Origin: Rhodospirillales bacterium
GTDB lineage: Bacteria > Pseudomonadota > Alphaproteobacteria > TMED109
DNA length: 64,000 nucleotides
Assembly (NCBI GenBank): GCA_028824295.1
Contig: JAPPED010000013.1
Span: forward strand, 1-64,000
Reading direction: 5' to 3'
Shown: positions 1-64,000 of the stretch, piece after piece
Layout of the letters: the number at the start of each line of letters is the position of its first letter
How positions within the stretch are numbered: the first letter of the stretch is position 1
Made by a program: the position numbers and the translations under genes
The notes under the pieces: generated by a model
What the model saw: only the letters and a program-made list of their open reading frames with translations
Databases searched by the model: none
Told to the model about the DNA's origin: nothing

Positions 1-585
1 GGCGTCAAGTTCTGTGGTATCGATCACATGCGCGTCGGTAGCGGCCGCAAGCGGTGCTGCCGCGCGAGACCGGTCGCGCTGGTCACGCTCTCGCATGTCC
101 TGCTCAACACGGGCTTGTATAAACGGCTCTCCACGGGCCCGCAACTCCTTGACGCGCCGAGCTAACCGGACTTCGGCCGATCCGGCCAGAAAAATCTTCA
201 CGTCGGCGTCGGGCAGTACCACGGTTCCGATGTCCCGTCCGTCGAGCACGGCACCGTCCGCCCCGCCGGGCGGACGACGCGCAAAGTTCCGCTGGCGCTC
301 CAGCAGCGAGCCCCGCACGCCCGGGTGCACGGCCACCATCGAGGCGACCCGGCCCACGCGTTCACTCCGCAGATCAGGCTCGGTCAGGTCCTGCATCGTG
401 ACGGCCTGCGCCGCCTCCTCGGCGCCGACCGGATCGGAGCCGTCGCCGCCAGTTGCGATCAGGCGGGCGGCGACGGCCCGGTACAGGAGCCCGCTGTCGA
501 GATGGGCCAGGTTGAACCGTTCCGCCAGTCCCCGGGCCAGCGTGCCGGTGCCGACTGCCGCCGGCCCGTCAACCGCGATGATCAC
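1..585 (-). CDS. cmk: Cytidylate kinase, 3' part outside window (partial)
   Basis: Phosphorylates CMP and dCMP with ATP in the cytoplasm. Translation from the GTG at 585 gives VIIAVDGPAA followed by the NMP-kinase layout, including LDSGLLYRA, LDGRDIGTVV and a lid with RQRNFARRP. The frame is open for 195 codons to the window edge; the family is usually a little over 210 residues, so only the tail is missing. The GTG overlaps the aroA stop (GTGA), so the two are translationally coupled, in the common alphaproteobacterial aroA-cmk order. Odd point: the P-loop reads GPAAVGTGT, with Thr13 where the family normally has the phosphate-binding Lys. Identity is certain from the whole sequence; activity is less so. 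Confidence 0.9.
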   Translation of the reverse strand, partial: MIIAVDGPAAVGTGTLARGLAERFNLAHLDSGLLYRAVAARLIATGGDGSDPVGAEEAAQAVTMQDLTEPDLRSERVGRVASMVAVHPGVRGSLLERQRNFARRPPGGADGAVLDGRDIGTVVLPDADVKIFLAGSAEVRLARRVKELRARGEPFIQARVEQDMRERDQRDRSRAAAPLAAATDAHVIDTTELDA

Positions 586-1949
586 GGTGCAGCCGTCCCG
601 GTGTCGATCGCGGCGCCAAGGCGACGCATGGCCGCGCTGAAACCCGGCCAGCTGGTACGGATCGTGCCCGCCCCACCCACTTCGATGGGTTCTGCGCAGG
701 CCGTTCCCAGGATCAGGAACGCCATGGCAATCCGGTGATCCAGCGCAGACTCGATCCGCACGCCGCCGCGGGGACGCGGCGTGCCCTCGATCAGCAGGTC
801 GTCATCCTCGACCCGCGCGGCAACCCCTGCAGCAACAAGGCCGGAACGAAGCGCCTCGAGCCGGTCGCTTTCCTTGACCCGGAGCTCGCCGACACCGCGG
901 AACCGGCTTACGCCGTCAGCACAGGCGGCGGCCATCGCCAGCGCGGGGTACTCGTCAATGGTTCGAGGCGCGTATTCGGGCCCGAGATCCACTGCCCGCA
1001 AACCACCGGCGCGGCCGCGCACGCGGAGGTTGGCCATCGGTTCGGCTCCAGCGCCGGCAACGGGCTCCTCGTCGATGTCGGCCCCCATCGCACGGAGCGC
1101 ATCCAGAACGCCGGTCCGGGTCGGATTGGTGCCGACTCTCTCGAGTTCCACCTCCGAGCCGTCGGCAAGCAGCGCGGCCACAATCGGAAAGGCCGCCGAC
1201 GACACGTCTCCGGGCACGGCGATCGCCGTCGGGCGCAGCGGCGCGTTGCCCTCCACCGACACGGCCAGGCCGCCATCAACCGCGGCCGTAGACACGGCGG
1301 CGCCGAACCCGCGCAGCATGCGCTCGCCGTGATCCCGGCTTGGGCGGGGTTCCACCACAGTGGTGGTACCGCTCGCATGCAACCCGGCGAGCAGCACGCA
1401 CGTCTTCACCTGCGCGGACGGCACCGCGCTGCTCCAATCGAGCGGCAGCAGTTCGTCGGTCCCGGTGATGGTCATCGGCAGCCTGCCGTCCCGGGAAGTG
1501 ACGAACTCGGCACCCATGGCCACGAGCGGGCCGATCACCCGCTGCATGGGCCGGCTCCGCAGCGAGGCATCGCCGGAAAGCACAGCGGGGAAGGTGTGCC
1601 CGGCAAGGACACCAGCCAGTAGGCGGGCGGCCGTGCCGCTGTTGCCGCAATCGAGAACGCCGTCGGGCGGCGCCAGTCCGTGGATCCCACGTCCGTGAAT
1701 CCGGTAGGCACCCGGAGCGGTTCGCCGGATCTCCACACCCAGGGCGCGGAGGCACGCCTGCGTGGCCAGCACATCGTCCGATTCGAGGCAGCCGTCGGCG
1801 TGCGACTCGCCGACCGCAAGGGCCGAGATCAGGAAGGCGCGGTGGGAAATGGACTTGTCGCCGGGTACACGCAAGCGACCGGACAGGACGCCGCCGGGGC
1901 GACCGACGGCGGTCTCGGCCGAAGGTGAGTCAGAAACGGGCTGCATCAT
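582..1949 (-). CDS. aroA: 3-phosphoshikimate 1-carboxyvinyltransferase (EPSP synthase)
   Basis: Transfers the enolpyruvyl group of PEP to shikimate-3-phosphate in the chorismate pathway (cytoplasm). The 455-residue protein has the family landmarks in order: VPGDKSISHRA near residue 28, the DCGNSGTAARLL PEP/S3P loop, SLRSRPMQR, SAQVKTCVLLAGL, NPTRTGVLDALRAMGAD, the catalytic IDEYPALA, LRVKESDRL and LDHRIAMAF. Length is normal. SAQVK and the overall spacing resemble the class II branch. The ATG at 1949 gives MMQPVSDS; the first 20 residues are variable and a slightly later start is possible. Its stop overlaps the cmk GTG. Confidence 0.97.
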   Translation of the reverse strand: MMQPVSDSPSAETAVGRPGGVLSGRLRVPGDKSISHRAFLISALAVGESHADGCLESDDVLATQACLRALGVEIRRTAPGAYRIHGRGIHGLAPPDGVLDCGNSGTAARLLAGVLAGHTFPAVLSGDASLRSRPMQRVIGPLVAMGAEFVTSRDGRLPMTITGTDELLPLDWSSAVPSAQVKTCVLLAGLHASGTTTVVEPRPSRDHGERMLRGFGAAVSTAAVDGGLAVSVEGNAPLRPTAIAVPGDVSSAAFPIVAALLADGSEVELERVGTNPTRTGVLDALRAMGADIDEEPVAGAGAEPMANLRVRGRAGGLRAVDLGPEYAPRTIDEYPALAMAAACADGVSRFRGVGELRVKESDRLEALRSGLVAAGVAARVEDDDLLIEGTPRPRGGVRIESALDHRIAMAFLILGTACAEPIEVGGAGTIRTSWPGFSAAMRRLGAAIDTGTAAP

Positions 1950-2172
1950 TCCGAGTCACCGGCCGCGCAGGCCTGGACCACACGAGCGGGCGGCCCGGCG
2001 CCGCGCAGAGGACCTGCACTCGACGACGCCGGCCTTCGCGAAGCCTCCAGGCAGTCAGGCCCTGGGGATCGCGAGACGACGTCGCGACCGCATCCGGACG
2101 GGCCTGCGGTCGGTCGACGCGGGCATCGTTCCAATTGGCGTCGCCCGCTCTCGCGGGAACGGGCCACGGTCA

Positions 2173-3417
2173 TCATAGGTCTGCGAACGGGTGGGCGGTC
2201 ACGCCCGGCCCCAACGGCAACTGCACGTCGCCCGGATGAACCACGTAGCCGGCCATGGCCTGATCGCCAAAATCCCCTCGCATCGTCCGTATCGAGGCCG
2301 CCATGCCGGGCCGCGGGGTGGCGGAGAGCTTGACCTCGATGGGCACCAGCTTCCCCGCACCTAACACGACGAAATCGACCTCGGTTCCCGCCGAGGTTCG
2401 CCAAAAGAATACTTGCGGTGCCATCCCCCTGTGAGTCAACGCCTTCACGATCTCCGACAGTACCGCTGTCTCCATGATCGCGCCCCCCATTGGACCGGAC
2501 GCGGCGTGTCCAGCATCCCGGAGGCCCGCAAGATGGCAGAGCGTTCCGGTGTCCATGAAATAGACCTTCGCTGTCTTGACGAGTCGTTTCCCGACATTGG
2601 CATGGTACGGGCGAAGCACAAACACCTGGTAGGTCGCCTCCAGCACGGAAATCCAAGCCTTGATCGTGTTGACGGCCAGACCCAGATCGCGCGCGATGCC
2701 GGTGAGATTCAGCAATTGACCGCTTCGGGCCGCCAGGACTTGCAGGAAGCTACGGAATCCCGTGAGGTCGCCAATCTGCCGAAGCGCACGAACGTCCCGC
2801 TCCAGATAAGTCTGGATGTAGCTCCCGTGCCACAGCGCGACATCGCGCTCCGGCTGGGCGCAGAGCTCGGGAAACCCTCCTCTCAGGAACGCCCTCCAGA
2901 GCTCGTCGTAAGCAAAACGTCTAGCCGGAGTCGGCGGATGCTGTGCTTCCCACGGCAGAAGGAGGTTCGGTCGTCCTTCCGCCTCGCGTCGGGAAAGCGG
3001 CAGCAAGCACAGCATGGCGATGCGGCCTGCCAGCGACTCATTGATGTCCTCCGCCAATGACAGGTTCTGCGAGCCCGTCAGCAGGTACCGCCCGGCATGC
3101 TGTCGATCCGCATCGATCTTCTCCTTTATGTAGGGGAACAGACTTGGCGCGTATTGCGCCTCGTCGAAGATGACAGGGGGTCTGAACATTTCCAGAAACG
3201 CACGGGGATCGGCTGTGGCCGCTGCGCGAACGTCTGGCGGCTCCAAGGAGACGTACCGGTGCGACTCGCCGAACAGCCGTTGCAAGAGCGTTGTCTTGCC
3301 AGACTGCCGCGGACCAGTGACGGCGACAGCAGGAAACTCGGCAGCGGCTCTCTTCAGGACCGGCTCGATAGTACGGGTGATATATGATTCGGCCACAATG
3401 AAGTCGACATCATGCAA
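2173..3417 (-). CDS. P-loop ATPase with C-terminal DUF4143-like domain
   Basis: About 414 residues. An N-terminal AAA-like ATPase carries Walker A GPRQSGKTTLLQRL near residues 35-48, Walker B VIFDEAQYAP near 82 and a sensor-like LLTGSQNLSL. A middle winged-helix-like part follows (YLERDVRALRQIG). The C-terminal domain (FWRTSAGTEVDFVV, then PIEVKLS) matches the nuclease-fold end typical of DUF4143 proteins. Physiological role of this common, patchily distributed family is unknown. The frame opens at TTG 3417; GTG 3396 (VAESYITRTIEPVL) matches the usual family N-terminus better and may be the true start. It stands alone, and both the gene and the bases just upstream look richer in A+T than its neighbours, so acquisition by transfer is plausible. 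Confidence 0.85.
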   Translation of the reverse strand: MHDVDFIVAESYITRTIEPVLKRAAAEFPAVAVTGPRQSGKTTLLQRLFGESHRYVSLEPPDVRAAATADPRAFLEMFRPPVIFDEAQYAPSLFPYIKEKIDADRQHAGRYLLTGSQNLSLAEDINESLAGRIAMLCLLPLSRREAEGRPNLLLPWEAQHPPTPARRFAYDELWRAFLRGGFPELCAQPERDVALWHGSYIQTYLERDVRALRQIGDLTGFRSFLQVLAARSGQLLNLTGIARDLGLAVNTIKAWISVLEATYQVFVLRPYHANVGKRLVKTAKVYFMDTGTLCHLAGLRDAGHAASGPMGGAIMETAVLSEIVKALTHRGMAPQVFFWRTSAGTEVDFVVLGAGKLVPIEVKLSATPRPGMAASIRTMRGDFGDQAMAGYVVHPGDVQLPLGPGVTAHPFADL

Positions 3418-3595
3418 TTTGAATGCACGATATCGATCTTATAGGCCTCCTATCGGCCTCGCAACACGGTCGCGCTCCTTCGGCACGGAATTTCGGCCGC
3501 CACCGACGCGTGCGGGTCAGTCCACGTTGGGTTCGAGGAGTCCACCCGCATAGATGGCTGGCACCGACTCGATCGTGCCCGCTCCGGATAGCGCC

Positions 3596-4873
3596 CTACA
3601 GCGAAGCCAGGAACGCCAGCAGTGCCGCCCGGTCGGCAGCCTCGAGCCCGCGGAACCGGTCGCGGGCGGGAGCCGCCTCCCCCCCATGCCAGAGGATGGC
3701 TTCAACGAACCCGCGTGCCCGCCCGTCATGCAGGAGCCGCCGATGGCCGTTGACCGCGAATATCCGACCGGCTCCCCACAAGGGCGCGGTGCGCCACTCG
3801 CGATTGCCCAGACTGCCGTCGACCCTTCGGTCTGCCAGCCCGGGCCCAAGATCGTGCAGGAGCAAATCCGTATAGGGACGAATGATGCGGACGGGCGTCC
3901 CCTCGAGTTCCCATTCAGCAGCGTGACAGGCTGTACACCCGATGGCATCGAAGACCTTGCTGCCGGCGTCTGCAGCAGGTGAGACACGCGGTGCCGGCGG
4001 CGCCAGATTCCTGACATACGACACGAGGGCCCGGAACGCCTTGTCTGCGATCTCGATCCCGCCGCCGGACCGAGCGAAACACGCGGTGTGTCCGTTGGCA
4101 CAGTTCGCCGATGGCCGGAGCGCATTGGTCACCCCCATGTCCTCGTGCAGGGCCCGCGCGACCTGCGCCTCGATACCGGGCAGTTCCGCCCGCCAGCCGA
4201 GTCGCCCGTTGCCGTCTCCACCGCGTCGCCCGGAAATGCCGTCGCCATCCCGATCGTCGGGATCGGCCAACGCCGCCAGCGCCGCGTCCGGGATGCGTTC
4301 AAGCAGACCGGTGCCCGCGACGTGCGGGGCCACCCTCGGCGAGAGTTCCACATGCGGCGCGGGCGGGCCGAGCGCCGGCTTCCGGATGGCGACACGGGCC
4401 GAGGGCAGAGGCCACGCCACGCCGTCGAGCTCGACGTGAACCACCGGATTCGGCAGGAACACCGCCCGCCCTTCGGGCTCCACGCCCGGCACGGCCTTGT
4501 CGTTGAGCTGCCTACCGTACTGCGATCCGGGACCGAGGCGGATCACCATGGTGGTCAATGGCCCCGCGTCGCTCTCCGGCGGGCGCCCCCGGCCGTTCCG
4601 GACATGGCAGCCCGAGCAAGACGTGCGATTGAACACGGGCCCGAGCCCGCCGCTCCCATCCGCGCGCGCGCCCGAGAGCCGGATGGTCCGAAACTGCGCC
4701 CGGCCAAGCGCAAAACGGGCCAGTTCCTCGCCCTCGAGGCCAGGCAGCGGCCTCGAGAAGCTGTCCAGCGACGTGTCAGGTTCGGCAGCCGCAACGGCGC
4801 CGGCCAGGAGACCGGCGCCAGCAATCGAGAGGGCGAGTCGCGCCGCGGAGCCCGCGGCACGCGATCCGATCAC
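3596..4873 (-). CDS. Di-heme c-type cytochrome, DHOR/DUF1111 peroxidase-like
   Basis: A 425-residue protein with an N-terminal hydrophobic export segment (residues 10-30, ending AVAAA) and two CxxCH haem sites, CSGCH at 86-90 and CTACH at 313-317. An Asp-rich loop DPDDRDGDGISG near 205 looks like a calcium site. This is the layout of the di-heme oxidoreductase (DUF1111) family, related to bacterial cytochrome c peroxidases and acting in the periplasm; the natural substrate is usually unknown. It starts with GTG at 4873 overlapping the stop of the upstream enolase-superfamily gene (GTGA), so the two are translationally coupled. Haem binding is clear; peroxidase activity is inferred from the family. 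Confidence 0.88.
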   Translation of the reverse strand: MIGSRAAGSAARLALSIAGAGLLAGAVAAAEPDTSLDSFSRPLPGLEGEELARFALGRAQFRTIRLSGARADGSGGLGPVFNRTSCSGCHVRNGRGRPPESDAGPLTTMVIRLGPGSQYGRQLNDKAVPGVEPEGRAVFLPNPVVHVELDGVAWPLPSARVAIRKPALGPPAPHVELSPRVAPHVAGTGLLERIPDAALAALADPDDRDGDGISGRRGGDGNGRLGWRAELPGIEAQVARALHEDMGVTNALRPSANCANGHTACFARSGGGIEIADKAFRALVSYVRNLAPPAPRVSPAADAGSKVFDAIGCTACHAAEWELEGTPVRIIRPYTDLLLHDLGPGLADRRVDGSLGNREWRTAPLWGAGRIFAVNGHRRLLHDGRARGFVEAILWHGGEAAPARDRFRGLEAADRAALLAFLASL

Positions 4874-6051
4874 GGCCAGACGAGGAGGTCCGTGCGGTTG
4901 CGCTCAATGAAGTCCCAGTCGTACTCCACGCCGAGGCCGGGGCCCTTGGGAACCGGCACACAGCCATCCGCCGGCAGGTCCTCCTGCTGGTCCGAGTACC
5001 CGGCGTCGTAGACGGGCGGCACGCAGTTCGCCATTCCCGGGCCGATCAGCGCCATCTCGTAGAAATGCGTGTTGCGTGCCGTGGCGGATACCGCCCGGTG
5101 GGCCGGCCCGCAGGCGTGCACTTGGACGTCAAGCCCGAAGGCCTCGGCGACGTGCACGATCTTCATTGCCCCGGTAATGCCGAGATCGTACTCGGGGTCC
5201 ACGTGGATCATGTCGCACCCGCCCCCGATCAGGAACTCGGCCTTCTCCTCGACGCTCCGGATGTGCTCGCTCACCAGCACCGGCGTCTGCAGGCGCTCCC
5301 GCAGCCTGCGATGGCCAGTGATCGAGACCCCGCTGTCGCGGTAGGGATCCTCGTACCAGAAGCACCCGACCTCATCGCACACGCGTCCCACCGCCAGGGC
5401 ATCCATCCACGTGCGGAGTTCGCACGCCGCGTCCAGCATGAGCGGCATGTCATCGCCGATCCGTGCCCGTACCTGCCTGAGGTTCTCTGATTCACGCGCG
5501 ACGTCGCCGTCGTTCCAGCCGTGAATCTTGAAGCCGTGGAAGCCGCGTTCCTGACAGGCGGCGGCGTAGTCGGCAAACGCGGCCGGCGTGTCCAGACCGC
5601 CGGGCGTCGACTGCCCGTGATAGGTGCTCGCATACGTCGGCAGCCGCTCGCGAAACGCACCCAGCATCGCTGCCACCGACATGCCGTGCTGCCGCCCGGC
5701 CAGATCCCAGAGGGCAATGTCGAGCGGGCCCTGTCCCATGTGGTCATAAGCGCGCAACTCGCGCTTCATATCGTCGTGCAGGGCTTCCCGGTGGGCGGGA
5801 TCGCGCCCGATCAGCATCGGCGCCAGCATCTCCGCCTGCCCCAGCGCAGCGCGGGTGCCCACCCAGTGCGTCACGTACGATCCGACGGCACCGTCATCAG
5901 TGCAGATGCGGACGGCAAAGCGGGTTGGCGTCAGCGTGGCGCCCTGCTCAAAGACGACGTTGCCGACACCGGGGCCGCGGGCCTTCCCGACGCCCAGGTT
6001 GGGAAGCGAGAAGTTAAAGACGTGGACTTCAACACGATCGATGGTGCTCAT
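4870..6051 (-). CDS. Mandelate racemase/muconate lactonizing enzyme family protein
   Basis: Enolase-superfamily enzyme of 393 residues with an N-terminal capping domain and a TIM barrel. Candidate Mg2+ ligands are Asp207 (MLDAAC), Glu234 (WYEDPY) and Glu262 (VSEHI). Candidate acid/base residues are Lys175 (GFKIHGW), His312 (VHACGPAH) and Glu332 (FYEM). The Lys-x-Lys of classical mandelate racemase-type members is here Lys-x-His (175-177). Such proteins remove a proton next to a carboxylate, often as sugar-acid dehydratases; the substrate cannot be told from sequence. It leads the two-gene unit with the di-heme protein and is divergent from the phytanoyl-CoA dioxygenase gene. Confidence 0.9.
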   Translation of the reverse strand: MSTIDRVEVHVFNFSLPNLGVGKARGPGVGNVVFEQGATLTPTRFAVRICTDDGAVGSYVTHWVGTRAALGQAEMLAPMLIGRDPAHREALHDDMKRELRAYDHMGQGPLDIALWDLAGRQHGMSVAAMLGAFRERLPTYASTYHGQSTPGGLDTPAAFADYAAACQERGFHGFKIHGWNDGDVARESENLRQVRARIGDDMPLMLDAACELRTWMDALAVGRVCDEVGCFWYEDPYRDSGVSITGHRRLRERLQTPVLVSEHIRSVEEKAEFLIGGGCDMIHVDPEYDLGITGAMKIVHVAEAFGLDVQVHACGPAHRAVSATARNTHFYEMALIGPGMANCVPPVYDAGYSDQQEDLPADGCVPVPKGPGLGVEYDWDFIERNRTDLLVWP

Positions 6052-6135
6052 GCAGGTAGTTTATCCCTTCTTGATCCAGGTCCGGTGACCGACCGTGGTA
6101 GTCTGCACCGCGAATCTTTCGGAGGAAACACGATC

Positions 6136-6975
6136 ATGGCCGAGACGCTCGGACCAGAAGCCGTCGAGACCTACCAAAGGGATGGCGCGCTCCATCCGGT
6201 TCGTGCGATGCCGGCCGATGAGGCGGCGGAGCTCCGGCAGAGGCTGGAAGCGGCCGAGGCAGCGGCTGGCGGGAAGCTGGAGGGCGGACTCAAGTTCAAG
6301 CCGCACCTGTTGTACCCGTGGCTGTACGACCTGGTCTGCGACCCCCGCATCACCGGCCCGGTGTCGGAAGTTCTCGGCGATGACGTCCTGTGCTGGGCTT
6401 CCAATTTCTTCACCAAGGAGGCGAACGACCCGGCCTACGTCTCCTGGCACCAGGACTCGACCTACTGGGGCCTGTCGGGGCCGGATGTCTGCACGGCGTG
6501 GATCGCGCTTAGCCCGAGCACCGTCGCAAGCGGCTGCATGCGCGTGGTGCCGGGCACGCATGCGGAGCAGATCGGCCATACCGACACCCACGCGGAGGGC
6601 AACATGCTTTCGCGCGGGCAGGTGGTCCAGGCGGAAGTCGACGACGACGCTGCCGTCGATGTCCTGCTGGAACCGGGCGAAATGTCGCTGCATCACGTCC
6701 GGCTGATCCACGGGTCACGGGCCAACACTTCCAACGACCGGCGGATCGGCTACGCGATCCGCTATGCCGCGCCCCACCTCCACCAGCTCTACAGCGACGA
6801 GGACTCGGCGACGCTGGTACGCGGACAGGACCGCTACCAGCACTTTGCCCCGGAGCCTCGTCCGGCAAGCGACTTGGATCCGGCGGCGCTCGACCGGCAT
6901 CGCCACCTGCTCGAGGTGCACACGAAGATCCTCTACCGGGGTACCCACGGCAGCCTCGGGACCATCCCGGGCTGA
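6136..6975 (+). CDS. Phytanoyl-CoA dioxygenase family protein
   Basis: Non-haem Fe(II)/2-oxoglutarate oxygenase of 279 residues. The iron triad is visible as His105-x-Asp107 (SWHQDSTYW) and distal His192 (LIHGSRANTS), with arginines near 202 suited to 2-oxoglutarate. The start is the ATG at 6136, with GGAGGA nine bases before it; the same frame is open upstream but has no family similarity there. Members hydroxylate varied small molecules and the substrate here is unknown. It stands eight bases before the first TRAP binding protein, so the imported compound may be its substrate; that is inference. Confidence 0.9.
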   Translation: MAETLGPEAVETYQRDGALHPVRAMPADEAAELRQRLEAAEAAAGGKLEGGLKFKPHLLYPWLYDLVCDPRITGPVSEVLGDDVLCWASNFFTKEANDPAYVSWHQDSTYWGLSGPDVCTAWIALSPSTVASGCMRVVPGTHAEQIGHTDTHAEGNMLSRGQVVQAEVDDDAAVDVLLEPGEMSLHHVRLIHGSRANTSNDRRIGYAIRYAAPHLHQLYSDEDSATLVRGQDRYQHFAPEPRPASDLDPAALDRHRHLLEVHTKILYRGTHGSLGTIPG

Positions 6976-6983
6976 ACGCCGTC

Positions 6984-8075
6984 ATGGACCGTTCCCGCCG
7001 TTATCTCATTGCCGGCGCAGTGGCGGTCGGCGCCGGCATCCTGATCGGCGCCCTGCTCCTCCGGAGCCCGCCATCTGAAGAAGAACTGGCCCAGGCACCC
7101 GAGCCGGAACCGTCGCAAGCCGATATCGCCATCCGGTGGAAGGTGCAGTCGATCTGGCAGGCCGGGACCATCAACCAGGAGGTGTTCGTCCGCTTCTGTG
7201 ATCGCGTCACCGCCATGAGCGGCGGTCGCCTGATCATCGAACCCTTGTCGGTCGGGGCGGTGGTTGCCTACCACGAGACCCTGGACGCCGTCAGTGCGGG
7301 AATTCTCGACGGACAGAACGGCGGCACCGGGTACTTCTCCGGCAAGGATGCAGCGTTCGCGCTGCTCGCCGACCTGAACGGCGCCTACGAAAGCCCGCGC
7401 CAGATCCTCATGTGGCTCGAGTACGGCGGTGGCATGGAACTCGCCCGCGAACTGTTTGCTCAATACGGCCTCTACTACGTCGGGGGCGTGCCGTGGGCGG
7501 CGGAGTCGATCCCGGCCAAGGCACCGATCCGCACCATCGAGGACTTCCAAGGCGTCAAGATCCGGGCTCCGGAAGGCATGAGCCAGGAGATCTTCGCCTC
7601 CATCGGGGCCGCGCCGGTCAACCTGCCCGGGGCCGAGGTCTACACGGCGCTGGAACGCGGCGTTGTGGATGCCGCCGATTGGGGATCGATCGGCATGAAC
7701 GACGAACTCGGATTCCACCAGATCGCCCCGTACCCCTTGTATCCGGGGTTCCATTCGCTGCCGATAACTGACGTGGCGGTGCGGCAGGATCGCTGGGACG
7801 AACTACCGGACGACCTGCAGCGGATCGTCACGCTGGCCGTGCGGACGTTCGCGCTCGACATGGTCGAAACGATCGCCATGCAGGATGCGGAAGTCATTCG
7901 GGACGCCGAGGCCAAGGGGATCGAGCTGATCCGCTGGTCCGACGCCGATCGCCGGACGTTCCGGGAAGCGGCCCGGAAGGTCTGGGCGGAGTACGGAGCC
8001 CGCAGCGAGATGGCCGGTCGGATCTACGAATCCCACCTCGCCTTCCTCAGGCAGATTGGACTGCTGGACCAATGA
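6984..8075 (+). CDS. TRAP transporter substrate-binding protein, DctP family, membrane-anchored (copy 1)
   Basis: Binds a carboxylated solute outside the inner membrane and delivers it to the DctQM permease. It is 363 residues with a hydrophobic stretch at 8-26 but no signal-peptidase or lipobox site, so it is probably tethered by an uncleaved N-terminal helix. A Pro/Glu-rich linker follows, then the DctP fold. The ligand-arginine region KIRAPEGM, NLPGAEVYTALERGVVDAAD and YPLYPGFHS resemble the DctP branch often labelled mannitol/chloroaromatic or 2-oxoacid binding. Its stop overlaps the start of a second paralogous binding protein. Confidence 0.9.
   Translation: MDRSRRYLIAGAVAVGAGILIGALLLRSPPSEEELAQAPEPEPSQADIAIRWKVQSIWQAGTINQEVFVRFCDRVTAMSGGRLIIEPLSVGAVVAYHETLDAVSAGILDGQNGGTGYFSGKDAAFALLADLNGAYESPRQILMWLEYGGGMELARELFAQYGLYYVGGVPWAAESIPAKAPIRTIEDFQGVKIRAPEGMSQEIFASIGAAPVNLPGAEVYTALERGVVDAADWGSIGMNDELGFHQIAPYPLYPGFHSLPITDVAVRQDRWDELPDDLQRIVTLAVRTFALDMVETIAMQDAEVIRDAEAKGIELIRWSDADRRTFREAARKVWAEYGARSEMAGRIYESHLAFLRQIGLLDQ
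7555..7580 (+). repeat. 26-base direct repeat, copy 1 (partner 8586-8611)
   Basis: This stretch of the first binding-protein gene is identical base for base to 8586-8611 in the second. Both encode the KIRAPEGM ligand loop. The identity reflects the origin of the two genes as a tandem duplication, or local gene conversion at the ligand site; elsewhere they have diverged clearly. Confidence 0.8.
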
Positions 8076-9106
8076 TGCGTGCCCGCCACCGAGTCGCCTC
8101 CCTGCTGCTGGCGGGCGTTCTCGCCCTCGGCGCGGGTGCCGCGCCCGCCCATGCGCAGACCGAGCGGTGGAAAATGCAGGCGGCCACCCAGGCCGGCGAG
8201 ATCGCATTCCAGATCATGAAGGAGTTCACCGACAGCATCGGTCCGCTTACCGGCGGCCGGCTGCAGGTTGAACTGCTGCCGGTCGGCTCGGTGGTGCAGT
8301 ACAGCGAGACGCTCGATGCCGTCGGCACCGGCATCCTCGACGGTCAGGTCACGGCGCCCGTCTACTTTTCCGGGAAGAACCCGGCCTTCGCGCTGCTCGG
8401 CGACCTGATTGCCGCCTACAACCACACGGAGGAGATGTTCCTGTTCCTGCGGCGCGGCGGTGGCGACGGCCTCCTGCGCGACCTCTACGCCGAGTACGGC
8501 GTGCACTATATCGGCGGCGCCGCGACGGGCAAGGAAGCCCTCGTTTCCACGATCCCGCTCCGTGGCGTGGACGACCTGGATGGCATCAAGATCCGGGCTC
8601 CGGAAGGCATGGCCCAGGACATCTTCAGCGTGGTGGGTGCGGCCCCGGTCAACCTACCCGCGGCCGAAGTGTTCACGGCGATCGAACGCGGCGTCGTGGA
8701 CGCCGCCGACTGGGCGACGTTCTCGATGAACCACCAGCTCGGCTTTCACCGGATCGCGCAGTACCCCGTATACCCGGGCATCCATTCCCTGCCGGTGATC
8801 GACGTTGCCGTGAATCAGGAACGCTGGGATGCGCTGGCGCCCGACGTCCAGGCCATCCTGGAAGCGGCCGTCTGGGATTTCAGCCGCGACATCACGTACC
8901 GGCTTGAGCTCCGCGACCTGGCAGACGTGGCTGCGGCCAAGGCGGACGGCGTCGAGATCATCGACTGGCCAATGGAGGAACGGTCCCGCCTGCGTGAAAT
9001 CGCGACCGGGATCTGGGCGGACTGGAGCACCCGCAGCCCCGAAGCCGAAGCCGCCTACACCGCCCAGATCGCGTTCCTGCGGGAACTCGGTCTGCTCGCC
9101 AAGTAG
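8072..9106 (+). CDS. TRAP transporter substrate-binding protein, DctP family, secreted (copy 2)
   Basis: Paralogue of the preceding gene, 344 residues. Unlike copy 1 it has a normal cleavable signal peptide (LLLAGVLALGAGAAPAHAQ), so it should be free in the periplasm. It shares KIRAPEGMAQDIF, the NLPAAEVFTAIERGVVDAAD segment and YPVYPGIHSLPV with copy 1. The start at 8072 overlaps the upstream stop (ATGATG; 8075 is an alternative start). Only one DctQM pair follows, so two binding proteins appear to serve a single permease. Confidence 0.92.
   Translation: MMRARHRVASLLLAGVLALGAGAAPAHAQTERWKMQAATQAGEIAFQIMKEFTDSIGPLTGGRLQVELLPVGSVVQYSETLDAVGTGILDGQVTAPVYFSGKNPAFALLGDLIAAYNHTEEMFLFLRRGGGDGLLRDLYAEYGVHYIGGAATGKEALVSTIPLRGVDDLDGIKIRAPEGMAQDIFSVVGAAPVNLPAAEVFTAIERGVVDAADWATFSMNHQLGFHRIAQYPVYPGIHSLPVIDVAVNQERWDALAPDVQAILEAAVWDFSRDITYRLELRDLADVAAAKADGVEIIDWPMEERSRLREIATGIWADWSTRSPEAEAAYTAQIAFLRELGLLAK
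8586..8611 (+). repeat. 26-base direct repeat, copy 2 (partner 7555-7580)
   Basis: Second copy of the identical stretch encoding the KIRAPEGM loop in the tandem binding-protein genes. Confidence 0.8.
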
Positions 9107-9126
9107 CCGCCGGGCACCACCCCGAG

Positions 9127-9615
9127 ATGAAGTCTGGTAACACGGCCGTGGAGAGAACCTGCCGCCGGGCAGGAGAAATCTTCAGCTACCTCTTCTTCGC
9201 GTGCATGGTGATCATCGCGTTTGAGGTGGTTGCCCGGTACGGCTTCGGGGCTCCGACCGTGTGGGCACACGACGTCATCACGATTCTGGCGGCGGTCGGT
9301 TTCGTGATGAGCGGCTTCTACACGATGGAGCGCCGGGCCCACATCCGGGTCACGCTGATCTACGACCGTCTCCCGCCGGCCGTCCGCCGGGGAATCGACA
9401 TCCTCAACGGGGTCATCGTGCTGACCTTCGTCGGGCTGCTCGGTGCACAGACCGCCGTCGATGCGTGGGGCTCGATCCTGATCATGGAGACGGCGGGAAC
9501 AGCCTCGCGCCTGCCGCTGCCGCCGATCGTGAAGTCGTCGCTAGCAATCGCGTGCGCCGCCATGTTCGTGCTGGGCGCCGTGCATCTCGCCCGCGCCATC
9601 CGCGCGCGCGACTGA
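9127..9615 (+). CDS. TRAP transporter small permease, DctQ family
   Basis: Small integral membrane subunit, 162 residues, with four hydrophobic segments (roughly 20-40, 55-75, 92-112 and 135-155). The DctQ hallmark ERRAHIRVTLIYDRLP lies after the second helix. It partners the large DctM subunit to form the sodium-driven permease. Gene order binding protein-DctQ-DctM is standard, with spacings of only 20 and 12 bases, indicating one transcript with the upstream genes. Confidence 0.93.
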   Translation: MKSGNTAVERTCRRAGEIFSYLFFACMVIIAFEVVARYGFGAPTVWAHDVITILAAVGFVMSGFYTMERRAHIRVTLIYDRLPPAVRRGIDILNGVIVLTFVGLLGAQTAVDAWGSILIMETAGTASRLPLPPIVKSSLAIACAAMFVLGAVHLARAIRARD

Positions 9616-9627
9616 CCTCCCTACTCT

Positions 9628-10947
9628 ATGGAAATTGAACTCGCCACCATCGTCCTCGTCGGGTCGATGGCGGTGCTGCTGGTACTGGGGCTGCCGCTGG
9701 CCTTTGTCACGGGCTTCGTGGCACTGGCTTTCGCCTTGGGCTATTTCGGGCTGCCCGGCCTCTATCTTATCGAGAGCCGGATTTTCAGCTTCGTCCGCGA
9801 ATTCGTCCTCGTCGCCGTTCCGATGTTCATCCTGATGGCATCCGTGCTGGAGCGATCCGGCGTCGCCCGGGACCTGTATAGGGCCATGCATATCTGGGCC
9901 GGCGGACTTCGCGGCGGCCTTGCCATCCAGACCATGGCGGTCGCCATCTTGATGGCCGCCATGACCGGCATCATCGGCGGCGAGATCATCCTCCTTGGGC
10001 TCGTCGCGCTGCCGCAGATGCTGCGCCTGCACTACGACCGCAGCCTCGCGATCGGGACCATCTGCGCCGGCGGTTCGCTCGGCACCATGATCCCGCCGAG
10101 CATCGTCCTGATCATCTACGGACTCACCGCGGGCGTGGACATCGGTGAGTTGTTCATCGCGACGATCGTCCCCGGCCTCCTGCTGGCGACCCTCTACGTG
10201 TCGTACATCATGGTCCGCTGCCACCTGAACCCGGCCCTGGGACCGCCAGCGCCGATCGAAGAGCGGGACTTGCCGCGCGAGGAGAAGCTGCGGCTGCTGC
10301 GCGGGCTCGTGCTCCCGATCGGCGTGGGCGCCGGGGTGCTGGGCTCGATTTATCTCGGCATCGCCTCCGTGAGCGAAGCCGCGGGGATGGGCGCCCTTGG
10401 CGCCATCGCTTCGGCATGGGTGCGGCGCGAGCTCTCCTGGGCAATGCTTCGCGACGCGCTCTACCAGACCATGAACACGTGCGGCACGCTGCTCTGGATC
10501 ACCTTCGGGGCCACCGCGCTCATCGGGACCTACAACCTGATCGGCGGCAACACGTTCGTCGAAGACCTGATCACCGGCCTCCCGCTTCCGCCGCTCGGCA
10601 TCGTCGTCGTGATGATGGGCATCCTGCTGGTGCTCGGCCTGTTCATGGACTGGATCGGGATTTGCCTGCTGACCATGCCGATCTTCGTGCCGGTCGTCTC
10701 CTCGCTGGGCTACAGCCCGGTCTGGTTCGGGATCCTCTTCTGCATGAACATGCAGACGAGCTACCTGACACCGCCGTTCGGACCGGCCGCCTTCTATCTC
10801 AAGAGCGTGGCGCCCGAAAACATCAAGCTCGGACACATCTATCAGGCGATGTGGCCGTTCATCGCCTTGCAGGTCGTTGGCTTGGCCATCGTGTTGTTCT
10901 GGCCAGAACTGGCGCTCTGGCTGCCCCGAACCATTCGGGGAGAATGA
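9628..10947 (+). CDS. TRAP transporter large permease, DctM family
   Basis: Main transport subunit, 439 residues, with about 12-13 hydrophobic helices across the whole length. Family motifs include GLPLAFVTGFVALAF near the N-terminus, the GGSLGTMIPPSIVLIIYG segment near 150 and FCMNMQTSYLTPPFGPAAFY near 375. It couples ion flow to uptake of the solute delivered by the binding proteins. The next gene, guanine deaminase, begins 117 bases downstream on the same strand, possibly in the same transcript. Confidence 0.95.
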   Translation: MEIELATIVLVGSMAVLLVLGLPLAFVTGFVALAFALGYFGLPGLYLIESRIFSFVREFVLVAVPMFILMASVLERSGVARDLYRAMHIWAGGLRGGLAIQTMAVAILMAAMTGIIGGEIILLGLVALPQMLRLHYDRSLAIGTICAGGSLGTMIPPSIVLIIYGLTAGVDIGELFIATIVPGLLLATLYVSYIMVRCHLNPALGPPAPIEERDLPREEKLRLLRGLVLPIGVGAGVLGSIYLGIASVSEAAGMGALGAIASAWVRRELSWAMLRDALYQTMNTCGTLLWITFGATALIGTYNLIGGNTFVEDLITGLPLPPLGIVVVMMGILLVLGLFMDWIGICLLTMPIFVPVVSSLGYSPVWFGILFCMNMQTSYLTPPFGPAAFYLKSVAPENIKLGHIYQAMWPFIALQVVGLAIVLFWPELALWLPRTIRGE

Positions 10948-11064
10948 CCGTTCCGGATGTTGCGGGATCCATGATGTGCACCCAACCGAGAATTTCGCCG
11001 GCACCCTGATCCATCCGTTTTCGACACGGATGAGTCAAGCCCGGGTGTCGTCCCAAGACCGCTG

Positions 11065-12429
11065 ATGGAAGGTAATTCGGGCGTTTCTCCCGGGGCACGG
11101 GTGATCCTCGGGAGCGTGGTCAGTTTTCGCGACGATCCTTCCCGCGCAGGAAACCGGCGGGCCGTCAGGTACTACCGGCGCGGCGCGGTCGCTATCGGCG
11201 AGTGCGGGCGTGTCGCCTGGCGCGGCCACGCCGCGCGGCTGCCGCGCGCGTACCTGGGCCTGCCGGTGGACGACTACGAAGGCGCGCTGGTGTTACCGGG
11301 GTTCATCGACGCCCACATCCATTTTCCCCAGCACCGGATGCTGGCCGCACCGGGCGGCGACCTGCTGGACTGGCTGGAGCGCTTCACCTTCCCGGAAGAA
11401 TCCCGATACGCATCGAAGGCACACGCCCGGGCCGCCGCCGACGCATTCCTTGACCGGCTGGCCCAGCACGGGACGACGGCGGCGGTCGTGTTCTCCAGCG
11501 TGCACCGGACTGCCACCGAAGCGCTTTTCGCCGCAGGCGATCGCCGCCGGCATTTCATCGTCTGCGGCAAGTCCATGATGGACCGCAACGCGCCCGCCAG
11601 CCTGCGCGACGACCCGGCGTCGGGTGCCCGTGACACCGAGGCGCTGATCGAGCGCTGGCACGGCAGAGCCCGGTCCCGATACGCCATCACCGTGCGGTTT
11701 GCCGTCACTTCGACCGAAGAGCAGCTCCGGGTGGCCGGTGCCCTCGCCGCCAAGTATCCCGACTGCTACGTGCAGGGCCACCTCGCCGAGAGCAGCGAAG
11801 AGACGACGCTCGTCAAGCAGCTGTTCCCCTGGGCCAGCGACCACACCGACATCTACGACCGCTTCGGCCTGCTCGGGCCTCGCAGCCTGTACGCGCACGG
11901 CATCCACCTCTCGGAGCGCGAATGTTCGCGGCTTGCCGCCACCGGAACCACGATCGTGCACTGTCCGACGTCGAACACCTTTCTCGGCTCGGGGCTCTTC
12001 GACGCGGCACGCCTCGGCCGCCGGGACCGTCCCGTCCCCATCGCCATCGCCACCGACGTCGCTGGCGGCACCAGTTATTCGATGCTCCAAACGCTTGCAG
12101 AGGCCTACAAGATCGCCAAGCTGCGCGGCCACGTGTTCACCGCCCACGAACTCTTCCATCTGGCGACGCGCGGGAACGCGGAGCGCCTCGGGCTGGCGGA
12201 CGAGATCGGGACGCTCGATCCGGGATGCTGGGCGGACATCGTCGTCCTGAACCCCTCGGCAACCCCCGTCCTGGAAGCGCGGCGGGTGCTGTCCAGGAAT
12301 CTCGAGGACACGCTGTTCACCCTGATGCTGTTAGGCGATGACCGGGCCGTACGAGCGACGTATCTCGCTGGGCGCCAGGTATGGGGAACGGTGCCGGCGA
12401 CCCGGCACGGGCCCCGCTTGGGTCGGTGA
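11065..12429 (+). CDS. guaD: Guanine deaminase (amidohydrolase family)
   Basis: Converts guanine to xanthine and ammonia. The 454-residue protein has the zinc amidohydrolase motifs in order: PGFIDAHIHFPQ (HxH near residue 88), the substrate-binding RFAVTSTEEQL region, HLAES near 240, YAHGIHLS near 280 and ATDVAGGTSYSML near 330. PTSNTFLGSGLF is characteristic of the GuaD branch rather than of cytosine deaminases. Length matches the family. A short inverted repeat (11012-11017/11027-11032) lies just upstream. Its place after a TRAP transporter suggests the imported compound could be a purine or related nitrogen source, which is inference only. Confidence 0.9.
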   Translation: MEGNSGVSPGARVILGSVVSFRDDPSRAGNRRAVRYYRRGAVAIGECGRVAWRGHAARLPRAYLGLPVDDYEGALVLPGFIDAHIHFPQHRMLAAPGGDLLDWLERFTFPEESRYASKAHARAAADAFLDRLAQHGTTAAVVFSSVHRTATEALFAAGDRRRHFIVCGKSMMDRNAPASLRDDPASGARDTEALIERWHGRARSRYAITVRFAVTSTEEQLRVAGALAAKYPDCYVQGHLAESSEETTLVKQLFPWASDHTDIYDRFGLLGPRSLYAHGIHLSERECSRLAATGTTIVHCPTSNTFLGSGLFDAARLGRRDRPVPIAIATDVAGGTSYSMLQTLAEAYKIAKLRGHVFTAHELFHLATRGNAERLGLADEIGTLDPGCWADIVVLNPSATPVLEARRVLSRNLEDTLFTLMLLGDDRAVRATYLAGRQVWGTVPATRHGPRLGR

Positions 12430-12546
12430 TTCAGCGCGATCAGACTGTCAGTGCGCTCGGGATTGCGGTATCGAGCCGGTAGGTGGAACTCTGCCCAGCC
12501 GCTGCTTGAACCAACGCCCGCGCATCCCTCAACAAAATCAGGTCGA

Positions 12547-12589
12547 AGAGGCACATCCGAACGCGGTACGCGAGCCCGGATGTGCCTCT
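12547..12589. terminator. Long perfect inverted repeat between guaD and peroxiredoxin genes
   Basis: AGAGGCACATCCG (12547-12559) pairs exactly with its complement at 12577-12589, a 13-base-pair stem. The 17-base loop contains a nested CGCG/CGCG mini-hairpin (561-564 with 568-571). It lies between two convergent genes, 18 bases after the peroxiredoxin stop on the minus strand, so a bidirectional terminator is the simplest reading. There is no clear T-run. Confidence 0.65.
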
Positions 12590-12606
12590 CCTTCAACCTC
12601 GAAGGA

Positions 12607-13263
12607 TCAGTTCGGCTGCGGCACGATCCGCAGGTACGGCTTCGGTGCCTTCCATTCAGGGAACTGCTTGCGTGCCTCGTCGTCCGGGACGGCCGGCACG
12701 ATGATGACGTCCTCTCCATTCTGCCAATTGACCGGAGTGGCGACCTTGTAGTTGGCCGTCAGCTGCAGCGAATCGATGACCCGAAGGATCTCGTCGAAAT
12801 TGCGACCGGTGCTCATCGGGTAGGACAGCATCAGCTTGATCAGCTTGTCGGGGCCAACCACGAAAACCGTTCGCACGGTCGCGTTGTCCATCGGGGTCCG
12901 CCCCTCGGAACCACCGGCGGTGTCAGCCGGAAGCATCCCGTACAGCTTCGAAACCGCGAGGTCCGTATCCCCGATCATCGGGTAGTTCGGAGCGTGGCCG
13001 GTCACGTCGGCAATGTCCTTGGACCATTCCTGGTGACGGTCAGACGGGTCCACGCTGAGACCGATGATCTTGCAGTTCCGTTTTTCGAATTCCGGCTGCA
13101 GGCCCGCCATGTATCCGAGTTCCGTGGTACAGACCGGGGTGAAGTCCTTGGGGTGCGAAAACAGGACGCACCATGAATCGCCTATCCAGTCGTGGAAGCT
13201 GATTTTTCCGACCGTCGTCTCCGCGACAAAGTCGGGAGCCACGTCACCGATACGAAGAGACAT
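12607..13263 (-). CDS. 1-Cys peroxiredoxin (Prx6-type)
   Basis: Reduces hydrogen peroxide and organic peroxides in the cytoplasm. The 218-residue protein has the active-site signature HPKDFTPVCTTELG with peroxidatic Cys45 and Thr42. Its long C-terminal domain (LMLSYPMSTGRNFDEILRVIDSLQL) is typical of the 1-Cys subgroup; another Cys at 64 is not in the usual resolving position. ATG 13263 is preceded by GGAG at nine bases. It is monocistronic, with a clear promoter at 13406-13433 and a roughly 135-base leader. Confidence 0.95.
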   Translation of the reverse strand: MSLRIGDVAPDFVAETTVGKISFHDWIGDSWCVLFSHPKDFTPVCTTELGYMAGLQPEFEKRNCKIIGLSVDPSDRHQEWSKDIADVTGHAPNYPMIGDTDLAVSKLYGMLPADTAGGSEGRTPMDNATVRTVFVVGPDKLIKLMLSYPMSTGRNFDEILRVIDSLQLTANYKVATPVNWQNGEDVIIVPAVPDDEARKQFPEWKAPKPYLRIVPQPN

Positions 13264-13394
13264 GCAAGAACTCCGGATCTAAAGGGTTACAGCCCGACGC
13301 GCCTTAAGTAGGGCTCAACCGCGTTGGGATGATCAGGTGAAGATGGTGGTGGGGCGTCAGGCACCAGAATGCAGACTGAACCGGATGACCCACC

Positions 13395-13610
13395 CCTCTG
13401 TGCAAATTATAGGAACGCGACATTCGAGCGCAACTAAACCAGAATTCCAATAGCACCCAATTCTGTCCCCCAACTCTACAACAAAGAAAATCTGCTACAT
13501 TGACTACAAGTTGTATCAATCTACTTTCGCAAGTAAAACCGACGTTACGTTGGCTCCAGGGCGTTTAACTGGATTCTATCAAATATACTTCGGCCCAATA
13601 GTATTGACGG
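13395..13610. other. AT-rich intergenic island upstream of peroxiredoxin and cobU
   Basis: The 400 bases between the peroxiredoxin start and cobU have no convincing gene. From about 13395 to 13610 the composition is conspicuously richer in A and T than the flanking coding DNA. The stretch contains the peroxiredoxin promoter, an 11-base palindrome TACAAGTTGTA at 13505-13515 and several AT-rich hexamers that could be promoter elements for cobU. A short minus-strand open frame (13304-13519) has no codon-usage or family support. Confidence 0.6.
13406..13433 (-). promoter_or_regulatory. Probable sigma-70 type promoter of the peroxiredoxin gene
   Basis: On the minus strand a perfect -10 TATAAT (13411-13406) lies 16 bases after a -35-like TTGCGC (13433-13428). 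Transcription would start near 13399, leaving a leader of about 135 bases. Confidence 0.6.
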
Positions 13611-13639
13611 TCGGATTGTACCCGACGGCAGATCCGACC
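13609..13639 (+). promoter_or_regulatory. 8-base inverted repeat in the cobU leader
   Basis: GGTCGGAT (13609-13616) is repeated as its exact complement at 13632-13639, 15 bases apart and about 25 bases before the cobU start. TTGACG (13604-13609) touches the left arm and could be a -35 element. An operator or an RNA stem in the cobU leader are both possible. It does not contain the B12-box sequence, so it is not a cobalamin riboswitch. Confidence 0.4.
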
Positions 13640-13663
13640 TCACATGGACTGCTATAGGGGAGG

Positions 13664-14176
13664 ATGATGGGCAGGACCCTTGTCATCGGCGGCGCACGGT
13701 CAGGCAAGAGCGCGTACGCAAAGGCTCTTGCCGAGAGTGTCGCCAAACATCGGGTGTTCATCGCCACAGCTGAACCCATCGATCTGGAAATGGAAGAGCG
13801 GATCGCCCGTCACCGGGCGGATCGCGACCGAACCTGGTCGACCGTGGAAGAGCCCGTGGAACTCATCGACGCCATCGCCGCCCACGCATCGTCTGATCGA
13901 TCCGTGCTGGTTGACTGTCTGACGCTCTGGCTGTCGAACCTCCTGCACCGCGGGCGCGATGCCGAAAGGGCAGCCGGAGGCCTGGTCGCGGGGCTGGCAT
14001 CGCTGCAGGGGCACGTGATCCTGGTATCCAACGAGGTCGGGCTCGGACTTGTGCCGGACAATCCGGCAGGACGGGCCTTTCGCGATGCCCAGGGCCGGTT
14101 GAACCAGGACGTGGCAGCGGTTTGTGACCGCGTGTACTTGGTGACGGCAGGCCTACCCCTTCTGCTCAAAGGGTGA
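13664..14176 (+). CDS. cobU: Adenosylcobinamide kinase / adenosylcobinamide-phosphate guanylyltransferase
   Basis: Bifunctional enzyme that phosphorylates adenosylcobinamide and then adds GMP to give AdoCbi-GDP, the partner substrate of CobS. The 170-residue protein has P-loop GGARSGKSAYA near the N-terminus, the guanylylated-His region RIARHRADRDRTW, DCLTLWLSNLL and VSNEVGLGLVPDNPAGRAFRD, all diagnostic. GGGGAGG lies directly against ATG 13664, so the ATG at 13667 may be used instead. It is the only cobalamin gene here on the plus strand; its last 11 bases overlap the convergent cobC gene. Confidence 0.96.
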   Translation: MMGRTLVIGGARSGKSAYAKALAESVAKHRVFIATAEPIDLEMEERIARHRADRDRTWSTVEEPVELIDAIAAHASSDRSVLVDCLTLWLSNLLHRGRDAERAAGGLVAGLASLQGHVILVSNEVGLGLVPDNPAGRAFRDAQGRLNQDVAAVCDRVYLVTAGLPLLLKG

Positions 14177-15158
14177 AGGCGCGCACGAGGCGATCTTCGG
14201 CCTCAGGGTCGGGCGGCAGCCCGATCCGAAGGTGATGCTCCGTCCAGGGAAAGCGGCGGACGTAGATCCCGCGGCGCGCGAGCCGCGACCAAGTCTTCGT
14301 CGCTGACGGTGTTTCAATGACGCGATAGAGAGACGTTCCGCACGCGCTCGCGAAACCCGCGTCCGCGAGAATCCGGTCGAGGCGCCGGCAGGCTCCGCCA
14401 AGGAGTTGACGGGTATCCGTCTGCCAGCCCAGATCACCGTAGGCCAGCCTCCCGATGCGTAGCGCCAGGCTGGAGACCGGCCAGGCACCCAGGCGTTCGA
14501 CCATTGCCGTCAGGATCTGTGACGGAGCGATTAGGGCGCCGAGGCGGGCACCGGGCAGGCCGAAGAACTTGCCGGCGGAGCGGAAGACGATAAGCCCGTC
14601 GCTTCCCCCCCGGGAGGCCAAACTCGCCTGTGGGTTGAGGTCAGCGTACGCCTCATCCACGATTAGCCAGCCCTTGCGCGTGGCGAGCCGAGAGCGGAGG
14701 CGTTCCAGTGTTTCCGGCGTGTATAGCTTGCCGTCAGCGTAGCCCGGATTGCAAAGCACCAGTACGTCGACTTCGCTCGAAACGTCCAGAGGACTATCGA
14801 CCGCCGTCACCTGGCAGCCGGCGGCCTTCCAGACATCCGCATGGGCGCCATAGGCCGGCGACAGCATCGCCACGTGTCTCGGTGCGATTACCGTGGGCAG
14901 CAGGCGGATCAGCAGCTCGCTGCCGGGTCCGACCAGGACGGCCTCCTCCGGGGCGCCGAACGTCAGTGCCATCGCGGATCGGCAGGCGGCGTAGGCAGCG
15001 GCCGTCGGCAACCGGCGAAGATCCGAAACGTCCAGATCAACGGTCGGGTAGGCCCAAGGATTGACGCCGGTCGACAGGTCGATCCACGGCTCCGGCGCGG
15101 AAGGAAAAACCTTCCGCATCAGGTCGACCGCGCCTCCGTGCAGGAATTCTTGGATCAC
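14166..15158 (-). CDS. cobC: Threonine-phosphate decarboxylase (CobC, PLP enzyme)
   Basis: Makes (R)-1-amino-2-propanol O-2-phosphate, the linker attached by CbiB. The protein is 330 residues with the aminotransferase class I/II fold: DLSTGVNPWAYP near 22, the glycine-rich region LVGPGSELLIRLLP, LCNPGYADGKLYTP, the aspartate in LIVDEAYADL, and PLP lysine FRSAGKFFGLPGARLG. The frame extends upstream, but the GTG at 15158 overlapping the cbiB stop (GTGA) gives the family N-terminus VIQEFLHGGAVDL. Called cobD in enterobacterial nomenclature. It is the last gene of the riboswitch-controlled unit. Confidence 0.93.
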   Translation of the reverse strand: MIQEFLHGGAVDLMRKVFPSAPEPWIDLSTGVNPWAYPTVDLDVSDLRRLPTAAAYAACRSAMALTFGAPEEAVLVGPGSELLIRLLPTVIAPRHVAMLSPAYGAHADVWKAAGCQVTAVDSPLDVSSEVDVLVLCNPGYADGKLYTPETLERLRSRLATRKGWLIVDEAYADLNPQASLASRGGSDGLIVFRSAGKFFGLPGARLGALIAPSQILTAMVERLGAWPVSSLALRIGRLAYGDLGWQTDTRQLLGGACRRLDRILADAGFASACGTSLYRVIETPSATKTWSRLARRGIYVRRFPWTEHHLRIGLPPDPEAEDRLVRAFTL

Positions 15159-16105
15159 CAGGCGGCCCCTGCGACAACCGCCGCGAGCAACAGCACCGCG
15201 CCAAAGGCCAAGGTCCTTCGATAGATGGTCAGCCCGCGCCGAACGTCCTGCGTGGACGGATCCGGAGCCCCCGGGTTGAGCCACGGTTCGTCGCTCAACC
15301 GGCCAGCATAGGTGCGGGGCCCGGACAGGCGAACGCCCAGCGCTCCCGCCAAAGCCGCTTCGGGCCAGCCGGCGTTCGGCGACCGGTGCCGTCGAGCATC
15401 CCGGATCATCACCCTCCAGGCCTCGGGGCTTGCTGCCGCCAACACGATCAATGTCCCCGTCAACCTCGCCGGAACCAGATTGACAACGTCGTCGACCCGA
15501 GCAGCGAAGCCGCCGTAGGCCGCAAACCGCTCGTTCCGGTGGCCGATCATTGAATCCAGCGTGTTGATCGCCTTGTAGCCAATGAGGCCCGGAAGTCCGA
15601 ACAGCGCTCCCCAGAAGATCGGCGCAACCACTCCATCGGATGTGTTTTCCGCGAGGCTTTCCAACGTTGCCCGTGCGATCTCGGGCTGGTCCATGATTGT
15701 CGATTCCCGTCCGACGAGCATGGAAACCTCGGCCCTAGCGGCGGTCAGGTTGCCGACGCCGAGTGGTCGTGCAACCGCCACCGCGTGATCGTGCAGACTT
15801 CGGGAAGCAATGAACGCGGAACCGACCAGCGCCTCGAGCGCAAAGCCGATCCCATTGTCGGGCAGCGCCCGCGAGATCACGATGGCAATGCCTGCCGCGG
15901 CCGTAGTCACGCCCAAGGTGGAGAAGCAACCCAGCATGCAGCGCACAGCGTCCGGGAGGCCGGGCCTGTTGAGCCGCGCCTCCATCACATCGATCAACGC
16001 ACCGATCCACACCACGGGATGACGAAACAATCGAAACAGCGGGCCTGGCCAGCCAAGCATCAACTCGATAGCCCAGGCGACCAGCATGAGCGTGCCCGCG
16101 GTCAC
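15155..16105 (-). CDS. cbiB: Adenosylcobinamide-phosphate synthase (CbiB/CobD, membrane)
   Basis: Joins the aminopropanol moiety to adenosylcobyric acid. The 316-residue inner-membrane protein has hydrophobic segments at both ends and the signatures HPVVWIGALI near 30, ESLAENTSDGVVAPIFWGAL near 150, YKAINTLDSMIGHRNERF and AGALGVRLSGPRTYAG. The GTG at 16105 lies five bases after the cobQ stop; ATG 16087 is an alternative start. It is followed by the overlapping cobC, whose product it uses. Confidence 0.94.
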   Translation of the reverse strand: MTAGTLMLVAWAIELMLGWPGPLFRLFRHPVVWIGALIDVMEARLNRPGLPDAVRCMLGCFSTLGVTTAAAGIAIVISRALPDNGIGFALEALVGSAFIASRSLHDHAVAVARPLGVGNLTAARAEVSMLVGRESTIMDQPEIARATLESLAENTSDGVVAPIFWGALFGLPGLIGYKAINTLDSMIGHRNERFAAYGGFAARVDDVVNLVPARLTGTLIVLAAASPEAWRVMIRDARRHRSPNAGWPEAALAGALGVRLSGPRTYAGRLSDEPWLNPGAPDPSTQDVRRGLTIYRRTLAFGAVLLLAAVVAGAAW

Positions 16106-16109
16106 GGCT

Positions 16110-17588
16110 TCACGGTGACCAGCCGGGTGGCGCCGCGCACCCGAGCAGGGCATCGCAATCCACTGCGGCCTCGACCTGATCCGCGAGCCTGTCGATCGCC
16201 TGCTCCACGATCACGTGGTGCCGAAGCGCAGCGCCGGCCATGCCTCCGGCGCGCCTTATCCAGGCCCGCCGAAATCGGTCACTGGCGAAGACACCATGGA
16301 GGTACGTGCCCTCGATACGCTCGTCCGGGCTCCGGGCTCCGTCGGTCCGATCACCCAGCCTGAAGAGCGGTCTCTCTGTGTCGGGACCAACGGTTCTGCC
16401 GAGGTGAATTTCGTAGCCGGCCACCTCTTCGCCGCTGATCGCGCATTCACCAACCACGGGAACGACGCGTTTCTTCGAGGTCATCACCGTGTCGACGTTC
16501 AGCAGCCCCAGTCCCGCCGCCTCGCCGGGCACGCCATCGGCACCGCCCGCATCCACGACCCGCCGACCCAGCATCTGGTAGCCGCCACAGAACCCGAACA
16601 CTCGCCCGCCGGCGCGCGCGTGCGCAAGGATGTCGTGATCCCAGCCCTGACTCCGCAGGAACGCCAGGTCGCTCAAGGTCGCCTTGGTGCCAAACAGGAT
16701 CACGACGTCCGCGTCTTGTGGAATCGGGCGCGCGGGCGGTATCCAGTCAAGGGACACCCCGGGTTCGATTTCAAGCGGCCCAGCGTCGTCGAAGTTGGCC
16801 AGCCGCGGCAGGATCGGGGCTGCAGCCTTCAGGCCTCCCCGGTCCACCCGTCGCGGGCGCTCCAGTACCACCGCATCCTCGGCCGGCAATTGTGCCGTCT
16901 CCGGGATCCAGGGAATGACGCCAAAGCAAGGCCAGCCGGTGTGCCCTGTCACGACCGCGATCCCTGCATCGAACAGGCGCGGATCGCCGCGGAACTTGTT
17001 CACGAGGAAACCGCTGATCACCGCAGCATCCGTGGGATCCAGCACTGCCCGCGTGCCCACCAGGCTGGCGATCACCCCGCCTTTGTCGACATCGCCGACG
17101 AGACAGACCGGCACTCCGGCGCGCCGGGCGAACCCCATGTTGGCGATATCGCGATCCCGCAGATTGACCTCGGCCGGACTGCCCGCGCCTTCGATCAGCA
17201 CCAGGTCGTGCGCAGCGACCAGCCGCTCGAAGCTCTCCATGACCGGCCCCAGCCAGTGATCGCTCCGGGCCAGGTAGTTGACCGCACCCAAGGAGCCCGC
17301 GACCTCGCCATGGACGATGACCTGCGCCTCGGTGTCGGCCTGCGGTTTGAGGAGCACCGGATTGAGATCCACATGGGCCGCGAGGCCAGCCGCCTGTGCC
17401 TGCATCGCTTGGGCCCGGCCGATCTCGCCGCCCCCCGCGCAGGCCGCTGCATTGTTTGACATGTTTTGCGGCTTGAATGGGGCCACGCTCAGCCCGCGGC
17501 GTCTGGCAATGCGGCACAGCGCGGCGGTTACGACGGATTTCCCGACATCCGACCCCGTGCCCTGCAGCATCAGGGCGCGCGCCGTCAC
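16110..17588 (-). CDS. cobQ: Cobyric acid synthase (CobQ)
   Basis: Glutamine-dependent amidation of four side chains of adenosylcobyrinic acid a,c-diamide. The 492-residue protein has an N-terminal DTBS-like ATPase domain (LMLQGTGSDVGKSVVTAALC, then FKPQNMSNN and LIEGAGSPAEVNL) and a C-terminal class I glutaminase domain with the nucleophile loop GFCGGYQMLG and a distal GTYLHGVF His. The GTG at 17588 overlaps the preceding ATPase stop and gives the family N-terminus VTARALMLQG; the open frame extends 300 bases further upstream without similarity. Confidence 0.96.
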   Translation of the reverse strand: MTARALMLQGTGSDVGKSVVTAALCRIARRRGLSVAPFKPQNMSNNAAACAGGGEIGRAQAMQAQAAGLAAHVDLNPVLLKPQADTEAQVIVHGEVAGSLGAVNYLARSDHWLGPVMESFERLVAAHDLVLIEGAGSPAEVNLRDRDIANMGFARRAGVPVCLVGDVDKGGVIASLVGTRAVLDPTDAAVISGFLVNKFRGDPRLFDAGIAVVTGHTGWPCFGVIPWIPETAQLPAEDAVVLERPRRVDRGGLKAAAPILPRLANFDDAGPLEIEPGVSLDWIPPARPIPQDADVVILFGTKATLSDLAFLRSQGWDHDILAHARAGGRVFGFCGGYQMLGRRVVDAGGADGVPGEAAGLGLLNVDTVMTSKKRVVPVVGECAISGEEVAGYEIHLGRTVGPDTERPLFRLGDRTDGARSPDERIEGTYLHGVFASDRFRRAWIRRAGGMAGAALRHHVIVEQAIDRLADQVEAAVDCDALLGCAAPPGWSP

Positions 17589-18346
17589 GCTGCCCCCTCG
17601 AGGGCAACACTGAGCCCGTCGACGCACGCACGCACGCCGTAGATCGCCGCCAGGCGCTCCGCCGAAAGGGTTTCTTGGGGCGTGCCGCGCGCGACGATGC
17701 GCCCGTCCTTCATCCACAGCAGGCGGTTTGCGTACCGCACGGCCAGTGCGACATCGTGCAGCACGATCAGCGCCCCGCCCCCGCGGTCCACAAAGGCCTT
17801 GGTGATGTCCATCACCCGGAACTGGTGGAACGGGTCGAGACCGCCTACGGGCTCGTCGGCGACCAGCAGCGGGGCTTCGGCAGCAAAGGCGCGCGCGCAA
17901 TGAAGCCGGGCAAGTTCACCGCCCGACAACGTATCGCTGCGCCGGTTCGCGAGGTGCGCGAGATCGCAGGCCTCGAGGGCTCGTTCCACCGCCTCGCGGT
18001 CAGCCGCCCGAAGGGCTCCGATCGAGGCCCCATGCGAAAATCGCCCCAATGCCACGATATCGCGAACCACGTTGGGCCACGCGATCGAGCGTGCCTGCGG
18101 GAGGTACGATACGAGGCGTGCGCGGGTCGCGGGACTCAGCTGTTCGCTGTCCTGGCCGCCAAGGGTCGCCTCGCCGCCACTCCGCTTCTGGATCCCGAGA
18201 CTGGCCCGCAGGAGGCTTGTCTTGCCGGCACCGTTGGGGCCGAGCAGCGCAACCAGCTCCCGTTGCCGCAAGCGAAAACTCGCCCCGTCGACCAGTGTCG
18301 CCGTGCCCGCCGTCAGCGTCAGGCCAGCCGCAACGAGTTCACTCAC
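17585..18346 (-). CDS. btuD: Vitamin B12 (FecE/BtuD-type) ABC transporter ATP-binding protein
   Basis: Drives corrinoid import with the permease encoded just upstream. It has Walker A LLGPNGAGKTSLLRA, signature LSGGELARLHCARAF, Walker B LLVADEPVGGLDP and the switch His in IVLHDVALAVRYANR. Start choice: GTG 18346 (VSELVAAGLTL) sits in GTGAGTGA with the permease stop and gives 253 residues; ATG 18376 would add ten residues. The substrate is inferred from the riboswitch, BtuB, BtuF and cob neighbours, since the family also carries haem and siderophores. Confidence 0.9.
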   Translation of the reverse strand: MSELVAAGLTLTAGTATLVDGASFRLRQRELVALLGPNGAGKTSLLRASLGIQKRSGGEATLGGQDSEQLSPATRARLVSYLPQARSIAWPNVVRDIVALGRFSHGASIGALRAADREAVERALEACDLAHLANRRSDTLSGGELARLHCARAFAAEAPLLVADEPVGGLDPFHQFRVMDITKAFVDRGGGALIVLHDVALAVRYANRLLWMKDGRIVARGTPQETLSAERLAAIYGVRACVDGLSVALEGAA

Positions 18347-19328
18347 GGACGCCTCTGCGGACCACGATCCAGACAAAGACCGGGGCGCCGACCAGCGCCG
18401 CCACGACGCCCAGCCGCAGTTCCTGCTCCGACGGAATGAGCCGGACCCCGATGTCGGCCAGCACCAGCAGCAGACCGGCCAGCAGCGCCGACGGGGCCAG
18501 CGAGCGCGCCGGATCGTGTGCCACCAGCGGCCGCACGATGTGTGGCGCCACGATTCCCACGAATCCGATCACCCCGGCCAGCGCAACCGACGCGCCGGTG
18601 CTGAGCCCCGCTCCCAGGACCGTCGCCGCTCTCTGCCGGAGAAGGTTCAGGCCGATACCTGCCGCTGCTTCCTCGCCCAGCGTGAGCGCCGCGAGGCCGC
18701 GGCGCGAGCCGTACAGAATGATCAGACCGAGTAAGAGGAACGGCGCGGCCAGCGCGATGTCGTCCACGCTGCGGTTGGCGACCGAGCCCAGCATCCAGTT
18801 GATCATGTCGGACAGCGCGTACGGGTGCGGCGCGAGGTTCATCAGGAGGCTCATGGCAGCGCCGGTAAAGCTCGCGATGCCGATGCCGATCAGGATGAGC
18901 GTGACGATGGACCGGGTAAACACGGCCGCGACCGCGATCAGGGCGGTGGCCGCCAATGCGCCGGCGATGGCGGCCACCGGAAGCGCCCAGGCGGACAGCG
19001 ACGCAAGGCCGTAGTAGAGGAAGAACGTCGCCGTCAGGGATGCCGTCGCCGAGACCCCCAGCACTCCCGGTTCGGCGAGAGGGTTCCTGAACAGGCCCTG
19101 CAGGGCGGCCCCGCTGGCGCCCAGTGCCGCACCCGCGAGAAAGGCGGCCAGCGCTCTCGGGAGGCGGATCTCCCACACCACCAATCGATCACCGGCATCC
19201 CCGCCGCCGAGCAAGGCGACAAGCACCCGCTCGGCCGACATCGGGGTCGAGCCGAGCCCGCAGGCGGCAGCCAAGGCCAGCAACGTTGCGACCGCGAAAC
19301 CGACGAGGGGCAAGGCGGGCGGAGTCAT
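18339..19328 (-). CDS. btuC: Vitamin B12 (FecCD/BtuC-type) ABC transporter permease
   Basis: Inner-membrane permease of 329 residues with about ten hydrophobic helices. Typical FecCD family segments are visible: RLPRALAAFLAGAALGASGA near 55, FRNPLAEPGVLGVSATA near 80, the SDMINWMLGSVANRS segment near 170 and IGFVGIVAPHIVR near 245. It overlaps both the binding-protein gene upstream and the ATPase gene downstream by four to eight bases, so the import subunits are made together. Confidence 0.93.
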   Translation of the reverse strand: MTPPALPLVGFAVATLLALAAACGLGSTPMSAERVLVALLGGGDAGDRLVVWEIRLPRALAAFLAGAALGASGAALQGLFRNPLAEPGVLGVSATASLTATFFLYYGLASLSAWALPVAAIAGALAATALIAVAAVFTRSIVTLILIGIGIASFTGAAMSLLMNLAPHPYALSDMINWMLGSVANRSVDDIALAAPFLLLGLIILYGSRRGLAALTLGEEAAAGIGLNLLRQRAATVLGAGLSTGASVALAGVIGFVGIVAPHIVRPLVAHDPARSLAPSALLAGLLLVLADIGVRLIPSEQELRLGVVAALVGAPVFVWIVVRRGVRE

Positions 19329-20155
19329 CGCGGCCCGGGCCGTGCAAGCGCTTCAACGGCATCCAGCACGAACCAACCACCGCACGCTATCCATGCGCCT
19401 TCAAGGAACACGACGTCTTGACCGCCGAGCTGCCGCCGTGCGACCGGGTGGCGTGCCGAACTCCATGCACCGGTGAAACCGGTCATCGCGTCGAAGAAGC
19501 CCGCCGCCACCAGATCGGGCTGCGCGTAGGCCAGCCGTTCGAGCGGAATCGGATGCCAGCCCCACGCCTGCTGAAAGTTCCTGAGCCCCGCCGCGGCGAG
19601 GATGTCGTGGATGAGCGTCCCCGGCCCTGCCGTAACCCCGGCGGGCGTCATGTAAAGCGCCCGGGCGCCGCCCGGGGCTGCCGCAATTGCCGCCAGCCGG
19701 GCCTCCATGTCTGCCGCCAGCTCTGCGCCCCGGCCGGGAACGCCCAGGCCTTCAGCAACTCGCTCGATGTTGCCCACGACGTCGTTCAGATCCGATGCCC
19801 ATTCCACCTGCAGGACGGGCACGCCGGCACGCGCAAAAAACGCGGCTGCCGATGGCCCTCCCCCGTAGCTGCGCACGACCAGGTCCGGCTTCAGGACCAG
19901 CACGTCCTCCGCCACCGGCCGGGCGACCGGAAGCCCGGCCGCGGCATCACGCATATACGAGAAGGCCCGCCTGGCGTCGGGGGACACGGCGAGGATGCGG
20001 TCCCTGTCTGCCAACTTGAGAACGAACTGGTCAGCACAGTAGTCGAGGCTGACAACGCGGGCCGGAGCACCCGCCGGCTCGGAATTCCGTGTCGCCGGAC
20101 ATGCATCGCCAGCGGCGAGGCAGAAAGCCGCGAAAACGGTGAGCCGCCCCAGCAT
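19325..20155 (-). CDS. btuF: Periplasmic corrinoid-binding protein (BtuF-like)
   Basis: Substrate-binding protein of 276 residues with an N-terminal export signal (LTVFAAFCLAAGDACPA). The class III PBP pattern is VVSLDYCADQFVLKL, DVLVLKPDLVVRSY, the linking helix region DLNDVVGNIERVAEGLGVPGR, and GWHPIPLERLAYAQPDLV. ALCADQ-like motifs (here LDYCADQ) are typical of BtuF relatives. It follows btuB by nine bases and precedes the permease; substrate is inferred from this context. Confidence 0.88.
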   Translation of the reverse strand: MLGRLTVFAAFCLAAGDACPATRNSEPAGAPARVVSLDYCADQFVLKLADRDRILAVSPDARRAFSYMRDAAAGLPVARPVAEDVLVLKPDLVVRSYGGGPSAAAFFARAGVPVLQVEWASDLNDVVGNIERVAEGLGVPGRGAELAADMEARLAAIAAAPGGARALYMTPAGVTAGPGTLIHDILAAAGLRNFQQAWGWHPIPLERLAYAQPDLVAAGFFDAMTGFTGAWSSARHPVARRQLGGQDVVFLEGAWIACGGWFVLDAVEALARPGPR

Positions 20156-20164
20156 CGGTCGAAC

Positions 20165-22039
20165 TCAGTACTGCAGCCGCATCCCCAGCCAGCCGGAAAG
20201 GCCCGGCGTCCCGTATCCGGCAATCTGCTGGTAGTCCGCGTCGAACAGGTTCTCGGCGCGACCGAACAGCTGCACGCGTTCGCTCAGCTGATAGCTGCCG
20301 ACCACGTCGACCCGAGTCCAGGCCTTAAGGCCTGGACCATCACTGAGGTTGTCGCGTTCCCGGCCGTTGTACCGCACGAGTACCGTGCCCGTGAATCTGC
20401 CCGCAGGCCGGATCCGAAAGGTCAGGTCGCCGGAGTGCCGGGGGAGGCGCTGCAATCTCTCCCCGGTGCCGCTCCTCGCGTCGATGTAGGCGTAGTTCAC
20501 CGTTACCGCCAGCCAGTTGCTGGCGCGGTAGCTGCCGAAGACCTCAATCCCCTTGGATCGCACGTCGGCCAGGTTCTCGAACAGGCAGTTACCCAAGTTG
20601 TAGTCGATCAGTCCCTTGGTCCGCTGATCGAAATAGGCGGCGCCGGCATCCATGCGGCCGTTCGGCGCCTGCCATTCGGCGCCAATGTCAAATGCTTCCG
20701 AGGTAGACGCCCGCAGGGCGGGCGCGGGCTGGGACCCGGCGTCTTCGTCTCCCCCACAGAAATGACGGTACGGCTGCGCGATCTGGTCGAGCGTCGGCGC
20801 CTTGAAGCCTTCACCCCAACTGGCTCTCAGCCGGACTGAATCCGCAAGGCGCCATGAACCAGCCAACCGGGCGGTGGTTTCCGAACCGAACTGCGCGTGA
20901 TCGTCCTTGCGCACCCCCCCGGTCAGCAGCCCGGTCCCACCCAGCCGGGCTTCATACAACACGAAGTAACCGTCGAGAGACCCTTGCTCGCCGTCGGCCA
21001 TGGTCTCCTCGCGTTCGGCACCGAACGCAAGCACGTTCTCGGCATCGAATGCATACGTACCCTGATACCGGTAGCTTCTGCGATCGCCGTCGGCCGTGAA
21101 GCTGCTGGCACCGTCGGAGAAGTTTTCTCTCTCGATCTCGGAGTAGCCGGCAAAGAACATGTTCTCCAGCCGCTCGCCGACCGTGGGCATTCTGAGTCGA
21201 ACATTGGCGGCCAACTCGGTCGTCTTGCTGAGCAGATCCGCATCCCCGAAGACCCACTCGCCGTGCTCGTTCCTCGCGCGACCGTCGAATTCGGCCTCCG
21301 CGTCGGTCCGGAACACGCTCGCGTCCAGGCGCATGTCGGCCGGGAGCATGACTCCGCCACGGCCCGAAAACACCAGCGACCGGTAGCCGTCGTCCTCGAC
21401 GTTGCCGTCGGCAGCGTCAGCCTTGGAAATCCCCGCGGAACGGGTCCGGGTCATGCCGATCCGGAAGTCACCCCGTTCGTGCACGTGCCCGAAGGACGCG
21501 CCGCCACGGAACGTGTCGAACGACCCGTAGCCAGCGAAGGCGCTCCCGCCCGATGGCCGCCGTTGGCGCTTCGTAATCACCGATACCACGCCGCCCACCG
21601 CGTCGGTGCCCCAAAACGTTGATTGCGGGCCTTTCAGGATTTCGATGCGCTCGATGTTCGCCGTGTCCAGGCGCCCAAAATTGAAGCCGCCCCCGGGGGA
21701 GGACGGATCGTTCACCGGCGTTCCGTCGATCAGGACGAGCGTCTGATCGCTCTCGGCTCCCCGGATCCGCACGCTGGCTTCGCCGCCAAAACCGCCATTG
21801 GAATTGATCGTGACGCCGGGCGCCGCCGCAATGGCGTCAAGCGCAAAGTCGAAACCGAGTTCCTCGATGTCCCTTCTCGTGATGACCGTGAGGCTGGAGC
21901 CGACTTCTGCGGCCGTTTGGCCCAGCTTCGACCCCTCGACCACGATACGGTCGAGCCGAGTCTCCTCAGCATCCGCCAGCGCCAGCACGGGCGCGAGGAT
22001 GGTGGCAACCGCCACTGCGAAAATTTTTGGGTTGCACAT
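20165..22039 (-). CDS. btuB: TonB-dependent outer-membrane cobalamin receptor (BtuB)
   Basis: Active transport of corrinoids across the outer membrane, energised by TonB. The 624-residue protein has a signal peptide (FAVAVATILAPVLALA), a TonB-box-like RLDRIVVEG near 30, a plug domain (SSLTVITRRDIEELG, VRIRGAESDQTLVLIDGTPV, IERIEILKGPQSTFWG) and a 22-strand-type barrel. The barrel ends NLFDADYQQIAGYGTPG and SGWLGMRLQY with the terminal aromatic residue. It is the first gene downstream of the cobalamin riboswitch. Family and context together make B12 or cobinamide the expected ligand. Confidence 0.94.
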   Translation of the reverse strand: MCNPKIFAVAVATILAPVLALADAEETRLDRIVVEGSKLGQTAAEVGSSLTVITRRDIEELGFDFALDAIAAAPGVTINSNGGFGGEASVRIRGAESDQTLVLIDGTPVNDPSSPGGGFNFGRLDTANIERIEILKGPQSTFWGTDAVGGVVSVITKRQRRPSGGSAFAGYGSFDTFRGGASFGHVHERGDFRIGMTRTRSAGISKADAADGNVEDDGYRSLVFSGRGGVMLPADMRLDASVFRTDAEAEFDGRARNEHGEWVFGDADLLSKTTELAANVRLRMPTVGERLENMFFAGYSEIERENFSDGASSFTADGDRRSYRYQGTYAFDAENVLAFGAEREETMADGEQGSLDGYFVLYEARLGGTGLLTGGVRKDDHAQFGSETTARLAGSWRLADSVRLRASWGEGFKAPTLDQIAQPYRHFCGGDEDAGSQPAPALRASTSEAFDIGAEWQAPNGRMDAGAAYFDQRTKGLIDYNLGNCLFENLADVRSKGIEVFGSYRASNWLAVTVNYAYIDARSGTGERLQRLPRHSGDLTFRIRPAGRFTGTVLVRYNGRERDNLSDGPGLKAWTRVDVVGSYQLSERVQLFGRAENLFDADYQQIAGYGTPGLSGWLGMRLQY

Positions 22040-22056
22040 GTGCCTGATCCCGTCAC

Positions 22057-22079
22057 ACCTCTCCGTCCGGAGAAGAGGT
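22057..22079 (-). promoter_or_regulatory. Hairpin in the btuB leader, probable riboswitch expression platform
   Basis: ACCTCT and AGAGGT (22057-22062 and 22074-22079) flank an inner CTCCG/CGGAG pair, giving two overlapping alternative stems about 20 bases before the btuB ATG. On the minus strand the 3' arm carries GGAGAGG, so pairing could hide a ribosome-binding sequence when B12 is bound. The mechanism is inferred. Confidence 0.5.
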
Positions 22080-22215
22080 ATGCCTCGTAACGACGTGCGG
22101 CCCGCCAGCAGCGGCGCGGACGGCCGCGCAACTGAATGCCGTTACAGGGGAAAGGCGACTACCTGCGCTTTCCCGCCCGCTGAGGCTGATCCCGGCCCCC
22201 GGACGAACGACGCGA

Positions 22216-22375
22216 TGGCAGGTCTCCTGGCTTGCCGATCCTCGCTCCTGGCCGCCTTCCCAGGGATTGCTCCCCAGTGGCACGATTGGCCGTCAGCTCC
22301 CGGCTCACAGTTACGGGCACAGCGCCGGATTTGCACCGGCTTCCCTCTTAGGCCCCGCTGAGCGAAGCACCATCT
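22216..22375 (-). promoter_or_regulatory. Cobalamin (AdoCbl) riboswitch
   Basis: Reading the minus strand, the conserved elements occur in order: GGGAAGCCGGTGCAAATCCG (core J6/3 side), GCTGTGCCCGTAACTG, GAGCCGGGAG, GCCACTGG, CTGGGAAGGC, and the B12-box AGCCAGGAGACCTGCC near 22232-22217. This is a full match to the cobalamin riboswitch class. It lies just after a promoter and about 180 bases before btuB, so it should repress the btuB-btuF-btuC-btuD-cobQ-cbiB-cobC unit when B12 is plentiful. Confidence 0.97.
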
Positions 22376-22381
22376 GCGACC

Positions 22382-22411
22382 GTTATCGTTGTGCGGGCAT
22401 TGTCTTGTCAA
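22382..22411 (-). promoter_or_regulatory. Promoter of the riboswitch-controlled B12 unit
   Basis: A perfect -35 TTGACA (22411-22406) and GATAAC (22387-22382) are separated by 18 bases on the minus strand, between the cobO stop and the riboswitch. The predicted start near 22375 coincides with the first conserved riboswitch bases. Confidence 0.7.
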
Positions 22412-22429
22412 CCCGGACGCGGCCGGATT

Positions 22430-23032
22430 TCAGAAATCGATGCCCCGCTGCGCCTTGATTCCAGCGGCAAACGGATGCTTGACTTCCCGCATTTCGCTGA
22501 CGAGGTCGGCGTACTCACAAATCTCCGAACTGGCGTCCCGCCCGGTCAGGATGACGCTGGTCCGGTCAGAGCGGGCGACCAGCCCGTCCAACACCGTGCG
22601 GCTGCTTAGGTACTCGTAGCGCAATGCGATGTTGATCTCGTCCAGGACGACCAGGTCGTAGCCGCCGCCCGTCAACATGGCGAGAGCGCGGGCAAACGCC
22701 GCTTCGGCTGCGGCCACGTCACGGTCGCGGTCCTGGGTGTCCCACGTGAAGCCTTCGCCCATGGTGTACCAGTCGACCTGATCCGGGAACTTCGCGAAAA
22801 ACCTCCGCTCCCCGGTCGTCCAATTGCCCTTGATGAACTGGACGACGCCGACCTTCCTTTCCCAGCCCAGCGCGCGAGCGATCACACCGAACGCTGAGCT
22901 CGACTTGCCCTTGCCCTTGCCTGTAAAGACCAAGACCAGCCCACGGCCGGGGTTCCGCGCCGCGGCAGACTTGCGCCGCTGCTTCGCCTGCAACGCTTTC
23001 ATTCGCGCGACATGGGCCTCGTTGGTTTCCAT
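22430..23032 (-). CDS. cobO: Cob(I)yrinic acid a,c-diamide adenosyltransferase (CobO/BtuR type)
   Basis: Attaches the adenosyl group from ATP to reduced corrinoids. The 200-residue protein has the variant P-loop FTGKGKGKSSSAFG near 36-49, VVQFIKGNWTTGE, the FTWDTQDRDRD loop, LDEINIALRY and VILTGRDAS, all CobO/BtuR/CobA hallmarks. It is the last gene of the cobT-cobS-phosphatase-cobO block and ends only 19 bases before the promoter of the riboswitch unit, so readthrough into that unit is possible. Confidence 0.96.
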   Translation of the reverse strand: METNEAHVARMKALQAKQRRKSAAARNPGRGLVLVFTGKGKGKSSSAFGVIARALGWERKVGVVQFIKGNWTTGERRFFAKFPDQVDWYTMGEGFTWDTQDRDRDVAAAEAAFARALAMLTGGGYDLVVLDEINIALRYEYLSSRTVLDGLVARSDRTSVILTGRDASSEICEYADLVSEMREVKHPFAAGIKAQRGIDF

Positions 23033-23044
23033 GGCTCCCGCTCG

Positions 23045-23569
23045 CTATCCGTACTCGGGGACGGCGATCAGTTCTCCGAAGGCGACCGGTGTCCGGAAGC
23101 TCTCCATCGTGTCGCCGTCGGCGAGCGCGACCTTGATCACGCCGGAATGCGTGACGATCAGGGTCTGCGTCCCGGAGCCGGCATAGCTGGACAGCGCCTC
23201 CCGGGTCCGATCGCGCAGCTCCGCCACACTCTCGCCGCCATGGGGGCGCGCATGGAGGAAATCGAGCATCCAAGCACGAACTTCCCGACGGGGGATGTCG
23301 CTCCATCGCAGGCCTTCCCAACGGCCGAAGTCCATTTCCTGGAACCGGGCGTCGACGGTGAGCTGCAGTCCACGCGCTGCAGCGATATGCGAGGCGAGAC
23401 GGCGGCACCGTCGCAGCGGACTCGTCACGATCTGCTCGATCGGCGGCAGCGAAACCAATATCGCGGTGGCCTCAGCGCAGAAACTGGCCGCAACGTCGAG
23501 ATCGGTGCGGCCGTAGCAGACACCGTCAGCCACCTCCGGTCGCGTGTGTCGAACGAGCATCAGGCCCAA
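23045..23569 (-). CDS. Histidine phosphatase, probable alpha-ribazole phosphatase
   Basis: A 174-residue phosphoglycerate-mutase-like phosphatase with the catalytic LVRHTRPEV near the N-terminus, SPLRRCRRLA, FQEMDFGRWEG, PHGGESVAEL and the second catalytic His in LIVTHSGVIKV. Family members next to cobS and cobT remove phosphate from alpha-ribazole-5'-phosphate or adenosylcobalamin-5'-phosphate (E. coli CobC type). Its start overlaps the end of cobS by ten bases. The substrate is assigned from context. It is distinct from the PLP decarboxylase also called cobC. Confidence 0.85.
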   Translation of the reverse strand: MGLMLVRHTRPEVADGVCYGRTDLDVAASFCAEATAILVSLPPIEQIVTSPLRRCRRLASHIAAARGLQLTVDARFQEMDFGRWEGLRWSDIPRREVRAWMLDFLHARPHGGESVAELRDRTREALSSYAGSGTQTLIVTHSGVIKVALADGDTMESFRTPVAFGELIAVPEYG

Positions 23570-24312
23570 GCGACCAACCCCAGGTAGACGCCGACCTCGC
23601 TGACCTGCTGCACGGCGCCCAGCGTATCCCCCGTGTGCCCTCCCAGCGTCGGCCGAACCAGCGCCAGTACGAACAGATGGCCGATGGCCAGGCCGGCCAC
23701 GGCCCCAAGCGCCGCGCCGATCGCAAGCCAGCCGCCGAGTCCCGCAACTACGACGAGTCCCGTGCCGCCGGCAACCAGAAGTCCCGGTGCCGACACCCTT
23801 TGCGCCGCAGGTCCCGGGGTATTCCCGACATACCGGCTCGTGGCAATGACGAGCACCGCGGACAGCCGCGACAATCCATGGGCTGCCACCAGCGCGACAC
23901 AGGCCGTCTCGACGTCAAGCTGCGAGAGAGCCGAAAGCTTCAGGGCCAAGACGAGGATCAGGGCCAGCACACCGTAGGCCCCCAGCCGACTGTCCTTCAT
24001 GATCGCCAGGGCTTGCTCGCGCGGGTGGGTCCGTCCGATCCCGTCAAAGGTGTCGGCGAGGCCGTCTTCATGGAGCCCTCCCGTCACCAGCAGGCCCGCG
24101 ACGACGGCCAATAGGACGCTCGGCACACCCGGCCACACCAACGCGGCAACCCAGTACACGGCTGCCGACAGGCCGCCGATCAGGACTCCGACCAACGGGT
24201 AGTAGCGAACTGCAGCCGCTTCGCGCTGCGGCGAGTAGCTGTCGCCGACAGGTACTGGCAGTCGTGTCAGGAACTGGACGGCAAGTCCGAAGGTCGCGAG
24301 CTCAGCGCGCAT
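23560..24312 (-). CDS. cobS: Adenosylcobinamide-GDP ribazoletransferase (cobalamin synthase)
   Basis: Joins AdoCbi-GDP to alpha-ribazole(-phosphate) at the inner membrane. The 250-residue polytopic protein has the expected features: AVQFLTRLPVPVG near the N-terminus, YYPLVGVLIGGL, the metal-binding LHEDGLADTFDGIGR near 78-92 and KDSRLGAYGVLALIL, then five or six hydrophobic segments. It overlaps cobT by 11 bases and the phosphatase gene by 10. Confidence 0.95.
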   Translation of the reverse strand: MRAELATFGLAVQFLTRLPVPVGDSYSPQREAAAVRYYPLVGVLIGGLSAAVYWVAALVWPGVPSVLLAVVAGLLVTGGLHEDGLADTFDGIGRTHPREQALAIMKDSRLGAYGVLALILVLALKLSALSQLDVETACVALVAAHGLSRLSAVLVIATSRYVGNTPGPAAQRVSAPGLLVAGGTGLVVVAGLGGWLAIGAALGAVAGLAIGHLFVLALVRPTLGGHTGDTLGAVQQVSEVGVYLGLVAWA

Positions 24313-25420
24313 GCGGGCCGCTCACGCCGGCGTCACCAAAACTGGCCATTTCCCGCATCATGGTTGCGGCTGCCCTGACTATGGGCCAGGCCAGCAGCGC
24401 ACCCGTGCCCTCGCCGAGACGCATGCCCAGATCCAGCAGGGGCTCGCCGTCGAGCGCATCCAGCACAACCTGGTGGCCCCCTTCTGCTGACCGGTGAGCG
24501 TAGATGAAGGCTCCCTCGGAACCCGGTTCAAGCTCTCGAGCGCAGAGTGCCGCCACGGTTGCGATGAAGCCGTCGACAATCACCAGCTTGCCGGATCGAG
24601 CCGCGCCAAGCATCGCGCCGGTCATCATGGCAATTTCGAAGCCGCCGTACTCGGTCAGCGCGCGCTCTGCACCCAGGTGAGTCTCGGTCCGCTCCGCGGC
24701 AGTCGCCAATGCTTGCCGCTTGCGCATGACGCCAGCCTCGTCCAGTCCCGTGCCGGGGCCCACGAGATCGTCGACGGCGATTCCCAGCGTCTTGGCCGCC
24801 ACCAGACTCGCGGACGAGGTATTGCCGATTCCCATCTCGCCGAAACAGGCGACCTCGTGGGTGCCTTCCGCCCCGAGAGCTCGCCCGGTCTCCAGCCCGG
24901 AGCCGAGGCTCTCGGCGGACATGGCCGCTTCCTCCAAGGCGTTCGCCGTCCCGCACCCCAGACGCCTGGAGACCAGGGCTGGATGCCTGATCGGAACCCC
25001 GGCCACGCCGGCATCGACGATCACGAGTTCAGCACCCAGCGCGGTTGCGAATGCATTGGCAGCCGCTCCGCCAGCCAGAAAATTGAGGACCATCTGGCGG
25101 GTCACGGCTTGGGGGTAGGCGGAGACGCCAGCCTTCGCCAGGCCGTGGTCTGCGGCAAAGAGCGTAAGCCTGCAATGCTCCGCGCGCGGTTTCAGCGAAT
25201 GCTGGAATCGGGCGATTCGTTCAGCCAGCGCCTCGATCTTCCCAAGGGCGCCCAAGGGCTTCGTCTTGGCATCGATCGCGGCTTGAACGGCTTCCCTGAA
25301 GCGATCTTGCTCGCTGTTCGGCCGGTCATCGCTTAGCTCTGCACGATTGCCGGGCTCGTATCCCGGCACGTCATGCGCCATGTCAGCCCGCTCTGTCGCT
25401 TCCTCCGGAAACCGGAGCAT
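24302..25420 (-). CDS. cobT: Nicotinate-nucleotide-dimethylbenzimidazole phosphoribosyltransferase
   Basis: Activates the lower-ligand base as alpha-ribazole-5'-phosphate. Diagnostic segments are TKPLGALGKIEALAERIA, LFAADHGLAKAGVSAYPQ, NFLAGGAAANAFA, FGEMGIGNTSSAS, VGPGTGLDE and the C-terminal catalytic RLGEGTGALLAWP. At 372 residues from ATG 25420 it is slightly long; ATG 25381 (MAHDVPGYEPG) would give 359. A CTCCGG/CCGGAG hairpin lies between the two starts (25403-25417). First gene of the four-gene minus-strand block; no second cobalamin riboswitch is visible upstream. Confidence 0.95.
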   Translation of the reverse strand: MLRFPEEATERADMAHDVPGYEPGNRAELSDDRPNSEQDRFREAVQAAIDAKTKPLGALGKIEALAERIARFQHSLKPRAEHCRLTLFAADHGLAKAGVSAYPQAVTRQMVLNFLAGGAAANAFATALGAELVIVDAGVAGVPIRHPALVSRRLGCGTANALEEAAMSAESLGSGLETGRALGAEGTHEVACFGEMGIGNTSSASLVAAKTLGIAVDDLVGPGTGLDEAGVMRKRQALATAAERTETHLGAERALTEYGGFEIAMMTGAMLGAARSGKLVIVDGFIATVAALCARELEPGSEGAFIYAHRSAEGGHQVVLDALDGEPLLDLGMRLGEGTGALLAWPIVRAAATMMREMASFGDAGVSGPHAR

Positions 25421-25769
25421 AGCTTCATGCCGCGCCGTTCAGGTTGCGCCGCCGGGTCATCCGCCTCTACGACACCAGTTGGCATCCGATCCGCCGGGCG
25501 CGGTCCTGCGCGGCGAATCGCCGGTCGAGGAAGGTGGCGCCTGCACGCGGCACGGAAGCACCCCCGGCAGCCCGGCGGGTGAGAAAGCGACCACAGTCAC
25601 CGGACCTTGGCGAGGAGGCCCGCTCTGGGCGCTCCGAGAACCTGCTGTAGCCGGTTTCGGCACTCGATCGGAGGCCCGTGGGGATCAGAGCCCAGACCCC
25701 GTCGATGGCATTCAGCTCGCCTGATACCGCGCCCGCATGGCCGGACGATCCCGGCGCATCGCGGTCGGA
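25421..25769. other. Gene-free stretch upstream of cobT
   Basis: About 350 bases between the TauD-type gene stop and cobT, both on the minus strand. Open frames here lack starts, ribosome sites or family similarity. I looked for the cobalamin-box sequences found at 22216-22375 and did not find them. The cobT promoter should lie here, but no strong hexamer pair stands out. Confidence 0.5.
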
Positions 25770-26654
25770 TCAGTTGGGCTCGTCGATCGAGGCGGCGTCG
25801 CCCGCCACGGTACTCCTGTGCATGACCCGGATGTACTCGCCTTCCGGCCATTCCTTGCCGCGGTGCATGACCCGGCGGTTGTCCCAGAGGACCACGTCGC
25901 CCTCGGTCCAGGTGTGCGAGTAGACCCGCTCGGGCAGGACGCACCAGTCGATCAGCTCGTCGAGCAACTCCCGACTGCGCTCCTCTTCCCAGCCTTCGAT
26001 GTACGCCGCATGCGACCCCACGTAGAAATTGCGGCGCCCCGTCGCCGGATGGCGGCGAATGAGGCGCTGCCGCGACCCCGGCAGCGTCGACTTCTCGGAC
26101 TCGTTGAAGATGTCGCCGGTGTTCCGCATGCGCGAGTAGATGATGCTGTGCGCGCAGATCTCGTCCACGAGATCTTCCTTGTCGATGCCGTGTTTGCCGC
26201 CCGTCCAGGTGTCATACCCGGCCCGGGAGTCCGCAAACTCCGTACCGCCGCCTTCTCCAGGAAGAATGCGCGCGGACAGGATGGAAAACTTGGCCGGCAC
26301 GGTCTTGAAGGAACTGTCGGAATGCCATGACCGGTTGCCGCGGTCGTAGACGACTTTCCTGCTGTCGGCCGCGTGGCACTGCCCGCTGGCGTCCATGTTC
26401 CCGAGATGGGCAATCTCGGGCGAGAAACCGTGCGCAACACTGTCTTCCAGAATCGTGGTCTCGAGCGGGCCGAGGCGACGGCTGAACGCCAGCTGCGTGG
26501 AATCGTCCATGATCTGGTCGGGAACCACCAGCACCGCATACCGGTTCGCGGCAGCCTCGAACTCCGCAAAGGTGTCGTCATCCATGGAGCCGAGATCGAC
26601 GCCGGTAACCCGCGCGCCAAACTCGATCGAAGAAAGAAGGGGCTGAACCTGCAT
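25770..26654 (-). CDS. TauD/TfdA family Fe(II)/2-oxoglutarate dioxygenase
   Basis: A 294-residue non-haem iron dioxygenase. The first iron ligands are His111-x-Asp113 (RSWHSDSSFK), the distal His is in RRVMHRGKE near 263, and the 2-oxoglutarate arginine is in RVMHRSTVAGD. RLGPLETTI and YSHTWTEGDVVLWDNR are typical of the alkylsulfonatase/2,4-D dioxygenase family. ATG 26654 (MQVQPLLSSIEFGARV) is the likely start; the frame is open to 26732 without similarity. Substrate unknown; no sulfonate transporter is adjacent. Confidence 0.9.
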   Translation of the reverse strand: MQVQPLLSSIEFGARVTGVDLGSMDDDTFAEFEAAANRYAVLVVPDQIMDDSTQLAFSRRLGPLETTILEDSVAHGFSPEIAHLGNMDASGQCHAADSRKVVYDRGNRSWHSDSSFKTVPAKFSILSARILPGEGGGTEFADSRAGYDTWTGGKHGIDKEDLVDEICAHSIIYSRMRNTGDIFNESEKSTLPGSRQRLIRRHPATGRRNFYVGSHAAYIEGWEEERSRELLDELIDWCVLPERVYSHTWTEGDVVLWDNRRVMHRGKEWPEGEYIRVMHRSTVAGDAASIDEPN

Positions 26655-26834
26655 GGCGCGGAGCATCGTCCAACGCCGTGAGCGGGTCAACTGACGCCTG
26701 CCGGTGACATTTCCGCCAATCTGGCGCGGCAACGCTGACCCGCCATATGGTCAAAATACGGCCCAGGACCACAAGATGATGTGTTGATGCGGCCGCAGTG
26801 GTATATTTGCGGCAGTCTCCACGGAGTGCCTCCG

Positions 26835-29800
26835 GTGCGATTGACGCGCGTCGCCCTGACCGGGTTCAAGTCCTTCGTCGAAGAGACGACGTTCGAAATC
26901 GGCCCCGGCATGACCGGTGTCGTGGGCCCGAACGGCTGCGGCAAGTCCAACCTGGTCGAGGCCCTTCGCTGGGCGATGGGGGAACATGCCCCCCGCAGCG
27001 TGCGCGCGGCCGAAATGGACGACGTCATCTTCGACGGCACCGCGGCCCGTCCCGCCCGGAACCTCGCCGAAATCCGGATCGTCATTGACAACGAGGACCG
27101 GAGCGCCCCACCCGCCTTCAACGACTCGGACACGATCGAGATCTGCCGCCGCATTCGGCGGGGCCAGGGCTCCTCCTTTTTCGTCAACCAGCGCGAAGTA
27201 CGCGCCCGGGACGTTCAACTGCTGTTTGCCGACAGCGCGCTCGGCGCCCGCTCGCATGCAATCGTGGCGCAGGGGCATGTCGACGCGATCATTCACGCCA
27301 AGCCGGCGGAGCGCCGGCGGCTGCTGGAAGAGGCCGCGGGAATCGTGGGCGTGCATTCCCGGCGGCATGAGGCCGAACTGCGACTCCGCTCCACCGAGGA
27401 AAACCTCACCCGTGTGGACGACCTGCTGGGCGCCCAGCAGGGGCGGCTCGCCGTGCTTCGGCGACAGGCCCGCCAGGCCGCGCGGTACCGCTCGGTTTCC
27501 GATCGGTTGCGAACCGCTGACGCCAGACTCTCCCTCCATCGCTGGCGGGCAGCGCAGGAAGAGGGCGAGGCGGCGCGTTCGGAGCTCGATGGCGCCAGAC
27601 GGGACGTCACGGCGGCCGCAGCCGCGGCCGCCGAGGAGAGTTCGCGGCAAGCTTCCCTGCAGGACGAATTGCCGCAGCTGCGGGAGGCGGAATCGAAGGC
27701 AGGCGCCGCTGTCCAGCGAATTGCGCACGAGCGGGCTCTCCTCAACCGCGAACTCGACGACGTTGCCGGTCGTCGCCGGCAACTCGAGACGGAGCGCGGC
27801 CAAACGCGAAACGACCTGACACGCGAACAGGAGAACCTGAACGACATTGCCCGCGAACAGGCGACGCTTAGGGATGAGCAGGAAACGATCGAGGCCGAGC
27901 ACCGGGGCCAGGCCGAGACCCGCGCGGATCTTGAAGCGAGCCTGGCCGCGGCCAGGACGGTCCTGGAGACCGCGCAAGCGGCGCAGGCCGAGGCGGACCG
28001 GGCCCTAACGCGGGCCGAAGCGCAGGCGGCAGCCTTGGCCCAGGACGTCGACGAAAAGGCTGGCGCACTCGACCGGTTGGACAGCCGAATCGCTGCGACC
28101 GACGCGGCGCTCCAGGATCTGGCGGCAAGGGACCAGACGCCACTTGGCGACCCGGATGCGCTCGAGGCCGATGTTCGTGCCGTCGACGCGCGGGCAGACG
28201 CCGCGGAGGCCGCGGAAGCCACGGCGCGAAGCCGTCTTGCCGAAACCGAGAAGGCGGGCGAGACCGCTGCCGAATCCCTGGCGGCGGCAAGGGCCGAGCT
28301 GGTCGCAGCCGATCGCCGCCTCGATCCGCTCCGTGCCGAACGTGACACCCTCGCCATCCAGCTCGAAGCGAGCGGCAAGCGCACGCTGGCCCGGTTGGTG
28401 AAGATTCAGCCCGGTTTCGAACGTGCCGCCGCCGCCGCACTCGGTGATGACCTGGAGGCCGACCCCGCTGGGGGCCCGGTGACCTGGCATGATCTGGGGG
28501 AACTCGCCGCCAGCGCCCTGCCGGCCGGAAGCGTGCCGCTATCCGAATACGTCAGCGGCCCGGCGGCGCTGCAGCGACGGCTCGCCTTCACCGGTGTCGT
28601 GGACGACGACGCGGGCAATGCCCTTCAAGGGGAACTCGTTCCCGGTCAGCGGCTGGTTGACCGCACCGGCGCCCTCTGGCGGTGGGACGGGTACACGCAC
28701 TCCTCCGGCGAGACGACTCCGGTGTCCCGCCGGTTCCAGCAGAAGAACCGGTTCGACCAGCTGGCCCGCGCCATCGACGCCGCCGAGCAGCAACGCGCGG
28801 AGGCGCAGGCCCGCGCGAGCGCCGCCGAAGAGCATGCCCGGGTCGCCGATGCCGGGACGGCCGAGGCCCGGGCGGCCCTGAACCACGCCGTCGAGACCCG
28901 GCAGGCGGCGGAACTGGAACGCAAGGCCGCGCGCGACCGCCATGCCGCCGCACTCGCCGCCAGCGTCGAGGTCCGAGCCAAGCATGCGTCGCTCGGCGAA
29001 GCGCGCGATCGCCTGACCGAAGAACGCGCCCTGCACCAGCAATCGCTCGACGACGCCCGCGCGGCAGCCGGCGGCTACTCCGAGGCAGCGCCTCTGGCTC
29101 GGGCCGCGGCAGAACGACAACAGGAAACTGAGACCGCACTCACGGATTTCAATCGGGCCCTGGAGTCGCACACACGCATGCAGGAGGCGGAAACCCATCG
29201 GCACCAGCGCCTCGAGACCGTGCGCCAGCAGTGGCAGAACTGGGAGCGCAGGAGGACGGCGACCGAGCAGCACTTGGTGGAGCTTCGTCGACGTCTCGAC
29301 GAACTTGATGGACAGCTCGCAGCGCTGGAGCGGAAACCGCAGGAACTCGAGCAGCAGCTGGAAGGGCTTGTCGATCACCTCGCGGAGGCAGAGAGCCGGC
29401 AACAGGCCGCGGCGGATGCGCGCGTCTCACGCGAATCGGCTCTCCGAGAGGCCAACCAGGCCGTTGCGGACGCCAACGACCGACAGGCCGAGGCCCGGGA
29501 GACGATGGCCCGGGCGGAGGGCGCCTGCAAGCAGGTAGAGGAACGCCTGACCGGCGAACGCGAACGGATCCGAGAGCGCCTGGGCGCCTCGCCCGATCAG
29601 CTTTCCGAACTCGCCGGTCTAAAGGAAGGTGAAACGCTTGCGCCCCGCGATCAGCTCGAACGCACGCTGGAGCGGCTCCACCGCGAGCGCGACAACGTGG
29701 GTTCGGTCAATCTGCGCGCCGAGGCGGAGGCCGACGAGGCTGCGGCAGAAATCGACAAGCTTTCCGAGAGCCGCTCAGAGCTGGTCCAGGCCGTGGAGAA

Positions 29801-30323
29801 GCTGCGAAGCGCGATCAACCGCCTGAACCGCGAAGCCAGGCAGCGTTTGCGAAACACGTTCGGCACGGTTGACCAGCACTTTCAATCCGTGTTCAAGACC
29901 CTGTTCCAGGGCGGCGAGGCGCGTCTCGAACTCGTCGATTCGGAAGATCCGCTGGAGGCGGGGCTGGAGATCGTGGCCAGCCCGCCCGGCAAGCAGCTCC
30001 AGAAGATCTCCCTGCTGTCGGGCGGGGAGAAGGCGTTGGCTGCCCTTTCCCTGATCTTCGCCATGTTCCTGACACGGCCCGCTCCTCTCTGCGTCCTGGA
30101 CGAAGTCGACGCCGCGCTGGACGACAGCAACGTCGAGCGATTCTGCGCGTTGCTCACCGAGATCGCGAAGGCTTCGAACACCCGGCTGCTGGTGGTCACG
30201 CACCACCCGTTCACCATGACCCAGATGGATCGCCTGTACGGGGTGACCATGCAGGAGCCCGGCGTCTCGACGATGGTGTCAGTGGATCTCGCGCATGCGG
30301 AAGGACTGCGCGAGGCCAGCTGA
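26835..30323 (+). CDS. smc: Chromosome partition protein SMC
   Basis: Condensin ATPase that organises and segregates the chromosome. The 1162-residue protein has an N-terminal head (VALTGFKSFVEET, Walker A VVGPNGCGKSN at residues 29-39, Q-loop region WAMGEHAPRSVR), a long Glu/Ala/Arg-rich coiled coil, a hinge around 500-640 and a return coil. The C-terminal head has signature LLSGGEKALAALSLIFA and Walker B LCVLDEVDAALDDSN. GTG 26835 fits the family N-terminus VRLTRVALTGFKSF and has GGAG eight bases before it. The kleisin genes scpA and scpB are not in the window. Confidence 0.97.
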   Translation: MRLTRVALTGFKSFVEETTFEIGPGMTGVVGPNGCGKSNLVEALRWAMGEHAPRSVRAAEMDDVIFDGTAARPARNLAEIRIVIDNEDRSAPPAFNDSDTIEICRRIRRGQGSSFFVNQREVRARDVQLLFADSALGARSHAIVAQGHVDAIIHAKPAERRRLLEEAAGIVGVHSRRHEAELRLRSTEENLTRVDDLLGAQQGRLAVLRRQARQAARYRSVSDRLRTADARLSLHRWRAAQEEGEAARSELDGARRDVTAAAAAAAEESSRQASLQDELPQLREAESKAGAAVQRIAHERALLNRELDDVAGRRRQLETERGQTRNDLTREQENLNDIAREQATLRDEQETIEAEHRGQAETRADLEASLAAARTVLETAQAAQAEADRALTRAEAQAAALAQDVDEKAGALDRLDSRIAATDAALQDLAARDQTPLGDPDALEADVRAVDARADAAEAAEATARSRLAETEKAGETAAESLAAARAELVAADRRLDPLRAERDTLAIQLEASGKRTLARLVKIQPGFERAAAAALGDDLEADPAGGPVTWHDLGELAASALPAGSVPLSEYVSGPAALQRRLAFTGVVDDDAGNALQGELVPGQRLVDRTGALWRWDGYTHSSGETTPVSRRFQQKNRFDQLARAIDAAEQQRAEAQARASAAEEHARVADAGTAEARAALNHAVETRQAAELERKAARDRHAAALAASVEVRAKHASLGEARDRLTEERALHQQSLDDARAAAGGYSEAAPLARAAAERQQETETALTDFNRALESHTRMQEAETHRHQRLETVRQQWQNWERRRTATEQHLVELRRRLDELDGQLAALERKPQELEQQLEGLVDHLAEAESRQQAAADARVSRESALREANQAVADANDRQAEARETMARAEGACKQVEERLTGERERIRERLGASPDQLSELAGLKEGETLAPRDQLERTLERLHRERDNVGSVNLRAEAEADEAAAEIDKLSESRSELVQAVEKLRSAINRLNREARQRLRNTFGTVDQHFQSVFKTLFQGGEARLELVDSEDPLEAGLEIVASPPGKQLQKISLLSGGEKALAALSLIFAMFLTRPAPLCVLDEVDAALDDSNVERFCALLTEIAKASNTRLLVVTHHPFTMTQMDRLYGVTMQEPGVSTMVSVDLAHAEGLREAS

Positions 30324-30381
30324 GTTCGACGACCCCACCGGCGTCGGCCGGCCACACGTCGCATCGGATCTGCTTGCAGGA

Positions 30382-30400
30382 CAAGGGCGCTGCGCCCTTG
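30382..30400 (+). terminator. Probable smc terminator hairpin
   Basis: CAAGGGCG (30382-30389), loop CTG, CGCCCTTG (30393-30400): a perfect 8-base-pair stem 58 bases after the smc stop. No T-run follows, as is usual in this G+C-rich sequence. Confidence 0.55.
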
Positions 30401-30479
30401 CGCCCGGCCCCAGGTGGAATTTCCGGGGACGATTCCCGGCGGCAGCGCCGCCCGCGGGCTGCCTGGTCGTCCTGGCAGC

Positions 30480-30776
30480 TCAGTCGCCGGACGGGAGCAG
30501 GACCTTGGCAATGGCCGCCCACTCTTCGTCCAGCGGCGCCGAGCAGACGGGCTTGTCGGCGCGGCGGTACCAGTAAGCCGCATTGGAAAGATCGCCCTCG
30601 ATCCGATGCAGATGGGCGTGAATCCACGCCCCGTCGCCGCCCAGCCCCGACTGCACCAATCGGTGCGCTGCGTCCCATTCGTCGTTGGCAATCCACCACA
30701 GTGCCTCGAGAGATCGTGACAGACTGGCGGGAGGCGCCGCCTCGCGGAGCGTTTCGCGGAATTCGTCCAAGGTCAT
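30480..30776 (-). CDS. Small conserved protein of unknown function
   Basis: A 98-residue acidic, tryptophan-rich protein starting MTLDEFRETLREA. Segments ALWWIANDEWDAAHRLVQ and AWIHAHLHRIEGDLSNAAYW look like two short alpha-helical hairpins in a TPR-like arrangement. I recognise the pattern as a widespread uncharacterised family in alphaproteobacteria. GGGGAG lies about seven bases before ATG 30776, which decides the start; the frame upstream (to 31118) is open but has no such support. It is convergent with smc and codirectional with the acyltransferase gene. Confidence 0.8.
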   Translation of the reverse strand: MTLDEFRETLREAAPPASLSRSLEALWWIANDEWDAAHRLVQSGLGGDGAWIHAHLHRIEGDLSNAAYWYRRADKPVCSAPLDEEWAAIAKVLLPSGD

Positions 30777-30980
30777 CTGCCATCTCCCCATGGGGCCAGC
30801 ATAGGTTTGCGAGCAGCGCGCCACCGCTAGGGCGAACGCTTGTGCCGACAACCGGGGAACTCCGGCGACGGGCGGTCTCGAACGAATGGCCCACCGCCCT
30901 TGTCGCACCTCCGACCGGAACCGGGCGCCGGCATCCGGGGCAGCCGGTGACTGCAGCGGCAACCGACCACCGCCCGTGCA

Positions 30981-30994
30981 CGGGTGTACACCCG
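30981..30994. repeat. 14-base perfect palindrome
   Basis: CGGGTGTACACCCG reads the same on both strands. It sits in the 268-base gap between the small conserved gene and the acyltransferase gene, upstream of the former, and could be a protein-binding site or part of an RNA stem. Confidence 0.45.
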
Positions 30995-31008
30995 ACAACC
31001 GGTTCCGA

Positions 31009-31039
31009 CGCTCTGCCCTTGCCGGCGACGGGCAGAGCG
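31009..31039 (-). terminator. Inverted repeat after the acyltransferase gene
   Basis: CGCTCTGCCC (31009-31018) pairs exactly with GGGCAGAGCG (31030-31039), a 10-base-pair stem with an 11-base loop. It starts six bases after the stop of the minus-strand acyltransferase gene and is a likely terminator. Confidence 0.6.
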
Positions 31040-31044
31040 CGCGG

Positions 31045-32487
31045 TCAGGTGCCGACCGCCTCCCCCCGACTGCCGGAAGAAAAATGCTCGATGGAATTGG
31101 CGTAGAAGGCAAGCACATCCAGGGCGTCGTCGCTCGCCCGGTAGAGCCCGTCCGACGTCGTCACCAGATGCCGGAGCGTGAGCATGCGCAGGCCGACCGT
31201 GACCGCATAGTCGCGGTCGGCGCGCGGGATGTGAACGTACGCCTCACGATGCTCCAGATCCTCGATCAGGCGATGCGCATGCGCCTTGATTTCCAGTTCG
31301 CTCATCGCCTTGGCCGGATTCCGCACAAACACCGTCGCCACGGCGGCAACCGGTGTCACGGGAATGCAACGAGCGACAGCTTCCAGCAATCGCGCTCCCA
31401 GCACCTGGAGCGCCGCCTCCCTGGCGTCCGCATCGCCGGATCGAAAGTCGACTCCGTGATCGCGGACATAGGAACGCATGGACAGCGGCTGCCCGAAGCT
31501 CAGGCACGCGTAGCCAAATCGATACCAACGCCCGCTCAGCATGAGCCAGACATTGTGCGCGATCCACGTCACGACCGTGCTGAAGATGAATCCCCGGCTC
31601 CGTCGGACAGCGTTGGGATCAAGCGTGCGGACCAACGAACGATCCTCGAGGACGCGGTCGTAGTTGATACCGACAGGCACGAAGACCAGGTCGCGGTCGC
31701 CATCCGGGTCGAACTCCGACACCATGTATTTGATCAGCCCGAGCTTCGGCGTACGGAGGCGCCCGTCGCGGGTCAGTCCTCCTTCCGGAAATACCGCCTG
31801 CGCCATCCCGCCGGCGGTTGCGAACTGAACGTACCGGGCGAGAACCTTCCGGTAGAGACTGTTCCCCGAGCCCCGCCGGACGAAGTACGCCCCCAGCGTC
31901 CGAATCAGCGTCTGTAGCGGCCAGATCCGCGCCCATTCGCCAACGGCGTAGCTCAGCGCCGACCGGTTGACCACCATGTAGGCGAGGATCAGGTAATCCA
32001 TGTTGCTGCGGTGGTTGATGACGAACACGATGCTGGAATTGTGATCGATCGTGGCCAGCGCCCGTTCGTTGGTGGACCCGAGCCGCACCCGGTACAGCAG
32101 CCGAATGAGCCGCCGGGCCAGGTAGTGGCCGATGCGGAAGTACGCATAGGCATTGAACGACGGCACGATTTCCCGGGCGTACCGGGCCGCCTCTGCCATC
32201 AGCACGTCTCTCGGGGTTCCTGTGGCGGACGACTGCCGGTCGACGGCTTCCAGCACTTCGGGGTCGTAGGTCAGGCGATCGATGAGGACCTGGCGCTTGG
32301 TTCTCGCGAAGCGGGGAATCTCAAACTGCAGCCGCTCATTGAGGTCTTCGATCACGCGATTGAGGCGACGGCGTACAAACCAGCGAACGCTTGGTACCAG
32401 CATGCGGTCAATGATCGACCAGACCGCGAGTGCTGCCCCCGCGACGACCAGCCAAAGCGGGAGCGTCACGGCGTCATCGGCAATCAT
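31045..32487 (-). CDS. Glycerol-3-phosphate/lysophospholipid acyltransferase (PlsB-like, short form)
   Basis: A 480-residue membrane acyltransferase. An N-terminal helix (LWLVVAGAALAVWSIID) is followed by a basic region and then the acyltransferase blocks: NHRSNMDYL (the NHx4D active site) near 197, GAYFVRRGSGNSLYRKV, the FPEGGLTRDGRLR glycerophosphate-binding block and VFVPVGINYDRV. It is much shorter than E. coli PlsB (about 800) but keeps the same block order. It should acylate glycerol-3-phosphate or lysophosphatidate at the inner membrane; which one cannot be told. ATG 32487 (MIADDAVTLPLW) is chosen because the preceding 41 codons look non-coding. Confidence 0.87.
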   Translation of the reverse strand: MIADDAVTLPLWLVVAGAALAVWSIIDRMLVPSVRWFVRRRLNRVIEDLNERLQFEIPRFARTKRQVLIDRLTYDPEVLEAVDRQSSATGTPRDVLMAEAARYAREIVPSFNAYAYFRIGHYLARRLIRLLYRVRLGSTNERALATIDHNSSIVFVINHRSNMDYLILAYMVVNRSALSYAVGEWARIWPLQTLIRTLGAYFVRRGSGNSLYRKVLARYVQFATAGGMAQAVFPEGGLTRDGRLRTPKLGLIKYMVSEFDPDGDRDLVFVPVGINYDRVLEDRSLVRTLDPNAVRRSRGFIFSTVVTWIAHNVWLMLSGRWYRFGYACLSFGQPLSMRSYVRDHGVDFRSGDADAREAALQVLGARLLEAVARCIPVTPVAAVATVFVRNPAKAMSELEIKAHAHRLIEDLEHREAYVHIPRADRDYAVTVGLRMLTLRHLVTTSDGLYRASDDALDVLAFYANSIEHFSSGSRGEAVGT

Positions 32488-32807
32488 TCGGCGCCCGGGA
32501 TCCGGCGGGCCTGTTCGAACGCATCCGGTTCTCCGGCGGGTTCCTCCGGCCAGCATGCCATAACGAATTGGCGAAGACCTGATCCTGTCCGCCCGGCCAG
32601 CCGCGCTCACACGGCGCGAGTTTCCTCACGCCTACCGCGCTCCCGTTGCACCTCCGGCTCCCCGACAAGGCCGCAGGTCGGATGTCGCGAGTGCCTGGTG
32701 TGGGTGCGGTCGGCACATGGAAACGTCCGTCCACCCCTCCGGTGTATGGCCGGGTCATGGCCGGTACAGTCGTCGGATCACGGCCGCCACGCGAGGTGCT
32801 TTCGGTG
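32488..32807. other. Divergent intergenic region without a visible gene
   Basis: Some 320 bases separate the acyltransferase start from the divergent GNAT gene. Apart from the region GCGAGGTGC upstream of the GNAT start, which may serve as its ribosome site, I see no clear promoter hexamers, hairpins or small gene. Confidence 0.5.
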
Positions 32808-33269
32808 ATGGAAATTCGTCGCGGCGGGCTGGAGGATCCGCTGGTACAGGACCTCCTTCGGACCCACCTTCGTCAGGCTCGCTCCGAAACCGCGCCCGGC
32901 AGCGCCCACGCGCTGGATCTTCGGGACCTGCATGCGCCGGACATCGACTTCTGGTCGGTGTGGCGTGAGGACGAGCTGCTTGCGATCGGCGCGATGAAGC
33001 GGTTGTCCGGCGACCACTTCGAGATCAAGTCGATGCACACGGCGATCGCCAGCCGGCGCACCGGCGTCGGCAGCGCCATGCTGCTGCATATCATCGAGGC
33101 CGCACGTCAACGCGGCGCGCGGCGGCTCAGCCTCGAAACCGGCTCGTGGTCATACTTTGAGCCTGCGCGCGCGCTCTACCGGAAACACGGGTTCGTCGAG
33201 TGCGAGCCCTTCGCCGCATACGTTCCCGACCGGAACAGCGTCTTCATGACTCTCGCGTTGGAATCCTGA
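32808..33269 (+). CDS. GNAT family N-acetyltransferase
   Basis: A 153-residue acetyltransferase. The acetyl-CoA pyrophosphate-binding motif is RRTGVGSAMLLHIIEAAR near 85-102, preceded by the beta-strand IKSMHTA and followed by LSLETGSWSYFEPARALYRKHGF, the usual B-motif Tyr segment. It resembles the small PhnO/ElaA-like acetyltransferases; the acceptor is unknown. ATG 32808 (MEIRRGGLED) is preferred over upstream in-frame starts because similarity begins there. Confidence 0.88.
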   Translation: MEIRRGGLEDPLVQDLLRTHLRQARSETAPGSAHALDLRDLHAPDIDFWSVWREDELLAIGAMKRLSGDHFEIKSMHTAIASRRTGVGSAMLLHIIEAARQRGARRLSLETGSWSYFEPARALYRKHGFVECEPFAAYVPDRNSVFMTLALES

Positions 33270-33492
33270 TACGGGACCTCCGCACCCCGACCGACGACGA
33301 CGCCGGACGGTGCCCCCGGATCGCGATTGCACGGCTGGCCGCCGGCTTGCTGGTGGCCAACTCCTCAGACCTGGCCTGAACGCCCGCGGGGCATGCGGCG
33401 TCGCAACCGCGCAGCGCGGGCTCCCGCACTCGCTACTCCCGGCATATTGCGGGTAGTCTCTGCTCCACCGCGCTCACGTTGGAATTCCGCCC

Positions 33493-35169
33493 GTGACAGA
33501 CCTACACCCTTGGCTCAACGCCTACCCTGATCACGTGTCCTGGGAAGCAGATTTGTCAGGACGCCCCGTCTCCGCGCTGCTCGACGATTCCGTGGCCAGA
33601 TTTCCCACCCACGAATGCATGGATTTCCTGGGCAAGACCTACACGTATGCCGAACTCGGTGAACTGGTCGAACGGGCCGCCGCCGGGTTCCGGGCGCTGG
33701 GCGTGGAGAAGGGCGTGAAGGTCGGCCTGTTCCTTCCGAACTGCCCACAGTTCGTCATCGCCTATTTCGGCGTCCTACGCACGGGCGGAACCGTTGTGAA
33801 CTACAGCCCCCTGTATGCCGAGGAGGACCTGGTTCGGCAGATCGAGGACTCCGGGACCACCATCATGGTGACGCTGAGCCTCAAGGCCCTGTACCCGAAG
33901 ATGGCGGCGGCGATGAAGAAGAGCGGCGTCCGGAAGCTCGTCGTCGGTGACCTGCAGGATGTCCTGCCGTTCCCGAAGAATCTCCTGTTCCCCCTGTTCA
34001 AACGCTCCGAGATCGCCGACGTCGCCGATGACGACACGCATGTCACCTTCCGCGAGCTGGTTGCGCCGCGGGCTCCGTGCCCACCCGTCGACATTCAGCC
34101 CGATCAGGACATCGCCGTCCTCCAGTACACCGGCGGCACCACCGGCGTCTCGAAAGGCGCCATGCTGACGCACGCAAACATCTACACCAACATCCAGCAG
34201 GCCCTGCTCTGGAACCAGGAGGTCCAGCCCGGCCAGGAGCGTATGATGGGCGTGCTCCCCTTCTTCCATGTGTTCGCCATGACGGTCGTCATGGGGCTGA
34301 CACTGGCCGTGGGCGGCTCGATCGTCATGCACCCACGGTTCGAACTCGAGGCCGTCCTCAAGGACATCGTGAAGAAGAAGCCGACCCTGTTCCCCGGCGT
34401 GCCGACGATGTACATGGCCATCATCAACCATCCGAAAATCGGGCGCTTCGATCTCACCTCCATCAAGACCTGCATGGCAGGCGGCGCGCCGTTGCCGATG
34501 GAAGTCAAGCAGCGCTTCGAGAAACTCTCCGGCTGCTCGCTGGTCGAGGGCTACGGCCTCACGGAATGCTCGCCGATGGCCACCGCGAATCCGATCGGCG
34601 CGCCGGGCAAGGAAGGGTCGGTCGGGATGCCGCTGCCGGCCACCACCATCACGATCGTCGACAAGGAGGATCCGCAGACGCTGCTGCCGCTGGGCGAACC
34701 CGGGGAGATCTGCATTTCCGGCCCGCAGGTCATGATGGGCTACTGGGGGCGCGAAGAGGCCACCGCCGAGACCATCGTCGAGGGCCGGCTCCGCACCGGA
34801 GACGTCGGCTATCTCGATGAAGAAGGCTATCTGTTCATCATCGACCGGATGAAGGACCTGGTCCTGGTGAGCGGGTTCAACGTGTTCCCGCGCAACGTGG
34901 AGGAAGGGATCTACCGCCACCCGGCGGTGGACGAGGTCACAGTGATCGGCGTGCCCGACGACTACACCGGCGAAGCCGTCAAGGCATTCATCAAGCTCAA
35001 GGACGGAAGCAGCCTCGACGCCGACGAACTCCGGGCGTTCCTCAAGGACAAGGTCGGCCGGCACGAGATGCCGAAACACATCGAGTTCCGTGACGAGCTG
35101 CCGAAGACCATGATCGGGAAGCTCTCCAAGAAGGAACTGGTCGCCGAGGAGGCGGCCCGGCGCGCATGA
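33493..35169 (+). CDS. Long-chain acyl-CoA synthetase (FadD-like)
   Basis: Activates a carboxylic acid to its CoA ester through an acyl-adenylate. The 558-residue ANL enzyme has YTGGTTGVSKGAMLTH (P-loop) near 215, GGAPLPMEVKQRF, the YGLTECSPM A5 motif, LRTGDVGYLDEEGYLFIIDR and the C-terminal catalytic Lys in KTMIGKLSKKELV. The start is a GTG at 33493 (VTDLHPWLNAYPDHVSWE), typical of alphaproteobacterial FadD. It stands upstream of a convergent CaiB-type CoA-transferase gene. Chain-length preference cannot be read from sequence. Confidence 0.92.
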   Translation: MTDLHPWLNAYPDHVSWEADLSGRPVSALLDDSVARFPTHECMDFLGKTYTYAELGELVERAAAGFRALGVEKGVKVGLFLPNCPQFVIAYFGVLRTGGTVVNYSPLYAEEDLVRQIEDSGTTIMVTLSLKALYPKMAAAMKKSGVRKLVVGDLQDVLPFPKNLLFPLFKRSEIADVADDDTHVTFRELVAPRAPCPPVDIQPDQDIAVLQYTGGTTGVSKGAMLTHANIYTNIQQALLWNQEVQPGQERMMGVLPFFHVFAMTVVMGLTLAVGGSIVMHPRFELEAVLKDIVKKKPTLFPGVPTMYMAIINHPKIGRFDLTSIKTCMAGGAPLPMEVKQRFEKLSGCSLVEGYGLTECSPMATANPIGAPGKEGSVGMPLPATTITIVDKEDPQTLLPLGEPGEICISGPQVMMGYWGREEATAETIVEGRLRTGDVGYLDEEGYLFIIDRMKDLVLVSGFNVFPRNVEEGIYRHPAVDEVTVIGVPDDYTGEAVKAFIKLKDGSSLDADELRAFLKDKVGRHEMPKHIEFRDELPKTMIGKLSKKELVAEEAARRA

Positions 35170-35251
35170 CCGTCGACGGGGAGCTGACCGCCACGTGACC
35201 ACGCCTGCCGAGTGCTGGTTTCCGCCGGGGCAGACTCGCGCCTGACGTCGA

Positions 35252-36466
35252 TCAGCTCTCCACCGACTCCGGGTCCGGCGGGCGCGACACCAGCACGCCG
35301 TCGTCGGCCAACTTCCGCACCTCGTCCGTTCCGTAACCCAACTCGGCGAGAATGTCGGCGTTGTCGGCACCGAGAAACGGGGCCATGCGACGGATGGTTG
35401 CGGGAGTCTCCTCGAAGCGGGCGGCCGGTCTCGGCTGACGCACGGGGCCCAGGACCGGGTCCTCGTGCACTTCGATGATCCGGTTCTGCTCGACCTGATC
35501 GTTCTCGAGCACGTCCATCCGACTCAAGATCGGCGCGCACGGGACCTGGCGCGCCTGCAGCCGCTCGATCAGCTCACCCGAGGCATGCTTGGCGATCTCC
35601 TCGGCCGTGATTTCGCGGCGTTCCGCCGCATTCCGGAAACGGGCGCCCGGCGTGCGGAAGCGTTCATCCCCGACCAGATCGGGACGCCCAAGCGCGTCGC
35701 ACATGCCGATCCATTCGGCGTCGGTCACGGCCCCGGCCGTGATGTACCCGTCCTGCGTCCGATAGATCAGGTCGAGCCCCATCTGCCCGCGGGCCGGGTC
35801 ACCCTCCCGTCCCACGTAGTTGAGCGCGGACATGCTCTCGGGCCAGAGATACGCCACCATGGTGTCGAGCATCGAGAGCCGCACATGCTGCGCGCGACCG
35901 GTGCGTTCGCGCGCAAGCAGGGCGGCGGTAATCGCCTGCGCCGCGGTGACGGCCGTGGTCTTGTCCGGCACGATCGTGCGCACCATCCGGGGCGTCCCGG
36001 TCTTGCGATCGGATTGAATCTCGGCAAGACCGCACAACGCCTGAATCACCGGGTCGTACACCCGCTGTTTCGAATAGGGCCCGCTTTCACCGAAGCCGCT
36101 GATCGAAACGTAGACGATGTCCGGCTGGATCGCCCGCACCGTTTCCTCGCCCAGTCCCATCCGCTCGATGGCGCCGGGACGGAAGTTCTGGACGAGGACG
36201 TCGGCCGTGCCCACCAGTTTTCGGACCACGGCGAGACCTTCCGGCGCCTTGAGGTCGACAGCGAGCGATCGCTTGCTCCTGTTGCAGGACAGGAACGACG
36301 ACGCCATGCCCCGGTTGTCGATGCCGACACGGCGCATCAGTTCGCCGCCTGGCGGCTCGATCTTGATGACGTCGGCGCCCTGATCCGCGAGCATCATCGT
36401 GGCCACCGGGCCCGAGACCATGGCCGTCAGGTCAAGAACGCGAAATCCGTCGAGGGGTCCCGTCAT
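35252..36466 (-). CDS. CaiB/BaiF family CoA-transferase (class III)
   Basis: Transfers CoA between carboxylates. It is 404 residues starting GPLDGFRVLDLTAMVSGPVA, with ADQGADVIKIEPPGGE, NRSKRSLAVDLKAPEG, LVQNFRPGAIERMGL (CoA loop), YVSISGFGESGPY and YDPVIQALCGL with the expected catalytic Asp. The C-terminal part retains ITAGAVTDAEW and VPCAPILSRMDVLEND. Length is normal. The GTGA-type tight spacing to the GST and PanE-like genes upstream (36463, 37119) shows a three-gene unit. Confidence 0.92.
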   Translation of the reverse strand: MTGPLDGFRVLDLTAMVSGPVATMMLADQGADVIKIEPPGGELMRRVGIDNRGMASSFLSCNRSKRSLAVDLKAPEGLAVVRKLVGTADVLVQNFRPGAIERMGLGEETVRAIQPDIVYVSISGFGESGPYSKQRVYDPVIQALCGLAEIQSDRKTGTPRMVRTIVPDKTTAVTAAQAITAALLARERTGRAQHVRLSMLDTMVAYLWPESMSALNYVGREGDPARGQMGLDLIYRTQDGYITAGAVTDAEWIGMCDALGRPDLVGDERFRTPGARFRNAAERREITAEEIAKHASGELIERLQARQVPCAPILSRMDVLENDQVEQNRIIEVHEDPVLGPVRQPRPAARFEETPATIRRMAPFLGADNADILAELGYGTDEVRKLADDGVLVSRPPDPESVES

Positions 36467-37122
36467 GCTGTCTTCCCGTTGTCAAACCGTTCTGGAAAAT
36501 TGAGTCGAAGCGCCGTCCGGTAGGCCGGCCGGCGGGCCGTGAAGTCCCGATAGGCAACCAGCCGACCAGGCAGGTCGATGTCGTAGGCGATCGCCCAGTC
36601 GACGATAGTGGTCATCAGGACGTCGGCGATACTGAAGTCCTCCAGCAGGTAGCCGCCTCCGGCAGGAACCCGCTCGGCAACCGCGCCGACCTGCGTCGAG
36701 AAGTACTCGACTGCCGATTCGCACGCCTCGGGCGCTTCTCCGTAGATCTCGGGCAGATAACGGTGCCGGCGCAAGAGGTAGAGGGAGTGCGCATCGAGCT
36801 CCATGCTGGCGAACGACACCCATTCGTCGAGGCGGGCCTGGGCGCGCGGTTCCCCAGGAACGAAGAACCCGGCCGGCACCGGAAACGCCCGGGTGAGGTA
36901 GGCCACGATGGCACCGCTTTCCGACAGCACGAAGTCATCGTGCTGCAGGGTCGGGATCTTCCGCTTGGGGTTGACGTGACCGTACTCCTCGGTCCGAGTC
37001 TCGCCGGTCCGGGAGCGAATCGGCCGAACGGTGCACGGGATGCCCAGTTCAGCAATCGTCCAGTGGACCCGGAATGTCCGCGTGGACCCAATCCCCCAAA
37101 CGGTAACTGCGTGATCGGTCAC
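36463..37122 (-). CDS. Glutathione S-transferase family protein
   Basis: A 219-residue protein with an N-terminal thioredoxin-like domain (VWGIGSTRTFRVHWTIAELG, NPKRKIPTLQHDDFVLSESGAIVAYL) whose PTL and ESxAI residues form the glutathione site. The alpha-helical C-terminal domain has the N-capping FSIADVLMTTIVDWA. The Ser in GSTRTFR is a candidate for the catalytic hydroxyl. GTG 37122 overlaps the PanE-like stop (GTGA) and is preferred to the upstream ATG. Substrate unknown. Confidence 0.9.
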   Translation of the reverse strand: MTDHAVTVWGIGSTRTFRVHWTIAELGIPCTVRPIRSRTGETRTEEYGHVNPKRKIPTLQHDDFVLSESGAIVAYLTRAFPVPAGFFVPGEPRAQARLDEWVSFASMELDAHSLYLLRRHRYLPEIYGEAPEACESAVEYFSTQVGAVAERVPAGGGYLLEDFSIADVLMTTIVDWAIAYDIDLPGRLVAYRDFTARRPAYRTALRLNFPERFDNGKTA

Positions 37123-38099
37123 GCGTCGTCCGCATCCTCGAAACTGGCTTCCCACGCCTCATAGTCGAGATCGGGCTCGTGCACGGCCCGCATTTGCGCG
37201 AGCTCACGGCCCCGCAGCAGCGCTACCAGTGATTCGTTGTACGGCACCGAAATCCCCAGCGCCTTGGCTTCCCGCACCAACGCGCCATTCAGCGTGTCGA
37301 TCTCCGTCTGACGCCCCATTCGAACATGCTGCAGCATCGACGGACGGTTCATCCGACGACCGCCTGCGCAGACTCGCTTGATCAGTTCCGGGTCCGGAAG
37401 CGTGATGCCCTTCGCGTCCAGAACGGCCATGACTTCCTCGACGACGCGAACGCGATACTCCATGACGTCCGGGATGTCGACAAACTCGCCCGACCGAAGG
37501 CCGGTGACGGCGGCCACCGCATTCGACGAGCAATTCACGACGAACTTCTGCCAGATCTCGGCCATGATGTCGGGTGCCGGTTTCGAGGGGAAACCCGCGG
37601 CATCCAGGGTCGCCAGGAACGCATCCACACGCTGACTCGAACCGCCCTTGACCTCGCCGACCGAAGTTGGCCCGAGATGGGTTAGCGACACGTGTCCGGG
37701 GCCGATCGTTGCCGCGCTGCACATGCTCGAGCCGCCAACCACACGCTCCTCGCCGACGACCTCCTGGAGGATCTCGACGTTGCCGATCCCGTTCTGGGAG
37801 GTGACGACAAAACCGCCCGGCGACAGGATGTCGGCAATGGTGCGGGCCGCATCGCCGGTACCGTTCGTGTCCGTAAACATCAGTACGACATCGGCCGAGT
37901 GCCCTGCGCTCGGCTCGGTGGCGGCCTCTAGGCGCAAGCGATGCACACCGTGCGCACCGTCGACCTGCAGGCCATCGCGATTGATGGCGTCGACGTGATC
38001 CTGCCACGTGTCGATCAGCCTCACCCGGTTCCCGGCGGCCGCGAGCAGTCCACCGTAGGAGCCGCCCATGGCGCCCGCCCCCACTACTGTGATGTCCAT
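37119..38099 (-). CDS. 2-dehydropantoate 2-reductase (PanE/ApbA) family protein
   Basis: NADPH-dependent 2-oxo acid reductase fold, 326 residues. The Rossmann motif VVGAGAMGGSYGG opens the protein, TSQNGIGNVEILQ is the conserved Asn loop, and the catalytic Lys lies in EIWQKFVVNCSSNAVAAVTG, as in ketopantoate reductases. A tail of about 25 residues (MRAVHEPDLDYEAWEASFEDADDA) is longer than usual. Its position with GST, CaiB and SDR genes argues for a catabolic 2-oxo acid substrate rather than pantothenate synthesis, but that is inference. Confidence 0.88.
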   Translation of the reverse strand: MDITVVGAGAMGGSYGGLLAAAGNRVRLIDTWQDHVDAINRDGLQVDGAHGVHRLRLEAATEPSAGHSADVVLMFTDTNGTGDAARTIADILSPGGFVVTSQNGIGNVEILQEVVGEERVVGGSSMCSAATIGPGHVSLTHLGPTSVGEVKGGSSQRVDAFLATLDAAGFPSKPAPDIMAEIWQKFVVNCSSNAVAAVTGLRSGEFVDIPDVMEYRVRVVEEVMAVLDAKGITLPDPELIKRVCAGGRRMNRPSMLQHVRMGRQTEIDTLNGALVREAKALGISVPYNESLVALLRGRELAQMRAVHEPDLDYEAWEASFEDADDA

Positions 38100-38244
38100 G
38101 TTTCCCTCCCTGCGAGATTTCCGGGGCCGATCTTAGTCGGGTGGCCGCCGCTGCGTTTTGGATCGGCGGGAGCCGTCCGCGGCGGGCGTGTATGGTGTGC
38201 CGTTCTGCCTGACGGAAGCCCGCTCCGAACGGGCCGCGAATCCT

Positions 38245-39021
38245 GTGCCCAAGTTCCGCATCTTCTCCTATCTGCCCAACCCCAGGGTCTGGAAAGCCAC
38301 GATTGCCGGGCGCATCGGTGGCGTGGACATTGAAGTGGTCGGCGACCGGCCCAAGGCGCTGGCCGATTGGCTCTGGGACTTCGACGCCAGGCCGCTGGCC
38401 GAAGCGGAGCGCGACCCTGACAGTCCGCACGCACGCACAGCTCGGCGCGGCTTCGGCGCCACGCTCTACAAGACCGATGCGTTCCTCGACGCGCATCCTT
38501 TCGGCACCGTGCCGGCGGCGTTCGACTCCACCGGCTCGGTTGGCATCTTCGAATCCAACAGCATCCTCCGTGCCGTGGCCCGGGCGGGCGATGCCGATCT
38601 GTACGGGGCCAACGATCTCGAGGCCTCGCGGATCGACAGCTTTCTCGACCAGAGCCTGGTGTTCGCCCGGGAAGCGCAGGTCTATCTCCTTGCCCTCCAG
38701 GCCCGTGATGTCAGCTCGGAGCTATCGGCGCGGATGCGCGATGCATACGACTTCTATCTGGCCGGCATCGACGCGGCTACGACTCAAGCCCCCGCCGGCC
38801 TGGTGGGCGGCAGACTGTCGGTTGCCGACATCGCGTTCGTCTGCGATCTCGCCCAGTTCCGGCGGGAGCGCCGCTTCCATGACTGGCTCACCGAGCAGGG
38901 TCTCCGGCCCATTGTCCAGCCGGACGCCTATCCGAACGCGCTCGCCCACTTCCGCCGCCTCCTCGCCGAGCCGGACATCGCAGCAGATCTCGCCGACTAC
39001 GAAAATGGAGGTGGTTCATGA
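38245..39021 (+). CDS. Glutathione S-transferase-like protein
   Basis: About 258 residues. The N-terminal part (KFRIFSYLPNPRVWKATIAG, then HPFGTVPAAFDSTGSVGIFESNSILRAVAR) is a GST thioredoxin-fold half with the VPAAF and ESNSI glutathione-site positions, and the C-terminal half has GGRLSVADIAFVCDLAQF. It resembles eukaryote-like GST/EF1B-gamma proteins more than the neighbouring GST. GTG 38245 is chosen because similarity starts at VPKFRIFSY; ATG 38158 would add 29 residues. The stop overlaps the SDR start (ATGA), so the pair is coupled. Confidence 0.8.
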   Translation: MPKFRIFSYLPNPRVWKATIAGRIGGVDIEVVGDRPKALADWLWDFDARPLAEAERDPDSPHARTARRGFGATLYKTDAFLDAHPFGTVPAAFDSTGSVGIFESNSILRAVARAGDADLYGANDLEASRIDSFLDQSLVFAREAQVYLLALQARDVSSELSARMRDAYDFYLAGIDAATTQAPAGLVGGRLSVADIAFVCDLAQFRRERRFHDWLTEQGLRPIVQPDAYPNALAHFRRLLAEPDIAADLADYENGGGS

Positions 39022-39728
39022 CCCGTCCTGTCTGTCTTGTCACCGGTGTTGGCCCTGAACATGGCACCGGGGCGGAGATCGCCCGACGCTTCGCCGACGG
39101 CGGCTACAACGTTGCCATGCTGGCCCGCGATGCCGAGCGGCTTGCTCGCCTCGAAGGCGCCTACGAGAACGCGACAGCGTTTCCGTGCGACGTCGGCGAT
39201 CTGGAGGCGCTGACCGACACGATCGGCCGGGTCCGAACCGATCTGGGTGCGCCGAGCGTCTTCGTGCACAACGCGCCCCGCGCGACCCGCGGCCCGATCC
39301 TCGAACAGAACCCGGCTGATCTCGAGGCCAACTTCCGGGTCAACACCACGGCGCTCTTTGTGCTGGCACGCGAACTGATCCCGGCCATGCTCGAAGCCGG
39401 CAACGGCGCGATCATGGTCACCGGCAATACCTCCGCCACGCGGGGCAAAGCGCACTGGGGCTTCTTCGCCTCAACCAAGGCGGCGCAGCGCATCCTGTCG
39501 GAATCCCTAGCCCGCGAGTTTGGTCCGCAGGGCATCCACGTCGCGTATTTCATCATCGACGCCATGATCGACACCCCGCGCACGCGGCCGTTGTTCGCGC
39601 CGGACAAGCCGGACGAGTTCTTCGCCAAGCCGACTGCGATTGCCGAAGAGATCTACCGGGTGGCGCACCAGGACCGCTCGGCCTGGTCATTCCAGGTGGA
39701 AATGCGCCCCTACTGCGAACAGTGGTGA
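39018..39728 (+). CDS. Short-chain dehydrogenase/reductase family protein, catalytic Tyr replaced
   Basis: A 236-residue SDR-fold protein with cofactor motif VTGVGPEHGTGAEIARRF, acidic CDVGDLEAL and NAP (HNAPRATRG in place of NNAG). Ser139 and Lys154 line up with the catalytic Ser and Lys, but the Tyr position of YxxxK is Phe150 (FFASTK). SDR relatives with Phe at this position are common and mostly uncharacterised. GGAGGTG precedes the ATG at a good distance. Coupled to the GST-like gene. Confidence 0.88.
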   Translation: MTRPVCLVTGVGPEHGTGAEIARRFADGGYNVAMLARDAERLARLEGAYENATAFPCDVGDLEALTDTIGRVRTDLGAPSVFVHNAPRATRGPILEQNPADLEANFRVNTTALFVLARELIPAMLEAGNGAIMVTGNTSATRGKAHWGFFASTKAAQRILSESLAREFGPQGIHVAYFIIDAMIDTPRTRPLFAPDKPDEFFAKPTAIAEEIYRVAHQDRSAWSFQVEMRPYCEQW

Positions 39729-39775
39729 CCGGCTTGCCGATCGGGGTCGGATCAGCGTGACCTGAGGACCAAGCA

Positions 39776-40435
39776 GTGACGGCCTCACGGGCGACGCGGC
39801 CCATGCCGCTCAAGGACGTGGCCGAGGCGTTTGAACGGTTCGCCCGCGCCAATCCGTCGCCGCGCAGCGATCTCGAGTACACCAACACGTACACCCTGCT
39901 GGTGGCAGTGGTGCTCTCGGCGCAGGCGACCGACGCCGGCGTCAACCGGGCCACCGGGCCGCTCTTCCGGTCGGTCGACAATCCCGCCGCAATGGTTGCG
40001 CTTGGCGAGGAACGGCTGCGCGAGGCCATCCGGACCATCGGGCTTTACCGCAACAAGGCGAAGAACGTCATCGCGTTGTCCAGGCGCCTGATCGATGAGT
40101 TCGGCAGCGAAGTGCCGGCTGACCGCGAACAGCTCGAAAGCCTGCCTGGAGTCGGCCGCAAGACCGCGAATGTCGTCCTCAACGTGGCCTTCGGAGAGCC
40201 CACGATGGCCGTCGACACGCACATCTTCCGGGTCTCCAACCGAACGGGGCTGGCGCCCGGGCGAGATCCACTGGCGGTGGAAAAAGCACTGCTCAGGCGA
40301 ATCCCGGAGGCGTACCAGCTGCACGCCCACCACTGGCTGATCCTGCATGGACGCTACACGTGCGTTGCCAGGAAGCCGAAATGCGCCCAGTGCCCGATAC
40401 CGGACCTCTGCCGGTTCCCCGAGCGCACCGCCTGA
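39776..40435 (+). CDS. nth: Endonuclease III (DNA glycosylase/AP lyase)
   Basis: Base-excision repair of oxidised pyrimidines. The 219-residue protein has the helix-hairpin-helix LPGVGRKTANVVLN with catalytic Lys129, the catalytic Asp147 in AVDTHIFRVSNR, and the four cluster cysteines Cys196, 203, 206 and 212 (TCVARKPKCAQCPIPDLC), so both activities and the 4Fe-4S cluster are intact. It starts with GTG at 39776. The LexA-like gene follows 235 bases downstream on the same strand. Confidence 0.97.
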   Translation: MTASRATRPMPLKDVAEAFERFARANPSPRSDLEYTNTYTLLVAVVLSAQATDAGVNRATGPLFRSVDNPAAMVALGEERLREAIRTIGLYRNKAKNVIALSRRLIDEFGSEVPADREQLESLPGVGRKTANVVLNVAFGEPTMAVDTHIFRVSNRTGLAPGRDPLAVEKALLRRIPEAYQLHAHHWLILHGRYTCVARKPKCAQCPIPDLCRFPERTA

Positions 40436-40604
40436 CGTCTCGTCTCACGGGCGGGAGGACGCGCCCGCCGTGCGCGGACTCCCGAGCTCGATGGGGACGA
40501 TGGCGCGCGGCCCGCATTGGCCTTGCGGCGATCGGCGGCCAAGCCGAGCAAGGATCGCTGCCAATACCTACCCGCCGGTCCAGACGCATGGCCACCTGCC
40601 GGCG

Positions 40605-40629
40605 GGGGCTCGGCAAAATGGCGAGCCCC
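40605..40629 (+). promoter_or_regulatory. 8-base inverted repeat upstream of the LexA-like gene
   Basis: GGGGCTCG (40605-40612) and CGAGCCCC (40622-40629) flank the AT-rich centre GCAAAATGG. The 25-base symmetric element ends 41 bases before the LexA-like start, so it could be its operator, or alternatively the nth terminator. It does not match the GTTC-N7-GTTC boxes known for alphaproteobacterial LexA. Confidence 0.45.
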
Positions 40630-40670
40630 GGTATGGTAGAAACGGCCCGGACACACGCGCGACAAGCCCG

Positions 40671-41285
40671 ATGCCTGATCTCACCCGCCGCGAAGCGAAG
40701 CTCCTGGAAGCATTCGAACAGCATGTCGAGCGGACGGGTGTCGTTCCCACGCGTACAGAACTCCGAATCGCCATGGGCTGGGAGTCCCTGGGCACGGTCC
40801 AATATTTCCTGAACCGCCTGACCAGCAAGGGAGCGATCGAGATCGTTCACGGCGAATCCCGGGGGGTTGGCCTGGCGCGTCCGGTAACCGGGACTGACGA
40901 CATTCCGATTATCGGCCAGATGGTCTCCGACGCCGACCCGCTCGCCGAGGAGAACATCGAGGACACCGTCTCCGCATCGACCGCGGCCGCCCTGTTCCGA
41001 ACGCGGACGGACTTCTTACTGCGGGTCCAGGACGATTCCATGGCGGGCGCAGGGATTCGTGCCGGCGACCTGGTCGCCGCCCAAAAGGCCTCGGACGCCC
41101 GGCATGGCAGCATGGTCGTGGCCTCCGTGGCCGGGAAAGCCTCCGTCCGCCGACTGCTCCGAGACAATGGGCACGCGGCACTGGTGTCCGATAACCCTGA
41201 CTTTCAGCGTATTTCGTTTGGCGACGGCAAAATCGAAATCAAGGGAATCGTCGTCGGGTCCGTGCGACACCGGGCCTCGACCTGA
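40671..41285 (+). CDS. LexA-family transcriptional regulator, apparently not self-cleaving
   Basis: A 204-residue protein with the LexA plan: an N-terminal winged helix (LTRREAKLLEAFEQHVE, PTRTELRIAMGWESLGTVQY) and a C-terminal S24-type domain (LLRVQDDSMAGAGIRAGDLV). Ser123 matches the catalytic Ser of LexA, but Arg160 (ASVRRLL) stands at the general-base Lys position (E. coli Lys156, TVKRL). The scissile Ala-Gly is replaced by Ser86-Asp87 (IPIIGQMVSDADPLAEENIE). Self-cleavage on RecA activation is therefore unlikely. ATG 40671 begins the LexA similarity; the frame is open upstream but unrelated. Whether another, cleavable LexA exists lies outside the window. Confidence 0.88.
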   Translation: MPDLTRREAKLLEAFEQHVERTGVVPTRTELRIAMGWESLGTVQYFLNRLTSKGAIEIVHGESRGVGLARPVTGTDDIPIIGQMVSDADPLAEENIEDTVSASTAAALFRTRTDFLLRVQDDSMAGAGIRAGDLVAAQKASDARHGSMVVASVAGKASVRRLLRDNGHAALVSDNPDFQRISFGDGKIEIKGIVVGSVRHRAST

Positions 41286-41478
41286 CGGCTCGGATCAGGC
41301 CGCGCTGGCGCCGGCTTGACCCGAAGTGGGACGCCCGGACCGGTGGCGGAACCCACGGCCGTCAGCAGCCGGGAAGGTGGGCACCGTGATCAGACGGCTG
41401 CGCGACCGGCCAGCGGTGCGCCGGGCGCGACAACCACCATCCGGAGCCCGACCGCATCCTGCATCCCTGAATGCGAAC

Positions 41479-42177
41479 TCAGGCGTCGGCACCGCCTGGA
41501 TGAAACTCCAGCAGGGTCAGGCGCGCCGGCGGGAAACGGTCCGCGTAGCAAGCGCCGGTATCGATCCAAGTCACCTTCCCGCGCGTCCTCGGCTGCCCGA
41601 TCACGGTGTGGCCGCAATACACATGCCGGATCCGCTCGCCGACCTCCGGCACCGGCGCGTCCTCCCGGACATGGGTGCGCGACCACAGCACTTCCGCCAT
41701 CGCGTCGCGATCACCCCGGTTCAGCGCATCGAGAAGGCCGTCCCAGGTGCATCCACGCGGCAGGTCAGCATGCACGATGCCGACTGGCCCACGGGCAGTC
41801 TCGACCTCCATCGCGAAAGGGAGGGCGAGGCAGGCCTCGACAAAGGCATCCCGCCGCGCGGCCGGGACGTCCACCCACCATGTCCCGCCGTTTACGGCCC
41901 AGAGCGACCAACGCGTCGGATCCTCGTGGCAGTCCAACAGCAGTTGCTCGTGGTTCCCACGGCAGGCATGAAACCAGGGGAGGTTCCACCACTCCAGCGC
42001 GTCCGCGGATGCCGGACCACGGTCCACGATGTCGCCCACCGAGAACAGCCGGTCGCTGGCGACGTCGAACTGAACGTCGCCGAGCTTTGCTTCCAGCTCC
42101 GGAAACGTCCCGTGAATGTCGCCCACGACGAAGTCGCGGCCCGCCTCGTTCCGGGCGAACTTTTGGACCGGGGTCAC
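41479..42177 (-). CDS. PPP-family metallophosphoesterase (serine/threonine phosphatase-like)
   Basis: A 232-residue calcineurin-like phosphoesterase. The metal motifs are complete: GDIHG (Asp20, His22), VGDIVDRGP, RGNHEQLLL, VHADLP and YCGHTVIGQP near the C-terminus. It resembles the small bacterial protein phosphatases PrpA and PrpB. It starts with GTG at 42177. It is flanked by the LexA-like gene (convergent) and an EI24-like membrane protein; its target is unknown. Confidence 0.9.
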   Translation of the reverse strand: MTPVQKFARNEAGRDFVVGDIHGTFPELEAKLGDVQFDVASDRLFSVGDIVDRGPASADALEWWNLPWFHACRGNHEQLLLDCHEDPTRWSLWAVNGGTWWVDVPAARRDAFVEACLALPFAMEVETARGPVGIVHADLPRGCTWDGLLDALNRGDRDAMAEVLWSRTHVREDAPVPEVGERIRHVYCGHTVIGQPRTRGKVTWIDTGACYADRFPPARLTLLEFHPGGADA

Positions 42178-42337
42178 GATCAGGGATCCGCCCTACGCCG
42201 TTGACTGCATGAGTGTACGGTAAAGCCGATGTGCCGGCGGCGCGGCCATCGGGTGGCGCGCCGGGTGGCCGGCGCCATTCCCCAGCCGGTCCGCCTCCGG
42301 GCCGGGACACGCACCGAGGCGTCAGCGCCGACGGCAC

Positions 42338-43033
42338 TCACGTGCCGTGCCGGGACAGGCCGCGTTCCACCACGTGTACCATCAAGGCAGTTCCGAAACT
42401 CGGCGCGAACAACGCCGAGAACGGAACCGTGAACGCACCCGCGATGAGCAATCCCGCCCCCCACATTTCCAGAAACCGGGACCGGCGAAGGGCCGCGGCC
42501 AGGTCCAGCGAACAGCGGCGCCCCGCTACCGCGTCGAAGTACTCGCGTCCCAACAGGTAACCGAGGATCACGATCCACAGCGGGAACCAGACCGGCGTCC
42601 CGGCGAACAACAACCAGAGCGGAAACACCATCACGACGGTCACCATCACCGTCACGCCGATCAGCCGCAACCCCGACCCGATGCCGGCCCACACACCCAT
42701 GTCCCGCGCCACCACGTGCGGATAGTGGGCCTGCTCTACGACAGCAGCGATCCTGTCAGTGAACAAGCCGGCAAACGTCGTGACGAGAGCAGGAAAGAGG
42801 AGCGCCGTGATCAACAACGCGAGCGCGGCACCGACGCCGAAGACGAAGTAGTCGACCAGCAGGTCGTCGAGCCAGCCGATTCCTGTGGAGAACGGCAGCA
42901 GCCAGTAAGCGAGCGCCGACCAGAACGCGGCCACGGCGGCCGCGGCCACGAGCGCAGTGGCCAAGACCCAGACGAGTACTTGCCGCCGGAAGAGATCCCG
43001 GACCGCCGCGACGACTGCACCCCCGAACGTCAC
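42338..43033 (-). CDS. EI24-domain membrane protein
   Basis: A 231-residue polytopic protein with about four hydrophobic regions (residues 20-45, 65-95, 120-155 and 190-215) and the EI24-type centre LGYLLGREYFDAVAGRRCS. CysZ, a sulfate permease, belongs to the same broad family, but sequence alone does not make this a sulfate carrier. GTG 43033 overlaps the amidase stop (GTGA), so it is co-translated with the amidase. Confidence 0.8.
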   Translation of the reverse strand: MTFGGAVVAAVRDLFRRQVLVWVLATALVAAAAVAAFWSALAYWLLPFSTGIGWLDDLLVDYFVFGVGAALALLITALLFPALVTTFAGLFTDRIAAVVEQAHYPHVVARDMGVWAGIGSGLRLIGVTVMVTVVMVFPLWLLFAGTPVWFPLWIVILGYLLGREYFDAVAGRRCSLDLAAALRRSRFLEMWGAGLLIAGAFTVPFSALFAPSFGTALMVHVVERGLSRHGT

Positions 43034-44475
43034 CCGGTCGCAGGATCCCTAGGCACGCCGTCGGCAATCCCCGCTAGCTCCTCGAATCGGTGCGCCCAGT
43101 ACAGGAGCCGTCCCTCGTGGCGGGCGGGCGCGATCACCTGAAGACCCACCGGCAAGCCCGTCTCCGTGTAGCCGCAGGGCACCGACAGCGCCGGGCAGTC
43201 CGTGAGCGAAATCGTGGCCGCCGTCATCAGCCAGCCCACGTAGTTGTCGAACTCGACCCCCGCGACCGAGCGCGGCCACGGAACATCCGCCGAGAACGGC
43301 GGAACCATCGCAACCGGCGCGAGCAATAGGTCGTGATCAACGAAGAAGTCCTGTACTTCGGCCAGCATCCGGCCGCGCGCCAGCGCCGCCCTACCCGCGT
43401 CTGCGCGATCCAGGGCAAGGCCCCGCTCGATGTTCCAGCGCAGATCCGTCTTCAGCGAATCGCCGTGTGCTGCGTAGAGCGCGCCCTTATCGGTGGCGAG
43501 CAGATCAGCACGGAGCGTCTGGAAGATGTCCTCGGCCTGCCGAAGATCCAGCTTGGCAGGCACCACCTCCGCACCGAGTTCGGCGAACCGCCCGGCTGCG
43601 CGCTCGGTGATGGCCGCCACCTCCGGATCGCACGGCAGGTAACCGAATCCGGCGGTCCAGGCTACCCGCCGAAGCCGTGGCCGAGCCGGCCAGGCCTCCG
43701 GATCAAGGGCCGCCGTGTACGTCGCCGGTCCGCCCGCCGGATCCGGGGTACGCGGCCGCGACAGCGGGTCACGAGGATCGAACCCCGCCATCGTGTCGAG
43801 GAACAGGGCGAGGTCGGCAATGTCGCGCGCCATGGGCCCGCTGATCATCAGGGAATCCCAGGCGAGTTCGCGCGGCCCGTGCGCGACCGTCCCCGAACTG
43901 CAGCGCAGCCCGGTAACGGAGCAGAACGACGCCGGGTTCCGAAGACTGCCGCCGAGATCAGACCCGGTTGCCAGCCAGGCCGAACCCGCCGCCAACGCTG
44001 CGGCCGCACCGCCGGACGAACCGCCGACCGTCTTGGAAGGGTCCCAAGGATTGCGGGTGACGCCGAACACCGTGTTGAACGTCTGTGAGCCGGCGCCAAA
44101 CTCCGGCGTGTTCGTTTTCCCCAGGATGATCCCGCCCATGCGCTCGATGCGCTCGACCACAATGTCGGAGCACTCGGGGACGTGGTCTGCATACACGGGC
44201 GACCCGTACGTGGTGCGGACGCCTTCCACGTCCGTGAGGTCCTTGATCAGGATCGGCAAACCGTGCAGATATCCCGGATCGTCCCGCCGGTCAGTCGGCA
44301 GGCAGCTGGCGCGCCGGCGCGCCCGATCCTCGCACAGCGTGGGCACCGCGTTGATCACCGGTTCGGTCTCCCGAATGCGCTCGAGCGCGGCGTCAATCGC
44401 GGCGTCCGGAGTCACTTCACCGTTCCTGAGCGCCGCGACGACCGCGCGCGCGCTCATGCGAGCGAGTTCGTGCAT
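43030..44475 (-). CDS. Amidase (amidase-signature family)
   Basis: Hydrolyses a carboxamide with the Ser-cisSer-Lys triad. The Lys is in LPILIKDLTDVEGV, the cis-Ser in TVGGSSGGAAAALAAG and the nucleophile Ser in ATGSDLGGSLRNPASFC, with GPMARDIADLALFLD following. About 481 residues from ATG 44475 (MHELARMSARAVVAAL); ATG 44511 would add twelve charged residues. No signal peptide, so cytoplasmic. Relatives include aryl-acylamidases and the GatA paralogue group; no GatB or GatC gene is adjacent, so a catabolic role is more likely. Confidence 0.9.
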   Translation of the reverse strand: MHELARMSARAVVAALRNGEVTPDAAIDAALERIRETEPVINAVPTLCEDRARRRASCLPTDRRDDPGYLHGLPILIKDLTDVEGVRTTYGSPVYADHVPECSDIVVERIERMGGIILGKTNTPEFGAGSQTFNTVFGVTRNPWDPSKTVGGSSGGAAAALAAGSAWLATGSDLGGSLRNPASFCSVTGLRCSSGTVAHGPRELAWDSLMISGPMARDIADLALFLDTMAGFDPRDPLSRPRTPDPAGGPATYTAALDPEAWPARPRLRRVAWTAGFGYLPCDPEVAAITERAAGRFAELGAEVVPAKLDLRQAEDIFQTLRADLLATDKGALYAAHGDSLKTDLRWNIERGLALDRADAGRAALARGRMLAEVQDFFVDHDLLLAPVAMVPPFSADVPWPRSVAGVEFDNYVGWLMTAATISLTDCPALSVPCGYTETGLPVGLQVIAPARHEGRLLYWAHRFEELAGIADGVPRDPATG

Positions 44476-44642
44476 GGTGTGTCTGTCCTCGTCCTTCCGC
44501 CGAAGATCCATCCGCCCGGTCCGGGGCCAGGATATTTCGACGGCATGCTAGCCGGGTGCAAGTGGAAGCGTCCCCCGACCCGATCCGACTTTGCAAGCGT
44601 CCGTCGTTGTGGCAATACTCGTTACCACGCTCGGAGGGTGAC

Positions 44643-45065
44643 ATGGAATCACCGCGTCTGCAGGCATTCTTGATCTGTGACGACGCCCTCCGCGACAAGA
44701 CAAGCGGTAAGATTCAGATTACCGGCGTATTCGACCACATTGCCGTCAAGGAGCTGCCCGCGGTGCACCGCCACGCCACGGTCTACGTCCGCTTGGTACT
44801 GCCGCAGCAGATGCAGGGGGTCGAGATGGGCCTTGCCATCGTGACCCCTTCCGGCAAACGCGCCACCACGGAGACGCACAGCTATAACGCCTCGCCGGGC
44901 GGGGTCGTGGAAAGCACATCCAATCTCTCCGAGATTCAGCTCCCGGAGACCGGCACCTACCGGTTCGAACTGCTAGTGAACGGCGAAACGCTGGCCGAAT
45001 ACGGCCTCGACGTGGTCCGGAACACTGCCATTGATGCAGTCCCGGTCGGCGCGACAATTCACTGA
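44643..45065 (+). CDS. DUF6941-like conserved protein
   Basis: A 140-residue protein starting MESPRLQAFLICDDALRD, then SGKIQITGVFDHI, a beta-rich body (ATVYVRLVLPQQM, LAIVTPSGKRATTE) and a C-terminal sandwich end (GTYRFELLVNGETLAEYGLDV). The pattern matches the small uncharacterised family DUF6941. No signal peptide or membrane segment. GGAGGGTGAC immediately before ATG 44643 fixes the start. The adenosine kinase gene follows 29 bases later. Confidence 0.75.
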   Translation: MESPRLQAFLICDDALRDKTSGKIQITGVFDHIAVKELPAVHRHATVYVRLVLPQQMQGVEMGLAIVTPSGKRATTETHSYNASPGGVVESTSNLSEIQLPETGTYRFELLVNGETLAEYGLDVVRNTAIDAVPVGATIH

Positions 45066-45094
45066 CGACCGCTTCGGGAGCCGTCGCCCGCTCT

Positions 45095-46099
45095 ATGGCC
45101 GCACCGGCCGCAACCCGGGATGTGGTCGCAATCGGCAACGCGATCATGGATCTGGTTGCCGACGTCGACGACGACTTCGTTGCGCAGCACGGTTTCGAAC
45201 GCGGGCGCATGGTTCTCGGAAGCCAGCCGGACGCCCTGGCCGTTACCGCCAAGCTTCTGGCCGCCCGCCAGGTTGCGGGCGGCTCGGCCGCCAACACGGC
45301 GGTCGGCGTGGCGGCGCTTGGCGGCGCCGCCGCCTTCCTCGGAAGATGCGCTGACGACCCCATGGGGCGCGCGTTCCGGGACAGTCTGGAGGCAGCGGGG
45401 GTCGCGCACCCGATTGATTTTGGGCCGCCCGACCCACCAACCGGTCGATCGATCATTCTGGTGTCTCCTGACCACGAGCGCTCCATGATGACGTATCCGG
45501 GAGCGGCCGCGACCCTCGCCAGGGACCATCTGACTCCCGCGCACGTGACCGGTGGCGCCACGCTGTTCATCGAGGCTTACTTGTTCTATGCCGAGTGCAC
45601 GGCGCAGGCGGCGCTGGCCGCGGCGGAATGGGGCGGCATGCACGGGAGCACGGTCGCGTTGTCGCTGTCCGACCCCAACTGCGTTGAACACAACCGGGAA
45701 CAGCTGCTGAACCTGATCCGCTCCCGAGTCGACCTGCTGTTCGCCAACGAGGAAGAGGTCACGAGTCTCTATCGCATGCGCGACTTTCGTGAGGCTGCGG
45801 CCGCAGCCGCCGCGGACGTGCAGATCGCCTTCCTTACGCGCGGCGCCGCCGGCGCCATCGTCGCACACGACGGCCGCATCGATGTCGTGCCGGCTGCCGG
45901 CGTGCCCGGCGGCATCGAGGATCTCACCGGGGCCGGGGACCTGTTTGCGGCAGGAACCCTATTCGGACTTCAGCGCGGGCTGGAGCCGCCTCAGGCTGCG
46001 CGGGTCGGCGCCGTATGCGCAGCGGAAGTCATCAGCCATCACGGCGCACGTCCGGAAGCCGACCTGCAGAAATTCGTGGCTGAAGCGGGCTTGCTGTAA
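45095..46099 (+). CDS. Adenosine kinase (PfkB carbohydrate kinase family)
   Basis: A 334-residue ribokinase-fold enzyme. It opens DVVAIGNAIMDLVADVDDDF, has GGSAANTAVGVAALGG (first PfkB signature), LSDPNCVEHNR, LFANEEEV and the catalytic anion-hole motif DLTGAGDLFAAGTLFGLQ. Closest in pattern to bacterial adenosine kinases that recover AMP from adenosine, for example after SAH hydrolysis; another nucleoside or sugar substrate cannot be excluded. It shares a strand and close spacing with the preceding DUF6941-like gene. Confidence 0.88.
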   Translation: MAAPAATRDVVAIGNAIMDLVADVDDDFVAQHGFERGRMVLGSQPDALAVTAKLLAARQVAGGSAANTAVGVAALGGAAAFLGRCADDPMGRAFRDSLEAAGVAHPIDFGPPDPPTGRSIILVSPDHERSMMTYPGAAATLARDHLTPAHVTGGATLFIEAYLFYAECTAQAALAAAEWGGMHGSTVALSLSDPNCVEHNREQLLNLIRSRVDLLFANEEEVTSLYRMRDFREAAAAAAADVQIAFLTRGAAGAIVAHDGRIDVVPAAGVPGGIEDLTGAGDLFAAGTLFGLQRGLEPPQAARVGAVCAAEVISHHGARPEADLQKFVAEAGLL

Positions 46100-46237
46100 G
46101 CGAGACAAGGATCAGATCGCGCACTCCGGGCGCGTTCCGAGTCCCCTTACCGGCGGGTATGCGTCCCTTCCAGGCGTGCGTGTCGATGCCGGACGGTGCT
46201 CGAACTGGGGCCGCGGCGCTGGGCGACCAGGATTCCG

Positions 46238-46315
46238 CTATTGCGTTCCCGAATCCAGAAGGGTCGCGTCCCCGTGAAAGGCACTCACCAGTACGTTGAC
46301 CTCACGGCCCTGCAT
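46238..46315 (-). pseudogene. Truncated vapC toxin remnant
   Basis: After the vapB antitoxin, a frame starts at ATG 46315, overlapping the end of vapB in the usual way, and reads MQGREVNVLVSAFHGDA before TAG at 46240-46238 (25 codons). VNVLVSAF is the first strand and helix of a VapC PIN domain; the expected catalytic Asp before VNVL is Glu5. The rest of the roughly 130-residue toxin is absent in all frames downstream. Evidence is pattern-based and short. Confidence 0.6.
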
Positions 46316-46541
46316 CCATCATGTCTTCAAGGGCCGCATTGTCGGTCACATCCACTCCGGGCTGTACGCCCCGACCGCGAAATACCGGGATCGGCGGCGG
46401 ATCGGATGGCGCGTGGGCCGGCCCGGCGAGGAATGCGCCAAGTGCCTGCTCGACGGTTGCCTTCAAGGTCGTTCGCCTAGCGGCAGCATGCGCCTTGGCT
46501 GCCCGCGAAAGTTCGTCGTTGATATCCAAAGTCATGCGCAT
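46302..46541 (-). CDS. VapB-type antitoxin
   Basis: About 79 residues beginning MRMTLDINDELSRAAKAHAA, then RRTTLKATVEQALGAFL: the ribbon-helix-helix DNA-binding N-terminus of VapB antitoxins, followed by a Pro-rich tail that normally wraps the toxin. Possible starts are ATG 46553, 46541 and 46535; 46541 best matches relatives. It would repress its own promoter and neutralise VapC, but the toxin gene here is a stub, so the protein is an orphan. Confidence 0.75.
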   Translation of the reverse strand: MRMTLDINDELSRAAKAHAAARRTTLKATVEQALGAFLAGPAHAPSDPPPIPVFRGRGVQPGVDVTDNAALEDMMDAGP

Positions 46542-46554
46542 GCGTAAATACATA

Positions 46555-46579
46555 GTTACCAATATGTTTCTTATGTAAC
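46555..46579. promoter_or_regulatory. AT-rich inverted repeat upstream of vapB, possible operator
   Basis: GTTAC (46555-46559) and GTAAC (46575-46579) flank a very AT-rich core containing repeated TATGT/ACATA words. Antitoxin operators of this family are commonly AT-rich palindromes placed just before the start codon, as here. Confidence 0.4.
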
Positions 46580-46599
46580 CCGCCCCTTTCGGAAGCCGG

Positions 46600-47463
46600 T
46601 CACAACAGGTTGATCGGTAACTTCAGATAAGCGGTTCCGTTGCGCTCCGGCGGCGGCATGCGGCCGCCACGAATATTGACCTGCACGGCGGGCACCATCA
46701 GCCTCGGCACGGGAAGCCCGGCGTCCCTTTCCTGGCGAGTCGCCATAAACGTCTCGCGGCTGATCCCGTCGCGGCAATGGATATTGCTCCGACGCTGTTC
46801 CGCCACTGTGGACTCCCACGCAATCGCGCGCTGTCCCCCGGCCCCGTAGTCATGACACATGAACAACCGCGTTTCCGGCGGAAGCGCGAGTATCCGGCGC
46901 AGCGAGTCGTAGAGCTTCCTGACGGAGGCACCCGGGAAGTCGGCGCGTGCCGTGCCCGAGTCGGGCATGAACAACGTGTCGCCAACGAACGCCGCATCGC
47001 CGAAGACGTAGCAGGAACATGCTGGCGTGTGACCCGGGGTCGAGAGCACGCGCCCGGCGATGCTGCCGATCGAAATGGTCTCACCGTCAGCAAGCAAGCG
47101 GTCGAACTGCGTGCCGTCTGCGGCCACCTCGCGCTCGACGTTGAACAGCGCACCGAAGGTCCTCTGCACCTCGATCACGCCAGCGCCGATCCCGGTGCGT
47201 CCGCCGACCTTTCCCTGGAGGTAGTGCGCCGCAGAAAGATGGTCGGCATGGACATGGGTCTCGAGAATCCACTCGACGCTCAGGCCTTCGGTCTCCACAG
47301 CGGCAACCAGCTTGTCGGCTGAACCTGTCGTCGTCCGTCCCGCCTCCGGGTCGAAATCCAGAACCGAATCGACGATAGCGGCACGTTTCGTCTCCGGGTC
47401 GGAGACGACGTAGGAGATCGAATTGGTCGTGGGATCAAGAAACCCATCGACCTTAGCTCTCAT
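46600..47463 (-). CDS. MBL-fold persulfide dioxygenase-like enzyme
   Basis: A 287-residue metallo-beta-lactamase-fold protein with THVHADHLSAA (the HxHxDH iron site) near 70, STPGHTPACSCYVFGDAAFVGDTLF and a third ligand region MCHDYGAGG. This is the pattern of ETHE1/PDO or Blh-type proteins, which oxidise glutathione persulfide to sulfite in the cytoplasm. ATG 47463 (MRAKVDGFLDPTTNSISYVV) matches relatives; the 42 codons upstream do not. It is divergent from soeABC, whose product would use the sulfite. Confidence 0.88.
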   Translation of the reverse strand: MRAKVDGFLDPTTNSISYVVSDPETKRAAIVDSVLDFDPEAGRTTTGSADKLVAAVETEGLSVEWILETHVHADHLSAAHYLQGKVGGRTGIGAGVIEVQRTFGALFNVEREVAADGTQFDRLLADGETISIGSIAGRVLSTPGHTPACSCYVFGDAAFVGDTLFMPDSGTARADFPGASVRKLYDSLRRILALPPETRLFMCHDYGAGGQRAIAWESTVAEQRRSNIHCRDGISRETFMATRQERDAGLPVPRLMVPAVQVNIRGGRMPPPERNGTAYLKLPINLL

Positions 47464-47550
47464 CGAACCTGCCCGCTGAACGGTTTCGCCCGTCGCAAAC
47501 TCTACAACAACCCCGGCACGCCTGGTCCCGGGTATTGCTGCTGCTCCGAT

Positions 47551-47579
47551 TTGACCGCACTTCATCAACCCCCTATTCG
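47551..47579 (+). promoter_or_regulatory. Probable promoter of soeABC
   Basis: TTGACC (47551-47556) and TATTCG (47574-47579) are 17 bases apart, placing a start near 47586, about 30 bases before the soeA start codon. Confidence 0.45.
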
Positions 47580-47617
47580 TTCTGACCACTCACGCGCCGC
47601 GCAGACGGGAGTCCCGA

Positions 47618-50503
47618 TTGCCAGCGAACCGCGACCGCGAGCGCGTCGACACCGCGCCGAAGATAAGCGACGAGGTCAAGGAAACCACCTGCTACATGTG
47701 CGCCTGCCGGTGCGGAGTGCGGGTGCATCTGCAGGACGGGCATATCCGCTATCTGGAGGGGAACCCGCGGCATCCGGTGAACCGCGGCGTCCTCTGCGCC
47801 AAGGGTTCGGCGGGCATCATGCAGCACAATTCGCCGGCCCGCCTGCGGAAACCGCTGCGGCGTGTCGGCCCGCGCGGCGAGGGCCGGTTCGAGGAAATCG
47901 AGTGGGAAGACGCGCTCGCGCTGGCAGTCGAATGGCTGGATACCATCCGCCGCTCCGATCCCAAGAAGCTCGCCTTCTTCACCGGACGGGATCAGAGTCA
48001 GGCGCTCACCGGCTGGTGGGCCAGCCAGTTCGGCACACCGAACCACGCCGCGCACGGGGGCTTCTGCTCGGTCAACATGGCGGCAGCCGGGATCTACACG
48101 ATCGGCGGATCGTTCTGGGAGTTCGGCGAGCCCGATTGGGAACGCACTCGCCTGCTGCTCATGTTCGGGGTCGCCGAGGACCACGACTCCAATCCGATCA
48201 AGATCGGGCTCTCCAAGCTCAAGGCAAAAGGCGCGAAGTTCGTCTCCGTCAACCCGGTACGAACCGGCTACTCGGCGATCGCTGACGAATGGATCGGCAT
48301 CCGCCCCGGTACCGACGGGCTGTTCGTACTCGCCCTCGTGCACGAGCTGCTGCGCGCCGGCCGCATCGATACCGAATTCCTGATCCGCTACACCAACGCG
48401 CCGTGGCTGGTGATCCGGGACGAAGGCGGTCCGGAGGACGGGCTGATCGCGCGCGACGGCGACGGCGCCCCGCTGTGCTGGGACCTGCGGGCCGAGGGGC
48501 TGTCATCGGCGCTCGCGCCCGACATCTCGCCGGCGTTGTCCGGCAGCTACCGCCTCCCCGACGGCCGCTCGGGAACGCCCGCGTTCGAACTCCTCGTGCG
48601 CCGCTACCAGCACGCCGAATTCGCGCCCGACGCCGTGGCCGACACGACCGGCGTGCCAGCCGCAACGATTCGGCGGATTGCCGCGGAGCTCACCGTCGCC
48701 GCGTTCGAGGAGACGGTGACGATCGAGCAGCCGTGGACGGACTGGGCCGGACGTCGGCACGAGCGGATGACCGGACGGCCGGTCGCCATGCATGCGATGC
48801 GCGGCATTTCCGCCCACTCCAACGGCTTCCATACCTGCCGGGCGATCCATCTCCTGCAGATGCTGCTGGGGACGGTCGATGTGCCGGGCGGCTTCCGCTA
48901 CAAGCCGCCGTTTCCCAAACCCGCGCCGCCGGCGCTCAAGCCTGCGGGGAAACCCGGCGACATCGCGCCCGGTGCGCCGATGCCGGGACCGCCCCTGGGC
49001 TTCCCGTCCGGGCCCACCGACCTGCTGGTGAACGCGGACGGCAGTCCGGTCCGGATCGACAAGGCGTTCTCCTGGGAGGCGCCGCTCGCTGCCCACGGGA
49101 TGCTGCACATGGTTCCCGCCAATGCCTGGAGCGGCGACCCCTATCCGATCGACACGCTGTTCATCTACATGGCGAACATGAGCTGGAACTCGGCGATGAA
49201 CACCGCCGAAACCATGCACATGCTGACCGATCGGGACGAGGCCGGCCACTATCGCATTCCGCACATCATCTGCGCCGATGCCTACGCCTCCGAGATGGTG
49301 GCCTATTCCGACCTGGTGCTGCCGGACACCACCTATCTCGAGCGCTGGGACTGCATCTCGCTGCTCGACCGGCCAATCTCGAGCGCCGACGGCGCGGCTG
49401 ACGCGATCCGCCACCCGGTGGTGCAGCCCGACCGGGACGTTCGACCCTTCCAGGACGTGCTGATCGACATCGGCACCCGGCTCGGCCTGCCGGGGCTGCT
49501 TCGGGACGACGGGTCGCCACGCTATCCCGGCGGCTACCCGGACTATCTGGTCAACCATCAGCGAGTGCCCGGTATCGGCAGCCTCGCCGGCTGGCGGGGC
49601 GTCGACGGCACCATGGAAGGCACCGGCGAGCCGAATCCGGAACAGCTGGAACGCTACGTGGAGGCCGGCAGCTTCTGGCAACAGCCGCTGGCGCCCGAAA
49701 TGCGCTTCTTCAAACACGCCAACCGCGACTACCTGAACCACGCGGTCGCGATGGGCTGGATCGGTTCGCCGGACCAGATCCTCCTGCAGCTCTACTCGGA
49801 GCCCATGCAGCGCTTCCGCCTGGCCGCCCGGGGACACGGACAGGTTCTCCCGCCCGCCGAGCTGCGCGAGCGGATCGACCGCTATTTCGATCCGCTGCCG
49901 ATCTGGTACCAGCCGTTCCACGAAGCCGCGACCGATGGCGACGCCTACCCGCTGCACGCACTGACTCAGCGACCGATGGCGATGTACCACTCCTGGGGGT
50001 CCATGAACGCCTGGCTCAGGCAAATCCATCCCTCGAACAGGCTCTACATCGGGCGGCGGCGAGCCGAATCGCTCGGGATCGAGGACGACAGCTGGGTCGA
50101 TATCGTGAGCCCGCACGGGCGGGTCCGCGCGCGGGTCAAGCTGATGGAGGGAGTGAACGAGGACACGGTCTGGACCTGGAATGCGATCGGCAAGCGCGCC
50201 GGCACCTGGGCGCTTGCCGACGATGCCCCCGAAACCCGCGAGGGTTTCCTGCTCAACCACCTGATCCCCGAACGGCTGCCGCCGCTACCGAACGGCCACC
50301 GCCACGCCAATGCCGACCCGGTGACCGGGCAGGCGGCCTGGTACGACCTGCGCGTCCGGATTGAACCGGCCACGGATGGCGCGACTGCGAGCGCGCCCCG
50401 GTTCGATCCCCTGCCCCGGCCGCCGGGACTGGCGGCGCCGTCTTCCGTCCTGCGGTTCGGTGCCGGGTTTCGGCCCCGCCGCCCGGACGGTGCCGCACGA
50501 TGA
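47618..50503 (+). CDS. soeA: Sulfite:quinone oxidoreductase molybdopterin subunit (SoeA-like)
   Basis: A 961-residue DMSO-reductase-superfamily enzyme. The N-terminal 4Fe-4S ligands are CYMCACRCG and GVLCAKG, and HGGFCSVNMA offers a Cys for molybdenum. No Tat signal is present, so the subunit stays in the cytoplasm, as in the SoeABC sulfite dehydrogenase. With the ferredoxin-like and DmsC-like partners it would oxidise sulfite to sulfate. The start is TTG 47618, with GGGAG about eight bases before it. Polysulfide or thiosulfate reductase subunits are related alternatives, but lack of export and the neighbouring persulfide dioxygenase favour Soe. Confidence 0.85.
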   Translation: MPANRDRERVDTAPKISDEVKETTCYMCACRCGVRVHLQDGHIRYLEGNPRHPVNRGVLCAKGSAGIMQHNSPARLRKPLRRVGPRGEGRFEEIEWEDALALAVEWLDTIRRSDPKKLAFFTGRDQSQALTGWWASQFGTPNHAAHGGFCSVNMAAAGIYTIGGSFWEFGEPDWERTRLLLMFGVAEDHDSNPIKIGLSKLKAKGAKFVSVNPVRTGYSAIADEWIGIRPGTDGLFVLALVHELLRAGRIDTEFLIRYTNAPWLVIRDEGGPEDGLIARDGDGAPLCWDLRAEGLSSALAPDISPALSGSYRLPDGRSGTPAFELLVRRYQHAEFAPDAVADTTGVPAATIRRIAAELTVAAFEETVTIEQPWTDWAGRRHERMTGRPVAMHAMRGISAHSNGFHTCRAIHLLQMLLGTVDVPGGFRYKPPFPKPAPPALKPAGKPGDIAPGAPMPGPPLGFPSGPTDLLVNADGSPVRIDKAFSWEAPLAAHGMLHMVPANAWSGDPYPIDTLFIYMANMSWNSAMNTAETMHMLTDRDEAGHYRIPHIICADAYASEMVAYSDLVLPDTTYLERWDCISLLDRPISSADGAADAIRHPVVQPDRDVRPFQDVLIDIGTRLGLPGLLRDDGSPRYPGGYPDYLVNHQRVPGIGSLAGWRGVDGTMEGTGEPNPEQLERYVEAGSFWQQPLAPEMRFFKHANRDYLNHAVAMGWIGSPDQILLQLYSEPMQRFRLAARGHGQVLPPAELRERIDRYFDPLPIWYQPFHEAATDGDAYPLHALTQRPMAMYHSWGSMNAWLRQIHPSNRLYIGRRRAESLGIEDDSWVDIVSPHGRVRARVKLMEGVNEDTVWTWNAIGKRAGTWALADDAPETREGFLLNHLIPERLPPLPNGHRHANADPVTGQAAWYDLRVRIEPATDGATASAPRFDPLPRPPGLAAPSSVLRFGAGFRPRRPDGAAR

Positions 50504-51252
50504 CCTCGCTCCCCCGAGATCCGGGACCGAAGAAGCTCGGTCTGGTCATCGACCTCGATACCTGCGTCGGCTGCCATGCCTGCGCCGTCAGCTGCAAGGA
50601 GTGGAACACGGGCGGCGTCGCCGCCCCGCTCACGGACCTGGACCCCTACGGCGCCGATCCGGTCGGCGTCTGGTTCAATCGGGTCCACGCCTACGAGGCT
50701 GGCGATGGCATGGGGGGGCGGACGGTGCACTTTCCCCGCTCGTGCCTGCACTGCGACGAGCCCGCCTGTGTGACCGTCTGCCCGACCGGCGCCTCCTACA
50801 AGCGGGAGGAAGACGGGATCGTCCTGGTCGACGAGGACCTCTGCATCGGCTGCAAGCTGTGCTCCTGGGCCTGTCCATACGGGGCTCGGGAGTATGACCG
50901 CGACGCGGGCGTCATGAAGAAGTGCACGCTTTGCATCGATCGCATCTACAACGACAACCTGCCTGAGCCCGAGCGGGTGCCGGCGTGCGTGGCGGCATGC
51001 CCCACGTCGGCGCGCCATTTCGGCGACCTCGGCGATCCCGACTCTCCCATCTCGCGCCTGGTGGCCGAGCGCGGCGGCCGCGACCTGATGCCGGAACTGG
51101 GGTATCGGCCGGTCAACAAGTACCTGCCGCCGCGGCCGACGCACGGCGACACGGATGCCACCGAAGGCGGCGCGGGCCCGTTGCCGCCCGAGCCGGAATC
51201 CGACGATGGCGGCCGTTTCCTCCGCTGGCTCGACGCGACGCTGTCCCGCTAG
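50500..51252 (+). CDS. soeB: Sulfite:quinone oxidoreductase iron-sulfur subunit (SoeB-like)
   Basis: A 250-residue DmsB/PhsB-type electron-transfer subunit. Four cysteine clusters are visible: CVGCHACAVSCKEW near 25, CLHCDEPACVTVCPTGA near 82, CIGCKLCSWACPYGA near 115, and CTLC with CVAACPTSA further on. Together they hold four 4Fe-4S clusters that pass electrons from SoeA to the membrane anchor. The start overlaps the soeA stop (ATGA). Confidence 0.92.
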   Translation: MTSLPRDPGPKKLGLVIDLDTCVGCHACAVSCKEWNTGGVAAPLTDLDPYGADPVGVWFNRVHAYEAGDGMGGRTVHFPRSCLHCDEPACVTVCPTGASYKREEDGIVLVDEDLCIGCKLCSWACPYGAREYDRDAGVMKKCTLCIDRIYNDNLPEPERVPACVAACPTSARHFGDLGDPDSPISRLVAERGGRDLMPELGYRPVNKYLPPRPTHGDTDATEGGAGPLPPEPESDDGGRFLRWLDATLSR

Positions 51253-51262
51253 GACGAAGCCC

Positions 51263-52210
51263 GTGCAACCCGCCTATTCGGTCATCTTCTTCACGTCGGC
51301 ATCGGGGATGGGCTACGGCCTCCTGATCCTGCTGGGCGTCCTGACTCCGGCAGAGATGAGTCCGACCGACCGCGCATTTGGCCTGGTCTCCCTGGGCATT
51401 GCCCTCGGCGCCGTCACCTTCGGGCTCGTCTCGTCGATGTGGCACCTTGGCCACCCGGAGCGCGTGCTCCTCGCCTACACGCAATGGCGGTCGAGCTGGC
51501 TCTCCCGCGAGGGCGCGCTGGCGACCATGACCTACGTGCCGGCCGGGTTGTTCGCGATCGGTTGGGTAGGCTTCGGCGAGGTTGCCGGCTTCTGGGGTGT
51601 CTGCGGGCTCATGGCCGCCGCCCTGGCCGGCCTCACGGTCTATTCCACGGGCATGATCTACGCGTCGCTGCGGCCGATTGCTGCCTGGTGCAACCGGTGG
51701 GTCGTTCCGGTCTACCTCTCGCTCGCCCTCTTCACCGGCGCGCTTTGGCTCAATGCAACCCGCCTGCTCTTCGGCCAACCGGGCGCCGATGCCTCTCTGG
51801 TGGTGGTGGTGACGCTGCTGCTGTCGGTCTACCTCAAGTGGGCGTACTGGCGCTTTCTGGATGGCGCACGGGCCGATTCAACGCCCGAAACCGCAACCGG
51901 GCTGGGCTCGATCGGCAAGGTGCGCCTGCTGGATCCGCCGCGGACCCAGACGACCTACGTGACTCAGGAGATGGGCTACCGGGTCGCCCGCAGGCACGCG
52001 GCGAAGCTCAGGCGCTACGCGTCCGTGCTCCTGTTCGCACTGCCGTTCATGCTCACCCTGGCGACGGCGGCGACCAGCTCCTGGGTCGCGGCAGGCGCCG
52101 CCGTCGCCGCCGCTCTCTCGGGGTCGGTGGGGGTGGTCATCGAACGCTGGCTGTTCTTCGCGGAGGCAAAGCACGTCGTGACCCTCTATCACGGAGCCGA
52201 AGCTGCGTGA
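51263..52210 (+). CDS. soeC: Sulfite:quinone oxidoreductase membrane anchor (SoeC/DmsC-like)
   Basis: A 315-residue integral membrane protein with about eight hydrophobic helices. It opens PAYSVIFFTSASGMGYGLLILLGVL and retains SSMWHLGHPERVLLAYTQWRSS, the DmsC-family segment near the quinone site. GTG 51263 lies ten bases after the soeB stop; the frame is open upstream inside soeB but without similarity. It anchors SoeAB on the cytoplasmic face and reduces quinone. Confidence 0.9.
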   Translation: MQPAYSVIFFTSASGMGYGLLILLGVLTPAEMSPTDRAFGLVSLGIALGAVTFGLVSSMWHLGHPERVLLAYTQWRSSWLSREGALATMTYVPAGLFAIGWVGFGEVAGFWGVCGLMAAALAGLTVYSTGMIYASLRPIAAWCNRWVVPVYLSLALFTGALWLNATRLLFGQPGADASLVVVVTLLLSVYLKWAYWRFLDGARADSTPETATGLGSIGKVRLLDPPRTQTTYVTQEMGYRVARRHAAKLRRYASVLLFALPFMLTLATAATSSWVAAGAAVAAALSGSVGVVIERWLFFAEAKHVVTLYHGAEAA

Positions 52211-52320
52211 GGCGGTCCTGCGCGATGGAACCCCGGTGCACGGGGCGCTGAACCAGCCGGCCCCCGGGTCAGGCAGCCGCGCCGCCGCCATCCGATGACC
52301 GACGGCGAAACACCGGTCCG

Positions 52321-53205
52321 CTAGCCGGCATCCCGGTGCTGGTCGGTGACGCCGTGGCCGCTGTCGTACCCGCTGGGTTGAGCCGGCCGCCAGCCCGCTA
52401 GGTGGTCGTCCTGCGGCCGGAAGATCTCTACGCCCAGCGGATGGCAGATGGCGCGGCCACTCGAATGACCAACGCCGCAATCACCGCCGGGGCAGGTGGA
52501 TAGCGCGGCCAACAGGTCGATCTCCGCGAACAGCTCGATGTAGTCGCCGACCCGCGCGGGGCTTGCCTTCATGAAGTACTGCTTGGTGTCGCGCCGGAAG
52601 CCGGTACACATGAACACGTTGACCACGTCGTGCACGTGCATCTCTGCCTCGCCCAGCGAGAGGCCCCGCGCCGCGGCCAGCGCTCGAGTCAGGTTCGAAT
52701 GACAGCAGTAGTGGTAGTCCGCGCGCGTCAGGAGATGGTTCGTGTAGGGATCGCAGCGCGTCCCGATGACGTCATGGACGCCTGCTCCGAACTCGTCGAT
52801 CCCGTACCAGTCAAGGGTATCGCGGGTAATTGTGGCCATCGGCCGCAGCCACGGCAGGTTGCTCCACAGGCGATCGCCGGTGCTGACGTGCGTGGCGTGG
52901 AGTGCCCGCGTCTTCCCGCTGTAGAAGCGTTCCGACAGGTCATCCGCGTTCCACAGGTTCAAGTCGCCCACCTGCGGGCCGTCCACGGCGATGATGCGGA
53001 AAAGGTGGCCGGCCGGCACGCGGAACGAGCGCGCGTCTCGAGGCGGCACGGTCAGCGCGTGCACCAGGGTCATGCCGCTGCGGACCGTCTCGTAGAACGT
53101 CCGGTCGTAGGGCGGCAGGCGGTCCAGCGGGTAGACCGTCACGGGCCTTACGGCGCGCCGCGCAGCTGCATCCGCCGGCTCGGGATGTTGCGCGGGATGC
53201 ATCAT
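52321..53205 (-). CDS. DUF1989 (urea carboxylase-associated) family protein
   Basis: A 294-residue protein with the DUF1989 pattern: ALTVPPRDARSFRVPAGHLF, VDGPQVGDLNLWNADD, WLRPMATITRDTLDWYG, HDVIGTRCDPYTN, YHYCCHSNL and the MHVHDVVNVFMCTGF segment, with TCPGGDCG near the C-terminus. Family members sit next to urea or guanidine carboxylases and aminomethyl-type enzymes elsewhere; the reaction is unproven. Here it lies 228 bases downstream of a peptide-type ABC transporter on the same strand, and may act on an imported compound. No urea carboxylase gene is nearby. Confidence 0.85.
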   Translation of the reverse strand: MMHPAQHPEPADAAARRAVRPVTVYPLDRLPPYDRTFYETVRSGMTLVHALTVPPRDARSFRVPAGHLFRIIAVDGPQVGDLNLWNADDLSERFYSGKTRALHATHVSTGDRLWSNLPWLRPMATITRDTLDWYGIDEFGAGVHDVIGTRCDPYTNHLLTRADYHYCCHSNLTRALAAARGLSLGEAEMHVHDVVNVFMCTGFRRDTKQYFMKASPARVGDYIELFAEIDLLAALSTCPGGDCGVGHSSGRAICHPLGVEIFRPQDDHLAGWRPAQPSGYDSGHGVTDQHRDAG

Positions 53206-53433
53206 CGCTTGTTCCTTCCAGCGGGGCGTTCACGCGTGCAGCCCGACCCTGAGAACCACCGATTCTCGGTGTCACAGTCGGTCCGCGACCGTGCCTCCCG
53301 CCTGCATGCCTGAAGCCATCGAACGTGTGCCGGCGGCCCGGACGGTCGGCGTCGGGGTCAGAGGATGCCTTGCCGGTCTCCAGTATGTGCGATCGCGCGT
53401 TCCGGTGCCGATGCCAGACCTGCATTCCCCGTT

Positions 53434-54222
53434 TCAGAATTCCGACGCGGCGGCCCGGTCGTAGCCCCGAGCGGCCCGGAGCAATTGCCGCGAATACGGG
53501 TGCTGCGGCGCCGCGGTCCGGAGCGCCGCCACATCGAGCGTCTCGACGACCTCGCCGGCGCGCATCACGACCAGCGCCTCGGCCATGTGGCTCACCACTG
53601 CGAGGTCGTGGCTCACCAGCACGAAGGTCAGCGCACGCTCACGTCGAAGCCGCTGCAGCAAGTTCAGGATCTCCGCCTGCACCGAAACGTCCAGGGCAGA
53701 GGTCGGCTCGTCCAGCAACACGACGTCCGGTTCGATGATCAATGCGCGGGCGATGGCGATGCGCTGCCGCTGGCCGCCAGAGAGCTGGTGCGGGTAACGG
53801 AATCGGAACGAGCCATCGAGTCCCACCGCGGTGAGCGCCTCGCCGATCCGGCTGTTGATCGAATCCAGGCCGTGGACCCGGGCGGGCTCGCCGAGGATCC
53901 GGTCAACGGTATGGCGCGGGTGGAGCGAGCCGTACGGATCCTGGAACACCATCTGCATCCGTCGACGAAGCGCGCGCGGGCGCACGGGCCTCAGCGATTC
54001 GCCGTGCATTCGCATCCGCCCGCGGACCTGCGCAGTGGGCGGCAGCACCCCGGCCAGCGCCCGCAGGACGGTGGTCTTGCCCGAACCGGATTCACCGACC
54101 AGCCCGAAGCTGCCGCCGGCCCTAACCGAGAAACCGGCGTCCCGCACCGCGCGGAACGCCCGCCTTCCCCGGCCGAACGCAACCTGCAGACCGGTGACCT
54201 CGATCGACACCGCCGGGTTCAT
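53434..54222 (-). CDS. Peptide/opine-type ABC transporter ATP-binding protein (DppF-like)
   Basis: A 262-residue ATPase with Walker A GLVGESGSGKTTVLRA, the QDPYGSLHPR segment, signature LSGGQRQRIAIARAL, Walker B VVLLDEPTSALDVSVQ and switch His in VSHDLAVV. The C-terminal oligopeptide-family tail keeps HPYSRQLLRAARG but is short. The ATG overlaps the dppD-like stop. Last gene of a dppABCDF-ordered unit; solute unknown. Confidence 0.92.
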   Translation of the reverse strand: MNPAVSIEVTGLQVAFGRGRRAFRAVRDAGFSVRAGGSFGLVGESGSGKTTVLRALAGVLPPTAQVRGRMRMHGESLRPVRPRALRRRMQMVFQDPYGSLHPRHTVDRILGEPARVHGLDSINSRIGEALTAVGLDGSFRFRYPHQLSGGQRQRIAIARALIIEPDVVLLDEPTSALDVSVQAEILNLLQRLRRERALTFVLVSHDLAVVSHMAEALVVMRAGEVVETLDVAALRTAAPQHPYSRQLLRAARGYDRAAASEF

Positions 54223-55064
54223 CGGGCCCAGGCCGGATCACGGTGCAGGGTGGGCAGCTCGGCGCCATCGCCGTCCACCCGCGGCTGACAGGCGAGGAGG
54301 CCCCGCGTGTACGGATGCCGCGCCGCATGCAGCTCGGCGGCTCCGAGGGTTTCCACGACCCGGCCCGCATACATCACAAGAACCCGGTCGCAGAACGAAG
54401 CGACCAGGTTCAGGTCGTGGCTGATGAAGATCAGCGCGGCCCCCCGGCGCGCGAGCATGTCGTCGAGGAGCGCCAGCACCTGCAGCTGGACCGTGACATC
54501 GAGGGCCGAGGTCGGCTCGTCGGCGATGATGAGGTCGGGCTCGGGCACCATCATCATCGCAATCATGACCCGCTGGCCCATGCCGCCCGAAATCTCGTGC
54601 GGCCAGGCATCGAACACGTACCGCGGCTCCCGAATCCGCACCGCCTCCAGCATCGCGAGCGCCCGGTCATGCGCTTCGCGCCGGGATACCCCGGCGTGCA
54701 CGCGAAAGGCCTCGACAATCTGCTCGCCGACCGTCATGACCGGGTTCAGCGAGAACTTGGGATCCTGCAGGATCATCGAGATCCGCCTGCCACGGAGCGC
54801 GCGCCGCTCCGCTTCGCCTGCGCGCAGGAGGTCCACGCCGTCGAAGGAGAGCTGCCGGGCGGACATGCGTCCGTTACGAGCCAAGAGGCCGAGCAGGGCG
54901 CGCCCAGTTTGCGATTTTCCCGACCCGGACTCGCCGACGATTCCCAGCTTTTCCCGGCCGAGCGTGAAGTCCACGTCCCGGACCGCGGCCACGGCCCCGC
55001 GCGGCGTGTCAAACGTCACGCTCAGTCCGTCGACGATCAGCAGCGGGTCGCGGTGCTCCTCCAC
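54219..55064 (-). CDS. Peptide/opine-type ABC transporter ATP-binding protein (DppD-like)
   Basis: A 281-residue ATPase with Walker A GIVGESGSGKSQTGRALLG, the QDPKFSLNPVMTVGEQ region, signature ISGGMGQRVMIAMMM, Walker B LIIADEPTSALDVTVQ and the FISHDLNLV switch. It starts with GTG at 55064, three bases after the permease stop. Pairs with the DppF-like ATPase to energise the BC permeases. Confidence 0.92.
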   Translation of the reverse strand: MEEHRDPLLIVDGLSVTFDTPRGAVAAVRDVDFTLGREKLGIVGESGSGKSQTGRALLGLLARNGRMSARQLSFDGVDLLRAGEAERRALRGRRISMILQDPKFSLNPVMTVGEQIVEAFRVHAGVSRREAHDRALAMLEAVRIREPRYVFDAWPHEISGGMGQRVMIAMMMVPEPDLIIADEPTSALDVTVQLQVLALLDDMLARRGAALIFISHDLNLVASFCDRVLVMYAGRVVETLGAAELHAARHPYTRGLLACQPRVDGDGAELPTLHRDPAWAR

Positions 55065-55067
55065 CGC

Positions 55068-55967
55068 CTAGTCCCTGCTCTTCGGGTCCAGCACGTCGCG
55101 GAGCCCATCGCCCAGCAAGTTGAATCCGAGGCTGACCACCAGGATCGCTAGGCCGGGAAACGCCGGCACCCACCACTGATCCAGCAGGTACTCGCGCCCG
55201 AGAGCAATCATTGCTCCCCACTCAGGGGTCGGCGGCTGCGCCCCGAGGCCGAGAAAGCCCAGACCGGCGGCCGTCAGGATGATCCCCGCCATATCGAGCG
55301 TCAGGCGCACGACCACCGAGGAGATGCACATCGGCGCCACGTGGCTCACGATGATCCGCAGGTGCGGGATGCCCTGCGAGCGGGCGGCGAGGATGAAGTC
55401 GCTCTGGCGAAGCGTGAGCGCCTCGGCCCGAGCGATCCGGGCGTAGGGCGACCAGCTCGTGAGCGCGATGGCCAGCACCGCGTTCTCGAGCCCGGGTCCA
55501 AGGGCGGCCACGAAGGCCAGCGCCAGGATCAGCCGCGGGAACGCGAGAAAGACATCGGTCAGTCGCATCAGGGCGCTGTCGACCCAGCCGCCGACGTAAC
55601 CCGCCACGACACCGATGGCGAGCCCGACCGGCACGACGATGACCGCGACCAGTCCCACAATGTAGAGCGTGATCCGGGACCCCCACATGACCCGGTCGAA
55701 GATGTCGCGGCCGAGCTCGTCGGTGCCGAACCAGTGGGCCAACCCGGGCGCGTGGAGCCGATCGCCGAGGTCAGGCGTGACGCCGGCCGAACCCGTGATC
55801 CACGGGGCGAGCAGGGCGCCGGCAACCAGCGTCGCGACGATCGCCAGACCGGCGACGGCGCTTCCGTTCTTGCGGAACACCAGCCAGGCAAGAAAGAAGC
55901 GCTGACATTGCGCCTGCCGCCGCGATTGCGGGATGTCGGTCAGGAGCCAGGCGCGAACGGCGCTCAT
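55068..55967 (-). CDS. ABC transporter permease (DppC-like)
   Basis: A 299-residue inner-membrane permease with about six helices. WFGTDELGRDIFDRVMWGSR is the DppC hallmark, and LAARSQGIPHLRIIVSHVAP is the EAA-type ATPase-docking loop. The ATG at 55967 overlaps the DppB-like stop (ATGA); the frame is open further upstream but unrelated. Confidence 0.93.
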   Translation of the reverse strand: MSAVRAWLLTDIPQSRRQAQCQRFFLAWLVFRKNGSAVAGLAIVATLVAGALLAPWITGSAGVTPDLGDRLHAPGLAHWFGTDELGRDIFDRVMWGSRITLYIVGLVAVIVVPVGLAIGVVAGYVGGWVDSALMRLTDVFLAFPRLILALAFVAALGPGLENAVLAIALTSWSPYARIARAEALTLRQSDFILAARSQGIPHLRIIVSHVAPMCISSVVVRLTLDMAGIILTAAGLGFLGLGAQPPTPEWGAMIALGREYLLDQWWVPAFPGLAILVVSLGFNLLGDGLRDVLDPKSRD

Positions 55968-57016
55968 CGCACCCTCGGGTCCACGAGGCCGTAGAGCAGA
56001 TCGGAACCCATGTTGATCGCGACGAAGCACGTCCCGACGACGATGGTGCCGCCAAGCACCGCATTCATGTCGTTGTTGAAGAGCGAACTGGTGATGTACT
56101 GCCCGATACCGGGCCAGGCGAAGACCGTCTCGGTGAGCACGGAGCCCTCGAGCAGGGAAGCGTAGGTGAGACCCACGATCGTGATCAGCTGAACCAGCAC
56201 GTTCCGAAAGGCGTGGCGCCAGATCACGGCGCTCTCCGGCACTCCCTTGACCCGCGCCGTAAGGATGTACTCCTGCCCCAGTTGCTCCAGCATGAAATGG
56301 CGGGTCATGCGGGCGAGATACGCGAACGAATGGATACCGAGAATGGCCGAGGGAAGAATGAGATGCCCGATGGCGTTGCGGAAGATGTCCCATTCACGCG
56401 CGAGGGCGGAATCCACCAGGATCAGGCCCGTCACCGGTTCCACCATGCCTTCATAGAAGATGTCGATACGTCCCGGCCCGGCCACCCAGCCCAGCTTTGC
56501 GTAGAACACGAAGAGCGCCAGCATGCCCAGCCAGAACACGGGCACGGAATAGCCGAACAGCCCGACGACACGAACCAGGTGGTCGGCCCACCGGCCCTGC
56601 CGGACTGCCGCCAGCACGCCCAGCGGCACGCCCGCGAAGACGCCGAGCAGCGTCGCGACGGTGGCGAGTTCCAGCGTGGCGGGAAAGAACCGCAGCAGGT
56701 CGTCGAGCACCGGCTGCGCTGTCATGATCGACACCCCGAGGTCGCCCGCGAAGAGCTGGCCGAGGTAGCGCAGGTACTGAACCAGCAACGGCTGGTCCAG
56801 GCCGAGTTCCCGGTAGACCGCGTCGTACACGTCCTGGTGGGCGCGATCGCCGACGATTGCCAGCACCGGGTCGGCCGGCATGACCCGGGCAATCACGAAC
56901 GTCACGGCGGTGAGACCGACGAATGTCAGGACAAGGGACAGCGCCGTGCCGGCGATTCGGCGCGGTACATGTCCGAGAAGTGAGCTCCGGCCCTGCTGCA
57001 GCTGGCTTCCGATCAT
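55964..57016 (-). CDS. ABC transporter permease (DppB-like)
   Basis: A 350-residue permease. It has VTFVIARVMPADP near the N-terminus, YRELGLDQPLLVQYLRYL, LARMTRHFMLEQLGQEYILTA leading into the docking loop ARVKGVPESAVIWRHAFRN, and FAWPGIGQYITSSLFNND near the C-terminus. ATG 57016 lies 29 bases after the binding-protein stop. Forms the channel with the DppC-like permease. Confidence 0.93.
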   Translation of the reverse strand: MIGSQLQQGRSSLLGHVPRRIAGTALSLVLTFVGLTAVTFVIARVMPADPVLAIVGDRAHQDVYDAVYRELGLDQPLLVQYLRYLGQLFAGDLGVSIMTAQPVLDDLLRFFPATLELATVATLLGVFAGVPLGVLAAVRQGRWADHLVRVVGLFGYSVPVFWLGMLALFVFYAKLGWVAGPGRIDIFYEGMVEPVTGLILVDSALAREWDIFRNAIGHLILPSAILGIHSFAYLARMTRHFMLEQLGQEYILTARVKGVPESAVIWRHAFRNVLVQLITIVGLTYASLLEGSVLTETVFAWPGIGQYITSSLFNNDMNAVLGGTIVVGTCFVAINMGSDLLYGLVDPRVR

Positions 57017-57045
57017 CGCCTCACGCGGCCCTCGAGGGTCCCCGG

Positions 57046-58635
57046 CTACTTGGTGACGTTCCGGTAGTAGACGTGGTCGAAATTCACGCCCGACATGAAG
57101 CCCTCGACGCGCCTGCGTCGCACGACCTGCTCGCTCTGCTGAAACATGATGGCGTACGGCCCCTCGGTCTGCAGGCGCTTCTGGAGTTCCAGGTACATCG
57201 CCTCGCGCGCAGCGAGATCCTGCGTGTCGCGTGCCTCGATCGTCCGCTCGTTGATCTCCTCGGACGCCCACGCGTTTCGCCAGGCGAGCACGCCGGCAAG
57301 CATCGCTTCCGGCCGGTTGTCAGGGTTGTGCGCGAAGGCGTCCGCGTTGGAATGGGGGTCCATGTAGTCCGGTGACCAGCGCGCGACGATCAGTTCGTGT
57401 TTTCGCGCTCGGTACCGGGGCCAAAGCGTCTTGCCGTCCTGCATGACGATCCGCGCATCGATCCCGGCCTCGGCGAAGGTCGCCTGGATCGACTGCGCGA
57501 TCTGCGGAAACGGCGAGCTGGTGAGCGTGTCGATCCGTACCTCGAACGGCCCGAGCTCCGCCTGGCCCAGCAGGGACCTCGCCTTCTCGATGTCGAGCTC
57601 GTACGGCGTGGCCGTGTAGCTGGCCCAGAGGCCGGCCGGCCAGAACGCCTGATGCACCGAGAACTGGCCGGCCAGGAACGAGTCCGCCATGCCCCGGTAG
57701 TCGATCGCGTGTCGTAGTGCCTGGACCACGGCCGGATTGCCGAGGACCGGATGCGATGTGTTGGCCGCCAGATAGACGATCGCGCCCTTGGGATAGCTGT
57801 CGACCGCGAGTTCAGCATGACCCGCCAGCGCCCTGATCTGGTCGGGCGTGAGGTTGCGGGCCATGTCGACGTCGCCCCGCTCCAGCAGCAGGCGCTGCGC
57901 CGACGGCTCGGGCACGTGACGCAGGAACACGCGCCGCATCGCGGGCGCCCCGTGCCGATACTCGGCATTCGCCTCGAGCGCAATAAACTCGTTGGCCTTC
58001 CAGCGCCCGAGCCAGAATGCGCCGGAACCGGCGCTGTGCGACCGCAGCCAGCCCTGGCCCAGGTCGCCGTCGGTCTCGTGCGCCAGCACGCGTTCCTTGT
58101 CGATCACCGAGGCCACGCCGGCCGAGAGCGCGTTCAGGACCAGGCCCGGTGAAAGCCGTGCGGTCACGGTGATACGCACGTGCGATCCGTCGACGATCTC
58201 GACCAAGTCCTCGACGTTCGCAGCGTTCCAGCCGAATTGGGTGAATATGAAGGCAGGAGTCTTGTTGAGCTTCACGACCCGCTCGAGCGAGAACTCGACA
58301 TCCTCCGGTCGCACCGGGTTGCCCGAGTGAAAACGGAGGCCATCCCGGATCCGGAACACGATCGTCTCCCCGTCGTCTTCGATCGCATAGCTTTCGGCGA
58401 CCCCGCCGGTCAGTTCTCGCGGGTCTTCGGGCTCGAACATCATCAGGCGGTCGTACACGTTGGCGACGATTTCACCCGCGGTGAACTCGAAGACCTCGGC
58501 CGGGTCGAGCGTGATCACGTCGCCGATGTCCTTGGCCATGACGAAGATGTTGGCCGGCGGATCTGCAAGCGCATGGCCAACTTCGAGCGCCAACCCGCCG
58601 CACAAGAGCAGGACCGTTCGGACGATGCGGCGCAT
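57046..58635 (-). CDS. ABC transporter substrate-binding protein, family 5 (DppA-like)
   Basis: A 529-residue periplasmic protein with signal peptide IVRTVLLLCGGLALEVGHALA. The family 5 pattern is DVITLDPAEVFEFTAGEIVANVYDRL in shorter pieces: LDPAEVFEF, VYDRLMMFEP, FRIRDGLRFHSGNPV (the LRxGVxFHdG motif) and the VQALRHAIDYRGMAD core. GGAG lies nine bases before ATG 58635. First gene of the transporter unit and divergent from purC. Cargo may be peptides, opines, nickel complexes or other amines. Confidence 0.92.
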   Translation of the reverse strand: MRRIVRTVLLLCGGLALEVGHALADPPANIFVMAKDIGDVITLDPAEVFEFTAGEIVANVYDRLMMFEPEDPRELTGGVAESYAIEDDGETIVFRIRDGLRFHSGNPVRPEDVEFSLERVVKLNKTPAFIFTQFGWNAANVEDLVEIVDGSHVRITVTARLSPGLVLNALSAGVASVIDKERVLAHETDGDLGQGWLRSHSAGSGAFWLGRWKANEFIALEANAEYRHGAPAMRRVFLRHVPEPSAQRLLLERGDVDMARNLTPDQIRALAGHAELAVDSYPKGAIVYLAANTSHPVLGNPAVVQALRHAIDYRGMADSFLAGQFSVHQAFWPAGLWASYTATPYELDIEKARSLLGQAELGPFEVRIDTLTSSPFPQIAQSIQATFAEAGIDARIVMQDGKTLWPRYRARKHELIVARWSPDYMDPHSNADAFAHNPDNRPEAMLAGVLAWRNAWASEEINERTIEARDTQDLAAREAMYLELQKRLQTEGPYAIMFQQSEQVVRRRRVEGFMSGVNFDHVYYRNVTK

Positions 58636-58883
58636 GAGGGTGTTCTCCCGCAGGGGTCGCCGCCCGGGGCAGCCGGCGCACCATCGCGGCAGCGCAGGGC
58701 CGGGGCCGAACCGACCGCCGGCAACGGATGGCAGTCGGCCGGAGACAGTACCGCAGAACGGTCCGTTCGTCGGCAGGGCCGTCACCTCGCGTGCTTGCCC
58801 CGGCGACACCGGGGGGCTATAGACACCATCACGCGGAGCATGGGCTGAGCACAGCAGGCCCGCCCATCCTGGAGCCCTGATCC

Positions 58884-59636
58884 ATGTCCAGACAGCGCCG
58901 TCGTCTGGTCTACGAGGGCAAGGCCAAGGCACTGTTCGAAGGCCCCGAACCCGGCACGCTCGTCCAGCATTTCAAGGACGACGCCACAGCGTTCAACAAC
59001 CAGAAACGCGGCACCATCAGCGGCAAGGGCGTCATCAACAACCGCATCTCGGCCCACCTGATGATGCGGCTTGGCGAGATGGACATCCCGAACCATTTTC
59101 TCCGGCCGCTGAACATGCGCGAACAACTGGTGCGCGAAGTCGAGATCATCCCCGTCGAAGTGGTGGTACGGAACGTCGCGGCGGGCAGCTTGAGCAAGCG
59201 CCTGGACATCAAGGAAGGCACCCCCCTGCCCCGGCCGCTGATCGAGTGGTACTTCAAGAATGACGAGCTCAATGACCCGCTGGTGCTGGACGAGCACATT
59301 CTGGCCTTTGGCTGGGCTGCCGAAGACGAGCTCGACGAGATGTTCGGCTATGCACTGCGCATCAACGACTATCTCTCTGGCCTCTTCCATGCCATCAACA
59401 TTCGCCTTATCGACATCAAGTTCGAGTTCGGACGCCATTTCAGCGACGAGGGCATGCGGATCCTGCTGGCCGACGAGATCAGCCCGGATACGTCCCGCCT
59501 CTGGGATCTGGAAACCGACGACAAGCTGGACAAGGACCGCTTTCGCCGCGATCTCGGGAAGATCGAGGAGGCCTACCAGGAGGTCGCACGCCGCCTAGGC
59601 GTGCTCCCCAAGTCCGACGGCAGCGCCGGCTCGTAA
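58884..59636 (+). CDS. purC: SAICAR synthase (phosphoribosylaminoimidazole-succinocarboxamide synthase)
   Basis: Joins aspartate to CAIR in purine synthesis. The 250-residue protein opens [16 protein letters not shown], with [55 protein letters not shown] and [14 protein letters not shown], all family landmarks. Length is normal. First gene of purC-purS-purQ-purL-bolA-grxD; ten bases separate it from purS. Confidence 0.97.
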
Positions 59637-59646
59637 GGATTCCAGC

Positions 59647-59889
59647 ATGAAGGCCATCGTCCATGTCGTCCTGAAGAAGGACGTGCTTGATCCACAGGGG
59701 AAGGCCGTCGAAGCCGCATTGCAGACACTCGGCTTCGGAGAGGTCTCGGAGGTTCGGCAGGGCAAGTTCTTTGAAATCACGCTGGATGGTCATCAAGACG
59801 ACGCGCCGGCGCGCCTCGACAGAATGTGCGAAGAGCTGCTGGCCAATCCGGTGATCGAGGACTACCGCATTACCATTCCCGACGCATGA
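59647..59889 (+). CDS. purS: Phosphoribosylformylglycinamidine synthase subunit PurS
   Basis: An 80-residue linker subunit that bridges PurL and PurQ. It has [36 protein letters not shown] and the C-terminal [11 protein letters not shown], as in the PurS family. Its stop overlaps the purQ start (ATGA). Its presence explains the short form of PurL encoded here. Confidence 0.96.
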
Positions 59890-60572
59890 AAGCGGTGGTC
59901 GTGGTGTTCCCCGGTTCGAACTGCGACCGGGACGTCGCCGTGGCCCTCGCCCGTTGCACCGGCTGCGCCCCGACCCTCGTCTGGCACGGCGCTACCAGCC
60001 TGCCTCCGTGCGACCTGGTGGTCCTGCCGGGCGGCTTCTCCTACGGCGACTACCTGCGCGCCGGCGCCATTGCCGCACATTCACCCATCATGCGATCGGT
60101 ACGGGAGGCCGCGGCACGAGGAATCGCCGTGCTCGGCATCTGCAACGGGTTCCAGATCCTCACGGAAACCAGGCTGCTGCCGGGTGCGCTGGTCCGGAAT
60201 GCGGGGCTTCGGTTCGTATGCCGGTCAGTCGATCTTCGCGTGGAAGGCGACAGCCCCTTCCTGGCCGGATTCACCCCGGGTGAGTGCATCCGCTTCCCCG
60301 TGGCGCACATGGAGGGCAACTACCAGGCGGACCCGGAAACGCTGGCCGGGCTGGAATCGGAAGGCCGAATCGTCTTGCGGTATGTCGACGCGAATGGCGG
60401 CGTAACGGAGGCCGCGAACCCCAACGGCTCAGTCGCCGGTATCGCCGGCATCACGAGTGCGAGCCGACGCATTTTCGGCCTCATGCCGCACCCGGAACGC
60501 GTCATCGGCGACGAACTCGGCGGATCGGACGGACGCAGGTTCTTCGCCGCCGTCGCGGATGCCCTGGCATGA
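59886..60572 (+). CDS. purQ: Phosphoribosylformylglycinamidine synthase glutaminase subunit PurQ
   Basis: Supplies ammonia from glutamine to PurL. The 228-residue class I amidotransferase has [35 protein letters not shown], the nucleophile Cys in [10 protein letters not shown], and the His/Glu pair in [10 protein letters not shown]. The ATG at 59886 overlaps the purS stop, and its own stop overlaps the purL start. Confidence 0.97.
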
Positions 60573-62764
60573 GCACCCCCACCGTGGACGACGCCGTGCG
60601 GCTCGGCCTGTCGGTGGACGAGTACCAACAGATCATCGCGCACCTCGGGCGACCGCCGAACCCTACCGAGCTGGGCGTCTTCTCCGCCATGTGGAACGAG
60701 CACTGCTCGTACAAGTCGTCGCGGCGCTGGCTCCGGACGCTGCCAATGTCGGGTGATCAGGTCATTCACGGTCCGGGCGAGAATGCCGGCGTGGTCGACG
60801 TGGGCGACGGCTGGGCGGTCGTCTTCAAGATGGAAAGCCACAACCACCCTTCGTTCATCGAACCCTACCAGGGGGCCGCCACCGGCGTCGGCGGTATTCT
60901 TCGGGACGTGTTCACGATGGGCGCTCGGCCCGTGGCGATCCTCAACAGTCTTCGATTCGGAGACCCGGACCATGCGAAGACGCGCCATCTGGTCGGCGGC
61001 GTGGTCGGCGGAATCGGCGGGTACGGGAACTGCATGGGGATCCCGACCGTCGGCGGCGAATGCGCGTTCGACCCGGGCTACAACGGCAACATCCTCGTGA
61101 ACGCCATGGCCGTCGGGCTGGTCAGGCGTGAGCAGATCTTCCTCGCCAACGCCGGTCAGCCCGGCAATCCCGTGCTCTACGTGGGAGCCCGAACCGGGCG
61201 AGACGGCATTCATGGTGCCAGCATGGCCTCCGCCGGTTTCTCGGATGGCGCCGAAGCCCGTCGGCCAACGGTCCAGATCGGCGACCCGTTCATGGAAAAG
61301 CTGCTGCTCGAAGCCTGTCTCGAACTGATGGCCACGGGCGTAGTCATCGGCATCCAGGACATGGGGGCAGCTGGCCTGACGTCCTCGTCGGTGGAAATGG
61401 CGGCGCGTGCTGAGGTCGGGATCCGTCTCGATCTCGAGCGGGTGCCGGTGCGCGATGCCGGCATGACGCCGCTCGAGCTCATGCTGTCGGAGAGCCAGGA
61501 ACGGATGCTGATGACCCTGCGCCCGGGTGCCGAAGCGGACGCCGCTGCCGTGTTCCAGAAGTGGGGGCTCGATGCGATGGTGATCGGCGAAGTGACGGAC
61601 ACCGGCCGGCTGGAACTGGCGATGCATGGCGACGCGGTTGCCGACCTGCCGATCGGACCCCTGGCCGAGGGGCTGGCCTACGAGCGTCCGGCTGCCGAAC
61701 CTCCGTCTTCCGAACCGGCTCCCGTGCCGGACCGGACGGCCACCATCGATACCCTTCTCGCCCTGATCGGGTCGCCGAACCTAGCATCGCGCGAATGGAT
61801 CTGGGAGCAGTATGACCACGGCGTGATGGGCGACACGATCACGCCGCCGGGTTCCGATGCTGCCGTCGTACGCATCCACGGCACCGACCGGGCGCTCGCG
61901 CTGACCGCGGACTGCACCCCTCGGTACTGCGAGGCCGATCCCCGCCTCGGGGCGATCCAGGCGATCGCCGAATCGTACCGCAATCTCTCGGCCGCCGGAG
62001 CGCGCCCTCTCGCTGTCACCGACTGCCTGAACTTCGGGAGCCCCGAGGATCCCGTCGTCATGGGCACCTTCAAGGCCGCTGTCGAAGGCCTCAGCGAGGC
62101 CTGCCGCGCGCTGAGCATGCCGGTCGTGTCGGGCAACGTTTCCTTCTACAACGAAACCGACAACCGCCCGATCCCGCCGACCCCCCAGGTGGGCACCGTC
62201 GGGTTGATCGAGCACGTGGCCCGCACGGGAACGATGGCACCGTCGCCAGGCACCTCCGTGCTCCTGGTCGGCAACGCCGAGGGCCATGTGTCGTGCTCGC
62301 TGTACGCCCGCGAGATCCACGGTCTGACCGGGGGCGCCCCACCCCCCGTCGATCTCGATGCCGAACGGCGTCATGGGGAATGGATCCGTGAGCAGGTCTC
62401 GGGCGGTCGTGCCGACGCCTGCCACGACATTTCGGACGGCGGACTGGCCGTCGCCCTCGCGGAGATGTGCATCGCGGCCGGGACCGGCGCATCCGTGCAA
62501 CCGCCGGATGAGAAGCTGTCGCCCGCGTGCTTCTATTTCGGCGAGGACCAGGCCCGCTACCTGCTCGCGGCCCGATCCGGGCAGGTGGACGGTCTTCTTC
62601 GGGCGGCGGCCGAAGACGGGATTCCGGTCCGGATACTCGGCCGGTTCGGCGGGCGGGAGCTTCGGTTGGCGCCGCTGGGCAGCGTGGCGGTTGACACGCT
62701 TCGGCGTCGGCACGCAGGATGGTTTCCGTCCTATATGAATGGAAACACGAGGGAGACCGGCTGA
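60569..62764 (+). CDS. purL: Phosphoribosylformylglycinamidine synthase subunit PurL (small form)
   Basis: ATP-dependent conversion of FGAR to FGAM. The 731-residue protein has [68 protein letters not shown] and [13 protein letters not shown]. Its size fits the PurS-dependent form; the fused single-chain form is about 1300 residues. ATG 60569 overlaps the purQ stop (ATGA), and the open frame upstream lies inside purQ. Confidence 0.97.
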
Positions 62765-63003
62765 TGGCGATGGACGCGCAGGAAATCGAGTCGTTGATCC
62801 GGGCCGCGCTACCCGACGCCAAGATCACGATCGAAGATCTTCGCGGTGACGGCGATCACTACGCCGCCCACGTGATCTCCGAGGCTTTCCGGGGGAAATC
62901 CCGGGTCGAACAGCACCAGATGGTTTATGGTGCCTTGCAAGGCCGGATGGGAGGGGTGCTGCACGCGCTTGCGCTCCAGACCGCCCCGCCCGACGACGTC
63001 TAA
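62764..63003 (+). CDS. bolA: BolA family protein
   Basis: A 79-residue BolA-fold protein with the core [22 protein letters not shown] in two parts ([31 protein letters not shown]), including the conserved His positions that share a 2Fe-2S cluster with monothiol glutaredoxin. ATG 62764 overlaps the purL stop (TGATG). It directly precedes grxD, its usual partner in iron-sulfur trafficking. Confidence 0.92.
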
Positions 63004-63026
63004 CCCAGCTGCTGGAGGAGCATCTG

Positions 63027-63371
63027 ATGGACAGTGATATCGCCAACCCCGTGCACGGGCAGATCCAGGCCGAACTTGACGCAAACGATGTCGTTCTCTT
63101 CATGAAGGGGACGCCCGTATTCCCGCAGTGCGGCTTCTCCGCGATGGTGGTGCAGATCCTCAACCACCTCGGCATCCCGTTTAAGGGGATCGATGTGCTG
63201 GCGGACTCCGGACTCCGCGAGGGCATCAAGGAGTTCACGAACTGGCCGACCATCCCGCAGCTCTACGTCAAGGGCGAGTTCGTCGGCGGCTGTGACATCG
63301 TCCGCGAAATGTACGAACACAATGAGTTGAAGGACCACGTGACCAACAAAGGGATCGCCCTGAACGGTTAG
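63027..63371 (+). CDS. grxD: Monothiol glutaredoxin Grx4/GrxD
   Basis: A 114-residue CGFS-type glutaredoxin. Cys35 lies in [17 protein letters not shown]; the glutathione site continues with [20 protein letters not shown]. Such proteins carry and transfer 2Fe-2S clusters rather than act as reductases and form complexes with BolA. GGAGGAG lies upstream of ATG 63027. Last gene of the purine unit, followed by a hairpin. Confidence 0.96.
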
Positions 63372-63377
63372 TCGGAT

Positions 63378-63396
63378 CCGCCGGCGCTGCCGGCGG
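63378..63396 (+). terminator. Terminator-like hairpin after grxD
   Basis: CCGCCGGC (63378-63385), loop GCT, GCCGGCGG (63389-63396): a perfect 8-base-pair stem starting seven bases after the grxD stop. Confidence 0.65.
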
Positions 63397-63515
63397 TCGC
63401 CGGCACTGCACGAGCGGATGGCGACCGCAGACCCTCGCTGGGGGCAGGCGTCCCCGGCCGTGACATCGACTTTTCCACAAGCTGCCGGCCGGATCCCGGC
63501 GTCCTTTTTCCGTTA

Positions 63516-63740
63516 TCAGAATTTCGCCGTCACGGAGACGGACGCAAACCCGGCCGCCGCGTCCCGGTAGCCCAGCCGCACCCCGTCGTGGACGGTGTTG
63601 TCGCTGAACCGTTCCCCGATGCGCGCGTACTCGGGGATCGGAACGTGTGACAAATGTTCGAACCCGGCACCCGCGCGAACCACGTATCCCTCTGACATCG
63701 AAACACTCAGCATCACCTCGATGCGCGTGCGCACGGCCAA
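63516..63740 (-). pseudogene. C-terminal fragment of an outer-membrane beta-barrel protein gene
   Basis: A 74-codon frame whose product ends GYRDAAAGFASVSVTAKF, with alternating hydrophobic residues and a terminal Phe as in outer-membrane barrels; RIEVMLSVSMSEGYVVRAG looks like earlier strands. There is no signal peptide and the 120 bases upstream to rpsD do not continue it, so it is probably the 3' remnant of a longer gene. A short intact protein cannot be excluded. The family is not identifiable. Confidence 0.4.
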
Positions 63741-63860
63741 CCGGAGTGGATCGCCGCCCAGCTACAGGATGCTCACGTTCGAACTTCGCGCAGAAGCGCG
63801 GGCGGCGCAGCCCGGCGACATTCCGTCGATGCGGGGGCACCCGGCTGCCGCCGGGTTTGA

Positions 63861-64000
63861 TCAGCGCGAGTAGTACTCGATGACCAGCTGCGGGTTCATG
63901 CGCACCGGGTACGGCACGTCTTCGAGCTTGGGCACGCGCGTGTACGTCCCGGACAGTGCCTTCTCGTCAAACCCGATGTAGTCCGGCAAGTCCCGTTCCT
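63861..64000 (-). CDS. rpsD: 30S ribosomal protein S4, C-terminal end (partial)
   Basis: The last 46 codons of the gene are inside the window: [33 protein letters not shown] and the terminal [11 protein letters not shown]. This is the C-terminus of alphaproteobacterial S4, which binds 16S rRNA early in small-subunit assembly. The 5' part lies beyond the window edge. Convergent with the purine unit. Confidence 0.95.

Follow-up and report, generated by a model that had tools for sequence, protein, structure and literature searches.

A predicted non-cleavable LexA paralogue with a natural lexA3-type change accompanies canonical LexA in an alphaproteobacterial genus

Introduction

Loss of LexA self-cleavage has been described in laboratory mutants and in nature. 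The E. coli lexA3(Ind-) allele encodes LexA G85D, which binds RecA* and is not cleaved (PMC6363387), and the K156A form of E. coli LexA likewise cannot be cleaved (PMC3834820). The G85D protein and P. aeruginosa LexA G91D (PDB ID 8b0v) resemble the protein described here, which we call LexA2, in that they have an aspartate in place of the scissile glycine, adopt the S24 fold and keep the catalytic serine. They are, however, SOS repressors mutated in the laboratory, whereas LexA2 occurs naturally as a fixed paralogue, has in addition lost the catalytic lysine and carries a different recognition helix.

LexA from Synechocystis sp. PCC 6803 lacks the Ala-Gly pair and the serine and acts as a repressor outside the SOS response (PMC7567884). 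It is thus, like LexA2, a natural protein without Ala-Gly and without part of the catalytic dyad, but Synechocystis LexA has lost the serine and LexA2 the lysine, and repression by LexA2 is predicted from sequence. Moreover, the Synechocystis protein was studied as the LexA of its organism, whereas LexA2 accompanies a canonical LexA. Leptospira interrogans also combines a canonical LexA with a second one gained by lateral transfer, but the latter keeps the Ser-Lys dyad and a Cys-Gly site, is depleted after UV and is apparently cleavable (PMC3789691). Streptococcus mutans IrvR is a LexA-like regulator uncoupled from RecA, as LexA2 would be, but it is of the phage-repressor type and retains constitutive self-cleavage (PMC7101444). 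A non-cleavable LexA is already known from Synechocystis; what is unusual here is a fixed lexA3-type paralogue beside a canonical LexA, of which we found no report in the literature searched, a search whose coverage excluded most subscription journals.

Results

We analysed a stretch of 64,000 nucleotides (the window) and confirmed the lexA2 reading frame, with an ATG start at 40671 and the stop assigned in an earlier, sequence-only reading of this DNA.

40671..41285, + strand: lexA2, LexA-family repressor of 204 amino acids, predicted non-cleavable (profiles, alignment, orthologues)
40671..40865, + strand: N-terminal winged-helix DNA-binding domain, residues 1-65, PF01726 (Pfam)
40854..40901, + strand: interdomain hinge, residues 62-77, weakly constrained and of low model confidence

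The protein matches LexA_DNA_bind (PF01726, E 5e-13) and Peptidase_S24 (PF00717, E 1e-21) in this order, and scores 138.9 bits against the NCBIfam profile TIGR00498 lexA (curated cut-off 110.95), which assigns it to the LexA family by profile. Together with an alignment to E. coli LexA, these matches confirm the proposed correspondence to LexA through the winged helix and the S24 domain. An AlphaFold2 model (mean pLDDT 78, below 50 in the hinge) shows LexA-like secondary structure, and its top Foldseek matches are LexA structures, the nearest PDB entries including LexA G85D and P. aeruginosa LexA G91D. The C-terminal domain superimposes on solved LexA domains with a TM score of ∼0.8; the whole-chain score is only ∼0.55 because the model does not fix the mutual placement of the two domains. 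Profiles and model support the view that LexA2 retains the LexA fold.

Comparison with E. coli LexA revealed that Ala84-Gly85 align with Ser86 (TCC)-Asp87 (GAC), Ser119 with Ser123 (TCC) and Lys156 with Arg160 (CGC), and the residue calls of the sequence-only reading are exact.

40926..40931, + strand: Ser86-Asp87 codons (TCC GAC) replacing the scissile Ala-Gly pair, with Asp87 fixed across the genus
41037..41039, + strand: Ser123 codon, equivalent of the catalytic Ser119, kept (alignment, orthologues)
41148..41150, + strand: Arg160 codon (CGC) replacing the catalytic Lys156, Arg invariant in the genus

Five further genomes of the genus have full-length orthologues (69-92% identity), and in a seventh genome the contig end falls inside lexA2, giving six complete copies including that of the window; where records are named, they are metagenome assemblies of alphaproteobacteria, including one labelled Rhodospirillales. 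Self-cleaving SOS LexA proteins have a scissile Ala-Gly (or Cys-Gly), a catalytic serine and a catalytic lysine. The six LexA2 copies instead have Ser-Asp (window only), Pro-Asp (three copies) or Ala-Asp (two) at the scissile position; all six retain Ser123, and all six carry Arg160 in place of the lysine. Fixation across the clade, which the earlier reading had suggested checking, thus holds for Asp87 and Arg160 and not for Ser86. One subclade encodes Arg160 by CGC, the other by AGG. On the simplest reading of these sequences, the ancestral LexA2 would have had Ala-Asp, with the Gly-to-Asp change coming first. Sequencing error at these positions is ruled out by the recurrence of Asp87, Ser123 and Arg160 in five independent congeneric assemblies. 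Chance loss is ruled out as well, as 56 of the 59 other LexA-like proteins in the same alignment keep Ala-Gly, Ser and Lys; of the remaining three, one has an incomplete cleavage-site region and the other two are further paralogues in the same genus.

E. coli LexA K156R keeps some residual cleavage under special conditions, and Arg160 alone is therefore a weaker argument than Asp87, which is the same change as in the laboratory lexA3(Ind-) allele. Given Asp87 and Arg160, and a proline at P1 in three species, self-cleavage of LexA2 is very unlikely by analogy with the E. coli mutants.

The source genome (3.02 Mb, 35 contigs, 98% complete) encodes two PF01726 proteins and one copy of recA. The search for a second LexA with Ala-Gly and Lys, proposed in the earlier reading, located this protein on contig C1 (C1:163467), with the motifs IAAG, GDSM and ATLKRF intact; the gene preceding it resembles moeA, as read from the translation. 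Resident LexA and LexA2 have the two-domain architecture in common but share only ∼27% identity, and the resident protein is of alphaproteobacterial type, keeps Ala-Gly, Ser and Lys, and has another recognition helix. A canonical LexA with all three catalytic features (IAAG, GDSM, TLK) is found in 7/7 genomes of the genus, so the SOS response is not rewired through loss of a cleavable LexA. Its promoter block is nearly invariant in the genus (TTGACTTCTTGTwGCGAACAAAGTAGAACATAG). The suggestion of a rewired SOS response in this lineage finds no support as far as it implies that a cleavable LexA is missing; by sequence the SOS switch appears formally intact, and the anomaly concerns a paralogue. 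The promoter block lies within ∼80 bases upstream of canonical lexA (L160, L154-L159) and contains GAAC-N6-GAAC. The usual alphaproteobacterial LexA box is GTTC-N7-GTTC, and this family may have a box with a one-base shift from that pattern.

E. coli LexA contacts DNA bases through Ser39, Asn41, Ala42, Glu44 and Glu45 (PMC3091678). The corresponding region of LexA2 and two elements upstream of the gene are as follows.

40785..40820, + strand: recognition helix region, residues 39-50, SLGTVQYFLNRL, with four of five base-contacting positions changed relative to E. coli SPNAAEEHLKAL
40632..40641, + strand: TATGGTAGAA, promoter-like extended -10 upstream of lexA2, inferred from the congener alignment
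40605..40629, no strand: inverted repeat GGGGCTCG-N9-CGAGCCCC, candidate operator, of which only the nearest relative has a nearly complete copy

LexA2 has Ser39, Gly41, Thr42, Gln44 and Tyr45 at the contact positions, all invariant in the genus, and its helix is also unlike that of the resident LexA (SKSGIHRHL). A recognition helix that is changed but fixed leads us to expect an operator distinct from that of the resident protein. Upstream alignments and genome-wide motif counts in the source genome and its congeners revealed no operator or target of LexA2. The promoter-like TRTGGTAGRA is the only block upstream of lexA2 recognizable in all congeners (one of them with one further change); a consensus scan returned no sigma-70 site there, and the promoter block of resident lexA is not seen upstream of lexA2 in the congener alignment. 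The inverted repeat, earlier put forward as a possible operator, does exist but is complete in the window only; one arm base is changed in the nearest relative, and the arms fade in the other congeners. GGCTCG-N9-CGAGCC, with one mismatch allowed, occurs 42 times in the source genome versus 44 for the reversed control, with no clear enrichment over this control in any congener, and we rejected the repeat as the lexA2 operator. A similar repeat common to three congeners (G003, G004, G005) lies inside a reading frame resembling a sensor kinase and was taken as coding sequence. GTTC-N7-GTTC boxes number 128 versus 57 in the control, unsorted and too numerous for use.

We find that lexA2 is under purifying selection, which is strongest in the DNA-binding domain. 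Between two subclades dN/dS is 0.10-0.15 for residues 1-61, and in the S24 domain it is ∼0.25. The 16-residue hinge, with an identity of 12-25%, has a value above 1, an estimate based on few, highly diverged codons. Over the whole gene, dN/dS between species is 0.21-0.41, compared with 0.02-0.12 for nth, 0.11-0.20 for the adjacent phosphatase gene and 0.04-0.11 for a nearby SDR gene. lexA2 evolves faster than its neighbors (69% identity where nth has 92%), and a partial relaxation of selection is possible given this difference.

The lexA2 gene lies between two neighbors.

39776..40435, + strand: nth, endonuclease III, neighbor of cysZ in sister genera without lexA2
41479..42177, - strand: PPP-type phosphatase gene, PrpA/PrpB-like, convergent with lexA2 (profile matches, synteny)

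The repair glycosylase gene noted upstream in the sequence-only reading is indeed nth, but it is a separate gene 235 bp away. Gene order around lexA2 is identical in all congeners. The phosphatase gene accompanies lexA2 in 5/5 congeners with a complete locus, and a search of further family members at E 1e-15 returned no such gene. In two sister genera, cysZ and an amidase gene come immediately after nth, with neither lexA2 nor the phosphatase gene in between; in the genus studied here these two genes fill one interval between nth and cysZ. Gain of this interval in the genus is the simpler reading, but the sister genomes compared are small, and a loss there is conceivable. A functional link between lexA2 and nth is weakened, as nth adjoins cysZ in the sister genera and lexA2 separates them only here. 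Two congeneric assemblies break at the lexA2 start, one (G004, L044) near 5850-5960 at a run of Ns with duplicated flanking sequence and the other (G003, end of L049) at a contig end; both breaks are probably assembly artefacts. The SDR gene upstream of nth in the latter assembly (L049, 4350-5042) matches as two pieces, which suggests an indel, a frameshift or a gap.

Among the genomes searched, LexA2 is confined to this genus of uncultured alphaproteobacteria. It falls outside the alphaproteobacterial LexA clade with support of 100/100 in two trees, calculated with and without the longest branches; the program issued a long-branch warning, and the trees are read without a fixed root. It is safe to state that LexA2 does not appear to be a duplicate of the alphaproteobacterial LexA proteins sampled, and on the two trees we rejected a recent duplication of the resident lexA as its source. 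The best match outside the genus, at 128 bits, is to E. coli-type LexA proteins from other classes of the phylum, compared with a maximum of 76 bits within the class, and LexA2 has probably been acquired laterally. Plasmid sequences gave matches of only ∼35% identity, and we rejected a plasmid origin; a pattern scan of low sensitivity returned no relative in viral contigs that would indicate a phage origin.

Other LexA-like proteins occur in the genus. One (L040, G006:C29, 3713-4384, + strand) lacks the serine and the cleavage site but keeps the lysine, and is encoded near a TniQ gene and a transposase gene with Mu-type C-terminal and rve domains; by sequence it is a degenerate LexA-type regulator in a Tn7-like element. 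A third paralogue (L039, G004:C20, 3946-4560, - strand), ∼40% identical to LexA2, has Pro-Asp at the cleavage site, no catalytic serine and a glycine for the lysine. It is encoded close to genes for a helicase and a BRCT-domain protein, and groups with LexA2 (100/98) on a very long branch.

Discussion

LexA2 is probably an acquired, separately wired and non-cleavable repressor that binds DNA at an operator of its own and controls its own regulon. The lost cleavage residues and the constrained DNA-binding domain make a constitutive or otherwise triggered repressor derived from LexA, as first proposed from the sequence alone, the best-supported reading. Self-cleavage would have been lost before the genus diversified. 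Because the scissile glycine is an aspartate and the catalytic lysine an arginine, RecA-stimulated self-cleavage would be unable to inactivate the protein. Judged from its recognition helix, the LexA2 dimer most likely binds an operator unlike that of resident LexA. It would hold a regulon of its own, probably including lexA2 itself and independent of the SOS switch, and this gene set most likely lies beyond the usual DNA-damage induction. Control of LexA2, if any, would act on its synthesis or through another protease, a ligand or a modification rather than by self-cleavage. The invariance of Ser123 counts against this explanation, as a C-terminal domain with only a structural role would not obviously need this residue.

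An acquired, catalytically dead LexA might instead add a second layer to the resident system and tune the DNA-damage response as a RecA decoy or by phosphatase-linked phosphorylation in place of self-cleavage, which we consider unlikely. As a decoy, LexA2 would fill the groove of the RecA filament, slow cleavage of the resident LexA and so damp the SOS response, with DNA binding being secondary. In vivo, LexA(G85D) seems to compete with a different ligand of RecA* (PMC6363387), and the S24 fold and Ser123 retained by LexA2 are consistent with such a role. However, constraint on LexA2 is strongest in its DNA-binding domain, and a decoy would not need a newly fixed recognition helix; we thus regard this role as quite improbable.

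We are equally doubtful that a ligand or Ser/Thr phosphorylation controls LexA2 activity, with the PrpA-like phosphatase forming part of the switch. The co-distribution of the two genes points in this direction, and the activity of the non-cleavable Synechocystis LexA has been proposed to be tuned by phosphorylation of Ser173 (PMC7567884). Yet lexA2 and the phosphatase gene are convergent and have separate promoters, co-inheritance at a single site is weak evidence for a shared pathway, and we found no ligand domain beyond S24 and no kinase link. That lexA2 is a decaying paralogue under relaxed selection with no present role is highly improbable: its elevated dN/dS relative to nth and the divergent hinge would fit decay, but reading frame, length and synteny are kept in six species at dS values of up to 0.8, the N-terminal domain is well constrained, and Arg160 is maintained across a change of codon family.

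Our favored reading, a separately wired repressor, has consequences for annotation and for the LexA family. TIGR00498 would label LexA2 as an SOS repressor and so mislead SOS reconstructions of this lineage. The natural, genus-wide occurrence of the lexA3 (G85D) change together with loss of the lysine, beside a working LexA, separates the LexA repressor from the LexA protease in evolution.
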